A DNA stretch of 55,552 nt from Candidatus Saccharicenans sp. (GTDB lineage Bacteria > Acidobacteriota > Aminicenantia > Aminicenantales > Saccharicenantaceae), in the NCBI GenBank assembly GCA_030018265.1, contig JASEFX010000014.1, forward strand, positions 1 through 55,552, given 5' to 3'. Position numbers and translations under genes: made by a program. Under the pieces are notes generated by a model. That model ran no database searches. It was not told the origin of the DNA and saw only the letters and a list, made by a program, of their open reading frames with translations. Shown here one piece after another: positions 1 through 55,552 of the stretch (positions are counted from its first letter, which is position 1; each line of letters opens with the position of its first letter).

Positions 1-219
1 CCCACCCTTCCTCACCTCTTGCCCCAGAAGATACATCGTCCCCACCCTGGAGTTGAGCTTCTTTACCCTGTAGCCCTAAAAATACGTCAACCTCTCCCTG
101 CTGTGCTTATGCTTCTCCGCACCTGCCTCCACCCTCATAAGCCCCCCAGCCAGCCACTCTAACATCGACTTCAGTGGATCCTCCTCCAGTAAAAACCTTG
201 TTAGTATTTTCTCCAGCAT
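1..219 (-). pseudogene. IS256-family (mutator-type) transposase, N-terminal fragment with internal stop
   Basis: Read on the minus strand from the ATG at 219-217, the frame gives 47 codons, then an in-frame TAG at 78-76, and the same frame continues to the window edge. The peptide before the stop (MLEKILTRFLLEEDPLKSML at its start, an HSRERLTYF segment at its end) and after it (GYRVKKLNSRVGTMYLL, then EVRKGG) matches the N-terminal pattern of IS256/mutator transposases, where a Ser-rich 'R.G.R.R..DTR.G...L..P..R.G' block follows. The catalytic DDE region would lie outside the window, so full length cannot be judged. The stop makes this copy non-functional unless it is read through. Family assignment rests on motif memory, not on a search. 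Confidence 0.6.
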
Positions 220-652
220 TGGCTTTTAATCTCATTGAGCCATCGTAAGGGTATACCTCCTTTCCTCAGGTTGTTTTCTGTAAATGGGCAGTTTACGATG
301 ACTCACCCCCTGTCGCAAATCGCGAACTATTTTATACACGAGCGATGCAGAGTCATGAGCAGGCTTTTGTTATTAACCTTGATAGGATTGCCAGGGAAAA
401 CCCGAACGTCAGAGTTTTGTACATTGAGTCGGTTCTGAGGCCCTAAAAGAAATATTATATAATGTATATGAACGATTGGAAAAGAAAGCTACGGTATAAG
501 CACGAAAATTCTGGCAAGCGTTAAAGAGATTTTATGCCATGAGCCTCGCCCTCGCTATTTTAATTATCAATGATGTTGGCGAAACCGGGATTTGAAGGAG
601 GCAAATCAATTTTAATATCTTGGCGGAATGGAAGGGCAAATAGAGTTCAAAA
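220..652. other. Intergenic stretch without a convincing gene
   Basis: No reading frame here has both a ribosome binding site and a recognisable product. A frame around 469-590 reads through short segments, but it is broken by stops and matches nothing I recognise. The stretch separates the transposase fragment from the ubiquitin-like gene and is probably decayed sequence. Confidence 0.4.
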
Positions 653-979
653 ATGAAGGCAAAGCAGGTTACCTTCAGGTTCTATGAGGAGCTGAATGAT
701 TATCTGCCGGAGGATTGCAGGAAAAGGGATTTTGAGGTCAGTTTTGATAGGCCGGTAACGGTGGGGAAGGCAATAGAGTCGCTTGGTGTTCCACGAGCGG
801 AGGTTGACCTGATTCTGGTCAACGGGCGGTCGGTAAGCTTCAGGTACAGGCTGAAGGATGGGGACCGGGTCAGCGTCTATCCGATTTTTGAGCAGCTTGA
901 TATCTCCGGTGTGACTAAGGTCCGGAAATACCCACTTTTGAAGCTAAAACCCAACAGAAGGCGGAGCAAATCGAATTAG
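653..979 (+). CDS. Mut7-C ubiquitin-like domain protein (stand-alone; RNase domain missing)
   Basis: The protein has 108 residues. Residues 1-90 match the ubiquitin-like (MoaD/ThiS-like beta-grasp) domain normally found at the N-terminus of Mut7-C RNase proteins. Supporting signatures are FRFYEELNDYLP near the start, EVDLILVNGRSV in the middle and the block DGDRVSVYPIFEQLDIS. In the usual two-domain protein a linker rich in Arg and Pro leads into a PIN-like Mut7-C RNase domain of about 150 residues. Here the linker begins (KVRKYPL) and then runs into a short basic tail and a stop. No RNase sequence could be found in the other frames just downstream. It is either a genuine single-domain protein or a 3'-truncated remnant. 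The decayed neighbours favour the remnant. Confidence 0.6.
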   Translation: MKAKQVTFRFYEELNDYLPEDCRKRDFEVSFDRPVTVGKAIESLGVPRAEVDLILVNGRSVSFRYRLKDGDRVSVYPIFEQLDISGVTKVRKYPLLKLKPNRRRSKSN

Positions 980-1220
980 GTAAATAAATTTTCCTGCCCA
1001 AATCAGCCCGGCTGCCACCACGTCACGACGACAATTCGAAATATTATCCTAACCCTGGATACCATGTCTGTGCCCGAAAGAAACTTGAGAATTGATCCAG
1101 CATCGATTGGCTCTTTCTCTGTCGAAAGAATAGAGGATTATGCTATTGCCTACAGGTCACTCAAATTAAAATTGCTCGCCCGGCTGATAACAAATTAAAA
1201 AAGTGATAGAGGGGAACTGA

Positions 1221-1388
1221 ATGAACGAAGCAGTAAAGCAGATGCTTGAAGAGTACGAAATACACTCTTTAAGCGATGCTCTCCGGGCGTTGAGGCAATT
1301 GGAGCTGTTTGTTATTAACCCCTCTTCGCTTGAGGTCTGGTCTAAGGAATTTTTCCTTGATGTCGCCAGTCAAATAAAAATTGTGTGA
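1221..1388 (+). pseudogene. AbiEii/AbiGii-type nucleotidyltransferase toxin, N-terminal remnant
   Basis: A 55-codon frame starts at an ATG with a good GAGGGG ribosome binding site about seven bases upstream. Its first 26 residues (MNEAVKQMLEEYEIHSLSDA and onward) resemble the start of AbiEii-family toxins. There, a conserved ELALLGLWRSKFFEKAAFYGGTAL-type block with the nucleotidyltransferase active site should follow. Instead the frame diverges and stops after VASQIKIV, so the catalytic domain is absent. A 44-codon frame just before it (1064-1198) could be the tail of the partner gene, but I do not recognise it. AbiE modules are type IV toxin-antitoxin/abortive-infection systems, so this would be a dead defence module. 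Recognition is from memory of family N-termini. Confidence 0.4.
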
Positions 1389-1439
1389 TGGATTATTTTC
1401 TGGCGCGAAATGTGGAGCGATATAAAGTGCCCGGAATCT

Positions 1440-2684
1440 CTAAAAGAAATAATAAGCGGCGAACAGAAGGCGCAGGTTGGTCACGGTTCTGCTCGGGTTG
1501 ACGCGACCACGGATGTCGCGCGGACCGTAAGCGGCTGAAGTCAGTTCCACTTCCTGAGCTAAGCGGACTTTTCCGGCGTTAAAGACAATTCGCGGGGCGA
1601 TTCTCAGAAGATGATCAATCGTATCGCCTCGGCTGTAGATGGCGCCAACGATGTCTTTTTTCGCACCGTAGTTTTTGCTGTAACCGCCAAAAAGCCCGGC
1701 CTGCCAGCGGCTTCCGCTGGTCTGGATTTCCAGCCAGGCCGAGCCGGTGTTGACCGGCACGTAGGTCCAGCGCAGCTCGGGCAGGCTGCCGATTTCTGAG
1801 ACGGCATAACCGCCGAGCATCGTCAGGTGATGGAGGTTCCCGCCGTATACCACCTGAGCTTTTATAGTCAGAGGCGCCGTCTTCAGCCGGGCGAAAGCGT
1901 AAGCCGCCGCCGAATTTACCGATTCTTTTGCCTGATAGCCCGTAGTTGTGCTCAGACGCGGCATGATCCTCAGGAAATTTCCGCCGCCCCCGAGAAGGAG
2001 ATTTTTATTCGCGTATGCAGCCTTTATGTTCAACTCGGGAAATGCCGCGTTCCTGAAATAAACCGTGCTGACACCATCCGGTCCGGTAGAAGCAAAATCG
2101 CGCTGCGAAAGCGCTGCGGCCGACAGCGAAAACTTCTCTTCGGACCAGGTGAAGCGAATCTGCGGCGCTCGCGAAAACGGCTCAAACGGCGCGCCCGTGT
2201 TGAACGAAACCACTTCCGGAAAGCTTTCGGTGATGAACATCGGATGCCAGAACTGCCCGATCATAAGCTCGCTTTTTTCCCAGTTGAGTTTGAGATAAGC
2301 GTGCCTCAGACGGAACCCGTTTATGTCCGGGTCGGAATGGCCGAAAAACTCTCCCTCGATGTAACCGGTGGGTTTCGCTCCAAGCGCCTTCGGACCGGTG
2401 ATCCGCAGCGCCAGCCTCGTCTGAATAGACAGGATGTGGAAGGTGTCCCTGGCGTTGAGGTCGCGTCCGTCGGGGTCGAGAAGCTGGTCTTTCGGATAAA
2501 GCAGGAAATGCCCTTCTCTGATGCTCACCGTCTGGCGCGTGTCGTAGAGTACATCGGTCTTGATGAAACCGGAGAAGTTAAGGGTGATTTTTTCGTCCTG
2601 ATTAGCTGCGCTGAGAGCCGGCGCGCAAAAAAAGAGAAAGATGAGAAAAATGAGCCCGAATATTTCGAATTTTTTCATTTTCAT
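1440..2684 (-). CDS. Outer-membrane porin-like beta-barrel protein
   Basis: The protein has 414 residues. A Lys-rich N-terminus and a hydrophobic stretch ending in APALSA form a signal peptide of about 26 residues. The mature part alternates polar and hydrophobic residues as beta-strands do. It contains SGFIKTDVLYDTR, GYIEGEFFG and RLRHAYLKLNWEKSELMIGQFWHP, a pattern seen in DcaP-like and other trimeric porins. It ends in AAYYFF, the C-terminal aromatic residue needed for recognition by the Bam insertion machinery. The substrate cannot be read from the sequence. The gene stands alone, downstream of the acetate-CoA ligase gene on the same strand with about 100 bp between them. A TATAAA box with an upstream TG lies about 20 bp before the start, so it probably has its own promoter. 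Confidence 0.75.
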   Translation of the reverse strand: MKMKKFEIFGLIFLIFLFFCAPALSAANQDEKITLNFSGFIKTDVLYDTRQTVSIREGHFLLYPKDQLLDPDGRDLNARDTFHILSIQTRLALRITGPKALGAKPTGYIEGEFFGHSDPDINGFRLRHAYLKLNWEKSELMIGQFWHPMFITESFPEVVSFNTGAPFEPFSRAPQIRFTWSEEKFSLSAAALSQRDFASTGPDGVSTVYFRNAAFPELNIKAAYANKNLLLGGGGNFLRIMPRLSTTTGYQAKESVNSAAAYAFARLKTAPLTIKAQVVYGGNLHHLTMLGGYAVSEIGSLPELRWTYVPVNTGSAWLEIQTSGSRWQAGLFGGYSKNYGAKKDIVGAIYSRGDTIDHLLRIAPRIVFNAGKVRLAQEVELTSAAYGPRDIRGRVNPSRTVTNLRLLFAAYYFF

Positions 2685-2781
2685 AATGAAGTATTTATAC
2701 CAGACTCAATTGATTATTTCCATGCAATCGGGGTAATTTCTTCTGTTTATGCTTTTGTTTCCGGGTATATTCCGATCGGCT

Positions 2782-5469
2782 TCAGAGCTCTTTCTGAATT
2801 TCAACCAGGGTCGACTGCGGGTCCTGTCGGATTTCGAAATCGCGCTTTTTGAACACGGCGATCATCCGCGGGTTGTCGGTGGTGGTGTAAGCGATGATTT
2901 TTTTCACGCCCCAGGCCCGGGCGATTTCCGTGCAGTAGTCGGTGAGCAGTCCGCCGAGCCCCCTGTTCTGCCAGTCATCCTGGACGAGCACTGCATACTC
3001 CGCCACCGTCCGCGTCGGGTCGGCCGTCAGACGTCCGATTCCTATGATCCGCCGTTTTTTTCCGTCGTTGTATTCAGCCACGATTGCCATCTCACGGTCG
3101 TAATCGATGTAACAGTAGCGAGAGGCCACCTCGTGTGACTGCCAGAAAAAGAAATAGCGGAAGCGCGAGTAGATGGTCTCCTTCGAACAGCTTCCGAGCA
3201 GCTCGAACCACAGCGGCTCGTCCTCCGGGCGAATCGGCCGCAGGGTGATTTCCGTGCCGTCGCGCATGGTGGCTTTCCGGATGAATTCTTCCGGATAAGG
3301 ACGAAGCACCAGATGTTCGTAACGGCCGGGTTTTCTTTCGATGGCTTCCCGGTCGGGCACTATCCTGGCATCGAGCGCGATGACTTCCTGCGGACTTACC
3401 AGCAGCGGGTTGATGTCGATTTCTTTTATTTCGGGATAATCGGCCACCAGGTAGGAAAACCTGATGATGATTTCAATCAGCTTCTCGATGTTGACCGCCG
3501 GGCGTCCGCGGTAACCGTTAAGCAGCGGCCAGCTCCGGAGCTGCTCGAGCGCCCGGCGCGCCAGCCTTTCGTTGAGCGGCGGGAAACAGATCGAGCGGTC
3601 GCGCAGCACTTCGGCCGCTGTGCCGCCGATTCCCACCATAATGACCGCGCCGAAAGTCGGGTCCTTTTTGCTGCCGAGGATCATCTCCACGGCGTCACGG
3701 GCGATGACCATTTTCTGAACGGTGACTCCTTCGATCCGCGCTTCCGGCGCTCGCTCCCGGACCGTATGCATCATCCGGTCAAAAGCGGCTTCAACCATGT
3801 GGTCGTCTTCAAGGTCGAGGATAACGCCGCCAACGTCAGTTTTGTGAGTGATGTCGGGCGAATGAATTTTAAGCACGACCGGATAGCCGATCTCGCGGCT
3901 CAGCTGCACGGCTTCCTCTTTTGTCCGGGCGATGCGGGGGAGAGTGGTCGGGATTCCGTAGGCTACGAGTATTCTCTTCGAGGTTTCCTCGCTCAGCACT
4001 TCGCTTCCGAAGCTCAGCCATGGCAGCACCTGCTCGCGGATCTTTTCGCGTTCTACCGGAAACTCAACTGAAATTTCCCGCGGAGTTTCGTAGAGGTTTT
4101 CTAAGTTGCGGGCGTAATTCACTAAAATCATAAAGGCCCTGACCGCCTGCTCCGGCGTGCTGTATGTCGGGATGCCGGCTTCGTTGAGAAGCCGGTTGGC
4201 CTCGCGCATCGAGGGACCGCCCAGGAATGCGGCCAGGATGGGCTTTTTGGATTCCGCCGCGATCGGGATGAGTTCCCTGGCGATTCCCGGCGGGTTGGTC
4301 ATCGCCTGGGGCGTTACGATCAGCAGCACCGCATCCACCCCTTCGTCCTGCAGGACCGCATTTACAGCTTTGGCCACGGTTTTCGATTTGGCGTCTCCGA
4401 GCACATCGACCGGGTTCCCGTGCGACCAGGCTGGCGGTAGCGACTGGTTGAGGGTTTCTATCGTCGCCGGGCTGAGTTTCGCTAACTGTCCGCCTGCCTC
4501 AATCAGGGCGTCTGAAGCCATAACGCCCGGGCCACCGGCGTTGGTGACGATCGCTAAGCGCGGGCCCTGCGGTATCTTGTGGCGGCCGATGAGCTCGGCC
4601 ACGTCGAACATCTCGCCGATTTCAAACACCCTGGCCATGCCCGCGCGCTGGAAAGCGGCATCGTAGATGGCGTCCTCTGCCGCCATCGCTCCTGTGTGCG
4701 ATGAAGCGGCTTCAGCCGACTCCGGGAAGCGTCCCGCTTTGTAAGCGATGATCGGCTTCGTGCGGGCGTAGGCTCTGGCGGCCGACATGAACCGCCGCGG
4801 GTTGGAAATCGATTCGATGTACATCAGAATCGAGCGTGTGTTTTCGTCCTCGCCGAAGTAGTCGATAAGGTCGCCGAAGTCGATGTCGAGGGCGTTGCCG
4901 ATAGAGACAAAATAGGAAAAACCTATCTTTTCTTCGAGCGACCAGTCGAGAATCGAGGTGCAGAGGGCTCCCGACTGGGAGATAAAAGCAATATGGCCGG
5001 GAAGAGGCATCGCTGCGGCGAAGCTGGCGTTCAGGTTGAACCCGGGCGAAATCACTCCAAGGCAGTTCGGGCCCAGGATGCGCATCGCCTTGTATTTTTT
5101 CTTTTCAGCCAGAATCTGCTCTTCGAGCGCGCGGCCTTCCGGACCGGTTTCTCTGAAGCCGGCCGAGATAATGATGATTCCCATGATGCCGGCCTGTCCG
5201 CACTCGGCCACGATGCGCGGCACCTGGGGCGCCGGGGTGCAGATGACCGCCAGGTCAGGCGTGCGCGGAAGCGAGGTCACGCTGGTAAAGCAGGGAATGC
5301 CCATGACCGCTTCGACCGCCGGGTTTACCGGATAGACCACCCCGCGAAAGCCGCCGTTGATCAGGTTGGAGAGGATTCTGCCGCCGACGCTTTTCGGGTT
5401 CGGCGAAACTCCAACCAGGGCGATCCGCTGCGGTTTGAATATCTTATCTAATGTTTCCAGTTCTTCCAT
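2782..5469 (-). CDS. Acetate-CoA ligase (ADP-forming), alpha-beta fusion with C-terminal GNAT domain
   Basis: The protein has 895 residues in three parts. Residues 8-460 are the CoA-binding and succinyl-CoA-ligase-like alpha part, residues about 485-710 the ATP-grasp beta part, and residues about 735-895 a GNAT acetyltransferase domain with the acetyl-CoA motif QNRGLGG. ADP-forming ligases make ATP from acyl-CoA, ADP and phosphate by way of phosphohistidines. Both are visible: His258 in SSHTGA, equivalent to His257 of the Pyrococcus alpha subunit, and His542 in SPDITHKTDVGG, equivalent to beta His71. Glu219 (YIESI) is also kept. The architecture matches the bacterial protein acetyltransferases Pat/PatZ, but those have lost the catalytic His, so this one is probably an active ligase. 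It sits in the cytoplasm and would serve acetate-forming fermentation with substrate-level ATP gain. The role of the GNAT part here is unknown. Confidence 0.9.
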   Translation of the reverse strand: MEELETLDKIFKPQRIALVGVSPNPKSVGGRILSNLINGGFRGVVYPVNPAVEAVMGIPCFTSVTSLPRTPDLAVICTPAPQVPRIVAECGQAGIMGIIIISAGFRETGPEGRALEEQILAEKKKYKAMRILGPNCLGVISPGFNLNASFAAAMPLPGHIAFISQSGALCTSILDWSLEEKIGFSYFVSIGNALDIDFGDLIDYFGEDENTRSILMYIESISNPRRFMSAARAYARTKPIIAYKAGRFPESAEAASSHTGAMAAEDAIYDAAFQRAGMARVFEIGEMFDVAELIGRHKIPQGPRLAIVTNAGGPGVMASDALIEAGGQLAKLSPATIETLNQSLPPAWSHGNPVDVLGDAKSKTVAKAVNAVLQDEGVDAVLLIVTPQAMTNPPGIARELIPIAAESKKPILAAFLGGPSMREANRLLNEAGIPTYSTPEQAVRAFMILVNYARNLENLYETPREISVEFPVEREKIREQVLPWLSFGSEVLSEETSKRILVAYGIPTTLPRIARTKEEAVQLSREIGYPVVLKIHSPDITHKTDVGGVILDLEDDHMVEAAFDRMMHTVRERAPEARIEGVTVQKMVIARDAVEMILGSKKDPTFGAVIMVGIGGTAAEVLRDRSICFPPLNERLARRALEQLRSWPLLNGYRGRPAVNIEKLIEIIIRFSYLVADYPEIKEIDINPLLVSPQEVIALDARIVPDREAIERKPGRYEHLVLRPYPEEFIRKATMRDGTEITLRPIRPEDEPLWFELLGSCSKETIYSRFRYFFFWQSHEVASRYCYIDYDREMAIVAEYNDGKKRRIIGIGRLTADPTRTVAEYAVLVQDDWQNRGLGGLLTDYCTEIARAWGVKKIIAYTTTDNPRMIAVFKKRDFEIRQDPQSTLVEIQKEL

Positions 5470-5769
5470 GTGTCAGCTCCAGAATCTGTCTCCAGGCTTT
5501 TTTAATTCTACCGGCATCGGGCCGGCCGAGGAAACATATTCAATTTTAATTTAAAATCCCCATGAATTGTAGTGCCTGCAGTGTTAATAAAATGCCAGAA
5601 ATTGACATAGTAGCCACTCGAAATAGATGCGGCCGATGGTGTTTAATTTGATCACGGCAGATGATTTTTAGAGGTTTAGCAGGCAGATAAAGCTGAGCTA
5701 TAATGTAAACTTGAGTTTTAGCTCAGGCTTTTGACCCATCCGAAATATGCCGGAGCGGAGAGAGGAGCT
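5470..5769. other. Divergent intergenic region between the ligase and MFS genes
   Basis: This 300-bp spacer lies between two divergently read genes and should carry both promoters. A TATAAT hexamer at 5699-5704 sits 66 bp before the MFS start. Its -35 candidate (TTTAGC at 5675-5680, 18-bp spacing) is poor. A TTGACA at 5612-5617 has no good -10 partner. No gene was found. Confidence 0.4.
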
Positions 5770-6990
5770 ATGAAACAAAATTTGCCGCCTGACAGCATGA
5801 AGGAAGCACAGCGCCGGAGTCTTTCCTGGCAGTTGATTTTCATTCTGGGGCTGGTAAGCGCCCTGGGAGATGTGACTTACGAGACGGCGCGCGGGGTGTC
5901 AGGTCCGTATCTGCTGTTTTTAGGGGCCAGCGCGGCTGCCGTCGGACTGGTTTCAGGGCTAGGAGAGTTCATCGGGTATGCGCTGCGCCTGGTGAGCGGC
6001 TATTTAGTTGACCGCACGAGAGCTTACTGGGCCGCCACTTTTATCGGGTATGGCCTGATTCTGTGCATTCCGCTGCTGGCTTTTGTGAATCGCTGGGAGC
6101 TGGCGGCGCTCCTGCTGATACTTGAACGAATTGGCAAGGCGGTGCGCTCCCCGGCCCGCGATACGATTCTTTCGCATGCAACCGCTCAGACCGGACGCGG
6201 GCGGGGCTTTGCGCTGCATGAGTTTCTTGACCAGATAGGCGCGGTGGCCGGTCCGGTTCTCTTTGGCGTGATTTTTGCGGTGCGCCAGTCTTACCGCGAC
6301 GGATTCAACCTGCTGTGGCTTCCAGGTCTTTTGATGATGGGAGCTCTTTTGCTGGCAAGAGTTCGGGTTCCGGTGCCGGAGATTCTCGAAAAAGAGAGGC
6401 CGGAGGCTGATGCCGCCGGGAAGAGGCTGCCAGGAGCTTTTCTCTGGTATGGTATCTTTACGCTTTTCAGTGTTGCCGGGTTCGCCACTTTTGCCCTTCT
6501 TTCCTTTCACTGGACGGCCAGGGAAATTTTCCCGGCGGGAAGGATAGCTTTTCTCTACGCCTTAGCGATGGGTGTTGATGCGGTGGCGGCGCTGGTTGTC
6601 GGCCGCATTTACGATAAAATCGGACTTAAAGGGATGCTTTTAATCCCGCTTTTAACCCTGCCGGTTCCATTTCTGGGCTTTTCTGGAAGCGCCACGCTGG
6701 CGCTGGCCTGCGTGGTCCTCTGGGGCGTGGTTATGGCTGCCCATGAGACAGTCATGCGGGCGGCGGTGGCTGACATGGTGGGGAAAGCTCGGCGGGCTTC
6801 TGCTTACGGAATATTCAACACCCTGTACGGCGCGGCCTGGTTCGTCAGCGGGGCGGTTATGGGCTTCCTTTATGAACGAACCTTAGCCGGAATTTTTATT
6901 TTTGTGGTCGCGGCTGAATTTCTTTCGCTCGCAGCCTTCGCCATCCTCTACCGCACTCTACCTGCGTCTAAACCCCAGCCTGAACCCTGA
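5770..6990 (+). CDS. Major facilitator superfamily (MFS) transporter
   Basis: The ATG at 5770 is preferred because GAGAGGAG precedes it at the right distance; the frame stays open upstream to 5731 without such a site. The resulting 406-residue protein has about 12 hydrophobic segments. Residues 20-100 contain LGDVTYETARGVSGPYLLFLG and the loop GYLVDRTRAYW, which corresponds to the MFS motif A loop between helices 2 and 3. A second copy of that motif (GRIYDKIGLKG) follows the sixth helix, as expected for the two-fold MFS repeat. The protein would be an inner-membrane secondary transporter or exporter. The substrate cannot be predicted. The gene is alone, with no regulator nearby. Confidence 0.85.
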   Translation: MKQNLPPDSMKEAQRRSLSWQLIFILGLVSALGDVTYETARGVSGPYLLFLGASAAAVGLVSGLGEFIGYALRLVSGYLVDRTRAYWAATFIGYGLILCIPLLAFVNRWELAALLLILERIGKAVRSPARDTILSHATAQTGRGRGFALHEFLDQIGAVAGPVLFGVIFAVRQSYRDGFNLLWLPGLLMMGALLLARVRVPVPEILEKERPEADAAGKRLPGAFLWYGIFTLFSVAGFATFALLSFHWTAREIFPAGRIAFLYALAMGVDAVAALVVGRIYDKIGLKGMLLIPLLTLPVPFLGFSGSATLALACVVLWGVVMAAHETVMRAAVADMVGKARRASAYGIFNTLYGAAWFVSGAVMGFLYERTLAGIFIFVVAAEFLSLAAFAILYRTLPASKPQPEP

Positions 6991-7133
6991 CGCGGGTGTA
7001 ATATAGTAATATAATCGAGTTCAAGATTTAATAATCACCATCTCCCTACGGCCAGCTTTTCTCTAATACGAACAGATTTACCCGCTCGATATTTTGAACC
7101 CGATGACCCTTTGGACTGGAAGGAAATACTTTG

Positions 7134-8320
7134 TTACTTTGCTTCGGCCGATGAAGCAATTCTGGCTGCGTTCAATAAATCTTCTCTTCTTTTCAGTATC
7201 TCTTGTACAACTTGTGAAATAAAATCTTTATGTTGATTTAAAAATTCTCTTATTTCTTTTCTCTGCAATGTCTCATCTGTGTATTTTTCGTCAGTTACAT
7301 CAACACTTTTTCTAAACGAAAAGTGAACCCACCAGAAGGCCCCCTTTTTGTTGTTTTGCGTCAGGAATTTTAGTCAAACATTCGGCCAGAGTTTTTCGAA
7401 CTTGCTCGTTGCCCGGGGAAATCACCGTTTTTAGAGTAATTTTTTTGGGCCAGTGATCCAGTTCAAAAGTAAAACTCTCTCTGTTTTTCCAGCCTGATCC
7501 TGTTTTAGGTATGATCTCAGCAATTTCCTTAGTCAGGAATCTGGCATATCCTTTGCTCTTTGTTGCCAGCTCATATCCCTGTTTTTTAATTTCATCGCAT
7601 ATGATATCTAATACTTCAGATAATCTGTCAGGTTTGTTTTCAAAAATGAGGTCAGGTGCTTCCTTATGTTTTTGGTAGATTTCTTTTGCCAGTTCAATTA
7701 ATTCGTCCTCTTTCATTATTTCCCTCTTAAGAATGGCTAAATAATCTTTAATGTATATTTTTAATCCTGGCGAAAGAGATTCTCCGTAGATTTTTAAAAT
7801 GGCTTCTAAATGATCTTTAATATTCTGGTGTGAATAAATACATAATTAATAGAATCTTCTTCCTCTTCCGGAGCTTCCCCATAAATATTCAGGAAAACAA
7901 AAACCTTCTTCTTTTTCGGAAATTCTCGATTTGAGGTTTCTCTATATCTCTTTAGTTGATTGGAATGTTCGGAGGAATAAAGTTTATTTTCGATGCATAA
8001 GACAAAGTCCGGGACTGAAATTAATAAATCGATGTTTAAGAATTCCCTTAACACATTTATGTTGCTCAGATTTAAATTATCTACTTGAAATTAGTTTATT
8101 CAGTCTACTGTTTGATCAAAAAATATGTCTCTTAAAAATCTTTTTAAGAAAATATCTGACAGATTATGACTTCCTCTCCGGGCTAATAACCAGGCTAAAA
8201 AGTTTGAATTACGAATTTCCTGGTCTTCGACCCTAAGGATAGAAAAAGGATAGAAAAGAAATTTGGCTTCTTCAGACTGAGTTCCAGACGCTCTAATTGA
8301 GGGTCTTTTATTAAATTGCC
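7134..8320 (-). pseudogene. PD-(D/E)XK nuclease family protein, broken by several frameshifts
   Basis: Joining three reading frames on the minus strand rebuilds one protein. The N-terminal pieces are KDPQLERLELSLKKPNFFSI (near 8310-8250) and EIRNSNFLAWLL...GSHNLSDIFLKRFLRDIFF (near 8215-8110). The core is NIDLLISVPDFVLCIENKLY followed by HSNQLKRYRE (8054-7900), where DFVLCIENK carries the D...ExK catalytic motif. Next comes HQNIKDHLEAILKIYGESLS in another frame, which runs straight into MKEDELIELAKEIYQKHKEA (from 7716). The tail VHFSFRKSVDVTDEKYTDET lies in a third frame and ends at 7134. At least two single-base indels (near 7825 and 7330) and upstream stops separate the pieces. The gene is clearly richer in A+T than its neighbours, which suggests recent transfer followed by decay. 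Intact relatives are stand-alone PDDEXK_4-type nucleases of unknown role, often in defence regions. Confidence 0.75.
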
Positions 8321-8517
8321 CAGTTATTCTTTTGTCCTGGAAACTTCAAACATCTCTTGCCCTTAAGCTCTTATCGGAACTATAACAAACTTGTTCCGTT
8401 TATTTCAAGCATTATTCTGAGCATCAATAGTAGACCGGGTTAGTATTGAAAAGCTAGATTTTTTTTGACTTTATTAATTGGTTTGGGTGAACCGATTTTC
8501 TTCGTTCTGTTCTGAAA

Positions 8518-10476
8518 TCATAATTTCAGTTTGAAGCCGGTGGAGACGGTCAGGCCCGGGGAGCCGTAGCCGTAAATCAGCTCGTAGCGGGCGTTCAGCA
8601 GGTTCTGGAGGTGGAGAAACACGTTCAGCGGTTTATTCAGCTCGTAGTTCAGAATAAGGCTGGCGATGGCGGCTGGCTTCAGCTTAACGGTCTCTGCCGG
8701 ATAAGTCGAATAATTGACGTCAAATCGCGAGCCGATGTAGTTGAGTTCTGCCGCCAGATTGAGCGAGCCGCGGGTGTAGCTCAGGTCGAAATGGAGCGAG
8801 TTTTCAGGGCGACGGAGAAGCGGAGTTCCGGAGTCGAGGTCGCGCGCCCGCAGATGGGTCCAGCTCGCGCGGAGAGCCAGCGAGTTCAGGAGATTTGCCT
8901 GAAGCGAAGTTTCCACACCGCGGCTTGAAGCCCGCCCGACATTCTGGTAACCCGAGCCGTAATAGAATTGAATCAGGTTGCGGTAGCGAGTTTCGAAATA
9001 GCTGAGCGATACAGAAAATCGCTCTCCGATTTCTTTCTCCACGCCGGCGTCCCAGCCGGTGTTTCTTTCGGGCCTTAAATTTTCATTGCCGATCGGTCCG
9101 AACATGCTTTCCGGAGCGTAAAGCTGGTAAAGCGAGGGTGCCTTGAAGCCGCTTCCGGCGGTAGCTTTTACTCGCGCCTGAAGTTCCGGTAGTTCAAAGC
9201 AGGCGGCCGTCCTGAAGGTTACCGCCTGGCCGAATCGCTGATGGTGGTCCGACCTAAAACCGGCGGTCAGAGACAGCCTGTTCCACAGCTTCCACTGATC
9301 CTGAAGATAGACTCCGAGGAGTGAAGCCGATTTTTGCGGAAAGCTGCTTTCAAAATCGCCCCAGGGGCTGAAATAAACGTAGAAGGAGCTGCCCCGCTCT
9401 TCCCGGAAATCGGCTCCGAGCACAAGCGTGTTGTTTGCGGAAAGATAAAAATTATTCTGCCAGTCAATTTTGAACATGCGGCTTTTGTAGAGTGCAGTTT
9501 CGGCTTCCGACAGATGCGACTCATCGGCGGGGTTGTCGTAATCGCGACGACCGGTTTCAAAGCCTAACACCAGCTTCTGCTCCCAGCGGTGATTCCACAG
9601 AAAACCGTTAAGCTCGAGACGGTTAAAAATGAACCTGGATTTCTGAACAGAATTCGGGTCGTCACCGTACGGGCCGCCGAACGCATCCAGCTCCGCCCGG
9701 TTAAAAAGCCCCCGGCTCTGCCAGGTCATTTTGAATACGGGAGAGGGTCGATAGGCAAGCTTCAAAGCTAAGCTCTGCTGATTAAAACCGTCGTTTTCGC
9801 TGTTTCCGGGATAATAACTGCTGGAAGAGGAAATGCCGGCGGTGCTGAAAGAATTTGTCTCGATGACGAAAGAAATGTTATTTTTTACCCGGGCTATCCG
9901 AAGATTGCCCAGACCTGTGCGGTGTGAGCCAAAAAGTCCGGAAATCGCTGTCTCATTCTTATCCGGCTCGGCGGTGATCAGATTCACCACTCCGGCCAGC
10001 GCGTCCGAGCCGTATAAAGTGCTCTGAGGTCCGCGCAGCACCTCCACCCGGTCGATGAGCGACAGGTCGAAAAGATTAAAATTGAACGAGCGCGACGGCG
10101 AAATCGGGTCGTTCAGTTCGAGTCCGTCAATCATAAACACCGTATGCTCAGAATTTGCGCCACGGATAAAAAGAGAACCGGTGCCGCCGGCCAGCCCGGG
10201 TTGCAGAAAAAAGACACCCGGAATGCCCGTGAAAATGATTTCCGGTCTGATGGTTGCGGCTGGTGGGAGATTTTCTATTCTGACCAGGCTTATGGCTGAA
10301 GCTGTCTCTTTTACCGGTGTTTCCAGTCTGGTGGCGGTGACCACGATTTCGTGCTGGATTTTTAGCGGCCGGGTCTGGTCATCGGCGCGCAGGGGCGCAG
10401 AATCGAAAACGGTTAGCGCCATGAAGATTGACAGAAATAAACCGATAGGCAGATGGGCAGGAAAGTGCTTTTTCAT
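8518..10476 (-). CDS. btuB: TonB-dependent outer-membrane receptor, BtuB-like (cobalamin uptake)
   Basis: The protein has 652 residues. Residues 1-31 form a signal peptide ending ...APLRADD. A TonB box (HEIVVTATRLE, about 42-52) leads into a plug domain with FIRGANSEHTVFMIDGLEL and VEVLRGPQSTLYGSDALAGV. A 22-stranded barrel fills the rest, with the family motif SGFKAPSLYQLYAP around residue 440 and N.LRPE..TGWDAG after it. The length is close to E. coli BtuB. The cobalamin riboswitch directly upstream identifies the likely cargo as vitamin B12 or a related corrinoid. The start is the second of two nearby ATGs, with AAAGGAG upstream. No BtuF/C/D genes lie in the window, so inner-membrane transport must be encoded elsewhere. 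Confidence 0.85.
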   Translation of the reverse strand: MKKHFPAHLPIGLFLSIFMALTVFDSAPLRADDQTRPLKIQHEIVVTATRLETPVKETASAISLVRIENLPPAATIRPEIIFTGIPGVFFLQPGLAGGTGSLFIRGANSEHTVFMIDGLELNDPISPSRSFNFNLFDLSLIDRVEVLRGPQSTLYGSDALAGVVNLITAEPDKNETAISGLFGSHRTGLGNLRIARVKNNISFVIETNSFSTAGISSSSSYYPGNSENDGFNQQSLALKLAYRPSPVFKMTWQSRGLFNRAELDAFGGPYGDDPNSVQKSRFIFNRLELNGFLWNHRWEQKLVLGFETGRRDYDNPADESHLSEAETALYKSRMFKIDWQNNFYLSANNTLVLGADFREERGSSFYVYFSPWGDFESSFPQKSASLLGVYLQDQWKLWNRLSLTAGFRSDHHQRFGQAVTFRTAACFELPELQARVKATAGSGFKAPSLYQLYAPESMFGPIGNENLRPERNTGWDAGVEKEIGERFSVSLSYFETRYRNLIQFYYGSGYQNVGRASSRGVETSLQANLLNSLALRASWTHLRARDLDSGTPLLRRPENSLHFDLSYTRGSLNLAAELNYIGSRFDVNYSTYPAETVKLKPAAIASLILNYELNKPLNVFLHLQNLLNARYELIYGYGSPGLTVSTGFKLKL

Positions 10477-10520
10477 TCATTCTCCTTTCCCCCCGCTTTT
10501 TTTTGGTCTGGCTGGCTCCC

Positions 10521-10545
10521 TGTTTTCTTCCGCCCGAAGAAAACA
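10521..10545 (-). promoter_or_regulatory. Perfect 10-bp hairpin in the riboswitch expression platform
   Basis: On the minus strand TGTTTTCTTC pairs perfectly with GAAGAAAACA around a 5-base GGGCG loop. The hairpin lies between the cobalamin aptamer and the AAAGGAG ribosome binding site of the receptor gene. It has no T-run after it, so it is not a classical terminator. It may switch pairing partners with the aptamer or the binding site. This is inference. Confidence 0.5.
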
Positions 10546-10554
10546 AAGGCTGCC

Positions 10555-10706
10555 GGGTTCAAGGCAGGTATCCTGACTCCCGGGTCATCCTCCTCCCTGG
10601 CCTTCCCACCCCGCAGGGCAGTGGCCTTCTCAGGGATTCGTCGCCGGTTACAGTAGCGGGGGCTGTGTCCGGTTTTCACGGACTTCCCTGCGTCCTGAAC
10701 CCCGAA
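10555..10706 (-). ncRNA. Cobalamin (adenosylcobalamin-type) riboswitch
   Basis: The transcript on the minus strand carries the conserved aptamer blocks in order. These are GGGAAgtCCGTGAAAACCGG, ACAGCCCCCGCTACTGTAAC, the GCCACTG block, GGGAAGGCC, and the B12 box ending in GAGTCAGGATACCTGCC. The paired CCTGCGGGGTGGG region lies between them. It sits in the leader of the TonB receptor gene, starting near the predicted transcription start and ending about 80 bases before the start codon. Binding of a corrinoid is expected to lower receptor synthesis, probably by blocking the ribosome binding site, since no strong terminator follows. Confidence 0.93.
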
Positions 10707-10712
10707 GTCTAA

Positions 10713-10740
10713 ATTCTAGCACTTTAAGGCAGGCAGTCAA
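10713..10740 (-). promoter_or_regulatory. Sigma70-type promoter of the riboswitch-receptor transcript
   Basis: On the minus strand TTGACT (10740-10735) and TAGAAT (10718-10713) are separated by 16 bp. Transcription would start near 10706, right at the 5' edge of the cobalamin aptamer. That gives a leader of about 230 nucleotides. The promoter overlaps the stop codon of the upstream beta-propeller fragment. Confidence 0.65.
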
Positions 10741-11008
10741 TACCGTAGTTTTTATTAAAGTGAAAACGGAAGATGTTTCCGTTGCTTATAAAATCCGGTC
10801 TGGCATGAAAACTCACGGATAAAAGATATTCTCCATTTTCGCTAAAGACATCAGCTTCTACAGAATCTTTTCTCTTTCGGCAGGCACGAGTATTAAAGAC
10901 ATATATTCTTCCCGCTTCATCGCAAAGAATCTGATTGAAGATGGGAAGCCGGAAAATGGCGGAAGAACGCTGGCGGAAAAAAAGCCCTGCCGGGATTAGC
11001 AGGGCCAT
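10724..11008 (-). pseudogene. 6-bladed beta-propeller protein, C-terminal fragment
   Basis: The frame covers 94 codons. The part from residue about 22 onward resembles the last blade of 6-bladed beta-propeller (NHL-like) lipoproteins that are abundant in Aminicenantota and Bacteroidota. It has PIFNQILCDEAGRIYVFN, then VEADVFSENGEYLLSVSF, and a closing strand before a short tail. Complete family members have 350-400 residues, so about four fifths of the protein is missing. The first 20 residues do not look like a signal peptide or a blade, and no ribosome binding site is evident, so this is most likely a gene remnant. It is followed directly by the receptor promoter. Confidence 0.45.
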
Positions 11009-11547
11009 GGGTGAAGGGCAAGGAAAGGAGGGGATCAGGAAAAGGAGGCTTCTTCAGGAAAACCTCTTCTCCCGGATGCTCTCTTAATCATTCTCGATGC
11101 TTTCCTTTATTTAAAACGTTTTAACTGGCAGGCGGGTTGCAGAGTGAAGGATGAAAAATGATGTGAATTCTCGAACATCTGCGTCTATTTACTGAAGACC
11201 GGTTGCCTGCCGGACGGAGGAGGATTAAATTGTTTAATGACAGGAACTTAAGCAAAAAAAACTGATTTTTCTATTGAATTTTTTTTATCCCCCCGCCAGC
11301 ATCAAAAATATTATACCATAAAATTGAAATAAAAATCAAGAAAAAAATGCGAATTTTTTAAAATTGTCTGGAAGTTTATTTCTCATTGCGAATTTCAGCC
11401 TGAAATTGCTCCAGATTTTCAGTTTTTTCGCAAAAATAGTTTAATCTACCGCCCTTGAAGTATTAAAATACAGGTGAAAGGCTGAAAAAAGAGGGAATTC
11501 TGGCTGTAAATGGCCAGAATCGCCCCCAATTTCCGGGAGAAAGGCTT
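11009..11547. other. Intergenic region upstream of the decarboxylase gene
   Basis: About 540 bp without a credible gene. The part from about 11240 to 11360 is very rich in A and T, with long A- and T-runs. It probably holds the decarboxylase promoter, but no hexamer pair with good spacing stood out. Shortly before the coding start there is GGGAGAAAGG, which serves as the ribosome binding site. Confidence 0.4.
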
Positions 11548-12963
11548 ATGGATAGAGAAAAATTCAGAAAATACGGTTATAAGCTGGTCGACTGGGTGGC
11601 AGATTATCTGGAGACGGTCGAAAAATATCCGGTTAAATCTACCGTCGAACCGGGCGAAATCAAAGCGAAACTGCCCTCCTCGCCGCCCCAGCATCCGGAA
11701 GAGATGGACAGAATCCTGGAAGATTTTGAGAAAATCATCATACCAGGAATCACCCACTGGCAGCATCCCGGCTGGTTTGCCTACTTCCCGGCGAATAACA
11801 GCCCGGCTTCTATCCTCGGAGAGTTGCTTGCCGCCGGTCTCGGCACCCAGGGAATGGTCTGGCAGACCTCTCCGGCGGCCACAGAGCTGGAAGAGGTGGT
11901 TATGGACTGGCTGCGTCAGATGATCGGGCTGCCCGAAGGCTGGGCGGGGGTCATCCAGGATACCGCTTCCACTGCCACCCTCTGCGCGCTGCTGGCAGCC
12001 CGGGAAAAGGTCACCGGCTTCAAGGTGAACGAAACCGGGTTTGAAAAACCCCTGCGCGTTTATGCTTCGCGCGAAGCCCATTCCAGCGTGGAAAAGGGTG
12101 TTAAAATTGCCGGTTTCGGCCGGAAAAATCTGGTTTATATCCCGGTTGACGATGAATTTGCCATGATACCCGGCGAGCTGGAAAGGGCGATAGAAGAAGA
12201 TTTGAGAAATGGACTCCAGCCGGCCTGCGTCGTGGCGACGGTCGGCACAACCTCCTCCGGCGCGGTCGACCCGCTCCGGCCGATTGGGGAAATCTGTCAG
12301 AAATACGGAGTCTGGCTCCATGTCGATGCCGCCTATGCCGGGACGGCGGCGATTCTCCCGGAGAAACGCTGGGCCCTGGATGGAGCCGAGCTGGCCGATT
12401 CGCTCGTTTTTAACCCGCATAAGTGGATGCTAACGAATTTTGACTGCTCGGCCTTTTTCGTAAAGGACCCGCAGGTGCTTACCAGAACGTTTGAAATTCA
12501 TCCTGAGTATCTCAAGACCGGTGTGGACGCTGTGGTGAAGAATTTCCGCGACTGGGGAATTCAGCTGGGCCGGCGGTTCCGGGCGCTAAAGCTTTGGTTT
12601 GTGCTGAGAACCTACGGGGTGGAAGGGATCAAAAAAATCATCCGCCGCCACATTCATCTGGCTGAAATTTTCCGGGATGAACTGCAGCAGGACGGAAGGT
12701 TTGAAATAATGGCGCCGGTTTATTTCAGCCTGGTTTGTTTCCGACTTAAGGCCGGCCGTCCGGAAGAGGTGCTCAACGAGCTTAACCGGCATCTTCTGGA
12801 AAGGGTAAATTCCACCGGAAAACTGTTTATGACGCACACGACGCTTGACGGAAAATACACGCTGCGTCTGGTTGTCGGCCAGAGAACCACCGAGGAACGA
12901 CATGTGCGTCAGGCGCTGGAGATAATCAAGGAGAAAGCCGGCGAACTGCTGGGCTCTTCTTAA
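11548..12963 (+). CDS. Aromatic-L-amino-acid decarboxylase (group II PLP-dependent)
   Basis: The protein has 471 residues, the usual length for this family. It removes the carboxyl group of aromatic amino acids (tryptophan, tyrosine, phenylalanine or DOPA) to give amines. Residues seen: Lys292 in FNPHKWM forms the PLP Schiff base, Asp260 in HVDAAYAG binds the pyridine nitrogen, and His178 in REAHSS stacks on the cofactor. The substrate pocket has FPANNSPASILGE. Tyr321 (PEYLKT) matches the catalytic-loop Tyr332 of pig DOPA decarboxylase; aldehyde synthases of the same family have Phe there, so plain decarboxylation is favoured. The protein is cytoplasmic, with no signal peptide. It stands alone, with no amine transporter next to it. 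Which aromatic acid it prefers cannot be read from sequence. Confidence 0.92.
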   Translation: MDREKFRKYGYKLVDWVADYLETVEKYPVKSTVEPGEIKAKLPSSPPQHPEEMDRILEDFEKIIIPGITHWQHPGWFAYFPANNSPASILGELLAAGLGTQGMVWQTSPAATELEEVVMDWLRQMIGLPEGWAGVIQDTASTATLCALLAAREKVTGFKVNETGFEKPLRVYASREAHSSVEKGVKIAGFGRKNLVYIPVDDEFAMIPGELERAIEEDLRNGLQPACVVATVGTTSSGAVDPLRPIGEICQKYGVWLHVDAAYAGTAAILPEKRWALDGAELADSLVFNPHKWMLTNFDCSAFFVKDPQVLTRTFEIHPEYLKTGVDAVVKNFRDWGIQLGRRFRALKLWFVLRTYGVEGIKKIIRRHIHLAEIFRDELQQDGRFEIMAPVYFSLVCFRLKAGRPEEVLNELNRHLLERVNSTGKLFMTHTTLDGKYTLRLVVGQRTTEERHVRQALEIIKEKAGELLGSS

Positions 12964-13289
12964 AGCCAGACATCTTGTTTTAAACGGATTGAACTTAACC
13001 GGCTTTTCTGTATGTCAGCCGGACTCAGGTTTCATGGCTCTACCCCGGTGTATGCGTGCCGACATTTTTCAGGCAGGTCTTTGTTTTTTTCCCCTTTATC
13101 AAAATTGAGAACAGATCGCGTCAAAGCTTATTAATGGTCTGGATTTCAAATGGTTAATAACAAACTCTGTCCGGCAATGACAGAACCCAGAAGATACTTG
13201 AAGGCAAGTTTTTATTAAAATCATTCGAATTTTATTCGAATGATTGCCCGGTCAGAATTAAAAAATTAAATTCAGGGTTCTGTTCACGT
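12964..13289. other. Convergent intergenic region with nested inverted repeats
   Basis: This 326-bp spacer lies between two converging genes and has no coding frame of note. Its right half contains a perfect 11-bp hairpin (13219-13245). A longer-range inverted repeat surrounds it: ACAGAACCC at 13180-13188 and GGGTTCTGT at 13275-13283. The outer repeat could mark a small mobile element or a structured 3' end. Confidence 0.4.
13219..13245 (-). terminator. AT-rich hairpin, possible terminator of the GH172 gene
   Basis: AATCATTCGAA and TTCGAATGATT form a perfect 11-bp stem with a 5-base loop. It starts about 45 bp after the end of the minus-strand GH172 gene, and read in that direction it is followed by TTTTAATAAAAAC. 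The stem is poor in G+C for a Rho-independent terminator, so an operator or attachment role remains possible. Confidence 0.4.
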
Positions 13290-15473
13290 TTATTTATCAG
13301 TCGGCCGGGCGCTCCAGCGGTATTCGCCTTTCGGGTCGGGGATGCGCAGATAATAACCCCAGCCTCCAGCGCCCTGGAGCACCTTGATCAGTACCTTGTT
13401 CCAGCCGGCTTTCAAACTGACTTTAACTCTATCCTGGTCGGGATAAGCGCCGCGATAGACAGGATTCGTATGGACGAGCTGGTCGTTCACCCAGAGCCGC
13501 ACCCCGTCGTCGCTTCCGAGAAGAAGCACAACCTCGCGGTCTTCCGGCGAATAGAGATAGGTGAGGCTGTAGGCGATTGCCTGCTCGCTCGGCTGAATCA
13601 ACTGGGCCAGGTTGACGTAACCGTTCGGCTGAGCTTTTATCTGCTTCCAGGTGATAACAAGATTTCTCTTGCCGGCGTACGTGCTTTTGAGCTTTATCTC
13701 TTTTTCCGGCGGATAGGGCGTCGTCAGGAAATTCATGTCCGGCGCTTCAAACGGACCGATCAGGTACCAGTCGAGGGCGAAATTCTGTTTCGTCGGGATG
13801 AGATTCACTCCAACTATCGCCAGGTCATATCCGCTCGACCTGACATCCTTTCCGGTCACTTCCAACCAGAAGGTGTTCTCCTCGGTGTTGAGTTCCAGGG
13901 CTTTAATCGTGATTGTCTCGATTGCTGTATCAATGGCGAAGGCATTAACTCTGGCCAGAGTCTGGTATTCAGGTTCCCGCGGCGCAGGCGGCGTTTCCTG
14001 TTCCTGTTTTTCTTCAGCCTTTTGCTCTTCTTCGGTTATTTTTTCTTTCTCTTCCGCCTTTTCTTGCGTTTCGTCTTTCTTCGTTTCCGCCTCCTCTTTC
14101 TGCGGCGAGGCGGGGATTTCTTTAAGCACCGACCAGGTGCCCATGGCCGGACCTTTCAGGTAGTATATCTGGATGTCATATATGTCATGCAGTCCGGCTT
14201 TGATGTTGAGTTTAACCCTTGTGCCGGCATTTGCGCCTTCGGTGGTTAACGCCTGGTATCTTTCACCCGTCTGGTCGTAGTAGGAAGTCAGAAGCTGGTG
14301 GAGAAGCGGTGCGGTAATTCGGGTGCCGCTGACGCTGTCTTCGAAAGTCATTTCGCCTTTTGCCCCATTTTCAAGCTTGACCCAGGTGGGCTGAACGAAG
14401 CCGTCGCGTGTTTCCAGGGCGAAAGGCAGCCGCTTATCGACCGATGGAAACGGCGGGAACGGCTTGTGCGGTTCGGTCTGGTACCAGAAAGCCACCGAAC
14501 TCCAGTAATCCGCGCGGTCGTTGGCGTGGCCGTGTTCTATGGTCACGCGAATCGAGCGGGAGAATGGTATCGGGTCGGTCAGATGAAACCTGTAAACGGT
14601 GGCTTTCGCGCCAACCTGGAAATCTTCTTCCTGGATGGAGCACCCGTAATAAAGGTTGTTGCCCTCTCTCATGCCCCAGGCGTCCGAGAAATAATCTTCA
14701 GTTCCGGTGCCGTGTAGCGATGGGAATTCTTCACCGTCGACATAAATCATATCGTCGCCCTCACCCCACCAGCCCATCGACCTCTGCAGAACGCTCAGGA
14801 CGCAGCCGACGTAATGGCCGCGGCCGACAGCATCGAGCACGGTGTAATTTTTCCCCGGCTCGCAGGGAAATTCCTGGCGGTAATGGGCGTGAAAGTAGGG
14901 AACATCTGGCTTGATGTCCTGCAGCTCTCGATAATCGATGTAATAGTAGAAAGAGCCGACCGGGCGCGTTCCTTCGTTGGTGACGGTGATCCGGGCGGAC
15001 CAGCGAAACGGCATGTACCAGTAGCAGTTGAGAGATCTTCCTTCGGAGGAGCGGACGACAGGAATGGAAAAAAGATTACGGTTGAGTCCGTGTCCGACCG
15101 CGAAGAAATCGCCCACCGGCACTTCCACCGATGGGGTGTCTTCGCCGTCCCAGTAGATGCGAAGCACCAGTTTCCGTCCGTAGAAAGGTTCGGCGGAAAT
15201 GGTAAACCAGATGTGGTGGATCGCCGCCGGTCCCTTGATTTCAGCCAGTACGGCGGTCTGTCCCGGCGGGATGCTGATGGCATCCCGGTTGCCTCCGGTC
15301 GGGTCAAAAGAAGAAATTCGCCTGCTGCGGAAATTCTGCTTTTCTCCGAGCGAGGAAAGGATGTTCTGGCTGTAAGCTAAGCTGATGACGATGGCCGCCA
15401 GGACTATCAGACTGAAAATAGTCGCCGTCAATTTTATCCGGCCTGCTTTTTTCTGAAAGAAGGCAGTCTTCAT
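13290..15473 (-). CDS. GH172-family (DUF2961) glycoside hydrolase with charged linker and C-terminal module
   Basis: The protein has 727 residues. An N-terminal hydrophobic segment (residues 15-36) serves as signal peptide or anchor, so it acts outside the cytoplasm. Residues about 45-400 are the DUF2961 domain with the diagnostic block DGEEFPSLHGTGTEDYFSDA (247-266). Known members (GH172) act on fructofuranose or arabinofuranose linkages, with two glutamates as catalytic pair. Glu259 in GTGTEDYF and a Glu in the QEED segment near 282 are the likely ones. Residues about 460-510 form a low-complexity Lys/Glu-rich linker, followed by a beta-rich module (about 565-727) with GSDDGVRLWVNDQLVH, typical of PA14-like or carbohydrate-binding modules. 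A TATAAT box lies about 40 bp upstream. The exact sugar substrate is unknown. Confidence 0.85.
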   Translation of the reverse strand: MKTAFFQKKAGRIKLTATIFSLIVLAAIVISLAYSQNILSSLGEKQNFRSRRISSFDPTGGNRDAISIPPGQTAVLAEIKGPAAIHHIWFTISAEPFYGRKLVLRIYWDGEDTPSVEVPVGDFFAVGHGLNRNLFSIPVVRSSEGRSLNCYWYMPFRWSARITVTNEGTRPVGSFYYYIDYRELQDIKPDVPYFHAHYRQEFPCEPGKNYTVLDAVGRGHYVGCVLSVLQRSMGWWGEGDDMIYVDGEEFPSLHGTGTEDYFSDAWGMREGNNLYYGCSIQEEDFQVGAKATVYRFHLTDPIPFSRSIRVTIEHGHANDRADYWSSVAFWYQTEPHKPFPPFPSVDKRLPFALETRDGFVQPTWVKLENGAKGEMTFEDSVSGTRITAPLLHQLLTSYYDQTGERYQALTTEGANAGTRVKLNIKAGLHDIYDIQIYYLKGPAMGTWSVLKEIPASPQKEEAETKKDETQEKAEEKEKITEEEQKAEEKQEQETPPAPREPEYQTLARVNAFAIDTAIETITIKALELNTEENTFWLEVTGKDVRSSGYDLAIVGVNLIPTKQNFALDWYLIGPFEAPDMNFLTTPYPPEKEIKLKSTYAGKRNLVITWKQIKAQPNGYVNLAQLIQPSEQAIAYSLTYLYSPEDREVVLLLGSDDGVRLWVNDQLVHTNPVYRGAYPDQDRVKVSLKAGWNKVLIKVLQGAGGWGYYLRIPDPKGEYRWSARPTDK

Positions 15474-15589
15474 TTGAAAACCTCTTCGGAGATTTCCAGA
15501 CGCAGAAAAAAATTATAACTCTTTTCTGCCTGCTCAATCCATAGAATAAGGCGGCCCGGGGATGATTTTTTATTCCGGGAGTGTGGCCA

Positions 15590-16555
15590 CTAATCCCTGA
15601 CGTAAGTCAGCCACCTTTCAAAAACGGGATTCTGACCGGTGACCACTTTTGTGTATTCTTCAGCTATCCTGGTGGTAATCGGTCCCGGACGGCCGTCGCC
15701 GATGTTAAATTCAACCACGTTTATCGGGTTGTCTGAAAGATCAGCCACCCGGACTATGGGCGTGACTTCAACCGCTGTGCCGCAGAAGAAAGCTTCATCG
15801 GCTCCAAGGAGTTGTTCTTTTTCTATCGGAGCCACTTTCGTTTTATATCCGAGGTGAGCGGCAATTTCCAGCAGGCTCGTCCTGGTTATCCCTTCCAGGA
15901 TTGATTCCGAGCGGTCGTTCGTGTGGAGGATACCATCTTTTATGACAAAAATGTTTTCGCCCGGACCTTCGGCCACCCGGCCTTCAAGGTTAAGGAAAAT
16001 AGCCTCGTCGTAACCGAGTTCCCTGGCGATCGTTCCGTTGATCATCGACTGGACGTAAACACCGCCAAGTTTCGCCGAAAGGTCAAGCTGCGAGTTGTGA
16101 ATACGGCGCTTCGGGACGATGCAGGCTTTCACTCCCTCGCGCGCTCTGTCTCCGAGATAGGCGCCCCATTCCCAGGCGCCGATCACCAGCTCAACAGGTG
16201 AGAATTTGGGCACCAGCCCAAGGTTGCCGTAAGAATAAAAGAGGAGAGGTCTGATGTAGGCGCTCTCCAGTTGATTTTCCCTGACCACCAGACGGCAGGC
16301 TTCAATCACTTCTTCTCTGGTAAAAGGCACTTCCATTCTAAGAATTTCCGCCGAATGGAAAAAGCGGTCTATGTGTTCTTTCAGGCGGAATATGGCCGGG
16401 CCCCGGGCGGTGGAATAAGCCCGGATGCCTTCAAAGGTGCAGGTGCCGTAATGAAAGGCATGAGTCATCGGGTGGAGAATGGCCTCGGACCACTCGTAAA
16501 GCTTCCCCATATACCAGTATTTTTTCGCATTCTTGAAATGAGTATTAGGAAACAT
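15590..16555 (-). CDS. ilvE: Branched-chain amino acid aminotransferase
   Basis: The protein has 321 residues of PLP fold type IV. It transfers the amino group between leucine, isoleucine or valine and 2-oxoglutarate. The order of motifs is standard: HYGTCTFEGIRAY (36-47), FRLKEHIDRFFHSA, YIRPLLFYSYG (100-110), Lys162 in SAKLGGVYVQSM as the Schiff-base lysine, and EGPGENIFV. The N-terminus (YWYMGKLYEW) is that of bacterial IlvE rather than D-amino acid aminotransferase or ADC lyase. The start has a clear AAGGAG seven bases upstream. It is cytoplasmic. The gene stands alone and could serve either synthesis or fermentative breakdown of branched-chain amino acids. Confidence 0.92.
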   Translation of the reverse strand: MFPNTHFKNAKKYWYMGKLYEWSEAILHPMTHAFHYGTCTFEGIRAYSTARGPAIFRLKEHIDRFFHSAEILRMEVPFTREEVIEACRLVVRENQLESAYIRPLLFYSYGNLGLVPKFSPVELVIGAWEWGAYLGDRAREGVKACIVPKRRIHNSQLDLSAKLGGVYVQSMINGTIARELGYDEAIFLNLEGRVAEGPGENIFVIKDGILHTNDRSESILEGITRTSLLEIAAHLGYKTKVAPIEKEQLLGADEAFFCGTAVEVTPIVRVADLSDNPINVVEFNIGDGRPGPITTRIAEEYTKVVTGQNPVFERWLTYVRD

Positions 16556-17107
16556 GCAATACTCCTTTTCGGGGTTTATTAAAAGACGGATTGGTAGCCA
16601 GGCAGGGACTAAAAAATGGGTCGACTGTTTTTTCTGAAAGTTCGATAATCACAGGTCAGACCTTATATTTTAAGAATACTAAATACCATAAATCCAGAAA
16701 AAATAAAAGAAAATTTTTTGGCGGAAGGAGGCTTCGTTGCTTCTGCAGGCTCCGGGAAGATGCCTGGAATTGGGTGTTTTGGACTGCTGACGGGTTGCGA
16801 GCGGGCGGTAATTCTTTTCGGCCATCTGATTATGTATCTAAATTTTTAATTTCGAAGTTTTTATCTAAGGGCATGATGGAATTATCGAAAACGCTCTCGA
16901 GCCAATAAGCTTTCCAGAGTTCAGAGTTCGGTGCATGAGAGATTAAACCATCCGCCTTGAGCGGCAACCTGTGAATCAGGAAAATCTGGAGCTTGTAAAA
17001 GGTCTTTTTCAACCGGATGATCTGCTAAAATGTTTTTACAGGAAAAATCAGGCGCTGGAAAATGAGGAGTTGCCCGAAAAATAATAAATAAAATAAGGTT
17101 GAAAGCT
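16556..17107. other. Intergenic region with a possible coding remnant
   Basis: About 550 bp without a confident gene. From about 16947 to 17084 (plus strand) a frame reads ERQPVNQENLELVKGL and then FQPDDLLKCFYRKNQALENE before a stop. The composition looks protein-like but there is no start codon with a ribosome binding site, so it may be the tail of a lost gene. The rest is A+T-rich and featureless. Confidence 0.35.
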
Positions 17108-17800
17108 ATGAAATCAAAGATAGCAAAAGCGTTCATTTTAATCATGATTGCGACCGTCATTGCTGCCGGAGTTCTGTATTCCGGACTGTCTTCCGGCGAT
17201 AGCGGCCGCCAGCAGGAACAGAGCGCCCTCGACCGCCGGGTGCAGGAGTTTTTAGAGCGCAACCGTTACCGCTGGCGGGACATGAACGTTCCGGAAAGCG
17301 ACGGACAGATTCTCTACAACCTGATCATAGAGCGTGGGTATCGTCGGGCGCTGGAAATAGGCACCTCCACCGGACATTCTGGCATCTGGATTGCCTGGGC
17401 TTTGAGCAAGACCGGCGGCCGGTTGATCACGATCGAAATTGATGAAGGTCGTTATCTCCAGGCCATCGCCAATTTCAGGGAAGCCGGGCTTGACCGCTTC
17501 ATCGACGCCCGGCTGGGAGACGCGCACGAAATCGTTCCGGCGCTTGAGGGTCCCTTTGATTTTGTTTTCTGCGACGCCGACAAAGAATGGTACAAAAATT
17601 ATCTGCAGGCGGTTCACCCGAAACTGGAACCGGGCGGCTGTTTTGCCGCTCATAACGTTGGTCAGGGAAGGGGAAGAGGCTGGCTGCCGCGGGGAATACG
17701 CGAATTTCTCGATTATGCTCTTTCCCATCCGGAGCTGGAGACAGTTTTTGCCGAAGGAAGCCGGGCGGGCATCTCGCTGAGTTTTAAGAAGAAATCCTGA
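17108..17800 (+). CDS. Class I SAM-dependent O-methyltransferase with N-terminal membrane/export segment
   Basis: The ATG at 17108 gives 230 residues; a TTG three codons earlier is an alternative. Residues 5-28 form a hydrophobic segment after a Lys-containing start, that is, a signal anchor or signal peptide. The catalytic part (about 60-230) is of the O-methyltransferase type 3 (COMT-like) family. It has the SAM-binding motif I RRALEIGTSTGHSG, the acidic loop ITIEID, and FDFVFCDADKEWYKNYL, which supplies the metal-binding Asp. Cytosolic members methylate catechols or caffeoyl-CoA. An export segment is unusual because SAM is made in the cytoplasm. If the segment is an uncleaved anchor with the domain inside, the problem disappears. 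The adjacent convergent gene is also a methyltransferase with an export signal. Confidence 0.8.
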   Translation: MKSKIAKAFILIMIATVIAAGVLYSGLSSGDSGRQQEQSALDRRVQEFLERNRYRWRDMNVPESDGQILYNLIIERGYRRALEIGTSTGHSGIWIAWALSKTGGRLITIEIDEGRYLQAIANFREAGLDRFIDARLGDAHEIVPALEGPFDFVFCDADKEWYKNYLQAVHPKLEPGGCFAAHNVGQGRGRGWLPRGIREFLDYALSHPELETVFAEGSRAGISLSFKKKS

Positions 17801-17848
17801 ACTTAAAAGAACAGGGAAAACAGCCCAGCCTGCGCGCGGCTTTAATTT

Positions 17849-18736
17849 TCAGTAGTCGATACGGGTGGCGGTTCCAGGACGACGCGCCGCTTTCCAGGGC
17901 TGCTTTTCGTTTTTTGCTCCTCTCTGGACAGTCAGGGTTCCTGTCAGCTGGGCGCCGTTAGCCTTTCCGCTGAAGATGAGTTCGGTATCGGCCGAGCCTG
18001 GCAGAAAAACTGAAAACTCAACGTTGTCTCCGACGACTTTCGCTTCCGGAAGCGGTATCCTGAGGTCATCGATGTACAGTATTCCATTGTAGAACTGATA
18101 AACCTGGCTGACTTCCAGGCGGCAGCTGTATTTCTTTTTTCCGAGTTCGAAACTCCAGTCCCAGATGCCCGAGATGTTCGCCGGGACTATCCACATGTAA
18201 ACCGTGTGAACGCTGTAGTCGATGGGGACGTAAGTCATCCGGTCAGCCTGCCATTCATCCATGTCGAAATCATGAGAGATGATCCTGGTGCCCGGTTTCA
18301 GCTTCAGGATGGTCGGGCGAAGCCGGATGTTGACGCTCGGCAGAAGGTACATGGTGATGACCGTAGCCTCGCTGAAATCCGTCTCGAAGATGTCAGCCCT
18401 CCTGAATTCCACCAGATGCTCCACACCGGCTTTTTTCGCGTTTTCGCGGCTTTCCCTGATTCTTTCCGGGTCGATGTCGATGCCGACGGCTCTGATTCCA
18501 GCCCTTTTTGCCGCTTCGATCACGATGCGTCCGTCACCGCAGCCCAGGTCGTAAAGAATGTCCCCCTTTTTAAGCTCGGCAAACCGCAGCATATCTTCGA
18601 TGACTTCGTAGGGAGTCGGGACGAACGGCACATCGAGCCTGACTTCCTGGGCCTGAAGCTCCTGTGCTACGGGAGAAAAGCCCCAGATAAAAAATATGAA
18701 CAGAATAACCTGAAAGCTGCTTATCTTTCTTTTCAT
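17849..18736 (-). CDS. SAM-dependent methyltransferase (aKMT/FAM173-like) with signal peptide
   Basis: The ATG at 18736 is chosen because GAAGGAGAGG precedes it; the frame is open eight codons further. The 295-residue protein starts with a typical signal peptide (positive residues, a hydrophobic core, then ELQAQE). Residues about 40-175 match protein-lysine methyltransferases of the archaeal aKMT/eukaryotic FAM173 type. They have VPTPYEVIEDML, motif I YDLGCGDGRIVIEAA, VGIDIDPERI, and VITMYLLPSVNIRLRP followed by PGTRIISHDF. The C-terminal 100 residues are beta-rich and not recognised. A methyltransferase directed to the periplasm lacks an obvious SAM supply, so either the signal anchors it facing inward or the target is methylated in an unusual place. 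It has its own promoter. Confidence 0.8.
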   Translation of the reverse strand: MKRKISSFQVILFIFFIWGFSPVAQELQAQEVRLDVPFVPTPYEVIEDMLRFAELKKGDILYDLGCGDGRIVIEAAKRAGIRAVGIDIDPERIRESRENAKKAGVEHLVEFRRADIFETDFSEATVITMYLLPSVNIRLRPTILKLKPGTRIISHDFDMDEWQADRMTYVPIDYSVHTVYMWIVPANISGIWDWSFELGKKKYSCRLEVSQVYQFYNGILYIDDLRIPLPEAKVVGDNVEFSVFLPGSADTELIFSGKANGAQLTGTLTVQRGAKNEKQPWKAARRPGTATRIDY

Positions 18737-18778
18737 AGCCTCTCCTTCGAGTGTTTGCATGCGGAAAACTATGGCTCT

Positions 18779-18808
18779 TTATTACCACAGAGATTATTCC
18801 TTTGTCAA
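18779..18808 (-). promoter_or_regulatory. Promoter of the aKMT-like methyltransferase gene
   Basis: On the minus strand TTGACA (18808-18803) and TAATAA (18784-18779) are separated by 18 bp. The start codon lies about 40 bp downstream. Confidence 0.5.
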
Positions 18809-18903
18809 AGGCACAGCCGGGCGGAGAATAACTCCGGGACACACCTGCGCTGATAAAAAATTGCTCATTTAATGGTCAACCTGAAATCTCTCCAAAAAAT
18901 TTC

Positions 18904-18932
18904 TTGACCCGGGAAAAGCCTTCGGATAGATT
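18904..18932 (+). promoter_or_regulatory. Promoter of the APC permease gene
   Basis: TTGACC (18904-18909) and TAGATT (18927-18932) are separated by 17 bp. They lie about 30 bp before the permease start codon, giving a short leader that contains the GAAGAAGGA ribosome binding site. Confidence 0.55.
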
Positions 18933-18964
18933 TTCGTCATACTGAGAAGAAGGATGGTCTGGAC

Positions 18965-20317
18965 ATGACCGGGAATTCGGATCATCAGCTGAAAAGAGCG
19001 CTCGGACCTGTTTCCTTGAGCAGCATAGTGGTGGCCAACATGGTGGGAGCCGGAATTTTCACCACCTCCGGCCTGCTCCTTCGTGACCTCGGACATCCGC
19101 TGCTGATGCTGGCGCTCTGGGTAGCTGGCGGAGTTATCGCCCTCTGCGGCGCTCTCAGCTACGGAGAGCTTGGAGCTGCGTATCCCAGGGCCGGCGGAGA
19201 GTATTATTTTCTTTCCCGGCTTTTCCATCCGCTGGTGGGATTTCTAAGCGGCTGGGTCTCGTTCTTTGTAGGTTTTTCCGCTCCAATCGCCGCCTCAGCT
19301 GTGGGGTTCAGCGAATACTTAGCGAGGGCTTTGCCCGCGCTTGATCAGCCGATTAATCTCGGTCTGAACATCGCTCCGGTGGTAACGAAAAAAGCTCTGG
19401 CCGTATTGATAATTTTTCTCTTTACTCTCATCCATATCCAGGGGCTGAAACCGGGCACGAAGGTGCAGAATTTTCTTACCGCGGGCAAGGTGGGGCTGAT
19501 CCTTTTTCTGATCGTGGTCGGCTTCGCCAGCGGACGGGGCAACTGGAATCATCTGACGGATGGCGAATGGCTTCCAGCCGGTTTTCCCTCTCTGAAAGTG
19601 ATTGGCCTTTCGCTGATGTGGATCATGTTTGCCTACAGCGGCTGGAATGCTTCGGCTTATCTCGGTTCGGAAATAAAAAATCCCCGGCGAGACCTGCCGC
19701 TGTCTCTTCTTCTCGGGACCGGAGTGGTTATTTTGCTCTACCTCAGCTTGAACCTCCTTTTCGTTTATGCGATACGTCCGGCAGAGATGAAGGGAGTGAT
19801 TTCGGTCGGCGGGCTGGCCGCCGGAAAGCTTCTTGGCGCCGGCTGGGAGAAATTTCTTTCGATAATGATTGCCTTTGCCCTTTTTTCTTCGCTGAGCGCC
19901 TTCATCATCATCGGGCCAAGAGTTTATTACGCGATGGCCGCCGACAGACTGTTCTTCCCGTTTGCGGCTAAAATTCATCCGGTCACCAGGGTGCCGGCTC
20001 TTTCCATCTGGCTTCAGGGAGCGATTGCCGCGGTCATTGCTGTCTCCGGTGCCTTTGAACACATTCTGACCTACATGGGATTTTCTCTGGGAATTTTTCC
20101 CATTCTGGCCGTGCTGGGAGTTTTCAAGCTGAGAAAGCTTCAGCCGGAAAACTTAAAACTTCCCGGATTCCCGCTGGCGCAGATAGTTTATTTAGCTGCC
20201 GGTGTCAGCATCCTGGTGCTTGGATTTTTGCAGAGCCCCGGGCCTTCCGGCGTGGCCATACTCACGGTGATCGCTGGAGTTCCGGCTTACTTCTTCTTCA
20301 GAAAAAAATACAGCTGA
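18965..20317 (+). CDS. APC-superfamily amino acid permease
   Basis: The protein has 450 residues and about 12 transmembrane helices. The first helix has SIVVANMVGAGIFTTSGLLL, the unwound GxGIF-type substrate-binding motif of APC transporters. Helix 2 contains ALSYGELGAAYPRAGGEYYF, the conserved GE(L)...P.aGG.Y block. Helix 6 has FAYSGWNASAYLGSEIKNPR, as in LAT-type and related permeases, and the following loop RRDLPLSL is also typical. It is an inner-membrane transporter, probably a symporter or exchanger for an amino acid. The specific substrate cannot be told. It has its own promoter and no partner gene on the same strand. The nearby aminotransferase and decarboxylase are compatible with amino acid fermentation. 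Confidence 0.88.
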   Translation: MTGNSDHQLKRALGPVSLSSIVVANMVGAGIFTTSGLLLRDLGHPLLMLALWVAGGVIALCGALSYGELGAAYPRAGGEYYFLSRLFHPLVGFLSGWVSFFVGFSAPIAASAVGFSEYLARALPALDQPINLGLNIAPVVTKKALAVLIIFLFTLIHIQGLKPGTKVQNFLTAGKVGLILFLIVVGFASGRGNWNHLTDGEWLPAGFPSLKVIGLSLMWIMFAYSGWNASAYLGSEIKNPRRDLPLSLLLGTGVVILLYLSLNLLFVYAIRPAEMKGVISVGGLAAGKLLGAGWEKFLSIMIAFALFSSLSAFIIIGPRVYYAMAADRLFFPFAAKIHPVTRVPALSIWLQGAIAAVIAVSGAFEHILTYMGFSLGIFPILAVLGVFKLRKLQPENLKLPGFPLAQIVYLAAGVSILVLGFLQSPGPSGVAILTVIAGVPAYFFFRKKYS

Positions 20318-20379
20318 AAATTTTTTCAGTTTGAAGCTGGCATTGTCCCGACAGCTCTTAGAGGCCAGGTCATAAAACT

Positions 20380-21375
20380 TCAGGCCGGCTCGAAGTAGTC
20401 CCGCCCGAGGTGCCTTACGGTTTTAATCAGTTTCTGTTCGATCAGTTTTCTCAGGTGAAGGCTCAATTCCTCTCTGGTTAATCCGAGAGAGTGTTCAAGA
20501 TCCTCCAGGTTCACCGGCCTCCTCCGCACCATAGCCAGGATCGCCCGGGCGATATCCTGGGGAGCCGTTTCCTGCTCCTTCTTTCTGAAACTGGCCACCA
20601 CCTCGGCCTTTTCGCCGAAGAATTCCTTCGCTCGAGCCATCTCTTCCGGCGTCAGCGGCCTCGCGCGCTTTTCCGCCGGCGGCCGGACGACCGTGTTCAG
20701 ATGAATCCGGTCAGGGTTGATTTTTTCCACGGCTTCTTTGAGTTTTTTCAGGTGAGCCGGAGAGTCGTTTATGCCCCTGACCAGAAGAATTTCCAGCCAG
20801 AGCTGACCTTTGAACTGCCGGCGGAATCTGATGAGCCCGTCGATAATTTTCTCGACCCGAAGCGCTGGATGCGGTCGATTGATCCTTTTGAAAACCCCCC
20901 GGGTGGCGGCGTCGAGTGAGGGGACGACTATGTCGGCGGCCGCCAGCTCCTTCCGGACTTCCGGGCGGCTCATCAGAGTGCTGTTGGTCAGAACGGCCAC
21001 CGGAATATCGGTAATTTTTTTTATCTTTCTGATCAGGCGTCCGAGGCTTCTGTTCAGCGTGGGTTCGCCCGAGCCGGAAAAAGTTATGACGTCGACCCGC
21101 GCGCCGCTTTTGAGAAATTCCTCAATTTCCTGAAGTATCTGCCTTTCCGGGTAAAACCTTCCGCGCCTGATGACGGTTTTCGGGGTATGTCCGAGCTGAC
21201 AGTAAACACAGTTGAGGCTGCAGGTCTTGAAGGGCAGAAGGTCAACTCCGAGTGAATAGCCGAGGCGCCTGGAGGGAACCGGCCCATAAAGGTGGGGGAA
21301 TTTTTTCTCAGGCTCCCTTATGATTTCCTTTCTGAATTTTTTCCCCTGATCTTCGTCTCGCTCTGGTTTTTTCAT
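20380..21375 (-). CDS. Radical SAM protein (COG0731-like) with C-terminal winged-helix domain
   Basis: The ATG at 21375 has AAAGGTGA six bases upstream and is preferred over an ATG ten codons earlier with no such site. The protein has about 331 residues. The block YGPVPSRRLGYSLGVDLLPF followed by the [4Fe-4S] motif CSLNCVYC marks the group related to the archaeal wyosine synthase (TYW1) but lacking its flavodoxin part. GSGEPTLNRSLG is the SAM-binding segment. Residues about 275-331 look like a winged helix (NLEDLEHSLGLTREELSLHL), perhaps for nucleic-acid or protein contact. Bacterial members are uncharacterised; a tRNA-related role is only a guess. Confidence 0.8.
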   Translation of the reverse strand: MKKPERDEDQGKKFRKEIIREPEKKFPHLYGPVPSRRLGYSLGVDLLPFKTCSLNCVYCQLGHTPKTVIRRGRFYPERQILQEIEEFLKSGARVDVITFSGSGEPTLNRSLGRLIRKIKKITDIPVAVLTNSTLMSRPEVRKELAAADIVVPSLDAATRGVFKRINRPHPALRVEKIIDGLIRFRRQFKGQLWLEILLVRGINDSPAHLKKLKEAVEKINPDRIHLNTVVRPPAEKRARPLTPEEMARAKEFFGEKAEVVASFRKKEQETAPQDIARAILAMVRRRPVNLEDLEHSLGLTREELSLHLRKLIEQKLIKTVRHLGRDYFEPA

Positions 21376-21649
21376 CCGGTCACCTTTCTGTCTGAGATCG
21401 CTCATCCTGGGTGAGCGGCCGATAATTTTTACTACTGAAACTCAACATGTTAAAGCCACGCACGCTTCTGCCGGCATCCGACCGATCAGTCTAACTCCGA
21501 ACGATTAAAATATCTTTTATCGAATAGAGTATATCAGAAGGAATCTGTCTTCGGAAATTTATTTTGAGGCAGGAAGGGTTGCTGAAGTTAATGCTGGCGA
21601 AATGATTTAAAGCTGTCGGGCACGGCGGATTCTCTGACCCGCCGGGTTT

Positions 21650-22042
21650 TTATTCTTGCGCCCTTATCTCATGAACCTTCCAGTTTTCGTCGACCCATAA
21701 CAGCCGGATATCCAGTTCAGGAAATAAATTTCGCAGTCTCTCGCCGGCCTGGAGAAGTCGCTCAATCTGGGTTTCTCGAGTAAGAGGATTGACGGCACAG
21801 TCGTGGTGGGCAACGATGGCCACCGCGGGCGAACAGTGTTTTTCAACCGAAACGGTAGGGCACCTTTGAATTGAAGCCGCCAGATATTCCGGCTCTCCGG
21901 AAGCCAGAATCCGAACCGGGCCGGGAGCGGTAGTGACGTCCACATAATCAACCTGGTAGAGATTTTTCAGCCAGCGGTTCACGCACTTCTGGACACGACC
22001 GTCCATGCAATTGATTGCCGTGACGAATCTTTTTTCAGACAC
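21650..22042 (-). CDS. Small beta-carbonic-anhydrase-like protein
   Basis: The protein has 130 residues. It keeps the zinc-site pattern of beta-carbonic anhydrases: Cys12-x-Asp14-x-Arg16 in NCMDGR and His79-x-x-Cys82 in AHHDCAV. The proteins known to hydrate CO2 have 180-220 residues, so this one is a minimal form. It lacks the N-terminal helices used for dimer formation and part of the active-site wall. The spacing between the two zinc motifs (about 66 residues) is still normal. It may bind zinc and either act as a carbonic anhydrase or do another job. No signal peptide is present. It follows the DUF6485 gene by 60 bp on the same strand, so the two are probably co-transcribed. Confidence 0.7.
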   Translation of the reverse strand: MSEKRFVTAINCMDGRVQKCVNRWLKNLYQVDYVDVTTAPGPVRILASGEPEYLAASIQRCPTVSVEKHCSPAVAIVAHHDCAVNPLTRETQIERLLQAGERLRNLFPELDIRLLWVDENWKVHEIRAQE

Positions 22043-22101
22043 CTGAGGTCTCCCGCCGATTTCAGCCGTTGTAAAGGAATTCGGGCGGCTGTTTCGCCTT
22101 G

Positions 22102-22305
22102 TTATTTTTTGTTTTTATAGATTTCTATAAATCTCTCGAGCGAGCGGTCGTAAGTTTTTTCGATGTCGTCGGGAAAGAAACAGGCGGGAAGCTGGCGCTG
22201 CCGCCAGTGGTAGGCAAGGCATTCGCAGCAGATACCCTTGCGTTCGCAGGGTTCCCAGGAACAGTTGCATCTTTTAAGGTTCTTCTGAGTCTGGCATTCT
22301 CTCAT
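22102..22305 (-). CDS. DUF6485 family cysteine-rich protein
   Basis: The protein has 67 residues with seven cysteines, six of them in the first 30 residues: RCNCSWEPCERKGICCEC. The pattern matches the small DUF6485 family, whose members end with LPACFFPDDIEKTYDRSLER as here. The Cys arrangement suggests a bound zinc ion or iron-sulfur cluster. The function is unknown. The start is supported by GGAGGAGAA six bases upstream. A promoter and a perfect 12-bp palindrome lie immediately before it. Confidence 0.8.
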   Translation of the reverse strand: MRECQTQKNLKRCNCSWEPCERKGICCECLAYHWRQRQLPACFFPDDIEKTYDRSLERFIEIYKNKK

Positions 22306-22320
22306 TCGTTCTCCTCCATT

Positions 22321-22332
22321 CCTGACGTCAGG
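22321..22332. promoter_or_regulatory. Perfect palindrome CCTGACGTCAGG, possible operator
   Basis: The 12-bp palindrome lies between the predicted transcription start and the ribosome binding site of the DUF6485 gene, ending 16 bp before its start codon. A dimeric repressor bound here would block transcription. No regulator gene is adjacent, so the assignment is inference. Confidence 0.4.
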
Positions 22333-22355
22333 TTTTGAAGCTTTCAGGTCGAGAA

Positions 22356-22384
22356 ATTATAACAGACAGTCGCTGTCCGGTGAA
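22356..22384 (-). promoter_or_regulatory. Promoter of the DUF6485/carbonic-anhydrase-like pair
   Basis: On the minus strand TTCACC (22384-22379) and a consensus TATAAT (22361-22356) are separated by 17 bp. Transcription would start near 22349, just before the palindrome. Confidence 0.55.
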
Positions 22385-22614
22385 ATAAATTTTCTGTTTT
22401 CAGGTCTAAAAATTTCTTTTCCCGCCAGTTTATCCTTTCGATAATGAAGTCTTTCGCGCAACCTGCAGCCCGGATATTTATATTTCGTTTGCTTTCAGCG
22501 CGATAAACATTTGCCATTCCGATTTCCGCCCTGCTCTGCCGGTTCGAGCCCGGTTTTACAAACGTGTTTTTTTCGGCTATCATAGGTAACCTGACGACAG
22601 AGGCGAGAAGGAAA

Positions 22615-23028
22615 ATGGCAGAGAAAAAATCAACCCGGAAATCCGAATACGGAGAAAAAGAAGCCCGGGCCGGTCTTGATGCCCGGCTTCCAGAAATTCA
22701 TACTTTTCCGAATCAGTTTCCCGATTACGAAATAACGATTGAGGTTCCCGAATATACTTCCGTCTGCCCGAAAACCGGCCTGCCCGATTTTGGAAAACTC
22801 ACCATCTGGTACATACCGAACAAAAAGGTCATCGAGCTAAAATCGCTCAAGATGTACATTCTGGCTTACCGCAATCTGGGCATTTTTTACGAGAATGCGG
22901 TCAACCGGATTCTCGAAGACATAGTCAGAGCCTGCCGGCCGAAAAAAGCTTTCGTCCGGGGCGAATTCACGCCGCGCGGCGGCCTCAGGTCGACGGTGGA
23001 GGCTCGCTATCCGCGGGGCAGATGGTGA
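22615..23028 (+). CDS. queF: NADPH-dependent 7-cyano-7-deazaguanine (preQ0) reductase
   Basis: The ATG at 22615 follows GAGAAGGA and is preferred over the longer open frame starting at 22564. The 137-residue protein is the short, single-domain QueF type. It reduces the nitrile of preQ0 to the amine preQ1 in the pathway to queuosine in tRNA. The nucleophile is Cys51 in SVCPKTGLPDFG, with Asp58 in the same segment. The QueF signature ELKSLKM (74-80) supplies the NADPH site. The genes for the preceding steps (queC, queD, queE) lie 1.4 kb downstream on the other strand. It is cytoplasmic. Confidence 0.92.
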   Translation: MAEKKSTRKSEYGEKEARAGLDARLPEIHTFPNQFPDYEITIEVPEYTSVCPKTGLPDFGKLTIWYIPNKKVIELKSLKMYILAYRNLGIFYENAVNRILEDIVRACRPKKAFVRGEFTPRGGLRSTVEARYPRGRW

Positions 23029-23060
23029 TATCCTTCCTCTGAATCAAAAATCCACAGGCA

Positions 23061-24116
23061 ATGTTCCAGGAAAATATGACTGCAGGAAACCTGAAAACAG
23101 AAAGTTCAGAATTTACCTCGAAAACTGAAAAAGATTTTCCCGCTTTTGCCGGCAGAGCTAAAAACGGCGAGATTGCCCGGCCGATGCCGGTGATGACTGT
23201 CCAGCCGGAAAAGCCACCAGCTTTCGGTCTTACCGACCTGCTGATGATTTTGACCACGATGGTCTGGGGAGCTAACATTTCGGTCATCAAGGTTTCTTTT
23301 GCCGCGCTTCCGCCCCACGCCTTTAATCTCGCCCGCTTCCTGTTTGCGGCTGCCGTTTACAGCCTGATCATCTGGAGAAGCCGGGAAGGTTTTAAGGTTG
23401 ACCGCAAGGACCTGCCGAGGGTGGTGTTTCTGGCGCTAACTGGAATTACTCTCTACCAGGTGTTTTTTATCGGCGGGCTGAGCCGGACGGCAGCCTCTCT
23501 GGTCTCTATGGGCAACGCGATGACGCCGATTTTTATCGCTGTGCTGAGCACGATTTTCGCCAGAGAAAAGCTCAGCTGGGTCGGCTGGCTGGGTATTTTT
23601 CTTTCAGTCGCCGGGTTTTATGCCATTATCTTAGGAAGACCGAACGGTTTTAACCTGAAGGCAGCTGAAGTTTCCGGAGTGTTTCTGATTCTTCTGGCCG
23701 GGCTGATGTGGGCCTTTTACACGATTTTTGCCCGTCCGGTGCTTAAAAATATGTCTCCGACGAAACTGGCCGGTCTGACCAACATCATCGGCACTTTTTT
23801 CTATCTGCCGTTCGCCTGGAGGGAGTTTGCGAGGGCAGATTTTTCTGCGGTGCCACCGTCCGTCTGGCTCGGTCTGGTTTATTCAGGTTCCCTTGCTCTG
23901 GTTTTTGGTTTTATCGTCTGGTATAAATCGGTCGAGCGGGTGGGAGGAGCGAGGACCGGCGTTTACAGCAACCTGACTCCGGTTTTCGGGGTGCTGACGG
24001 CCGTCATTTTCCTTGGCGACAGGTTAACCTGGCTTCAGGTTTCCGGCGCTCTGATAATCTTTCTCGGGGTTTATCTCACCAGAAACGGACATCAGCTTTT
24101 AAGAAAGAAAGCCTGA
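23061..24116 (+). CDS. EamA-family (DMT superfamily) transporter
   Basis: Up to 351 residues. The first about 50 residues are hydrophilic, and the true start may be an internal Met (ATG at 23184 gives MPVMTVQPEKPPAFGL). Ten hydrophobic segments follow as two EamA repeats: the first begins with TDLLMILTTMVWGANISVIK, the second with GVFLILLAGLMWAFYTIFAR. The repeat ends carry the family pattern NLTPVFGVLTAVIFLGDRL. It is an inner-membrane drug/metabolite transporter, probably an exporter of amino acids or other small metabolites. Its position between queF and queEDC might suggest a link to deazaguanine precursors, but the proteins known to carry these belong to a different family (YhhQ), so the link is weak. 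Confidence 0.85.
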   Translation: MFQENMTAGNLKTESSEFTSKTEKDFPAFAGRAKNGEIARPMPVMTVQPEKPPAFGLTDLLMILTTMVWGANISVIKVSFAALPPHAFNLARFLFAAAVYSLIIWRSREGFKVDRKDLPRVVFLALTGITLYQVFFIGGLSRTAASLVSMGNAMTPIFIAVLSTIFAREKLSWVGWLGIFLSVAGFYAIILGRPNGFNLKAAEVSGVFLILLAGLMWAFYTIFARPVLKNMSPTKLAGLTNIIGTFFYLPFAWREFARADFSAVPPSVWLGLVYSGSLALVFGFIVWYKSVERVGGARTGVYSNLTPVFGVLTAVIFLGDRLTWLQVSGALIIFLGVYLTRNGHQLLRKKA

Positions 24117-24451
24117 AAAATTAACCTTAAAAATAACTTTAACTCATTTAACTCAATCCTTCGTTCCTCCGATAGAATCGCCTGTTGCCAGACGGAGCAG
24201 GAACTGACCGACCTGTCTTTCGCCTGAATAAAAATTTATTTGCGGATAAAAGATTTCACCGATTATGCGATGAATGTTTTTTTCTTGAAGCTCTTAAAAC
24301 TTTGCCCGGGCTTCTAAGATATTTCTCTGGTTCTGATGGAAGGTTTATGCCGGTGGAAGGCAAACTTTCGTTGCTGCGGGTTGAGGGAAAGGCATACCGG
24401 TCAGAGTAGCGTTTCGCGTGATATTCGGTTCGAGCAGGAAAGGGGTCGGAG
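24117..24451. other. Convergent intergenic region, no gene recognised
   Basis: About 335 bp between the EamA gene and the end of queE. A 74-codon frame beginning with TTG at 24185 has no ribosome binding site and no recognisable product. No clear terminator hairpin was seen. Confidence 0.4.
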
Positions 24452-25081
24452 CTATTTGATTCCGTAAATTTTGTGGAGCTGACAGGATAGTTTCAGCCCG
24501 GGAATCCCCTCATGCACGGCTTCCAGATAAAGCTTCCAGGCTTTCCGATAACTCCAGACAGCGGCCGATTGAGGCTGGAGAAAAACAGGCGCTTTATCCG
24601 GGAAAGCCTCTCTTACCTTTTTTATCTCTTTGAAGCTTAACTCCCTGGTGACCACAAGTTTCACTTCATCTGCCATCTTCCGGCAGCTTTCGGTAGCGAG
24701 GTAATCCGGTGGCTTCGGCGAAACCGTCAGCCAGTCCGGTCTGAAAACCACATCCTGCGTTCCGTTCGTTTCTATCTGGATTCTGAAGCCGGATTGTTTG
24801 AGCTTCCGGACGAGAGGTTTTAATTCCTGAAGAAGAGGTTCGCCACCGGTCAGACACACCCAGACCGCCGGAAATTTTTGCTTAATTTTTTCGACTGCCG
24901 AGGCTATTTTTTCCACGCTCATCTCCCGGCCGTCTTTCCAGGCGTATTTAGTGTCGCAGAATGAGCAGCGGAGGTTGCAGCCGGCAAGCCGTATAAAGAT
25001 TGTTGGTTCTCCCTGCCGGCAGCCCTCGCCGGCGGCCGAGAAGAAAATCTCAGTTATCCTCAGTGTAGGTGGCTGCGGCAT
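24452..25081 (-). CDS. queE: 7-carboxy-7-deazaguanine synthase (radical SAM)
   Basis: The protein has 209 residues and converts 6-carboxytetrahydropterin to 7-carboxy-7-deazaguanine. The N-terminal EIFFSAAGEGCRQGEPTIFI followed by LAGCNLRCSFCDTKYAW is diagnostic. Its Cys35, Cys39 and Cys42 hold the [4Fe-4S] cluster in the CxxxCxxC spacing. CLTGGEPLLQE is the SAM-binding GGE motif, and IQIETNGTQ follows as in QueE. It overlaps the end of queD by 32 bp, which suggests translational coupling. The enzyme is cytoplasmic and needs SAM and Mg2+. Confidence 0.93.
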   Translation of the reverse strand: MPQPPTLRITEIFFSAAGEGCRQGEPTIFIRLAGCNLRCSFCDTKYAWKDGREMSVEKIASAVEKIKQKFPAVWVCLTGGEPLLQELKPLVRKLKQSGFRIQIETNGTQDVVFRPDWLTVSPKPPDYLATESCRKMADEVKLVVTRELSFKEIKKVREAFPDKAPVFLQPQSAAVWSYRKAWKLYLEAVHEGIPGLKLSCQLHKIYGIK

Positions 25082-25397
25082 CCTCGGACTCCCAGACGGT
25101 GACCGCGGTCACCGGATAGAAAGCCTTCAACCGGCGGTAAATTTCCCGGGCGAGGTTTTCGGCCGAAGGGTTAAAATCGAAAACTTCATTGAGGAGCGTG
25201 TGGTCCGGAAGGATTTCAGCCAGCTTCTTTTTGATCTCGGTGAAGTCGATACCGATGCCCGTGCGGTCGAGCTCGCTGACGGTGATTTCCACTTCCACCT
25301 GAAAGGTGTGGCCGTGGAGCTTTTCACACTTGCCTTTGTATTCGCGAAGATAATGGGCGGCAGAAAATTTATCCCTGACCTTCAGTTTCCAGCTCAT
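25050..25397 (-). CDS. queD: 6-carboxy-5,6,7,8-tetrahydropterin synthase
   Basis: The protein has 115 residues of the 6-pyruvoyl-tetrahydropterin synthase fold. It turns dihydroneopterin triphosphate into 6-carboxytetrahydropterin. Zinc ligands are His15 (FSAAHYL), His28 and His30 (LHGHTF). Cys24 in KGKCEKLHGH is the catalytic cysteine. The C-terminal part keeps PSAENLAREIYRRL, and a Glu in VTVWES binds the pterin. The start overlaps the queC stop by four bases (ATGA). The upstream enzyme, GTP cyclohydrolase I (folE), is not in the window. Confidence 0.93.
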   Translation of the reverse strand: MSWKLKVRDKFSAAHYLREYKGKCEKLHGHTFQVEVEITVSELDRTGIGIDFTEIKKKLAEILPDHTLLNEVFDFNPSAENLAREIYRRLKAFYPVTAVTVWESEDAAATYTEDN

Positions 25398-26140
25398 ATT
25401 TTCCCCTCCTTTTCCAGGCGCACTATCAGGTGGTCCTTCTCTCCGGCTTCGGCCCAGGCTTTCTTCCGGAGCAGGCAGGAGGAACAGCGGCTGCAGGGCA
25501 CTTCCCCTTCTGAATAGCAGCTTATAGAATAAGAGTAATCGGCACCGAGTTTCAGCCCCAGCCTGATGATTTCTGATTTTTTCAGCTGGATGAAAGGAGC
25601 GATGATTCTGAATTTGCGGCGGCTGAATTTAGCCCCGGTGCCCTCGTTTATCGCCCGGTTCATTGCCCGGACAAAAGCCGGGGTGGTATCCGGGTAATCC
25701 GGCGAATCGATCACGTTAAAACCGCAGATGATGTCTGAAATGCCCAGTCGCTCGGCCAGAGCCGCCGCCAGGGAGAGAAATATCCCGTTGCGGAAAGGCA
25801 CGTAGGTGGGCGGGAGGATACCCTTAATTTTTTCCGCGGTCCTGAACGACGGCACCTTGATGCTATCGTCGGTAAGGGCAGAACCGCCGATCTGCCTCAG
25901 GTTAACTTTGAGCGTCAGGGGATTCAGCCCGAGCCTGCGGCAGGTTTTCCGGGCCATCCGGATTTCCACCCGGTGTCGCTGACCGTAATCGAAAATGACC
26001 GGCTGCACTCTGTCGTAGCGGCTGAGGGCCCAGTAGAGAGCGGTGGTCGAATCGAGCCCGCCGGAAAATAGCACCAGGCAGGAACTCCCGGCTCCTCTCC
26101 GGGCTGAGTTCTTCTGTTTTTTTCTTTCTGCGGCGCTCAT
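25394..26140 (-). CDS. queC: 7-cyano-7-deazaguanine (preQ0) synthase
   Basis: The protein has 248 residues and makes preQ0 from 7-carboxy-7-deazaguanine, ammonia and ATP. Residues 24-34 carry the PP-loop LFSGGLDSTTA of the adenine-nucleotide alpha hydrolase fold. DYGQRHRVEI follows, as in all QueC proteins. A zinc site near the C-terminus uses four cysteines in CYSEGEVPCSRCSSC. The first 18 residues are basic and variable. It is the first gene of the queC-queD-queE operon and has a promoter 28 bp upstream. Confidence 0.94.
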   Translation of the reverse strand: MSAAERKKQKNSARRGAGSSCLVLFSGGLDSTTALYWALSRYDRVQPVIFDYGQRHRVEIRMARKTCRRLGLNPLTLKVNLRQIGGSALTDDSIKVPSFRTAEKIKGILPPTYVPFRNGIFLSLAAALAERLGISDIICGFNVIDSPDYPDTTPAFVRAMNRAINEGTGAKFSRRKFRIIAPFIQLKKSEIIRLGLKLGADYSYSISCYSEGEVPCSRCSSCLLRKKAWAEAGEKDHLIVRLEKEGKI

Positions 26141-26167
26141 TCTGTTATCCGTCCATCTGCCGGTTAA

Positions 26168-26196
26168 ATCATACCGCAGGCGGACTTCTGTCTCAA
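26168..26196 (-). promoter_or_regulatory. Promoter of the queC-queD-queE operon
   Basis: On the minus strand TTGAGA (26196-26191) and TATGAT (26173-26168) are separated by exactly 17 bp. The queC start lies 28 bp downstream. No preQ1 riboswitch fits in so short a leader. Confidence 0.6.
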
Positions 26197-26350
26197 CCCT
26201 GCGTCCGGTTTGACAGAAAGCGGAGGCGGAACTTATTTTTAAACTGAACTCAGAAATTTTACTTAAAAGCGCATAGTATCAAATTGTCAGAGTCGGTTTA
26301 ATGAAGTCACCTGAGAGGCGCTTCAGCCGGGAAATTTGGGGAGGCAGAAA

Positions 26351-27043
26351 ATGAAAAAATTAATTATCATCATCGTATTAATATCCTTCATGACCTTTCC
26401 CGCTCAGGCATTTGAGTTCAAGAGAATCATAGGTCTGATGTCTTCGAGCTATTCTTCCCGCTGGCCGGAGTTCGTTTACAGCTGGGACGCCGAAAGCAGT
26501 CTGAATCCGTTCAAAGAAAACAGGGTTTCTTTTTTCGGCGGCGCCGGCCTGGGGTTTGCTCTCCGGCATAATTTTGAACTTGAGCTTGAGGTTCTCTACA
26601 AGGAGATTGGAAGCATTTATGCCTTCGAAACGCCTTATTATTTCCGGGAAAAGTATGAATACCGGATGGGAATGATCTCGGTGCCGCTTCTGTTCAAATA
26701 CCGTTTTTTGAAAATCTCTCAGCCCTATCTGCTGGCCGGGGTGGATTATTCTTTTATTCTGTGGCATCGCTGTCAGGTGTTTTCGATGCCGGAAGGCAGC
26801 GCGGTTTATGAGAAGATAATCGAGGCTGACCTTGAAAGGCAGACGGAAAAATCCGACCTGGCGCTGGTGCTGGGAGCCGGAGTGAAAATACCGATGAATA
26901 GAAGCAAGGTCAACCTCGAAGTGCGTTATGAAATAGGAAGCGGCAACCTCTACAGGGGACCATGGCTCTCAGCCACAGAGCCCTATCCGGAGGTTCGCAG
27001 CCGCCAGTTTCTGCTGGTTCTCGGCTATTCAATTATTAGATAA
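26351..27043 (+). CDS. Small outer-membrane beta-barrel protein
   Basis: The ATG at 26351 follows GGGGAGG and starts a clear signal peptide (MKKLIIIIVLISFMTFPAQA, then FEF). The 230-residue product has alternating strands such as ELELEVLYKEIG, MISVPLLFKYRF and YLLAGVDYSFIL, and the strand KVNLEVRYEIGSG near the end. This is the pattern of OmpX/PorT-like eight-stranded barrels, in which a strand pair LP.L.KYRF.....PYL.AG recurs. The C-terminus is YSIIR, without the usual final aromatic. The role is unknown; family members include adhesion and transport barrels as well as structural ones. A TTGACA (26209-26214) has TTATTT 17 bp later, a weak promoter candidate. Confidence 0.72.
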   Translation: MKKLIIIIVLISFMTFPAQAFEFKRIIGLMSSSYSSRWPEFVYSWDAESSLNPFKENRVSFFGGAGLGFALRHNFELELEVLYKEIGSIYAFETPYYFREKYEYRMGMISVPLLFKYRFLKISQPYLLAGVDYSFILWHRCQVFSMPEGSAVYEKIIEADLERQTEKSDLALVLGAGVKIPMNRSKVNLEVRYEIGSGNLYRGPWLSATEPYPEVRSRQFLLVLGYSIIR

Positions 27044-27143
27044 GAATGGCCTGCAGACTTAATTGAACCCGCCAGATTCATCCTGAGCCTGACAGATAGA
27101 TCTTAAAAAAAGGCGCTCACTCTCGAAAATCGGCCGATTTTTA

Positions 27144-27172
27144 TTGACACTTCCTTCCTCAGATGTTAACTT
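27144..27172 (+). promoter_or_regulatory. Promoter that places transcription start at the next gene's first codon
   Basis: TTGACA (27144-27149) and TAACTT (27167-27172) are separated by 17 bp. Transcription would start near 27179, four bases before the ATG at 27183. This excludes the TTG at 27144 as a start and suggests a leaderless or nearly leaderless message. Confidence 0.5.
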
Positions 27173-27182
27173 ATTTAATCCA

Positions 27183-27962
27183 ATGTTGCAGATGGATCAT
27201 GCTCTTCAGGTCGAACAGCTTGAGAAAAACAGCCGGTTAATCATTCGCGATGACCACTACGACCTGCCGGTTCTGGCTGACCTTCTGGAGACCGCGGCAC
27301 GCAGGAAAGTTAAGGTAATCCTGCTGGATACCGGCCGGTTTGCTTGTGAGGAGTTCGAACGGCTGGCCGATTTTCCTTTTAATTTATATACGTCCGATAG
27401 AGCCCGGAAGGATTTTCAGCAGTTGAACCAGATTTTTTTAAGAGTTGAACCTGCCGGCTGCAAGCTTTTCTATTTTCTCCACGGGGAACTGGAGAACAGC
27501 CAGGAGCTCGGCGCCGGGGCGGAAATTTTTTCCTCCATCTATGTTTCCAGCCGGGAAAAACCGAGGTCGCTGGAAATGCTGGCCGCGCTGGCCGCAGAGA
27601 TCTCCCGCCAGGACTGCAACCTGGTGTATTATCATCACGGAAAACTGGAAGAAAACCTGGCTGAAATCGGTCAAAAAAATTGCTGGGTTCATATCTCCAG
27701 CAAATATTTCAACGAAGAAGATGAAATTTTGTTGCTTGATATGTTAAAGACCTTCAGGAAAAACCGTGGCCGTCTGGTGGCGCACATCGAGCGGCCGGTT
27801 TCTTCCTACCTGCTGAAATTGCTCGAAAAGAACGGAGCGTTTCTGGTTTTCAACCTGCCACTGCTGGAATCGGGTTCTGAAGTTTCTCGCCTGGCAAAAA
27901 CCTGGGAACGGAAAAAACTTCCGGAGAAAGCTTTTTACCTTTATAAAGAAGTTATGGCCTGA
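27183..27962 (+). CDS. Hypothetical protein upstream of the V-ATPase operon
   Basis: I do not recognise this family. From the ATG at 27183 the protein has 259 residues; an ATG at 27192 is also possible, and neither has a ribosome binding site. There is no signal peptide or membrane segment. The predicted layout alternates helices and strands in the manner of an alpha/beta protein: KVKVILLDTGRF, CKLFYFLHGELE, IFSSIYVSSREK, CNLVYYHHGKLE, CWVHISSKYF and GRLVAHIERPV look like successive core strands. It ends about 90 bp before the V-ATPase operon on the same strand, so the two might be co-expressed. Codon use is like its neighbours. No function is proposed. Confidence 0.6.
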   Translation: MLQMDHALQVEQLEKNSRLIIRDDHYDLPVLADLLETAARRKVKVILLDTGRFACEEFERLADFPFNLYTSDRARKDFQQLNQIFLRVEPAGCKLFYFLHGELENSQELGAGAEIFSSIYVSSREKPRSLEMLAALAAEISRQDCNLVYYHHGKLEENLAEIGQKNCWVHISSKYFNEEDEILLLDMLKTFRKNRGRLVAHIERPVSSYLLKLLEKNGAFLVFNLPLLESGSEVSRLAKTWERKKLPEKAFYLYKEVMA

Positions 27963-28053
27963 TCGACGCCGGTCGTTACTTCCGGCCGGTAATCAGGTAT
28001 TCTGTTCATTATAATAAGGTAAGCTGTTATAATTTTGAGAACACAGGTGAAAA

Positions 28054-28437
28054 ATGAGCAAGGACGAAAAGATCGTTAAAGAGACTTCGCAGGAGCAGGC
28101 CGACGCCCGGAGAGCGCTCCAGGAGATAAAGAAGGCGGAAGAGCGTGCGCGTCAGATGGTGGAGGAAGCCCGCACCAGGACCGCTCCCGGCTTAATAAAG
28201 GGGGCCACGGCCGAGGCGGAAGAACTCCGGAAGAAAATCCTGGCTGAAGCCCGGCAGCAGGCCGAAAAGATCAAACAGGAGATCATCGAGAAAGCCAGGG
28301 CCGAAGCTCGGTCGATAGAGCAGCAGATTGAAGTCGAAAAGCAGCAGATATGGAAATCAGCCGAAGCTTCTTTTGCGGAAGCGGTGGAGAAAACCGCTGT
28401 TCGGTTGCTGGAAATTCTTAAAACGAAGAAGGTTTGA
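28054..28437 (+). CDS. V-type ATPase peripheral-stalk subunit G/H (coiled coil)
   Basis: The protein has 127 residues and is almost entirely helical, rich in Ala, Glu, Lys and Gln. A long heptad-like stretch (EEARTRTAPGLIKGATAEAE and onward) is typical of the small peripheral-stalk subunit called G in Thermus and F in Enterococcus. It pairs with subunit E to form the stator that ties the catalytic head to subunit I. Identification rests on composition and on position as the first gene of the operon, since coiled coils carry little family signal. AGGTGA precedes the ATG. Two TATAAT boxes (28010-28015 and 28028-28033) lie just upstream; their -35 partners are poor. Confidence 0.8.
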   Translation: MSKDEKIVKETSQEQADARRALQEIKKAEERARQMVEEARTRTAPGLIKGATAEAEELRKKILAEARQQAEKIKQEIIEKARAEARSIEQQIEVEKQQIWKSAEASFAEAVEKTAVRLLEILKTKKV

Positions 28438-28439
28438 AC

Positions 28440-30867
<2,428 letters not shown>

Positions 30868-30885
30868 TCGCGGCTGGAAAAAGAA

Positions 30886-31302
30886 ATGAGTCTGGAAAAG
30901 ATTCTGGAAAAGATAGAACTTGACGCCAGGCAGGAAGTTGAAAAGATTCTGGCTGAAGCTCGCGAGAAAGCCGAAAGGATAAAACAGGAAACGGAAAACC
31001 GCGCGCGGGAACAGGCTCAGCAGATTTTGCAGCAGGCGGAAGCAGAAGCCCGGCTTGAAGCCAGCCGCATCGTCACCCAGGCGCAGCTGCGCAAGCGCAT
31101 GGAGCTTCTTAAGGTGAAGAGGGAGTTGATAGATAAAGTGCTGAAGGCGGCCCTCCAGAAGGAAGAACTCAGGCAGGCCAGTCTGAAAAAGGAAATAGTC
31201 TCCCGCGAGGGAGTGATAGAAGAATCACTCCCGTCTGAAAGAGTGATGGAGGAGCTTTCGAGAGAAGTCGAAAGCGAAATTATTGAGTGGTTGAAGGTCT
31301 GA
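30886..31302 (+). CDS. ntpE: V-type ATPase peripheral-stalk subunit E (short)
   Basis: The protein has 138 residues. The N-terminal 85 residues form a helical stalk (LDARQEVEKILAEAREKAER, AQQILQQAEAEARLEASRIV) followed by LRKRMELLKVKRELIDKVLKAA, the joint conserved in subunit E. The globular C-terminal domain is only about 50 residues long, whereas typical bacterial subunit E has 185-200 residues in total. The end keeps the closing pattern EVESEIIEWL. The missing part normally touches the catalytic head, so the interface must be reduced. It follows ntpK by 18 bp. Confidence 0.85.
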   Translation: MSLEKILEKIELDARQEVEKILAEAREKAERIKQETENRAREQAQQILQQAEAEARLEASRIVTQAQLRKRMELLKVKRELIDKVLKAALQKEELRQASLKKEIVSREGVIEESLPSERVMEELSREVESEIIEWLKV

Positions 31303-31303
31303 A

Positions 31304-32092
31304 ATGGCAGCCAGGGTTTCAGCTCTGAATTACGCTTACGCCGTTGGTCGGGTTCGCGCGCTGGAAAACTATCTCATTCACTATCAGATTTTCCGGGAGG
31401 CGGTCGAAGCCGAAAACGCCCGGCGGGCGATCGAGCTGATCTCGGATGCCGGGAAATTCGGTGAGGATTTGCTTCAGGTTCAGAATCCCGAACAGCTGGA
31501 CAGAGTGTTGCTGAAGGAAAGAATCGCGCTGGATTTCAACCTGCAGGAACTCTTTCTGGAGAAAGAACTCTACTATGATTATTTAGCGGCTGAGACGCCG
31601 ATTGAAATAAAGACGCGGCTGGAGACGGTGGGAAACGACTTTATCCGGAATTACTACAGGTTGCGGCTGGACCTGGCCAACCTGAAACTTTTCCTGCGCT
31701 GTCGTTATCTCCAGCTTCCGCCAGACCGGCTGGAAAAAAATTTCCTGCCGGGTGGCCGGCTGGAGAAAAAACTGTTTACAGAAAATTACGGCGTTTCCTT
31801 TGAGGATTTCTATCAGATTGTCCGGGCTACGGCCTGTGGCGAAATCTGGAAGGTAGCGGCAGAATTTCTCGCTTCTAAGGATAGTTTTCTGGCTCTCGAA
31901 AGGGAGATAGAGAACCAGCTGATGACTTATCTCAGGCAGGCTAAACAGATTACCTTCGGTCCCGAGCCGCTTTTCGCCTACGGTCTGGCCCGCAGGCATG
32001 AGCTAAAGCTGGTAAGAATCGCGCTGGCTGGAAAATTTTTGCAGCTTCCAGCGAGTTTTCTTAGAGAGAGGTTGAGTCAAACTTATGTCTGA
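31304..32092 (+). CDS. ntpC: V-type ATPase subunit C (AC39/d type)
   Basis: The protein has 262 residues, mostly helical. It is the socket between the central shaft and the rotor ring. The start LNYAYAVGRVRALENYLI is typical, as is DLANLKLFLRCRYL in the middle (IKN...R.R.l pattern) and the last segment LFAYGLARRHELKLVRIALAGKFLQLP (PLIAY...KE.E....RII). Most prokaryotic C subunits have 320-380 residues, so one internal helical repeat appears shortened. The start lies one base after the ntpE stop, and the end overlaps ntpF by eight bases. Confidence 0.9.
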   Translation: MAARVSALNYAYAVGRVRALENYLIHYQIFREAVEAENARRAIELISDAGKFGEDLLQVQNPEQLDRVLLKERIALDFNLQELFLEKELYYDYLAAETPIEIKTRLETVGNDFIRNYYRLRLDLANLKLFLRCRYLQLPPDRLEKNFLPGGRLEKKLFTENYGVSFEDFYQIVRATACGEIWKVAAEFLASKDSFLALEREIENQLMTYLRQAKQITFGPEPLFAYGLARRHELKLVRIALAGKFLQLPASFLRERLSQTYV

Positions 32093-32435
32093 AAAAGCAA
32101 GAATCGCAGTCATCGGAGACCGGGACATCTGCGCTCCTTTTGCGGTCTTCGGCCTGACTGTTTTTACGCCCGGAGATGTTGAAGAAGCCCGGTCAATGCT
32201 GACGCAGGTGGCAGAGGAGAAATTTCCCATCTGCCTGATCCAGGAAACCTGGCTGGAAACTCTGAAGGCGGAGGTGGCCGAGCTCAGCCAGAAAACAGCT
32301 CCGCTCTGCGTCGGGTTTTCTGATTTCCGGGCGATTTCAGAATCGGTGCAGAATCTTATGAGAGAACTTTCGATAAAAGCCACCGGTTCAGATTCACTTT
32401 TTGCCAGAGGAAGGAAAGAAAATGAAACAAGGTAA
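32085..32435 (+). CDS. ntpF: V-type ATPase subunit F
   Basis: The protein has 116 residues with a small Rossmann-like fold: [20 protein letters not shown] at the start is the expected subunit F signature. An acidic helix ([15 protein letters not shown]) and a second strand ([10 protein letters not shown]) follow. Subunit F binds the central shaft (subunit D) and modulates ATP hydrolysis. In Enterococcus naming it is NtpG. It overlaps the end of ntpC by eight bases and the start of ntpA by 14 bases, so all three are likely to be translated as a coupled set. Confidence 0.92.
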
Positions 32436-34167
32436 GATTATTCGCGTTGCCGGTCCCCTGGTGGTGGCTTCCGGGTGTCTCGGAGCCAAGATGTATGATA
32501 TGGTCAGGGTTGGCCATATCGGTTTGATTGGCGAAATCATCGAGCTTGACGGGGATAAAGCTTACATTCAGGTCTATGAGGATACCACCGGAATCGGTCC
32601 GGGCGAGCCGGTCATCCTGACCGAGAAGCCGCTGTCGGTGGAACTGGGTCCGGGAATTCTCGGCACGATTTACGACGGCATACAGAGACCGCTGGATGTG
32701 ATCCGGGCCAGGGTCGGAGACTTTGTCACTCGCGGGGTTGAGGTTCCGGCGCTCGACCGCGAGAAACGCTGGCACTTCCATCCGCTGAAAAAGGCGGGAG
32801 ACAGGGTGCTGGCCGGAGATATCGTCGGCTATGTGCAGGAGACGCCGTTGATCCAGCACCGGATCATGGTTCCGGAACAGGCCGACGGAATAATTGAGGA
32901 GATAAAAGAAGGAGAATTTTCAGTAACCGAGACTGTCTGCCGGGTGAAGACGGACTCCGGCGAAATAAAGGAATTTACGCTCTTCCAGGTCTGGCCCGTG
33001 AGAAAACAGCGTCCGGTGAAGGAAAGGTTGATGCCGGTCGAGCCGCTGGTGACAGGCCAGAGAATCCTGGATACTCTTTTTCCTCTGGCCAAGGGCGGAA
33101 CTGCCTGCGTACCCGGTCCTTTCGGCAGCGGGAAGACGGTGGTTCAGCATCAGCTGGCGAAGTGGTCGGACGCCCAGATCATAGTGTATGTTGCCTGCGG
33201 CGAGCGCGGAAACGAAGTGGCTGACCTGCTGCTGAGCTTTCCGGAACTCAAGGACCCGAACACCGGCCGGCCGCTGATGGAAAGAACAGTGATCATCGCC
33301 AACACTTCCAACATGCCGGTGGCCGCCCGCGAGGCTTCAATCTACACCGGGATGACGATTGCCGAATATTTCCGCGACATGGGTTATTCGGTGGCTCTGA
33401 TGGCGGATTCCACCTCCCGCTGGGCGGAAGCGCTCAGAGAAATAGGCGGTCGCATGGAAGAGATGCCGGGCGACGAAGGTTATCCGGCCTATCTTGCCAG
33501 CCGTCTGGCTGAGTTTTACGAGAGAGCCGGCAAGGTGGTCTGCCTCGGCTCTGAGGAAAGGACCGGCGCGCTGAGCGTCATCGGCGCGGTCAGCCCGCCG
33601 GGAGGCGACCTGTCCGACCCGGTGGTTCAGGCGACCCTCAAGGTGGTCAAAGTGTTCTGGGCTCTCGACGACCGGCTGGCCAACATGCGGCATTTTCCAG
33701 CCATCAACTGGCTGCAGAGTTATTCGCTGTACCGGGACATTCTGAAAAAATATTTTTCAGAAAAAGTGGCTGAGGATTTCGTTGAACTCAGCCAGGAGGC
33801 GATGAAGCTTCTCGAGCTTGAAGCCGAACTCCAGGAAATCGCTCGACTGATAGGTGTGGAGTCGCTTTCTTACAAAGAAAGGCTCATTCTGGAGACCGCC
33901 CGGTCGATTCGCGAGGATTTTCTCCACCAGAACGCTTTCCATCCGCAGGACACTTACACCTCGATGCACAAGCAGTACCTGATGCTGCGGACGATTCTCC
34001 ATTTCCATCACCGGGCGAATCAGGCTCTGGATGAAGGAAAAGAATTCAGCCAGATTGTTTCTCTGGAAGTACGCGACCGGATTTCGAAGATGAAATATTT
34101 ACCCGAGGATGAGGAAGCGCTGCTTCAGGTGGAAAAAGAAGTGGACGCTTCTTTTAAAACACTTTAG
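32422..34167 (+). CDS. ntpA: V-type ATPase catalytic subunit A
   Basis: The ATG at 32422 is preferred because GAGGAAGGAAAG precedes it; it yields 581 residues. The P-loop is GPFGSGKT (232-239). The catalytic glutamate lies in ACGERGNEV, and the non-homologous insert typical of A subunits (about 110-200) is present with [31 protein letters not shown] is the expected block, and [11 protein letters not shown] follows. The subunit hydrolyses ATP to drive ion pumping, or makes ATP when run by a sodium gradient. Direction cannot be told from sequence. It is cytoplasmic in the V1 head, alternating with B. Confidence 0.97.
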
Positions 34168-34184
34168 GCTTGAAGGTGAGACCG

Positions 34185-35549
34185 ATGCGCAAAGAATATT
34201 TAACAGTCTCCAACATAGTGGGACCTCTGGTCATCGTGGAGAAAGTTTCCGACGTAAAATACAACGAGCTGGTGGAAATTGAGGATTTGCGGGGAAACAT
34301 CCGCCGGGGAACCGTGCTCGAAGTCTCGACCGAGCAGGCGGTGATCCAGGTGTTCGAGGGAACGGTCGGACTCGACATCGCCAAATCAAGAGTGAGATTT
34401 CTCGGCCGGTCGCAGCAGCTTCCGGTCTCGGAGGAAATCATCGGCCGCGTTTTTGACGGTTCCGGCCGGCCGCGCGACAACGGACCTCAAATCATCGCCC
34501 GCAAATACCTCGACATCAACGGCAGCCCGATCAACCCGGATGCCCGCGATTATCCTTCAGAATTCATCCAGACCGGCATTTCCGCCATCGACGGAATGAA
34601 CCCGCTGGTGCGCGGACAGAAGCTGCCGATTTTTTCCGGAAGCGGTCTGCCCCATCCACGAATCGCCGCTCAGATCGCCCGTCAGGCGAAGGTTCTGGGG
34701 AAGGAAGAAAAGTTTGCCGTGGTCTTTGCGGCGATGGGCATCACCTTTGAAGAAGCCAATTTCTTCATCGAGGATTTCCGCCAGACCGGAGCTCTGGAGA
34801 GAGCCGTTCTCTTTCTGAACCTGGCCAACGAGCCGGCGATCGAAAGAATCGCCACGCCGCGTCTGGCTCTCACCTGCGCCGAGTATTTAGCTTTTGACCT
34901 GGATATGCATGTGCTGGTTATTCTGGTTGATATGACTTTTTACGCGGAAGCCCTGCGGGAAATTTCAGCGGCCAGAAAAGAAATCCCGGGAAGACGCGGC
35001 TACCCCGGTTATCTCTACACGGACCTGGCCACGATGTACGAAAGGGCCGGCAGGATAAAAGGCAAGAAGGGCTCGATCACGATGATTCCGATCCTGACCA
35101 TGCCCGAGGACGACAAGACACATCCGATTCCGGACCTGACCGGTTACATCACCGAAGGACAGATCATTCTCAGCCGGGAACTGCACCGCAAGGGAATCTA
35201 TCCGCCGATCGACGTTCTGCCCAGCCTTTCACGTTTGAAGGATAAAGGTATAGGAACCGGAAAGACGCGCGAGGATCACGCCGACGTCCTGAATCAGCTG
35301 TTTGCCTGTTATGCCAGAGGCAAGGAAGCAAGAGAACTCGCTCTGATTCTGGGAGAAGCGGCGCTGACCGACCTTGACCGGCTTTACCTGAAGTTTGCCG
35401 ACCTTTATGAGAATGAATTTGTTCGACAGGGAGAATTTGAAGCCCGGAGCATCGAGCAGACGCTTGATCTTGGCTGGAAACTCATGCGGATGCTGCCAAA
35501 AACCGAACTGAAGAGAATCAGGCCGGAATTCCTGGAAAAATATTATTGA
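34185..35549 (+). CDS. ntpB: V-type ATPase subunit B
   Basis: The ATG at 34185 follows AAGGTGAG; the frame is open five codons further upstream. The 454-residue protein has the degenerate nucleotide loop [18 protein letters not shown] that distinguishes B from A subunits. [20 protein letters not shown], the block [20 protein letters not shown] and [13 protein letters not shown] are diagnostic. The C-terminal helical domain ends with [14 protein letters not shown]. It forms the alternating non-catalytic positions of the head. It follows ntpA by 17 bp. Confidence 0.97.
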
Positions 35550-35580
35550 TTAGAGATGCAAATAAGGAACCGGAGGCAGG

Positions 35581-36192
35581 ATGAAGCTGAAAGTTAATCC
35601 AAACCGGATGGAACTTCTCCGGCTGCGGCGCCGTCTGGCGCTGGCTGAAAGGGGACACAAGCTGCTTAAGGACAAGCTGGAAGAACTCATGCGGCAGATG
35701 CTCGAAGCTTCGCGGCGTCTGGCCGAGCTCCATGAACGGGTTGACCGGGAATTTGAAATAATCACCAGAGCGACGGCTCTATTTCGAATCGGACACTCTT
35801 CTTCCGAACTTCAGGAAATTTTGCCTGAGGGAGAACTCGAGCTGGAGGCGAAGAAAAGTCGCCTGCTGAACCTGACCGTTCCGGATTTCGAACTTATCTC
35901 TTTCGATCCCGGCCATTATGATCTCGTTCAAACTGAAAGCGAGCTGGACGTGGCTGTTAAACATTTCCGTCAGGTGCTGACGGAGCTTCTGGAGTTCTGC
36001 AGCCTCTGGAAAAAACTTGAGCTCTTAGCTCACGAAATTGAAGTGACCAGAAGAAGAGTTAACGCTCTTGAATATATTTTAATTCCCTCCCTGAAAGAAA
36101 CCATCCGCTCGATCTCCGCCCGCCTGGAAGAGATCGAACGTTCCTACCAGGTCCAGCTGATGCGGGTGAAGGAGATCGTCAGACACCACTAA
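35581..36192 (+). CDS. ntpD: V-type ATPase subunit D (central shaft)
   Basis: The protein has 203 residues and consists of two long helices. VNPNRMELLRLRRRLALAER at the start and ARGH-like LLKDKLEEL are typical, and the second helix has EIEVTRRRVNALEYILIPSL, the most conserved segment of the family. It turns inside the A3B3 head. The start has GGAGGCAGG. The stop codon lies within a Rho-independent terminator, so this is the last gene of the operon. Confidence 0.95.
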   Translation: MKLKVNPNRMELLRLRRRLALAERGHKLLKDKLEELMRQMLEASRRLAELHERVDREFEIITRATALFRIGHSSSELQEILPEGELELEAKKSRLLNLTVPDFELISFDPGHYDLVQTESELDVAVKHFRQVLTELLEFCSLWKKLELLAHEIEVTRRRVNALEYILIPSLKETIRSISARLEEIERSYQVQLMRVKEIVRHH

Positions 36193-36215
36193 AAATAGTG
36201 GTCTAAAATTTTTTT
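36181..36215 (+). terminator. Rho-independent terminator of the V-ATPase operon
   Basis: ACCACTA and TAGTGGT pair around AAAA, and a G-C and an A-T pair can extend the stem past a small bulge. A run of seven Ts (36209-36215) follows after AAAA. The stem overlaps the ntpD stop codon. Confidence 0.7.
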
Positions 36216-36250
36216 ACACAAAAAAAAGTATAAAAATTGAAAAAAAAGTA

Positions 36251-36278
36251 TTGACATAATAATAAAATGCTGTATATA
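36251..36278 (+). promoter_or_regulatory. Strong sigma70-type promoter of the ligase-GNAT-KamA cassette
   Basis: A consensus TTGACA (36251-36256) is followed after 16-18 bp by TATATATA (36273-36280). The surroundings are very rich in A and T, including A-tracts upstream that could act as an UP element. The leader to the first gene is about 90 nucleotides. Together with the terminator just before it, it separates the cassette from the V-ATPase operon. Confidence 0.7.
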
Positions 36279-36376
36279 TACAATTGAAAAATGAAAAAAA
36301 TGGATGAGACTGAAAGCAGCGATTTAAAAAATTTCGGGGGAATGAGTTCGAAAAAATTTTAACGGCGAGAAAAAAC

Positions 36377-37495
36377 ATGAAAATCGCTTTGCTTTTCAGC
36401 TCGAAAGAAGGGATGGCCAGGACGATACGGCCATTTCTTTTTGAAGAAAGGGCAGAGGAAGGCGAAGACCCTCCACCTGATTTGTTAGCTGAATGTGACA
36501 GCGACGAAACGATCGCTGCCGTTCAGCGAGCGCTGGAGACCTTTCACCGGGTTGTTCCGATCGAATCAGACGAACAGGCTTATCTGCGTCTGATGGAAGA
36601 AAAACCCGACCTGGTTTTTAACATAGCGGAAAGACTTTTCGGGCCGAATCGCGAGTCTCACATCCCCACCATTTGCGAGGTGCTGAACATTCCCTACACC
36701 GGGTCAGACCCGCTGACTCTCGGCATCTGTCTCGACAAATCGCGGGCGAAGGAAATTCTGAGTTATTACGGAATTCCCAACCCGCCTTTTATAGTTATCG
36801 AGAAGCCGGAAGATATTCCGGACAACCTTGTTTATCCGCTGATCGTAAAGCCACTGTATGAAGGGTCGAGCAAGGGAATCAAAAACAACTCGGTCGTTCG
36901 CAGCCGGACCGAGCTTGAAGAAAAAATAAAGGAGATCAACCGGTTGTATCAACAGCCGGCGATTGTGGAGAAATTTCTCAGCGGACGTGAATTTACCGTC
37001 GGCATTCTCGGAAATTATCCGGAAATCGAAGTTTTGCCGATTGTCGAGATAGACCACAGCCAGCTTCCAGAGGGAGCCAGCCCGATCTATTCGTACGAAG
37101 CCAAATGGGTCTGGGACAGACCGGAAAATCCACTGGAAATCTTCCGCTGTCCGGCGGAGATTCCGGAAGAACTTAAAAATCAAATAGAAGAAACAGTCAG
37201 GGAAACCTGCCGCATTCTCAGAATCCGCGACTGGGCCAGGATTGACCTCAGGCTGGATGAGTGCGGTGTGCCGAACATTCTGGAAGTCAACCCACTGCCC
37301 GGTATACTGCCTAATCCGGAAGATAATTCCTGCCTGCCGAAAGCAGCCCGGGCGGCAGGTTATACCTATGATCAATTGATCAACCGGGTGGTTCTGGAAG
37401 CCTGCCGGAGATACGGCCTGCCGGTGGAAACTGAATTCCCGGTCTTCGCCCGGTTCGCCAGTTCTCCCGGGCTCGGAGGAGCCGATGGCCACTGA
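36377..37495 (+). CDS. D-Ala-D-Ala-ligase-like ATP-grasp enzyme, first copy
   Basis: The protein has 372 residues with the three-lobed fold of D-alanine-D-alanine ligase. It keeps the ATP-grasp core: YPLIVKPLYEGSSKGI (ATP lysine and glycine-rich loop), QPAIVEKFLSGREFTVGIL, IYSYEAKWVW, and the metal-binding DLRLDECG...ILEVNPLPG. Two substrate features of true Ddl are changed. The N-terminal Ser-x-Glu that holds the first D-Ala amino group is replaced by KIALLFSSKEGMARTI, and the loop after EVNPLPG reads ILPNPEDNS instead of the usual MT..SL pattern. It therefore probably joins other amino acids or a carboxylate and an amine. It begins a four-gene cassette in which every gene overlaps or nearly touches the next. 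It is cytoplasmic. Confidence 0.85.
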   Translation: MKIALLFSSKEGMARTIRPFLFEERAEEGEDPPPDLLAECDSDETIAAVQRALETFHRVVPIESDEQAYLRLMEEKPDLVFNIAERLFGPNRESHIPTICEVLNIPYTGSDPLTLGICLDKSRAKEILSYYGIPNPPFIVIEKPEDIPDNLVYPLIVKPLYEGSSKGIKNNSVVRSRTELEEKIKEINRLYQQPAIVEKFLSGREFTVGILGNYPEIEVLPIVEIDHSQLPEGASPIYSYEAKWVWDRPENPLEIFRCPAEIPEELKNQIEETVRETCRILRIRDWARIDLRLDECGVPNILEVNPLPGILPNPEDNSCLPKAARAAGYTYDQLINRVVLEACRRYGLPVETEFPVFARFASSPGLGGADGH

Positions 37496-38516
37496 TGGTT
37501 TGAAGGTAGGAGTGGCTTTTAACACCTACGAGCCCTACATCTATCGCCCGGAAAAAGTTTCCGAAGATTCCGTAGCCAGAGTGGCTGAGGTGGTCTGCGA
37601 AACTCTGAACCAGGCGGGAGTTCCAGCGGTGCTGATTCCGCTCCAGCGCAGCATGTTCACTTTTCTCCGGCGTATAAAGGAGCTCGAAGTTGATGTTGTG
37701 GTGAATCTCTGCGAGGGCTTTTTTGGCCGTCCGCAGTGGGAAGCCAACGTGGCTGCGGTTATGGAAGTCCTGTATATTCCGTTTACCGGTAACGGCTCGA
37801 GAACGCTCGCGCTCTGTCAGGACAAACATCAGGCGAAGGCTATTCTCAGCTCGTTCAACCTTCCGGTGGCCCCAAGCCAGCTGATCACCTCGGCCGAGGA
37901 GATGGTCGACCTGAGATTTCCGGTGATCGTCAAACCTAATTCTGAAGATGCCAGCGTCGGTGTCCATCCGGAATCCGTGGTTTATGATAAAGAGGCTCTG
38001 GCCGAACGCGTGGAAAAAATCGTCAGGACTTACAGCCAGCCTGCGATCGTTGAAGAGTTCATCGACGGCCGCGAATTCAATGTGGCTTTGCTCGAAGATG
38101 GAGAGCCGAGGGCGCTGCCTGTTTCCGAGATAGATTTTTCCACGATGCCCGAAGGCTTTCCGCGGATCTGCAGCTATGAAGCCAAATGGTATCCGGACCA
38201 TATTCTCTATAAAACAACCGTTCCTATCTGCCCGGCTCGGATCGATGAAGAACTCCGCCAGAAACTGCAGGAGCTGGCGGTCACGGCCTTCAGGGTTATG
38301 GGCTGCCGGGATTATGCCAGGGTGGATTTCCGGATGAATGATCAGGGTGAAATTTTCATACTCGAAGTCAACCCTAACCCGGACATCAGTCTCGATGCCG
38401 GTTATGCCCGGGCGCTGAGAGCGGCCGGCATAGAGTACGCCGAGTTCTGGAAAATGATGATAAGAAACGCCCTGAAAAGGAAGGAAAACAATGCTGCGGC
38501 CAATGGCAAAAGATGA
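37485..38516 (+). CDS. D-Ala-D-Ala-ligase-like ATP-grasp enzyme, second copy
   Basis: The protein has 343 residues and overlaps the previous gene by 11 bases. It shares the layout of the first copy: DVVVNLCEGFFGRPQWEANV (compare the D(L)VFN.AE block), IPFTGNGSRTLALCQDKHQA, FPVIVKPNSEDASVGVHPES, and EIDFSTMPEGFPRICSYEAK. The metal site is VDFRMNDQG...ILEVNPNPDI. The end of the active-site loop (NPNPDISLDAGY) differs both from Ddl (SPGMT) and from the first copy, and the Ddl Glu near the N-terminus is absent. Two different ligases in a row suggest two successive or alternative peptide-bond-forming steps. The genes look like an old tandem duplication. Confidence 0.85.
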   Translation: MATDGLKVGVAFNTYEPYIYRPEKVSEDSVARVAEVVCETLNQAGVPAVLIPLQRSMFTFLRRIKELEVDVVVNLCEGFFGRPQWEANVAAVMEVLYIPFTGNGSRTLALCQDKHQAKAILSSFNLPVAPSQLITSAEEMVDLRFPVIVKPNSEDASVGVHPESVVYDKEALAERVEKIVRTYSQPAIVEEFIDGREFNVALLEDGEPRALPVSEIDFSTMPEGFPRICSYEAKWYPDHILYKTTVPICPARIDEELRQKLQELAVTAFRVMGCRDYARVDFRMNDQGEIFILEVNPNPDISLDAGYARALRAAGIEYAEFWKMMIRNALKRKENNAAANGKR

Positions 38517-38973
38517 TCGCCAGCCGGTGCTTGAACTCATCCGGGCAACCGGTTTTTTCAACGAGGCGGAGATTCAGGTGGCGACGGAGTTGATCGATAT
38601 TTACCTTAATAATCCTGACCAGCGCGACTACCACATTGTGGTGGTCGAAGATGAGAGCGGAAATGTGGCTGGCTACATGACCTACGGGCCGACCCCCCTG
38701 ACCGAGGGGACCTGGGACCTTTACTGGATTGCGGTTTCCCCCGGGGCGCAGGGCAAAGGTTATGGCCGGCAGCTCGTCAACTGGCTCGAGGACCGGGTCA
38801 GGGAAAGCGGGGGGAGGCTGATACTGATCGAAACCTCTTCCCAGCCGAAATATCTGCCAACCAGGAAATTTTATGAAAAACTCGGATACGCCGAAATTGC
38901 CCGGATACCGGACTTTTACCGTCCGGAAGACGACCGGGTTATTTTCGGCAAATATTTTCGCTCAAAGGAGTGA
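38491..38973 (+). CDS. GNAT-family N-acetyltransferase
   Basis: The protein has 160 residues and overlaps the second ligase gene by 26 bases. The GNAT core is clear: strand beta4 DLYWIAVSPGAQGKGYGRQL has the acetyl-CoA pyrophosphate loop (Q/RxxGxG as AQGKGYG). GGRLILIETSSQPKYLPTRK and FYEKLGYAEI follow as motifs of the C-terminal half. It should acetylate a primary amine. In known organisms lysine 2,3-aminomutase pairs with a beta-lysine acetyltransferase (AblB) to make the osmolyte N-epsilon-acetyl-beta-lysine. AblB is larger (about 270 residues) and of another GNAT subgroup, so this gene may be a functional analogue or act on the ligase product. Confidence 0.85.
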   Translation: MLRPMAKDDRQPVLELIRATGFFNEAEIQVATELIDIYLNNPDQRDYHIVVVEDESGNVAGYMTYGPTPLTEGTWDLYWIAVSPGAQGKGYGRQLVNWLEDRVRESGGRLILIETSSQPKYLPTRKFYEKLGYAEIARIPDFYRPEDDRVIFGKYFRSKE

Positions 38974-38985
38974 AAAGAGGAGATC

Positions 38986-40089
38986 ATGGAAGACTGGCAA
39001 CGAATCCTGCGCGAGAGCCTGAGAACGCCCGAAGAAATTGCCGAGCGCTTCGGGCTGGAGGTGGAAGAGGTCAGAAAGATCGGGCGGGTGTTCAAAATCC
39101 AGATTACTCCCTACTTTGCAAGCCTTATCAAGAAAAAAGGCGATCCGCTGTACAAACAGGTGGTTCCGGACATGGCAGAGCTGGCTGAGAATTCTGGCGA
39201 GGAAGATCCGCTCGAAGAAGACCTCGATTCTCCTGTGCCCAGCATCGTCCACCGTTACCCCGACCGGGTTCTGTTTCTGGTTTCTCACAGCTGCGCTTCC
39301 TACTGCCGTTTCTGCACCAGAAAAAGAAAAGTCGGCGACCCGAGCAAAATACACCCGCGTTACATAGAAGACGGGATCCATTACATAAAGGACCACCCTG
39401 AAGTTCGCGATGTCATCATTTCCGGTGGCGACCCGCTGATTCTGAACGACGATAAACTGGAGGCGATCATAAGCAGCGTGCGAGCTATCCCGCATGTGGA
39501 GATCATCCGCATCGGCAGCCGTGTGCCCTGCTTCCTGCCGCAGAGGATAACTGAAAAGCTGGTCAACATGCTGAAGAAGTATCACCCGCTTTATATGAAC
39601 GTACACTTCAACCATCCAGACGAGGTAACTCCGGAAGCAGCTAAGGCGCTGAATATGCTGGCTGATGCCGGAATCCCGCTCGGCAACCAGACGGTTCTCC
39701 TGCGGGGCATCAACGATGATGTCATGACTATGAGAAAGTTGATGCAGAAGCTGCTCGTGGTCAGAGTGCGTCCGTACTACATTTACCAGGCGGATTATGT
39801 TAAAGGAACCGACCACTTCCGCACGACTGTGGAGAAAGGGCTGGAAATCTACCAGGGACTCAGAGGCTGGACCTCAGGTCTGGCCGTGCCGCATTACGTG
39901 ATCGACGCTCCCGGCGGCGGAGGGAAAATCCCGCTGATACCGGAGTACGTCCAGTCGATTTCCGACGAGAAGGTGGTTTTAAGGAATTACGTCGGCGAGA
40001 TTTACGTTTATCCGCAGGTGAAAACGCAGAAGAAGAGAAGACCTCGCGCCCAGACTCCCTGTTACGCCGCTCAGAGCCAGCAGCTCTGA
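38986..40089 (+). CDS. Lysine 2,3-aminomutase (KamA family radical SAM)
   Basis: The protein has 367 residues and would convert L-lysine to beta-lysine using SAM, a [4Fe-4S] cluster and PLP. Cluster cysteines are Cys103, Cys107 and Cys110 in CASYCRFC. Lys314 in PGGGGKIP holds PLP. The two aspartates that recognise lysine in the Clostridium enzyme (Asp293 and Asp330, PLP lysine 337) are matched by Asp270 (YQADYVKG) and Asp307 (VIDAPGG). The spacings of 37 and 7 residues are identical. It is about 50 residues shorter than the clostridial enzyme, mainly at the N-terminus. GAGGAG precedes the start, 12 bases after the GNAT stop. As last gene of the cassette it points to beta-lysine as a building block. 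Confidence 0.9.
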   Translation: MEDWQRILRESLRTPEEIAERFGLEVEEVRKIGRVFKIQITPYFASLIKKKGDPLYKQVVPDMAELAENSGEEDPLEEDLDSPVPSIVHRYPDRVLFLVSHSCASYCRFCTRKRKVGDPSKIHPRYIEDGIHYIKDHPEVRDVIISGGDPLILNDDKLEAIISSVRAIPHVEIIRIGSRVPCFLPQRITEKLVNMLKKYHPLYMNVHFNHPDEVTPEAAKALNMLADAGIPLGNQTVLLRGINDDVMTMRKLMQKLLVVRVRPYYIYQADYVKGTDHFRTTVEKGLEIYQGLRGWTSGLAVPHYVIDAPGGGGKIPLIPEYVQSISDEKVVLRNYVGEIYVYPQVKTQKKRRPRAQTPCYAAQSQQL

Positions 40090-40139
40090 CCCGGTTTAAT
40101 CCAGGCTCGCAGGGGGAAAGAGCAGGGTCGGTTTTTTCC

Positions 40140-42344
40140 TCAAAGCTGCTGAAACTGACGCAGGTATTCAGCCAGCCCGACCTGCTGCAAAATGGCAAGA
40201 GCTTCCTCGTTGCTCACTCCTCTTTTCAGCCTGAGCGATTCGAGAATTCTGATTATCGACAGCGCCACTTCGGCCGTCTGGCCGGCCACCTGCTGTTTGT
40301 CCTTCAGAAATTCAATCGAGTCGAAAAGCACGGCATTGGCTTCACCGTAACTGATTTCGGCTCTTCTGCCGTATTTTTTAATCCAGTCCGGTTTTCTCAG
40401 GCAGTCGTTCACATGTGATTGAATCAGGTAGGTGGCGCGCCCGATGAGCTTCAGGTTGCTCGGGCTGACGTTTGTCATCGTGTTTCCGATCACCCGACCG
40501 AGCCTGGCCATCACGGCGGTCGAATGAGCGTTGAGCACCATTTTAAGAGCGATGTTCTGTTTCAGCAGGAACGGGTCGTTTTCGCGGTCTACGTTCAGGC
40601 TGATGAACACAGGAGATTTCTGCTCTCCTGAGGCGAATTTTCTGTACGCCTCGTTTATTTTATTTTCCAGGGCTACCGTCTGTTTCTCGCTGAGGTTGTT
40701 TACGCTGACCACAACCAGACTGGCCTGTTTTCCCAGAAAAAGTTGAGCAAACTGGCTGAATGGAGAAGAGGCAGCCAGCAGTTGATTTTCTTCCGGGGTG
40801 AGACAGACCACCACGCCCAGGTCTCCGGGTTTTGGCCCTCGTTTTTTAAGATTAAATTCGGCAAACGAAAAATCGTAAAGGTCCTGCTGGTTGTCTCCGG
40901 CTTTTTTCAAGCTTTCCAGGGCAGCTCGCCGCAGGTACGGGTCTTCGACTTCTTCCTCGAAAGGCTTCCGGTAAAATTCTTCCCTCAGTCCCCGGAATGG
41001 TCGGCCAAGGAAGTTAAACCAGGCCTGTTTTCTGTCTCTGGCCGGAGTCCAGACCTGTATCCAGCATTTGCGCTCCGGCTCTTCCACAGTGTCCAGAGGA
41101 AAGAGTCTGAAGGTCGGGCTGCGCTCGGTGCTGTCGATGAAAACGGTGATGAGCGCTTTTTCCGCGAAGTAGGTTGAAAAGCGGTTGCTGGCGTAAGTGC
41201 TCGATTCGAGCTCGGTCCAGGCGGCGATGGCCGGAACCACGTTTTTAATCCTGTTCAGTATGCGGGGAAAATCTCTAAGAGTTTCCACCGGGTCGTATTT
41301 CCGGCTGAAGCCGGCTCTCCTCAATTCCTTTTCGTTCAGGAAACCCGAAAGGAGCTCATAAACAGCCGACTGGAGCGCGGCGCCCACGACGTAGGTTTCT
41401 ATGGTGGTGGCCTGCATCCGGGTCGAACCGGTTATGGCCATCGGTCCGGTGGTCAGGTTGATTTTTGTTATTCCTTCTTCCTCAAGAACCCCGCGGCTGC
41501 GGTCAAAAGGACGCAGTCGGTCGTCCGGGTTGTTGTAAACGAAATAGAGCTTCTTCCGGCTTTCTTCCGGCCGGTAACCCGGCGATTGCTTCCACTGTTT
41601 CAGAGCTGTCAGGATTGTGCCGATGACCGAAGATGTTTCTCCGCCTTCGGTGACGCAGATGACCAGGTCTCCTTTTTTGATGCCGTGGTCGAGAAGCTGA
41701 AGACGCCCGATAAGCTGAAGGTCCTCAAAACCCTCGAGCGAGGAGATGAGCGCCCGGTCGCCTCCGGTCATCTCGCCGATCAACCTGTCGGCTATATCCG
41801 GACCGAGATTCTTTTCAACCTTCAGCCAGAGGTTCCTGTCCTGGCGCAGCGAATTCCAGAAGGGCCTCCAGAAAGTGCTTTCCATCTGTTTCGCCAGGCG
41901 TCCGGTGGCTCCGCAACCGTAGATGTATATCTTGTTTCCTTCAAGGATGGTCTTTCTTATTTCTGAAGAAAGCGTCCGGAGAACCGCGGGACTGGCAGCC
42001 AGCTGTTCCAGCCGGCTGACGATGTCCTCGTCGACTGAGAAAAGCATGTGCAGGCCGGCCGGGATGTCAGTTCTTATCCTTTCACTCAGGTTCCAGGTTT
42101 TCGGGTGACGCTGTTCGGTCAGAAGCGTATGGAGTTGAAACTGGGTTTTGTTCTGAATGTAGTCAAGCGATTCGGCCGGAACCTCGAGGCCCAGAAGAGC
42201 CAGCAATCCCGAGCTGGCTGAAACCGGTTGCTGTTCCTGCGAGAAGATGGCCGGAGCAAATAGAATACCTACTACAATAGTAGGAATTATCAAAATGCCG
42301 GCCAGCCGGGTCTGAAGAAATTTATTTCTCTTTGTTATTTTCAT
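40140..42344 (-). CDS. SIS-domain protein of the MurQ/GKRP superfamily with signal peptide
   Basis: The protein has 734 residues. Residues 1-35 form a signal peptide (basic start, hydrophobic core, then FAPAIFSQEQQ). The body resembles N-acetylmuramic-acid-6-phosphate etherase and glucokinase regulatory protein. It has IYIYGCGATGRLAKQMES (first SIS loop), SLEGFEDLQLIGRLQL, VICVTEGGETSSVIGTI, and GPMAITGSTRMQATT. A later segment, TAVMARLGRVIGNTMTNVSP followed by NLKLIGRATYLI, is the MurQ-type closing region. Two SIS units are likely, as in GKRP. MurQ works on phosphosugars inside the cell, so an exported form is odd; the substrate may be an unphosphorylated or cell-wall sugar. It may be a lipid-free periplasmic enzyme. 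Confidence 0.75.
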   Translation of the reverse strand: MKITKRNKFLQTRLAGILIIPTIVVGILFAPAIFSQEQQPVSASSGLLALLGLEVPAESLDYIQNKTQFQLHTLLTEQRHPKTWNLSERIRTDIPAGLHMLFSVDEDIVSRLEQLAASPAVLRTLSSEIRKTILEGNKIYIYGCGATGRLAKQMESTFWRPFWNSLRQDRNLWLKVEKNLGPDIADRLIGEMTGGDRALISSLEGFEDLQLIGRLQLLDHGIKKGDLVICVTEGGETSSVIGTILTALKQWKQSPGYRPEESRKKLYFVYNNPDDRLRPFDRSRGVLEEEGITKINLTTGPMAITGSTRMQATTIETYVVGAALQSAVYELLSGFLNEKELRRAGFSRKYDPVETLRDFPRILNRIKNVVPAIAAWTELESSTYASNRFSTYFAEKALITVFIDSTERSPTFRLFPLDTVEEPERKCWIQVWTPARDRKQAWFNFLGRPFRGLREEFYRKPFEEEVEDPYLRRAALESLKKAGDNQQDLYDFSFAEFNLKKRGPKPGDLGVVVCLTPEENQLLAASSPFSQFAQLFLGKQASLVVVSVNNLSEKQTVALENKINEAYRKFASGEQKSPVFISLNVDRENDPFLLKQNIALKMVLNAHSTAVMARLGRVIGNTMTNVSPSNLKLIGRATYLIQSHVNDCLRKPDWIKKYGRRAEISYGEANAVLFDSIEFLKDKQQVAGQTAEVALSIIRILESLRLKRGVSNEEALAILQQVGLAEYLRQFQQL

Positions 42345-42921
42345 AAGGCACTCCGTACTGGTGAGTGTCGTCCAGGATGTCGTTTTCCTGCCAGTCTTTT
42401 ATCCATTTATCCACCTGGAAAATCTCCAGGCCGCCCGAGGCGGTGGAGCAGACGACTCTCCTGAGACCGGCGTTGATGATCATCTTCTTGCAGATAAAAC
42501 AGGGGAAGGCGTCGATCGGCTGCCCGGTGCGCGGGTCGCTGCCGTAGATGAACATGTCTCCACCGAGGAGGCTCACCCCGGCCCTGGCAGCGTTGATGAT
42601 CGCGTTCTGCTCCGCATGGACCGAACGACAGAGTTCATAGCGCTGACCGTGCGGTATGTTCAGGCGGTCACGAAGACAGAAACCGTGTTCCAGACTGTCC
42701 CTGGTTTTTCTGGGAGCGCCGACGTAACCGGTCGAGATAATCTGATCGTCTCTTACGATGATCGCCCCGATAGAACGCCGGAAACAGGTGCTGCGGCGGG
42801 AAACTTCTCTGGCGATTCCCAGGTAATATTCATCCTTGGAAATTCTCCCGCTGGCGTTCTTTGCCGGGGACTTTCCTTTTCTGTTTTCTTTTTGAACCTT
42901 CTGGCGAGAGCTTTTTTTCAT
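42322..42921 (-). CDS. dCMP deaminase family protein
   Basis: The protein has 199 residues of the cytidine/deoxycytidylate deaminase superfamily. Zinc ligands are His102 (VHAEQNAI, with Glu104 as proton shuttle), Cys141 and Cys144 (FPCFICKKMI). The N-terminal 25 residues are basic and probably disordered. It would convert dCMP to dUMP for thymidylate synthesis, or act in DNA-uptake-related roles as ComEB does. It overlaps the neighbouring P-loop kinase gene by four bases (ATGA), so the two are translated together. The end of this gene overlaps the start of the SIS protein gene by 23 bases. Confidence 0.85.
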   Translation of the reverse strand: MKKSSRQKVQKENRKGKSPAKNASGRISKDEYYLGIAREVSRRSTCFRRSIGAIIVRDDQIISTGYVGAPRKTRDSLEHGFCLRDRLNIPHGQRYELCRSVHAEQNAIINAARAGVSLLGGDMFIYGSDPRTGQPIDAFPCFICKKMIINAGLRRVVCSTASGGLEIFQVDKWIKDWQENDILDDTHQYGVPYENNKEK

Positions 42922-43463
42922 CCGAGTGCCTCCAGTTTTTTCCAGAGTTCTTCTAAGGTGCCATCGTTGATGATGGTGATGTCCGCCAGTTTCAGGCAGA
43001 GGTCGAGCTGCTGGCTGTTTTCCTGGCGGCTCTTTTCCTGTTCTTCTTTCCGGCGGAATTCTTCCAGGGTGGAAGCGGATTCGTTCCGGCCGCGCTTGCG
43101 CACGCGCTCGAAGCGGATTTCCACCGGAGCGTCAACCGCTATGAGAATAAAATCACCCAGGCTTCTGAGATAGGCGATTTCGGCGGCGTTGCGGATGCTG
43201 TCGATGACTGTCGGTCCGGTGATTTTTTCGGCTGCCCGGCGGGCCAGAACCTCCGGACCGAATTTCTCCCGCAGTTCGTTTCCGCAGGCGATCAGGTTAT
43301 CCCGGCTGGGTTCAAGTCCGCGGGCCTGGAGTTCTTCCCTGATGACATCCGAGAGGGAGACGTATCCGTAGCCCTTCTTCTGAAGATAGCGAGCCACCTC
43401 GCCCTTGCCGGCGCCGTTGGTTCCGGTGAGTCCTATGAGTCTGTATTCTGTAAGTTTTTTCAT
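42918..43463 (-). CDS. P-loop nucleotide/dephospho-CoA-kinase-like protein
   Basis: The protein has 181 residues with a Walker A motif GLTGTNGAGKGEVA near the N-terminus. GYVSLSDVIREELQARGLEP is the substrate-binding helix found in adenylate/dephospho-CoA-kinase-like proteins of archaea. A later segment, RFERVRKRGRNE, has the arginines of the lid. VIDSIRNAAEIAYLRSLG is the expected block with the Asp and Arg. Bacterial CoaE has a different sequence pattern, so the substrate may be a deoxynucleotide. The yeast dCMP deaminase Dcd1 has such a kinase-like domain fused in front of its deaminase domain; here the two are separate, coupled genes. Confidence 0.75.
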   Translation of the reverse strand: MKKLTEYRLIGLTGTNGAGKGEVARYLQKKGYGYVSLSDVIREELQARGLEPSRDNLIACGNELREKFGPEVLARRAAEKITGPTVIDSIRNAAEIAYLRSLGDFILIAVDAPVEIRFERVRKRGRNESASTLEEFRRKEEQEKSRQENSQQLDLCLKLADITIINDGTLEELWKKLEALG

Positions 43464-43558
43464 CGAAAGCTCTGCCCGTTTTAATTTTTAAGGAGCTTAA
43501 AAAAAGAATATATCCTATCCTGAGAGAAATTCAAAGAGGGTGGCATGGCGGGCGGCGT

Positions 43559-44353
43559 TTAACCGGCCAGGTCGTCCGGTGAGCCGGCTCTTTCTTCTTC
43601 CCGCTTTTTCCGCTTCCGGTTGCGGCCAACCACAAGCGTTATCAGAATGCTTATCCCGTAGAGGGCGATCATCGGGACGGCCACTATCGTCTGGGTTATC
43701 ATGTCGGGCGTTGGTGTTATCACCGCGGCGATGACGAAAGCGGCCAGAACCGCATACTGAAAATTCTTGATCATCCAGCGAGAGGTGATCAGTCCGAGCT
43801 TTGAAAGAAAATAAACTATCGTCGGAAGCTCGAACACCAGAGCGATTCCGAGCAGAACTTTCAGAGCGAAGCTGAAGTACTGGTCGACAGTGATGACCGG
43901 CGTGAAATCCCGTCCGAGTGTCAGGAAGAAGCGGCAGGCCCAGGGAAAAACGATAAAATAACCGAAAAGCGCGCCGATGATGAAGAAAAAAGAGGTGAAG
44001 AAAACAAAAGGAATGACGTATCTTTTTTCTTTCTGGTAAAGTCCGGGCGAGACAAACAACCACAGCTGATAGAATACGAAAGGCGAAGTTAGAAAAAGAG
44101 CGGCCAGAAAAGACACCTTCAGGTAAAGCATGAAAGGTGCAGTCAGCGTGGTGAAGGCCAGCCGGGTCCCTTCCGGCAGATATTGTGTCACCGGCCGGGC
44201 GAGGATGGCAAAGAGCTGACGGCTGAAAACCCAGCAGGGAATCACGCCTGAGATTATGGCCATAAAGGAATAGAAAATTCTTTTGCGGAGGTCTTCGAGA
44301 TGTTCAAGGAAGGTCATCTCGTCAGGTGACTTTCTGGCCTTCCTCGGGCTCAT
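43559..44353 (-). CDS. tatC: Sec-independent protein translocase subunit TatC
   Basis: The protein has 264 residues with six transmembrane helices. The N-terminal cytoplasmic segment has [20 protein letters not shown], the most conserved part of TatC; its FLEHLEDLR is the signal-peptide binding site with the essential Glu. [20 protein letters not shown] follows as the second conserved loop. TatC binds twin-arginine signal peptides and, with TatA, moves folded proteins across the inner membrane. It begins inside the tatA gene (32-bp overlap). The last about 20 residues are charged. Confidence 0.95.
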
Positions 44354-44627
44354 CGTTTTCCAGGTCCTTTTTGATGGTCTCGGGGAGATGGGTGAAGCCT
44401 TCCTGCAGGTCGGTCAGGTCGGATTTGACTTCCTCCAGGTCGGATTTTATTTCGCTCGCCTGAATTTCCTCTTCTACCTTGCTCCGCAGCTCGTCTGAGG
44501 CTTTCTTAAATTCCCGGATCGCCCGGCCGACAGATTTGCCGACCTCAGGCAGCTTCTTCGGGCCAAAAACCAGAAGCGCGATGATGAGAATGATTATCAG
44601 TTCCGGCAGGCCGATTGATCCAAACAT
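44322..44627 (-). CDS. tatA: Sec-independent protein translocase subunit TatA/TatB
   Basis: The start at the ATG 44627 gives [20 protein letters not shown], the usual TatA N-terminus. A longer frame starts at 44651, but that codon lies upstream of the transcription start predicted from the promoter. The 101-residue protein has one transmembrane helix, the hinge [14 protein letters not shown] and an amphipathic helix [11 protein letters not shown], followed by an acidic tail. The length is between TatA and TatB, and only one such gene is next to tatC, so it may serve both roles. It forms the translocation pore. Confidence 0.93.
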
Positions 44628-45192
44628 GCTTTTGTCTCTGATTTTTACCAATTAACTATAGCCTTTAAGCACAGGGCTGTCAACTGAGAAGGTTTTTATT
44701 GACAGTGGACCGGGTTGAGGTAAAAAAAAAAAAAAACATCCCTGCCTTCCGGAAAGCTAGATCTAGATATTTTGCGCTTCTCAGGAAATATCGTCAGGAG
44801 GCCGGAGGCTTTTCTACTGGCAATCAAAGGAGCGGTCCTTTACGGCTGGACTGATCGGTGGAAAAGAAACTGGCAGGGAACATCACACCGAGAATTCCAG
44901 CCTCCCGATTACTTCTCACAATTATGCGGCCATCGGGGATCGACTTATAAAGCGGGGTTAAGGGGGGTAGGTCCCGACGATCATCGCCAGCGCCAGAGCC
45001 CCGAGCTGTTATCGAACGAACGCAAGGAAAAATTCGCCGGCTGACCGGCTGAGCAGGCCGGGTCTGGCGAGAGCTCTTACCGGAGCGCTGAAGAGGGGTC
45101 CAGGGGTTATCTTCAGGCTATATTTATCTTTACTTTAAGTTAGCCCTCTGGTAAGATTTAATGTCTGTAAGCCGAAGAAACTGGAATAAAAT
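44628..45192. other. Divergent intergenic region between tatA and the S41 protease gene
   Basis: About 560 bp. It carries the tatA promoter and a 15-base A-run (44722-44736). The 90-codon frame at 44772-45044 has no ribosome binding site and no recognisable product. The upstream signal for the S41 protease gene was not identified; its ribosome binding site is also weak. Confidence 0.4.
44655..44683 (-). promoter_or_regulatory. Promoter of tatA-tatC
   Basis: On the minus strand a consensus TTGACA (44683-44678) and TATAGT (44660-44655) are separated by exactly 17 bp. Transcription would start near 44648, about 20 nucleotides before the tatA ATG at 44627. Confidence 0.7.
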
Positions 45193-46785
45193 ATGGTCCG
45201 GACCACAAGAAAAATATCCCTTCTTATTCTTCTTCTTTTTCCTCTGGTTTTTTTAGTATGCCGGTCGTCGGTGGCGGTCGACCCCTGGCAGCAGGGCGTG
45301 AATAAAGTTATGGCCCTCAGCGAGCTGATTCAGAAAGAGTATTTCGAAGATAAAGACGCCCGCAAACTGACCTTTGCCGCCATCAGGGGAATGCTGGATA
45401 CTCTGGACCCGCATTCCTACTTTCTTGACCCCGAAAGCGCCAGGACCTTTACCGAAGATTACACCGGTAAATACTATGGCCTGGGCATTCAGATTCAGAA
45501 GCAGGAAGACCGGCTGGTGGTTATCGCTCCGATCGAGGGCACTCCGGCCTGGAGACTCGGAATTCAACCGGGAGATGTCATCACTCACATTGACGGGGAA
45601 AGCACGAAACCGATGACCAGCACCGAAGCGATGCTGAAGCTTCGCGGAGAAAAAGGAACGAAAGTTACGATCACCATCCAGAGGGAAGGTCTCGACAAGC
45701 CCTTTGACCTGACGATTACCAGGGAAGAAATTCCGCTGAAAAGCGTGCCCTATGCCTTTATGATTGATGGGGAGAAGAAGATCGGTTACATTTTCGTGCG
45801 GAACTTCGGCCGGAACACCGTCGACGAACTGGAAGAAAAGCTGGAAGAACTCCTGGAGAAGGGTATGGAGAGCCTGATTCTCGACCTCCGGGGCAACACC
45901 GGCGGTCCGGTTTTTCAGGCTGTCGACATGGCTGACCTTTTCCTGCCTCGGGGCACGAAGATAGTCTCGATGAGAGGGCGGAATCCCGCCTACAACCGCG
46001 ATTTCTTCGCCAGTCTTGATAATCAGTATGAGAACCTGCCGCTGGTGATCCTGATCAATCAGGGAACTGCCAGCGCTTCGGAAATCGTGGCCGGAGCGAT
46101 CATGGATAATGACCGCGGTCTGATTGTCGGGGAAGATTCCTGGGGAAAAGGGCTGGTGCAGACGGTATTCCCGCTCGGGCCCGACATGGCTGTGGCCGTC
46201 ACCACCGCGAAGTATCTAACACCGAGCGGCCGGGAAATCCAGCGGGATTATTCCCATCTTGAGGATTACATGCTGGCGAAAAGGGCTCCTGAGGAAAAGA
46301 GGGAAGTCAGGTACACGGCTAAAGGACGGAAGGTGCTCGGCCAGGGCGGCATCACTCCAGATTATGAAGTGAAAACCAGCTACAAGCCGCTGACGGTTGA
46401 GTTTTTAATCAGGGGAGCCTTTTTCAGCTACGGGCGTAAATTCAGTCAGCATCAAACTCCTCTCTCCCGCAATTATGTCTTTCCACAGGAATTGAAAAAC
46501 GGCGAGAAACCTGCCGGCCGGAAAATATTTGACGAGAAATTCGAAGTGGGTCCTGAGGTGATTAAAGATTTTCTCGAATTCATCAAAACCACCGGAGTGA
46601 AGTATGACCTGAGCAAATTCTCCGAGGCGGAAGAGGAAATCAGGAACGAACTCAAGCGGGAGCTCTTTTCGGCCGTTTTCAACCTGGAAGAAGGAATTAA
46701 AGTTTTCAGGCAAAAAGATCCGGTTGTTCTTAAAGCGATTGAAGTGATACCGGAAGCGGCTCGTTTTCTCAGCGATTCGAAATAG
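45193..46785 (+). CDS. S41-family C-terminal processing peptidase (CtpA/Prc type)
   Basis: The protein has 530 residues. Residues 1-29 form a signal peptide, so it works in the periplasm. A helical cap (about 33-90) with MLDTLDPHSYFLDP, a PDZ domain (about 93-180, GLGIQIQKQ...VIAPIEGTPAWRLGIQPGD) and the protease core follow. The catalytic dyad is Ser294 (GTASASEIVAG) and Lys319 (SWGKGLVQ), with Gln323 four residues later, a spacing identical to E. coli Prc. The C-terminal extension (about 390-530) is helical and not recognised. Such enzymes trim the C-termini of envelope proteins or control peptidoglycan hydrolases. It leads a plus-strand row of housekeeping genes. Confidence 0.92.
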   Translation: MVRTTRKISLLILLLFPLVFLVCRSSVAVDPWQQGVNKVMALSELIQKEYFEDKDARKLTFAAIRGMLDTLDPHSYFLDPESARTFTEDYTGKYYGLGIQIQKQEDRLVVIAPIEGTPAWRLGIQPGDVITHIDGESTKPMTSTEAMLKLRGEKGTKVTITIQREGLDKPFDLTITREEIPLKSVPYAFMIDGEKKIGYIFVRNFGRNTVDELEEKLEELLEKGMESLILDLRGNTGGPVFQAVDMADLFLPRGTKIVSMRGRNPAYNRDFFASLDNQYENLPLVILINQGTASASEIVAGAIMDNDRGLIVGEDSWGKGLVQTVFPLGPDMAVAVTTAKYLTPSGREIQRDYSHLEDYMLAKRAPEEKREVRYTAKGRKVLGQGGITPDYEVKTSYKPLTVEFLIRGAFFSYGRKFSQHQTPLSRNYVFPQELKNGEKPAGRKIFDEKFEVGPEVIKDFLEFIKTTGVKYDLSKFSEAEEEIRNELKRELFSAVFNLEEGIKVFRQKDPVVLKAIEVIPEAARFLSDSK

Positions 46786-46839
46786 GTTAAAGGCAAAGTT
46801 GCCGGGAATCGGACATATAATTAATTTCAGGAGAGCGAG

Positions 46840-47295
46840 ATGAAACTGGCTCTGGCTTCCGACCATGCCGGGTATGAATTAAAAAAAGAGGTCATCCGCT
46901 ATCTGCAGGAAGCGGGAATTAAGTTTACCGATTTTGGCTGCGGTCCTGGCGAAAGCGTTGACTACGTGGATTACGGGGCGGAAGCTGTCCGCCGGGTGGT
47001 CAGTGGCGAGTTTGACCGCGCGATACTTTTCTGCGGCACCGGACTGGGAATGGCTGTCGTGGCCAACAAGTTCCCCGGAATTATCGCCACACCCTGCTGG
47101 GATGAATTTACCGCGACGGTCAGCCGCACCCATAACAACGCGAACGTTCTCGCCCTCGGCGGTCGGGTGCTGAGCCCGGAGCTGGCGATCAGAATCGTCC
47201 AGATCTGGCTGGAGAAAGGTTTTGAAGGCGGACGGCACGAGCGTCGCGTGAAAAAGATATTCGATCTCGAAGCAGAACTCTGCCAGAAAAAATAG
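46840..47295 (+). CDS. rpiB: Ribose-5-phosphate isomerase B
   Basis: The protein has 151 residues, the normal RpiB length. It interconverts ribose 5-phosphate and ribulose 5-phosphate, supplying ribose for PRPP and so for purine synthesis. Residues: Asp8-His9 (ASDHAGYELK), Cys65 as base (FCGTGLGMAVVANK) and His98 (SRTHNNANVLALGGR) for ring opening, as in the E. coli enzyme. LacA/LacB relatives lack this combination. It is followed at 70 bp by the SHMT-like gene. A GGAGAGCGAG segment provides the ribosome binding site. Confidence 0.94.
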   Translation: MKLALASDHAGYELKKEVIRYLQEAGIKFTDFGCGPGESVDYVDYGAEAVRRVVSGEFDRAILFCGTGLGMAVVANKFPGIIATPCWDEFTATVSRTHNNANVLALGGRVLSPELAIRIVQIWLEKGFEGGRHERRVKKIFDLEAELCQKK

Positions 47296-47365
47296 ATCCC
47301 GAATTATATCCGGGGTAAATCGATGGCCGTTTCAGCCGGAAAACCAGTAAAGAAGGAGAAAACCT

Positions 47366-48817
47366 ATGACTGATTTCATCAAGAAAATCAATCACTGGTG
47401 TGAAAGGATTGAACAGAACAACCTCTGGCGTCAGAAAAAATGCTTCAACCTGATACCTTCGGAGAACACTCCGTCTCTTTTAGTGAAGCTGGCGGAAATT
47501 GCCGACCCTTCCGGTCGCTACGCCGAACACCGGACGATGAAGGGTCAGGAAGTCTATTTTTATCAGGGGACTGATTTTATCCGTGATGTCGAGCTGGCGG
47601 CCAGGGAGGAACTCTGCCGCTATTTTGGCTGCACCGACGTTGAGCTGCGCCCGATCAGCGGGCAGATGGCCAACGAAGTGGTTTTCAAGGGCCTGGTGAA
47701 ATTTGTCAACCGGAAGAGGAAACCGGGCGAGCCGTTCCGGCGACTGCGTATGGTGATGAATAACGACCTGAACAAGGGTGGCCACCTGAGCTCCCAGCCG
47801 ATGGGGGCGCTCTTTAACCTGGTGGAGGAAGACCCGGCCACCGGGAAAGAAAACGTGGTGAACATTCCGGTCCGCCAGGACAATCCTTACAGAGCCGACC
47901 TGAATAGACTGGAAGAAATGCTGAAAACATACCGGCCAGAGCTGGTGATTTTCGGCAAAAGCATGTTCATCTACCGCGAGCCGGTCGAATTTGTTCACCG
48001 GCTGGTCAGGGACTGGCCGGACCGCCCGGTGCTGATGTACGACATGGCCCATGTGCTCGGGCTTTACGGCGTTTTTCAGGCTCCTTTCGCCGAGGGAGCC
48101 GATCTGGTCACCGGCAGCACGCACAAGACTTTCTTCGGGACACAGCGCGGGGTGGTGGCCGGAAATTTCCCCGGGGGCAGTCCACTGAAACAGCTCTGGA
48201 CTGACATTCAGGGCAGGGCCTTCCCCGGTTCGACTTCGAACCATCATCTCGGAACGCTTCTCGGGCTGCTGCTTTCAGCCATCGAGATGAACGAGTTCAG
48301 GGAAGCCTACCAGACCCAGGTGCAGAAAAACGCAAGGGCTTTTGCCCGTTATCTCAAAGAAAACGGTATCCCGGTGGAAGGCGACGAAGCTGACGGCTTC
48401 ACCGAAACCCATCAGATTCTCATCCGGGTTAAAAAATTCGGGAACGGCCAGGAAATCGCTCGCCGTCTCGAAAACAACAACATACTGACCAACTACCAGG
48501 CGCTGCCCGACGACACCACCTTCCTGGAAGCCTCTGGCATCAGAATGGGCGTTCAGGAGATGACCAGGTTCGGGATGAAGGAGAAAGATTTTGAAATCCT
48601 GGCCGGTTTGATCGCCGACGTTATCATCAGAAACAGGCAGGTGGGAGAGGAAGTCAGCCGTTACCGGCGGAATTTCCTCGAGATGCAGTACTGCCTGCCG
48701 GAAAAGCAGGCGCTCGAACTGGCCAGCCGTCTGCTGACAAGCATATTGCCTTCTCCTGGAGTGGCGGCGATGTTAGCGGAAAAAATGGCGGCCAGAGCTA
48801 AGGAAATGGCTGATTAA
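47366..48817 (+). CDS. Divergent serine hydroxymethyltransferase-like PLP enzyme
   Basis: The protein has 483 residues of the glycine hydroxymethyltransferase family. PLP-site residues are kept: Lys254 in TGSTHKTFFGTQRG, Asp226 and His229 in YDMAHVLG, Glu33 in NLIPSENTPS, and GGHLSS near 138-143. GIRMGVQEMTRFGMKEKDF near the C-terminus corresponds to the folate-SHMT block GxR.GT...TT.G. The substrate loop (GRYAEHRTMKGQEVYFYQGT) is unlike the standard NKYAEGYPG..YYGG, and the protein is about 60 residues longer than GlyA. It may act on a modified folate or another beta-hydroxy amino acid; it could also be the organism's normal SHMT. It lies 20 bp before purD. Confidence 0.8.
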   Translation: MTDFIKKINHWCERIEQNNLWRQKKCFNLIPSENTPSLLVKLAEIADPSGRYAEHRTMKGQEVYFYQGTDFIRDVELAAREELCRYFGCTDVELRPISGQMANEVVFKGLVKFVNRKRKPGEPFRRLRMVMNNDLNKGGHLSSQPMGALFNLVEEDPATGKENVVNIPVRQDNPYRADLNRLEEMLKTYRPELVIFGKSMFIYREPVEFVHRLVRDWPDRPVLMYDMAHVLGLYGVFQAPFAEGADLVTGSTHKTFFGTQRGVVAGNFPGGSPLKQLWTDIQGRAFPGSTSNHHLGTLLGLLLSAIEMNEFREAYQTQVQKNARAFARYLKENGIPVEGDEADGFTETHQILIRVKKFGNGQEIARRLENNNILTNYQALPDDTTFLEASGIRMGVQEMTRFGMKEKDFEILAGLIADVIIRNRQVGEEVSRYRRNFLEMQYCLPEKQALELASRLLTSILPSPGVAAMLAEKMAARAKEMAD

Positions 48818-48837
48818 AGCTGAAAAAAGGAGGACAG

Positions 48838-50115
48838 ATGAAGATTCTGCTGGTTGGGTCAGGCGGAAGAGAACATGCACTTGCCTGGAAAATAGTTCAG
48901 AGTCCACATTGCGAAAAACTTTACTGCGCTCCTGGAAACGGAGGGATGGCGCAGATTGCCGAAGTGGTCCCTATTGAGGACACCAACATTTCTCTGCTGG
49001 CCAGGTTTGCTGAGGAAAAGAAAATCGACCTGACAGTCGTCGGCCCGGAAGCGCCACTGGCTCTCGGCATAGTCGACGAGTTTGAAAGACGCGGGCTTAA
49101 AATTTACGGTCCAAACAAAAAAGCGGCGGAGATTGAAAAGAGCAAGGTGTTTGCGAAGGAATTCATGGCCCGGCATCGCATCCCGACCGGCAATTTCCGG
49201 GTGGCCAGCACTCCGGAGGAAGCGCTGAAAATTCTGAATTCCGGCGAGTTTGAGTTTCCGGTGGTGATAAAGGCTGACGGTCTGGCTGCCGGCAAGGGTG
49301 TGATGATCTGCTCCAATATCAAACGGGCTGAGGATGCCATCAACGAGATAATGGTGAGGAAGAAATTCGGGCCGGCCGGAGACCGGGTGGTAATTGAAGA
49401 ATATCTTCAGGGACGCGAGATGTCGTTCATCGTTTTCACCGATGGCGCCCGGGTGCAGCCGCTGGTGACCACGATGGACCACAAAGCTGCCTATGACGGC
49501 GACAAAGGACCGAACACCGGCGGAATGGGAGCGATCTCTCCTTCTCCCTTCATCACAGAGAAACTCTTCACGCAGATAATGGAAACTATCATTTTCCCGA
49601 CGATCACCAGGCTGCTGGAGGAAGGGCGCCGTTTCAAGGGGACGCTGTATGCCGGGTTGATGATAACCGCCGACGGTCCGAAGGTGCTCGAATACAACTG
49701 TCGCTTTGGCGACCCGGAGACCCAGGTGCAGATGTTGCGGCTGGAAAGCGACCTGGTGGAAATTCTGATGTCGGTGGTAAACGAAGACCTGCTGAAAGAA
49801 GAGATTAAATGGAGCTCTAAAACGGCCGGCTGTGTGGTGCTGGCTTCTGCCGGGTATCCCGGCTCTTACGAAAAGGGTAAGCTGATTCGAGGGCTGGAAG
49901 AAGCGGAAAAAGTGCCCGGGCTGGTGATTTTCCACGCCGGCACCAGCCTGGTTAACGGTCAGTACTACACCAACGGCGGTCGGGTGCTGAACGTCTGCAC
50001 CAGCGAGGAGACTCTTCAGCAAACGATGAAAAAGATTTACGACAGCATTCCTTTGATAAATTTCGAAGGTATGTTTTACAGAAAAGATATAGGGGCGGTA
50101 AAGGAGGCAAAATGA
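48838..50115 (+). CDS. purD: Phosphoribosylamine-glycine ligase
   Basis: The protein has 425 residues and catalyses the second step of purine synthesis, joining glycine to phosphoribosylamine with ATP. MKILLVGSGGREHALAWKI is the N-terminal signature. The ATP-grasp part has FPVVIKADGLAAGKGVMICS and VIEEYLQGREMSFIVFTDG. LEYNCRFGDPETQVQMLRL supplies the metal and ATP contacts, and the C-terminal domain contains GGRVLNVCTSEETL. The start has AAAGGAGGA. The gene's last four bases overlap purE (ATGA). SHMT supplies glycine in many organisms, which fits the neighbour upstream. Confidence 0.97.
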   Translation: MKILLVGSGGREHALAWKIVQSPHCEKLYCAPGNGGMAQIAEVVPIEDTNISLLARFAEEKKIDLTVVGPEAPLALGIVDEFERRGLKIYGPNKKAAEIEKSKVFAKEFMARHRIPTGNFRVASTPEEALKILNSGEFEFPVVIKADGLAAGKGVMICSNIKRAEDAINEIMVRKKFGPAGDRVVIEEYLQGREMSFIVFTDGARVQPLVTTMDHKAAYDGDKGPNTGGMGAISPSPFITEKLFTQIMETIIFPTITRLLEEGRRFKGTLYAGLMITADGPKVLEYNCRFGDPETQVQMLRLESDLVEILMSVVNEDLLKEEIKWSSKTAGCVVLASAGYPGSYEKGKLIRGLEEAEKVPGLVIFHAGTSLVNGQYYTNGGRVLNVCTSEETLQQTMKKIYDSIPLINFEGMFYRKDIGAVKEAK

Positions 50116-50603
50116 AGGTAACGATCTTTCTCGGGAGCGATTCCGATTTTGAAGTGATCAAAGAGGGAATTGAGCTGCTGAAAGAATTCGGAGTGCCCTT
50201 TGACCTGGAAGTTACCTCGGCCCATCGTTCTCCGGAGAGGACGGTCAGGTTGATCAGGGAAGCCGAGCACCAGGGAACAAAAGTTTTTATCGCCGTGGCC
50301 GGGAAGGCAGCTCATCTTCCGGGAGTGGTGGCTGCCCATACGGTGCTTCCGGTGATCGGAGTTCCGGTAGAAAGTCAGGCGCTGGCCGGACTGGATGCGC
50401 TTCTTTCGATCGTACAGATGCCGAAAGGCATTCCGGTGGCCACGGTGGCTCTGGGGAAAACCGGCGGCGCCAACGCCGCTCTGCTGGCCGTTTCGATACT
50501 GGCCGCTTTCGATGAGTCGCTTCACCGGAAGCTTCTTGATTACCGGAAAAAGATGGCCGAAAAAGTTGAGGAGAGCTCAAAAAAGCTTAAAGAAAAATTA
50601 TGA
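50112..50603 (+). CDS. purE: 5-(carboxyamino)imidazole ribonucleotide mutase (PurE)
   Basis: The protein has 163 residues. It moves a carboxyl group on the imidazole ring to form CAIR. The active-site pattern GSDSDFEVIKEG, TSAHRSPERTVRLI and VAGKAAHLPGVVAAHT matches class I PurE, which uses N5-CAIR made by PurK. No purK gene is in the window, so PurK must be elsewhere, or the enzyme uses CO2 directly as class II does. VQMPKGIPVATVALGKTGGA and the NAALLAVSIL block finish the family signature. It overlaps purD and mtaB by four bases on each side. Confidence 0.95.
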   Translation: MKVTIFLGSDSDFEVIKEGIELLKEFGVPFDLEVTSAHRSPERTVRLIREAEHQGTKVFIAVAGKAAHLPGVVAAHTVLPVIGVPVESQALAGLDALLSIVQMPKGIPVATVALGKTGGANAALLAVSILAAFDESLHRKLLDYRKKMAEKVEESSKKLKEKL

Positions 50604-51853
50604 CCTCGGTGTTCATCCATAATTTCGGCTGCCGGGTGAATCAGGCTGAAGCGTTCGACTGGGTTGACCGGCTGAATCAGGCTGGAGTGACTGTCGTCAG
50701 GGATATCAAAAGAGCGGATCTGGTCGTCATCAACGCCTGCGCCCTGACGGCGAGCGCCGAAGCTGATGTGCGGCAGTTTGTGAGAAAGGTGAGAAGAGAA
50801 GCGCCCGGCGCTAAAATCATTCTCACCGGCTGTCTTTCTGATAAAACCAGAGAGGAAATAGTAAAGAGCGGAGCGGTCAGCCTGCTTATTCCTAACACCA
50901 GAAAAGACACGCTCGTGGAGGAACTGCTGAAACTTACCGGCGCTGCGCGCGCCGGTTTCCAGAAAACAGCTTTTCGCTCGAGAGCGCTGCTCAAGGTTCA
51001 GGACGGGTGCGACTCGCACTGCACCTTCTGCATCATTCCTTCATTGCGGGGGAGAAGCCGCAGTCGGCCTCTTGAACAGGTGGTAGAATGCGCCCGGGCG
51101 GTAGTCGAGCGCGGCTACCAGGAAGTGGTTCTGGCGGGCATCCATCTCTGCGCCTACGGAAAGGATTTTCAGCCGCCGCTATCGCTGCTTGACCTTCTGA
51201 AAGCGCTGGTGAAGATTCCCGGCTTGAAGATGATAAGGCTGAGTTCGCTCGACCCCAGGCTCCTGCCTCAGCCGCTTCTGGAATTTATCGTGGGGGAGGA
51301 GAAAATCTGCCCTCATTTTCATCTCTCGCTCCAGCATGCCTCTCCGGCGGTGCTGAGAAGAATGGGGCGGAAGAGCACTCCGGAAGAATATTTCGAGATT
51401 CTGAATTTCCTGAGAAAAGGCAGACCCGAAGCGAGTCTCGGCGCTGATATCATCGTCGGGTTTCCTGGCGAGAGCGACTCTGATTTTGAATTTCTTAAAA
51501 ATTTTCTTCAGAACTCGCCTCTTAACTATTTTCATGTTTTCTCCTACTCGCCGAGAGCCGGGACGCCGGCGGCCTCCTGGGAGCCCGTGCCGGCTTCTGT
51601 CCGGAAAAAAAGGTCCGCGGAGCTCAGGCGGCTTTCTCGGGAGAAGAATCTGGCCTTCAGGAAGTTGTTCGCCGGCAAGGAAGTTCCCGGAATTGTCATC
51701 AGAAAGAAGGAAAAGACAGCAGAAGTTCTTACCGGAAATTACATCAAGGTTATGGTTGAGGGCAGAGAAGACCTGAGACCGGGAGAGTACGTGAGAGTGA
51801 GAATTGTGGAGGTCGGTCCTGTGCAGGCGAAGGGAGAGGTGGTCGATGGGTAA
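50600..51853 (+). CDS. mtaB: tRNA t6A37 methylthiotransferase
   Basis: The protein has 417 residues and adds a methylthio group to t6A37 of tRNAs reading ANN codons. The N-terminal UPF0004 domain holds Cys11 (HNFGCRVNQAEA), Cys47 (VINACALTASAE) and Cys78 (LTGCLSD) for the auxiliary cluster. The radical SAM cluster uses Cys137, Cys141 and Cys144 in GCDSHCTFCIIP. RLSSLDPRLLPQPLLEF and SLQHASPAVLRRMGRK are characteristic; a TRAM domain (about 355-417) closes the protein. NFGCRVNQAE, rather than the MiaB/RimO forms, identifies MtaB. It overlaps purE by four bases and mutL by eight. Confidence 0.93.
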   Translation: MTSVFIHNFGCRVNQAEAFDWVDRLNQAGVTVVRDIKRADLVVINACALTASAEADVRQFVRKVRREAPGAKIILTGCLSDKTREEIVKSGAVSLLIPNTRKDTLVEELLKLTGAARAGFQKTAFRSRALLKVQDGCDSHCTFCIIPSLRGRSRSRPLEQVVECARAVVERGYQEVVLAGIHLCAYGKDFQPPLSLLDLLKALVKIPGLKMIRLSSLDPRLLPQPLLEFIVGEEKICPHFHLSLQHASPAVLRRMGRKSTPEEYFEILNFLRKGRPEASLGADIIVGFPGESDSDFEFLKNFLQNSPLNYFHVFSYSPRAGTPAASWEPVPASVRKKRSAELRRLSREKNLAFRKLFAGKEVPGIVIRKKEKTAEVLTGNYIKVMVEGREDLRPGEYVRVRIVEVGPVQAKGEVVDG

Positions 51854-53603
51854 AATCAAGGTTCTGCCTCCGGAAGTGGCCAGCAAAATCGCCGCCGGGG
51901 AGGTGGTGGAAAGACCGGTTTCTGTGGTCAAAGAGCTGGTGGAAAATGCGCTCGACGCACAGGCCACAGAAATCAAAGTCGAGCTGGTGGAAGGCGGGAA
52001 GAAGCTGATCCGGGTTCAGGACAATGGCAGCGGGATGTCGCACGAGGATGTGGCGCTGTGTTTTAAGAGGCACGCCACGAGCAAAATTTCTTCGGCGGAA
52101 GACCTGGAACGAATCTCAACCCTGGGTTTTCGCGGCGAGGCGCTGGCCAGCATTTCGGCTGTCTCTAAGATAACGCTGAAAACATCGGACGGCTCGGGCG
52201 AGAAAGGCTATCTGATAGAAAGGGAGGGAGAAAAACTCCTGCGTTTCAGCGAGAGCGCTTTCCCCGGGGGAACCCTGGTGGAAGTGAGGGATCTTTTCTT
52301 CAACCTTCCGGCCAGGAGAAAATTTCTGCGTTCAGAACGTTCGGAGCTGAGCCTGATTCTCAATTACATCACCACCACGGCGCTGGCTTTCACGGAGGTG
52401 CGGTTTGTTTTGATTAACAATCAGAAGGAATTGATCGACTGCCCGGCGGTTTCTTCGCTCCGGGAGCGCGTTTATCAGCTTTTTGGCAAAAAGACGCTCG
52501 ACGGGCTGATGGAGCTGGATTATCAGGAAGAAGGCTACCGGATTTCAGGGCTGAGCTCCCGGCCGTTTTCCGGAAGGCTGGACCGGCTGAGGCAGTTGTT
52601 CTTCGTGAACCGCCGGCCCGTCCGGGACAGAATGTTAACCGCGGCGCTCGGCCAGGCTTATCTCGGGCTGCTGGAAAAGCAGAAAAATCCGGAAGGCTTC
52701 CTCTTTCTGGAAATTCCCTTCGACCAGGTTGACGTGAACGTCCATCCGGCGAAAGCCGAGGTCAGGTTCAGAGAGCCTCAGAAGGTTTACAGGTTGATAT
52801 TGAGGGCGGTGGAGATGGCTGCCCGGGAAGAGAGTCTGGTCAAGCCGATCATCATAGATAAAAAAGAGGAAGAAAGGCAAATTGAAGAAGAACCTGTAAA
52901 GCCGGGCATTGAGACTGAACGCTTCCAGCCCGGGACAGCGGCGGGGTTAGATGCCAGGCTCTTCGACAGTCGCGCATTCCAGTCGGTCGGCCGGGCGGCG
53001 GCTGTGGCTGAAGATCAGAGAAGCGAGACGGAAGAAAAAGTCCGGGTGCTCGGCCAGTACCTTAATTCTTACATCATAGCGGTTTCGGATGAGGCCGTTT
53101 TCATCATAGACCAGCACAACGCCCACGAACGGGTGCTTTTTGAAAAGTTCAGACAGCTGGAGAAAAACCGGAACTGGACCTCAAGGCAGATGCTTTTCCC
53201 GGCGGTGGTCGACCTGAGTCCTGCGCAGCGGTTGAATCTGGAAAAGAGAAGTGAACAGCTGGAAAGTCTCGGTTTCAGGCTGGAACCGGTGGGTGGACAG
53301 AGCTTTGCCTTAAAGGAATATCCCGAAGTTTTCCGGGAGGAAGAGGCGGAGCACATTCTGCTGGCGCTTCTTGAGGAGGAACAGGCCGGCCCGCATGAAA
53401 ACCTGAGGGAAAGGATGCTGGCCACGATGGCCTGTAAGGCGGCGGTGAAGGCCGGTCAACCTCTCAGCCCCGGGGAAATGAAATTTCTGGTGTCCGAGCT
53501 TTTTTCGGTGGAAACTCCTGGCCTCTGCCCCCACGGGCGGCCGGTGGTCATCAGGATAGACCGCTCGAAGATCGAAAGAACACTCGGCCGGATTCCGGAG
53601 TAG
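51846..53603 (+). CDS. mutL: DNA mismatch repair protein MutL (endonuclease type)
   Basis: The ATG at 51846 (GGGAGAGG upstream) begins MGKIKVLPPEVASKIAAGEV, the standard start; the frame is open 14 codons further, inside mtaB. The 585-residue protein has the GHKL ATPase with catalytic Glu30 (ELVENALDA), DNGSGM and GFRGEALASI. The C-terminal domain carries the nuclease motif DQHNAHERVLFE (a variant of DQHAxxExxxxE with Asn for Ala), then ACKAAVKAGQ and CPHGRP near the end. Such MutL proteins nick the strand themselves, in organisms without MutH. A charged linker (about 335-400) joins the two halves. Confidence 0.95.
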   Translation: MGKIKVLPPEVASKIAAGEVVERPVSVVKELVENALDAQATEIKVELVEGGKKLIRVQDNGSGMSHEDVALCFKRHATSKISSAEDLERISTLGFRGEALASISAVSKITLKTSDGSGEKGYLIEREGEKLLRFSESAFPGGTLVEVRDLFFNLPARRKFLRSERSELSLILNYITTTALAFTEVRFVLINNQKELIDCPAVSSLRERVYQLFGKKTLDGLMELDYQEEGYRISGLSSRPFSGRLDRLRQLFFVNRRPVRDRMLTAALGQAYLGLLEKQKNPEGFLFLEIPFDQVDVNVHPAKAEVRFREPQKVYRLILRAVEMAAREESLVKPIIIDKKEEERQIEEEPVKPGIETERFQPGTAAGLDARLFDSRAFQSVGRAAAVAEDQRSETEEKVRVLGQYLNSYIIAVSDEAVFIIDQHNAHERVLFEKFRQLEKNRNWTSRQMLFPAVVDLSPAQRLNLEKRSEQLESLGFRLEPVGGQSFALKEYPEVFREEEAEHILLALLEEEQAGPHENLRERMLATMACKAAVKAGQPLSPGEMKFLVSELFSVETPGLCPHGRPVVIRIDRSKIERTLGRIPE

Positions 53604-53621
53604 GAAGCCGGGTTCGGCAAA

Positions 53622-53651
53622 TTGACAATTTCCGCCTGTTTCTGTTAACAT
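53622..53651 (+). promoter_or_regulatory. Promoter of the tRNA pair
   Basis: A consensus TTGACA (53622-53627) is followed by TTAACA (17-bp spacing) or TAACAT (18-bp spacing). It lies about 60 bp before tRNA-Pro and after the mutL stop, and probably drives both tRNA genes. Confidence 0.55.
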
Positions 53652-53709
53652 TTTAGCTCGCGGTCGAGCCAGCGGGCTCTTTAGTTCTTTGATTTCTCTG
53701 ACCCGGAAA

Positions 53710-53784
53710 CGGGGAGTGGCGCAGCCTGGTTAGCGCGCCTGCCTTGGGAGCAGGAGGTCGTCGGTTCAAATCCGATCTCCCCGA
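53710..53784 (+). tRNA. tRNA-Pro (anticodon TGG)
   Basis: The acceptor stem CGGGGAG (53710-53716) pairs with CTCCCCG (53777-53783), with A as discriminator. The anticodon stem CCTGC/GCAGG encloses CTTGGGA with anticodon TGG. The D arm (GCGCAGCCTGGTTAGCGC) and the T loop GTTCAAATC are standard. The CCA end is not encoded. Confidence 0.95.
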
Positions 53785-53807
53785 TTTTCTGATACGGTCT
53801 GACTGGT

Positions 53808-53881
53808 GCGCCTGTAGCTCAGCAGGATAGAGCAGCTGCCTTCTAAGCAGCGGGTCGGGGGTTCGAATCCCTCCAGGCGCG
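53808..53881 (+). tRNA. tRNA-Arg (anticodon TCT)
   Basis: The acceptor stem GCGCCTG (53808-53814) pairs with CAGGCGC (53874-53880), with G as discriminator. The anticodon stem GCTGC/GCAGC encloses CTTCTAA with anticodon TCT, which reads AGA/AGG. The T arm has GGGGGTTCGAATCCC. CCA is not encoded; a T-rich stretch follows. Confidence 0.95.
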
Positions 53882-54287
53882 CTTTTTATTTTCCCCTCGA
53901 TTTTAGAGAAAGAGAAATTGCGCTTTCCCCGGGGTTCCCCCGGAGTTAAGGTGAGCGTTTTTTTAAATCCTGAATTTCATAGTCCGCCAGCATATGAATG
54001 AATGTTCATATATCGAACGTCTTCGCTATGTAAAGAGGAAGAGGTCGCGGTGGCGTTCTTAAGGTAAAGTTTGCGGGGTTTTTACTACCTGAACGCCATG
54101 TAAAGTTATCACAGCGGGCGACAATCACGGGGCTGATTGTGTGCTGATAATGAAAGGACAAAAGTAGACTAAATCAGGCTGAGTGAAGGCTGAGACGGGT
54201 GATGATAATGCTGCGAAGTTAGCAGGCTGGATTTTATCGCTTTTCTGGAAGAGAAAAAGTAACTGATTGCAGGCAGAAAAAAGCTGG
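53882..54287. other. Intergenic region with two inverted repeats
   Basis: About 400 bp between tRNA-Arg and the end of the HD-GYP gene, without a credible coding frame. Two perfect 7-bp inverted repeats are visible. ATATGAA/TTCATAT lies at 53992-54011 with a 6-base loop. ACAATCA/TGATTGT lies at 54121-54140 with a 6-base loop, and an outer CAGC/GCTG pair could extend it. A small RNA or regulatory role is possible but not shown. Confidence 0.4.
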
Positions 54288-55289
54288 TTAACTGCGTGGG
54301 AGTTGATATTTTTCGCGCAGCAGGTCAACGCAGGCCTCAACCGCTTTCGGGTCGTAAAGCAATCCTTTTTTCGAATCTATTTCATGGATGACTTCTTCAG
54401 GGCTGAAGGCTGAGCGGTACGGCCGGTGGGAGAGCATCGCTTCGACCACATCGGCCACCGCCAGTATTCTGGCCACCGGATGAATCTGGCCGTTTTTCAG
54501 TCCGAGGGGATATCCTGAACCGTCGAGCCGTTCATGGTGCTGATAGATTATTTCAGCAACCGGCCAGGGGAACTCTATGGTTTTCAGAATCTCATACCCG
54601 ACGCGCGGATGGTCCTTAATCAGGTTGAACTCATGCTCGGTAAGGCGACCGGGCTTGTTGAGGATTTCCGCCGGAACCGAAATCTTCCCCAGGTCGTGAA
54701 CTAGCGCCGCCAGGCGGATTTCATCTATCTGTTCGTCTGGAAGAGACAGCCTTGTAGCGATCGAGCGGGCCAGGTCGGAAACCCGGCGTTGATGACCGGC
54801 GGTGTAAGGATCCCTCGACTCGATCGTCAGGGAGATCGCCTGAATCGTGGCGGACATGGTTTTTCTCAGTTTATCCAGCGTCTGGTTGAGTGCCTCTTCA
54901 GCCTTTTTTCTTGAGGTGATATCTCTGAGAATCGTCAGCGTTTGATCAGGATTCTCTTTAAGGCGAGAGGTGCTGGCCTCGACGTATTTGAGCTCGCCTT
55001 TTCTGGTTATCAGCCTGAATTCCACCAGACTGGAGTCGGGTAAAGAACCGATTTTTGCCGGCCGGGCTTTCCCGCTCACAAAAAGATAGCGGTCTTCCGG
55101 ATGGACCAGCTTCAGAAAATTGAACGAATTCGAGAGAACCTCTTTTTCTGTGTAGCCGGTAAGGTTCAAGAAAGCCGAGTTAACGAATTCAAATCCCCTG
55201 GAGGAAACCACAAAGATGCTATCTCTGGTGTTGTCGATGATCGCGCTGATTATTTCCTGTTTGTTGTTCTTGATATCGTCAGCGGTCAT
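54288..55289 (-). CDS. PAS domain / HD-GYP cyclic-di-GMP phosphodiesterase
   Basis: The ATG at 55289 follows GGAGAAAG and yields 333 residues; a TTG-started frame 16 codons longer is less likely. Residues about 15-125 form a PAS domain (SIFVVSSRGFEFVNSAFLNL, GYTEKE) ending in the usual ILRDITSRKKAEEAL. Residues about 145-333 are HD-GYP: the metal-binding HD pair in AALVHDLGKISVP, then HHERLDGSGYPLGL with the GYP triad (about 259-261), and ARILAVADVVEAM. HD-GYP enzymes break cyclic-di-GMP; all signature residues are kept, so activity is expected. There is no membrane segment or receiver domain, and the PAS domain would sense a ligand or redox state inside the cell. Confidence 0.92.
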   Translation of the reverse strand: MTADDIKNNKQEIISAIIDNTRDSIFVVSSRGFEFVNSAFLNLTGYTEKEVLSNSFNFLKLVHPEDRYLFVSGKARPAKIGSLPDSSLVEFRLITRKGELKYVEASTSRLKENPDQTLTILRDITSRKKAEEALNQTLDKLRKTMSATIQAISLTIESRDPYTAGHQRRVSDLARSIATRLSLPDEQIDEIRLAALVHDLGKISVPAEILNKPGRLTEHEFNLIKDHPRVGYEILKTIEFPWPVAEIIYQHHERLDGSGYPLGLKNGQIHPVARILAVADVVEAMLSHRPYRSAFSPEEVIHEIDSKKGLLYDPKAVEACVDLLREKYQLPRS

Positions 55290-55552
55290 AATGATATCTT
55301 TCTCCGCTTCCAAACAATTAGTCGGTTGAAATGACAAAAAGTTGAAAAATTTTTTTCGAAACTTGAAAAAATTCTCCTTCTGGAGTATGTATATTCATCG
55401 TCACGGTTGTGCTGGTGATGGCAAAAGGGCAGGATAAAAGGTCTTTGAGCTGTTACAACGCTATCCCCCTCTTCCAGACCCTCAGGGGTGAGACAAAAAA
55501 TGTTATTTTCACCCCCCGAATAGTCGGGTTTGAGTATTGACCGGAGGACAGC

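Follow-up and report, generated by a model that had tools for sequence, protein, structure and literature searches.

The cassette and its surroundings

The window analyzed here, meaning the whole stretch of 55,552 nucleotides from Candidatus Saccharicenans sp., contains four tightly packed genes on the forward strand behind an A+T-rich region:

36193..36376, + strand: A+T-rich intergenic region 5' of the cassette; candidate TTGACA box (36251-36256), identified by eye
36377..37495, + strand: DdlA-type ATP-grasp ligase (ligase 1), 372 aa; Pfam PF07478, E 3.8e-35
37485..38516, + strand: DdlB-type ATP-grasp ligase (ligase 2), 343 aa; Pfam PF07478, E 1.6e-34
38491..38973, + strand: GNAT acetyltransferase, 160 aa; PF00583, E 3.5e-16
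38986..40089, + strand: KamA-family lysine 2,3-aminomutase, 367 aa; Radical_SAM and LAM_C, the latter shortened

A preliminary description of this DNA had read the four genes as one unit joined by an 11-base overlap, a 26-base overlap and a 12-base gap, and this layout was confirmed. Pfam recognizes Dala_Dala_lig_C in both ligases, Acetyltransf_1 in the third gene and Radical_SAM with LAM_C in the fourth, and the ligase loops singled out at the outset, EVNPLPGILPNPED and EVNPNPDISLDAG, are present in the window sequence. The strong promoter and the upstream terminator proposed for the unit fared less well. A pattern scan of positions 35500-40500 found four promoter-like sites compared with 3.4 in shuffled sequences; one of the four (36180-36209, 9 of 12) lies close to the start of the genes on the + strand. 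The same approach called nine terminators compared with 6.3 in shuffles, none of them on the + strand upstream of the cassette. By eye, a perfect TTGACA (36251-36256) is followed 16 or 18 bases downstream by TATATA, a combination that the rule of the scan excludes, and a 6-bp hairpin (36185-36202) is followed some bases later by a T-run. An Rfam search of the window returned no RNA family at the cassette.

A lysine-type aminomutase and a GNAT

The fourth protein, like all 30 cassette KamAs compared, carries the radical SAM CX3CX2C motif, the PLP lysine and the lysine-binding aspartate pair by which we judged membership of the KamA family. Asp270, Asp307 and Lys314 align with the aspartate pair and PLP lysine of the solved lysine 2,3-aminomutase 2a5h, in agreement with the preliminary reading of a lysine-type enzyme, and these three residues are invariant, at spacings of 37 and 7, in all 30 cassette KamAs compared. 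The protein scores 309.3 bits on the general model TIGR00238, over its cut-off of 199.2, and 481.6 bits on the AblA model TIGR03820, under its cut-off of 525.4. The family profile of the GNAT matches the solved GNAT 2r7h (E 2e-47); the cassette protein itself has 10 NCBIfam matches at E 0.001, none of them to an AblB family.

EpmB belongs to the KamA family, and KamA could in principle serve beta-lysylation of EF-P (EpmA/EpmB, YjeA/YjeK), with the other genes as unrelated neighbors. The shortened C-terminal domain is shared with that system; YjeK is termed a truncated LAM in an excerpt of one paper (PMC2821294). However, the cassette KamA lies nearer to AblA than to EpmB; its 243.2 bits on the EpmB model fall short of the cut-off, 369.3. 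EpmA exceeds its cut-off in one of 34 carriers and does not do so in the genome of the window, and a role in EF-P modification is unlikely because EpmA is missing from the other 33. Together with the KamA-DdlA fusions and the recurrent adjacency described below, this leaves us giving the EF-P reading almost no credence.

Two ligases related to, and distinct from, Ddl

Both ligases are predicted to adopt the fold of D-Ala-D-Ala ligases. The AlphaFold2 models have mean pLDDT values of 83.4 (ligase 1) and 85.3 (ligase 2), their best PDB matches are Ddl enzymes (E 3.6e-25 and 1.2e-24, respectively), and the Foldseek matches listed for both models all belong to the Ddl family. The ATP-binding and catalytic core is likewise that of Ddl, with the equivalents of Lys97, Lys144, Glu187, Lys215, Arg255, Asp257 and Asn272 nearly invariant. 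Yet on the Ddl model the two proteins score 147.2 bits (ligase 1) and 146.9 bits, below the cut-off of 245.65, and they differ from Ddl at several positions (Glu for His63, Trp for Tyr216, mostly Pro for Thr273, and an Arg at 259), with a longer loop in ligase 1 and the loss of Ser281 and Gly276 in most ligase 2 proteins.

His63, Glu68, Tyr216 and Ser281 of E. coli DdlB are residues with known roles in Ddl, and all four are retained in each of eight canonical Ddl rows. Pocket residues were read from the columns of an alignment to E. coli DdlB, in which ligase 1 has Trp244 and Glu85 at Tyr216 and His63, and ligase 2 has Asp300 and Ala305 at Gly276 and Ser281. These replacements hold across the cassette families, which we call DdlA (ligase 1) and DdlB (ligase 2). 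The His63 column is Glu in 70 of 70 DdlA and Glu or Asp in 63 of 63 DdlB, and the Tyr216 column is Trp in 70 of 70 and 61 of 63. Glu68 is kept in five of the 70 DdlA and seven of the 63 DdlB, Ser281 in 68 and five, and Gly276 has become Asp in 50 DdlB. In E. coli DdlB, the first D-Ala is held by Glu15. The ligases had been said to lack this glutamate, but the column contains Glu39 in ligase 1 and Glu27 in ligase 2; Glu occurs there in 69 of 70 DdlA (one gap) and 26 of 63 DdlB, in a column whose alignment is loose in the canonical rows as well (four of eight).

In a tree, a branch of length 2.39 with 100/100 support separates the cassette ligases from five canonical rows, a long-branch placement that the program flagged as unsure in a warning naming the canonical root and the 'version 2' ligases. 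Nor are the ligases the only Ddl of the organism, an outcome that the preliminary description had named as counting against it: a canonical Ddl with His63, Glu68, Tyr216 and Ser281 in place is encoded elsewhere in the genome of the window (G000:C13:37101-37904), and all three other bacterial carriers checked also have a separate one. The cassette ligases are unlikely to be D-Ala-D-Ala ligases.

Recurrence of the gene set

The preliminary description had named rare adjacency in relatives as another finding that would count against it; instead, the four genes proved to be recurrent neighbors across phyla. A sample of 931 genomes from five phyla, one of them archaeal, contained DdlA in 103. DdlA scoring above 400 bits is present in 70 of 75 neighborhoods fetched, and among these 70, KamA lies within 6.5 kb in 49 and all four genes occur, on either strand, in 35; 30 loci have the complete set on a single strand. 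One open frame of 697-722 aa encodes both KamA and DdlA in four archaeal genomes (G205, G280, G308 and G369), a fusion that further supports the link between ligase and aminomutase. KamA is present in 26 of 26 DdlA genomes tested versus 39 of 101 without DdlA (counts uncorrected for kinship), and pairwise distances of the four proteins correlate with r of 0.80-0.88 (30 loci, Mantel p 0.001), to which species descent alone would contribute. The cassette is real and recurs far beyond the genome of the window, both in distantly related bacteria and in archaea, where it is partly fused. Several findings weigh against the model favored below. Five genomes in the phylum of locus L017 (L227-L230 and L233) have DdlA with no DdlB, GNAT or KamA nearby; in DdlA genomes in which KamA does not adjoin DdlA, 15 of 16 KamA regions opened have no cassette gene near KamA; and the GNAT type of the cassette is absent from every archaeal DdlA locus, two of which carry another type. 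Searches of open-licence full-text papers listed none that, judged by title and the start of the abstract, describes the four-gene set, and an earlier mention is possible.

Cell-wall, antibiotic and polyamine readings

The Ddl fold predicted for both ligases raises the possibility that they make a cell-wall or envelope peptide containing beta-lysine, a variant either of D-Ala-D-Ala or of a cross-bridge. The depositors of 2r7h named it a 'putative D-alanine N-acetyltransferase', which fits such a role, as does an extra gene present in five of eight archaeal DdlA loci, four of whose five members weakly match MurL (best E 3e-12). In excerpts of two papers, MurL is described as epimerizing the terminal Glu of a peptide with ATP (PMC8788868, PMC5808125). 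Through this weak match the archaeal gene resembles the MurL/MurD2 alternative peptidoglycan pathway, but it scores 45.7 bits on the MurL model NF041275, far below the cut-off of 700, and a PDB search with it gave no match. Mur_ligase_M is matched in one of eight archaeal carriers, weakly (E 1.7e-11), whereas four bacterial carriers have five or six matches each; this domain also occurs in folate enzymes. Because Mur ligases are missing in seven of eight archaeal carriers, and with separate canonical Ddls in the bacterial carriers checked, the wall option entertained in the preliminary description is unsupported and we consider it very unlikely. The MurL-like gene argues for a peptide product.

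Beta-lysine is a component of known antibiotics, and a secreted peptide antibiotic or signal had also been suggested. Lone relatives of the ligase on two viral contigs and on rhizobial plasmids could fit this idea. The viral contigs, from one scan, have a DdlA-type ligase (L296 and L297), and the stretch examined around it contains no match to KamA, to the GNAT or to a second ligase. Among plasmid records, 456 match the ligase at E 1e-20, 397 of them from Enterococcus; the three rhizobial plasmid places examined have a single ATP-grasp gene and no other cassette gene. An ABC-transporter-like ATPase family and a response-regulator family, both identified by eye, each occur within the fetched stretch in five of 75 loci. 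However, among the 45 largest neighbor clusters, viewed by eye, no transporter, resistance or regulator family exceeds five of 75 loci, and the commonest neighbors are lineage-specific housekeeping genes. The wide distribution also speaks against the antibiotic option, which finds no support in the neighborhoods and seems to us very unlikely.

A third alternative is that the module makes an amide of amino acids and a polyamine (agmatine, putrescine or homospermidine), with beta-lysine as a building block or polyamine alternative and acetylation as a cap. In the phylum of L018, the ligases adjoin polyamine genes and KamA lies elsewhere: a pyruvoyl-dependent arginine decarboxylase is found upstream on the same strand in 11 of 14 DdlA loci, accompanied by agmatinase in eight and deoxyhypusine synthase in seven. 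The ends of the profile matches of decarboxylase and DdlA lie 20-40 bases apart in seven of the 11 and up to 490 in the rest; in L241 the two reading frames overlap by 4 bases, whereas in L235 they are separated by an ATP-grasp gene. Since these 11 loci lie by polyamine genes and not by KamA, beta-lysine need not be the partner in this phylum. This decarboxylase occurs in 30 of 42 DdlA genomes versus 10 of 38 without DdlA, and the Asp at Gly276 in most DdlB could hold an amine. Against this, the neighborhood was seen in one of five sampled phyla, 12 of the 42 DdlA genomes have no such decarboxylase, and a shared promoter may be all that links the polyamine genes to the ligases. We regard the polyamine reading as unlikely.

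A model for the cassette

With moderate confidence, we favor a model in which the cassette is a module for a small intracellular acetylated beta-lysine peptide or amide. KamA, to judge from its conserved residues, would convert L-lysine to beta-lysine; DdlA, an ATP-grasp enzyme whose fold derives from that of D-Ala-D-Ala ligases, would join beta-lysine to another amino acid via an acyl phosphate; DdlB, with its altered second-substrate site, would attach a further residue or amine; and the GNAT would acetylate a free amine. We infer the substrates, the order of steps, the acetylation of the product and its physiological role; the product would most likely be a solute or polyamine-like protective compound. 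The interpretation in the preliminary description is thus partly supported, and its author was largely right. KamA could also act on another diamino acid, which would speak against the model.

The envisioned product is analogous to, and distinct from, N-epsilon-acetyl-beta-lysine. As in the ablA/ablB osmolyte pathway, a lysine 2,3-aminomutase with a lysine-type active site adjoins an acetyltransferase, but the cassette has two ATP-grasp ligases, a GNAT with no AblB family match and a KamA below the AblA cut-off. The N-acetylglutaminylglutamine amide (NAGGN) pathway likewise yields an acetylated dipeptide solute using an ATP-grasp enzyme and a GNAT, but with other enzymes and no known aminomutase.

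More tentatively, two dedicated ligases of Ddl origin could be making a widespread and unseen class of small metabolites, either peptides of beta-lysine or its amides with polyamines. They would do so in four bacterial phyla and, adding a MurL-like epimerization step, in archaea of the Woesearchaeota/Nanoarchaeota type, and the product would act within the cell as a core solute or take the place of polyamines. If so, a metabolite that has not been looked for is produced by many bacteria and archaea for which metagenomes are the main source of knowledge. Its enzymes come up as cell-wall Ddl in family searches, and their annotations would be corrected. Lysine 2,3-aminomutase would gain a third genomic role, next to those linked to ablB and to EF-P, and the cassette would offer a testable enzyme set for beta-amino-acid peptides. 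In five loci (L235, L248, L250, L252 and L253) the cassette is adjoined by an extra ATP-grasp gene that weakly matches RimK-like ligases.

The cassette and its source genome

Re-reading of the window sequence bore out the four open reading frames of the cassette (36377-40089, forward strand), their overlaps and the active-site loops quoted in the preliminary description. A domain search found a Ddl C-terminal ATP-grasp domain in both ligases (DdlA and DdlB) and assigned the other two proteins as a GNAT and a radical-SAM aminomutase (KamA). The strong promoter and terminator reported upstream found no support in a pattern scan; by eye, a perfect TTGACA accompanied by TATATA boxes is present there. 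An Rfam search of the window gave no match at the cassette locus. Two other features of the window are:

32401-36192, forward strand: immediately before the cassette, genes whose translations read by eye as subunits A, B and D of a V/A-type ATPase; three close relatives (L186-L188) have related genes adjoining their cassette
10546-10719, reverse strand: cobalamin riboswitch (Rfam, 112 bits)

Among named records, the closest are Candidatus Aminicenantes / Saccharicenans and MAGs related to them (L004-L016), and DdlB identity is 81-86% in 11 of these 13. The source genome is 90.6% complete and has one KamA at E 1e-40. It holds three Ddl-like genes, the two cassette ligases and a third (C13:37101-37904) that keeps the canonical residues, and thus the possibility that the cassette ligases are the organism's only Ddl falls away.

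Distribution and linkage of the four genes

A DdlA profile search over 931 genomes from five phyla gave strong matches in 103, including five centre genomes that were known carriers beforehand.

Strong DdlA matches by phylum
Acidobacteriota (the window's phylum): 16 of 199 genomes, E below 1e-140
Phylum of L017 (recorded as Kryptonia): 53 of 296, E up to 1e-100
Phylum of L018 (recorded as Deltaproteobacteria): 14 of 198
Phylum of L021 (recorded as Chlamydiae): 13 of 44
Archaeal phylum of L019 (recorded as Woesearchaeota): 7 of 194, E below 1e-130

We fetched 75 neighbourhoods, among them 20 of the 53 from the L017 phylum and five archaeal loci with weaker matches only; DdlA exceeded 400 bits in 70. 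KamA lies within 6.5 kb of DdlA, on either strand, in 49 of these 70 loci and all four genes do so in 35, making them recurrent neighbours across phyla, in favour of the preliminary description. The four share a strand in 30 loci; the most frequent order is DdlA-DdlB-GNAT-KamA (26 loci). Spacing was checked in 28 loci: for the three neighbouring pairs, the gap between profile-match ends is 60 bases or less in 26, 25 and 23 of them. In four genomes (G205, G280, G308, G369) KamA and DdlA form a single uninterrupted frame of 697-722 aa.

In a 52-genome search, with kinship ignored, KamA was present in 26/26 DdlA genomes vs 8/21 without DdlA (no match at the phylum-search E thresholds); five archaea with weaker DdlA-like matches only, all lacking KamA, were excluded from this comparison. 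A second set without DdlA had KamA in 31 of 80. With KamA required to reach 488 bits, the minimum seen in carriers and picked post hoc, the figures become 26/26 vs 11/101, again ignoring kinship. Distances among the four proteins correlate (r 0.80-0.88, n = 30, Mantel p 0.001), a pattern that co-inheritance predicts but that common descent would produce as well. In our judgement the cassette almost certainly forms a functional unit that has been conserved.

The 21 DdlA loci without a nearby KamA comprise 11 with polyamine genes, five with DdlA alone, two with only DdlB and GNAT beside it (L191, L192) and three cut by contig ends (L208, L232, L244); in the genome of L232 a different contig (L283) carries the remaining three cassette genes as a group. 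All five lone-DdlA genomes (L227-L230, L233) have KamA elsewhere. By eye, their DdlA adjoins a small gene of unassigned family as well as one resembling RNA methyltransferases. Twenty KamA regions were opened. Cassette genes were absent near KamA in 15 of the 16 from DdlA genomes with KamA away from DdlA, the remaining one (L283) having GNAT and DdlB. In all four from genomes without strong DdlA a ligase-like gene adjoins KamA; three of the four (L286, L288, L289) have both ligases and a GNAT and carry a second version of the cassette, KamA-ligase-ligase-GNAT, with loops unlike those of the cassette ligases. A DdlB-type gene is present in L293, one of four additional short KamA loci from genomes of this kind.

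Relatives of the ligases without other cassette genes occur on two viral contigs (L296, L297) and rhizobial plasmids (L306-L308).

Aminomutase and acetyltransferase

The lysine-recognising aspartate pair and PLP lysine described for KamA are present in an alignment with 2a5h and, together with the CX3CX2C cysteines, are invariant in 30 of 30 cassette KamAs compared. We judge it likely that KamA makes beta-lysine. One study terms YjeK a truncated LAM and divides the family by neighbours into ablB-linked and efp-linked groups (PMC2821294); relative to these two, the cassette represents a third genomic context. The window's KamA falls below the NCBIfam cut-offs for both AblA (481.6 bits, cut-off 525.4) and EpmB (243.2 bits, cut-off 369.3), and LAM_C matched at just 57 of 127 positions. 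Beta-lysylation of EF-P by EpmA and EpmB would be another use for such an enzyme; EpmA is above cut-off in 1 of 34 carriers. The solved structure closest to the GNAT family is 2r7h (E 2e-47), labelled by its depositors 'putative D-alanine N-acetyltransferase'.

Ligase active sites

Both ligases score far under the NCBIfam Ddl cut-off (147.2 and 146.9 bits, cut-off 245.65). AF2 models built from 10 sequences each (mean pLDDT 83.4 and 85.3) have Ddl as their best structural matches (E 3.6e-25 and 1.2e-24). In a tree of 91 rows, seven of them DdlB, a 2.39 branch supported at 100/100 parts 86 non-canonical rows from five canonical Ddls; DdlA and DdlB types lie mostly apart within the former, with a program warning of long branches.

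Residue columns refer to E. coli DdlB (K-12 record); substrate roles given here for the cassette ligases are inferred from the roles of those residues in that enzyme. The ATP and catalytic core is kept almost without exception in both types. DdlA and nearly all DdlB share His63 to Glu, Tyr216 to Trp and an Arg at 259. Contrary to the claim that both ligases lack the Glu holding the first D-Ala, the Glu15 column holds Glu39 and Glu27 in the window's ligases; it is Glu in 69/70 DdlA and 26/63 DdlB, in a column loosely aligned even in canonical rows (4/8 Glu). Since Ser281 is kept in 68/70, DdlA probably still binds two amino-acid-like substrates. In DdlB, Ser150 is Ala or Gly in 61/63, Gly276 is Asp in 50/63 and Ser281 is Ala in 48/63, replacements by which its second-substrate site differs. 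That at least one ligase joins beta-lysine to something seems to us reasonably likely.

Nature of the product

Of the 14 loci of the L018 phylum, 11 have a pyruvoyl-dependent arginine decarboxylase upstream of DdlA, 20-40 bases away in 7 of the 11; agmatinase is found in eight loci and deoxyhypusine synthase in seven. All three exceed curated cut-offs in L241, and the deoxyhypusine synthase of L235 falls under its own. Across phyla, the decarboxylase occurs in 30/42 DdlA genomes vs 10/38 without. In eight opened genomes of this type KamA lies elsewhere, adjoining a recurrent small-gene family that by eye resembles MerR-type regulators.

Five archaeal loci (L202, L203, L206, L207, L208) have an extra unnamed gene of about 440-470 aa near the ligases, with a conserved GKDS motif and cysteines; four of the five members match MurL weakly, and two scanned against Pfam gave no match. 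MurL, according to two studies, uses ATP to epimerise a peptide's terminal Glu (PMC8788868, PMC5808125). Mur_ligase_M was found in one of eight archaeal carriers and 5-6 times in each of four bacterial ones. The polyamine neighbours, the MurL-like gene and this Mur_ligase_M distribution therefore lead us to prefer a free product, either a small peptide or an amide, to a wall peptide. There is about an even chance that the end product is a small, acetylated peptide or amide that stays in the cell; it may serve as a solute, be polyamine-like or have another role. A secreted peptide is an unlikely alternative; an ATPase of ABC-transporter type occurs in 5 of 75 loci, as does a response regulator (45 largest clusters, by eye). 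The commonest neighbours are lineage-specific housekeeping genes (same clusters, named by eye), and a RecG-like gene lies nearby in 13 loci, all from one phylum.

Further genes beside the cassette include:

L202:12194-13585, reverse strand: archaeal extra gene, MurL-like family
L206:5458-6834, reverse strand: gene of the Orn/DAP/Arg decarboxylase family, lying between KamA and the MurL-like gene of this archaeal locus
L235:8134-9057 and L248:13070-13984, also in L250, L252 and L253: further ATP-grasp gene, weakly RimK-like, with an invariant IAWEWEYD near its start in all five
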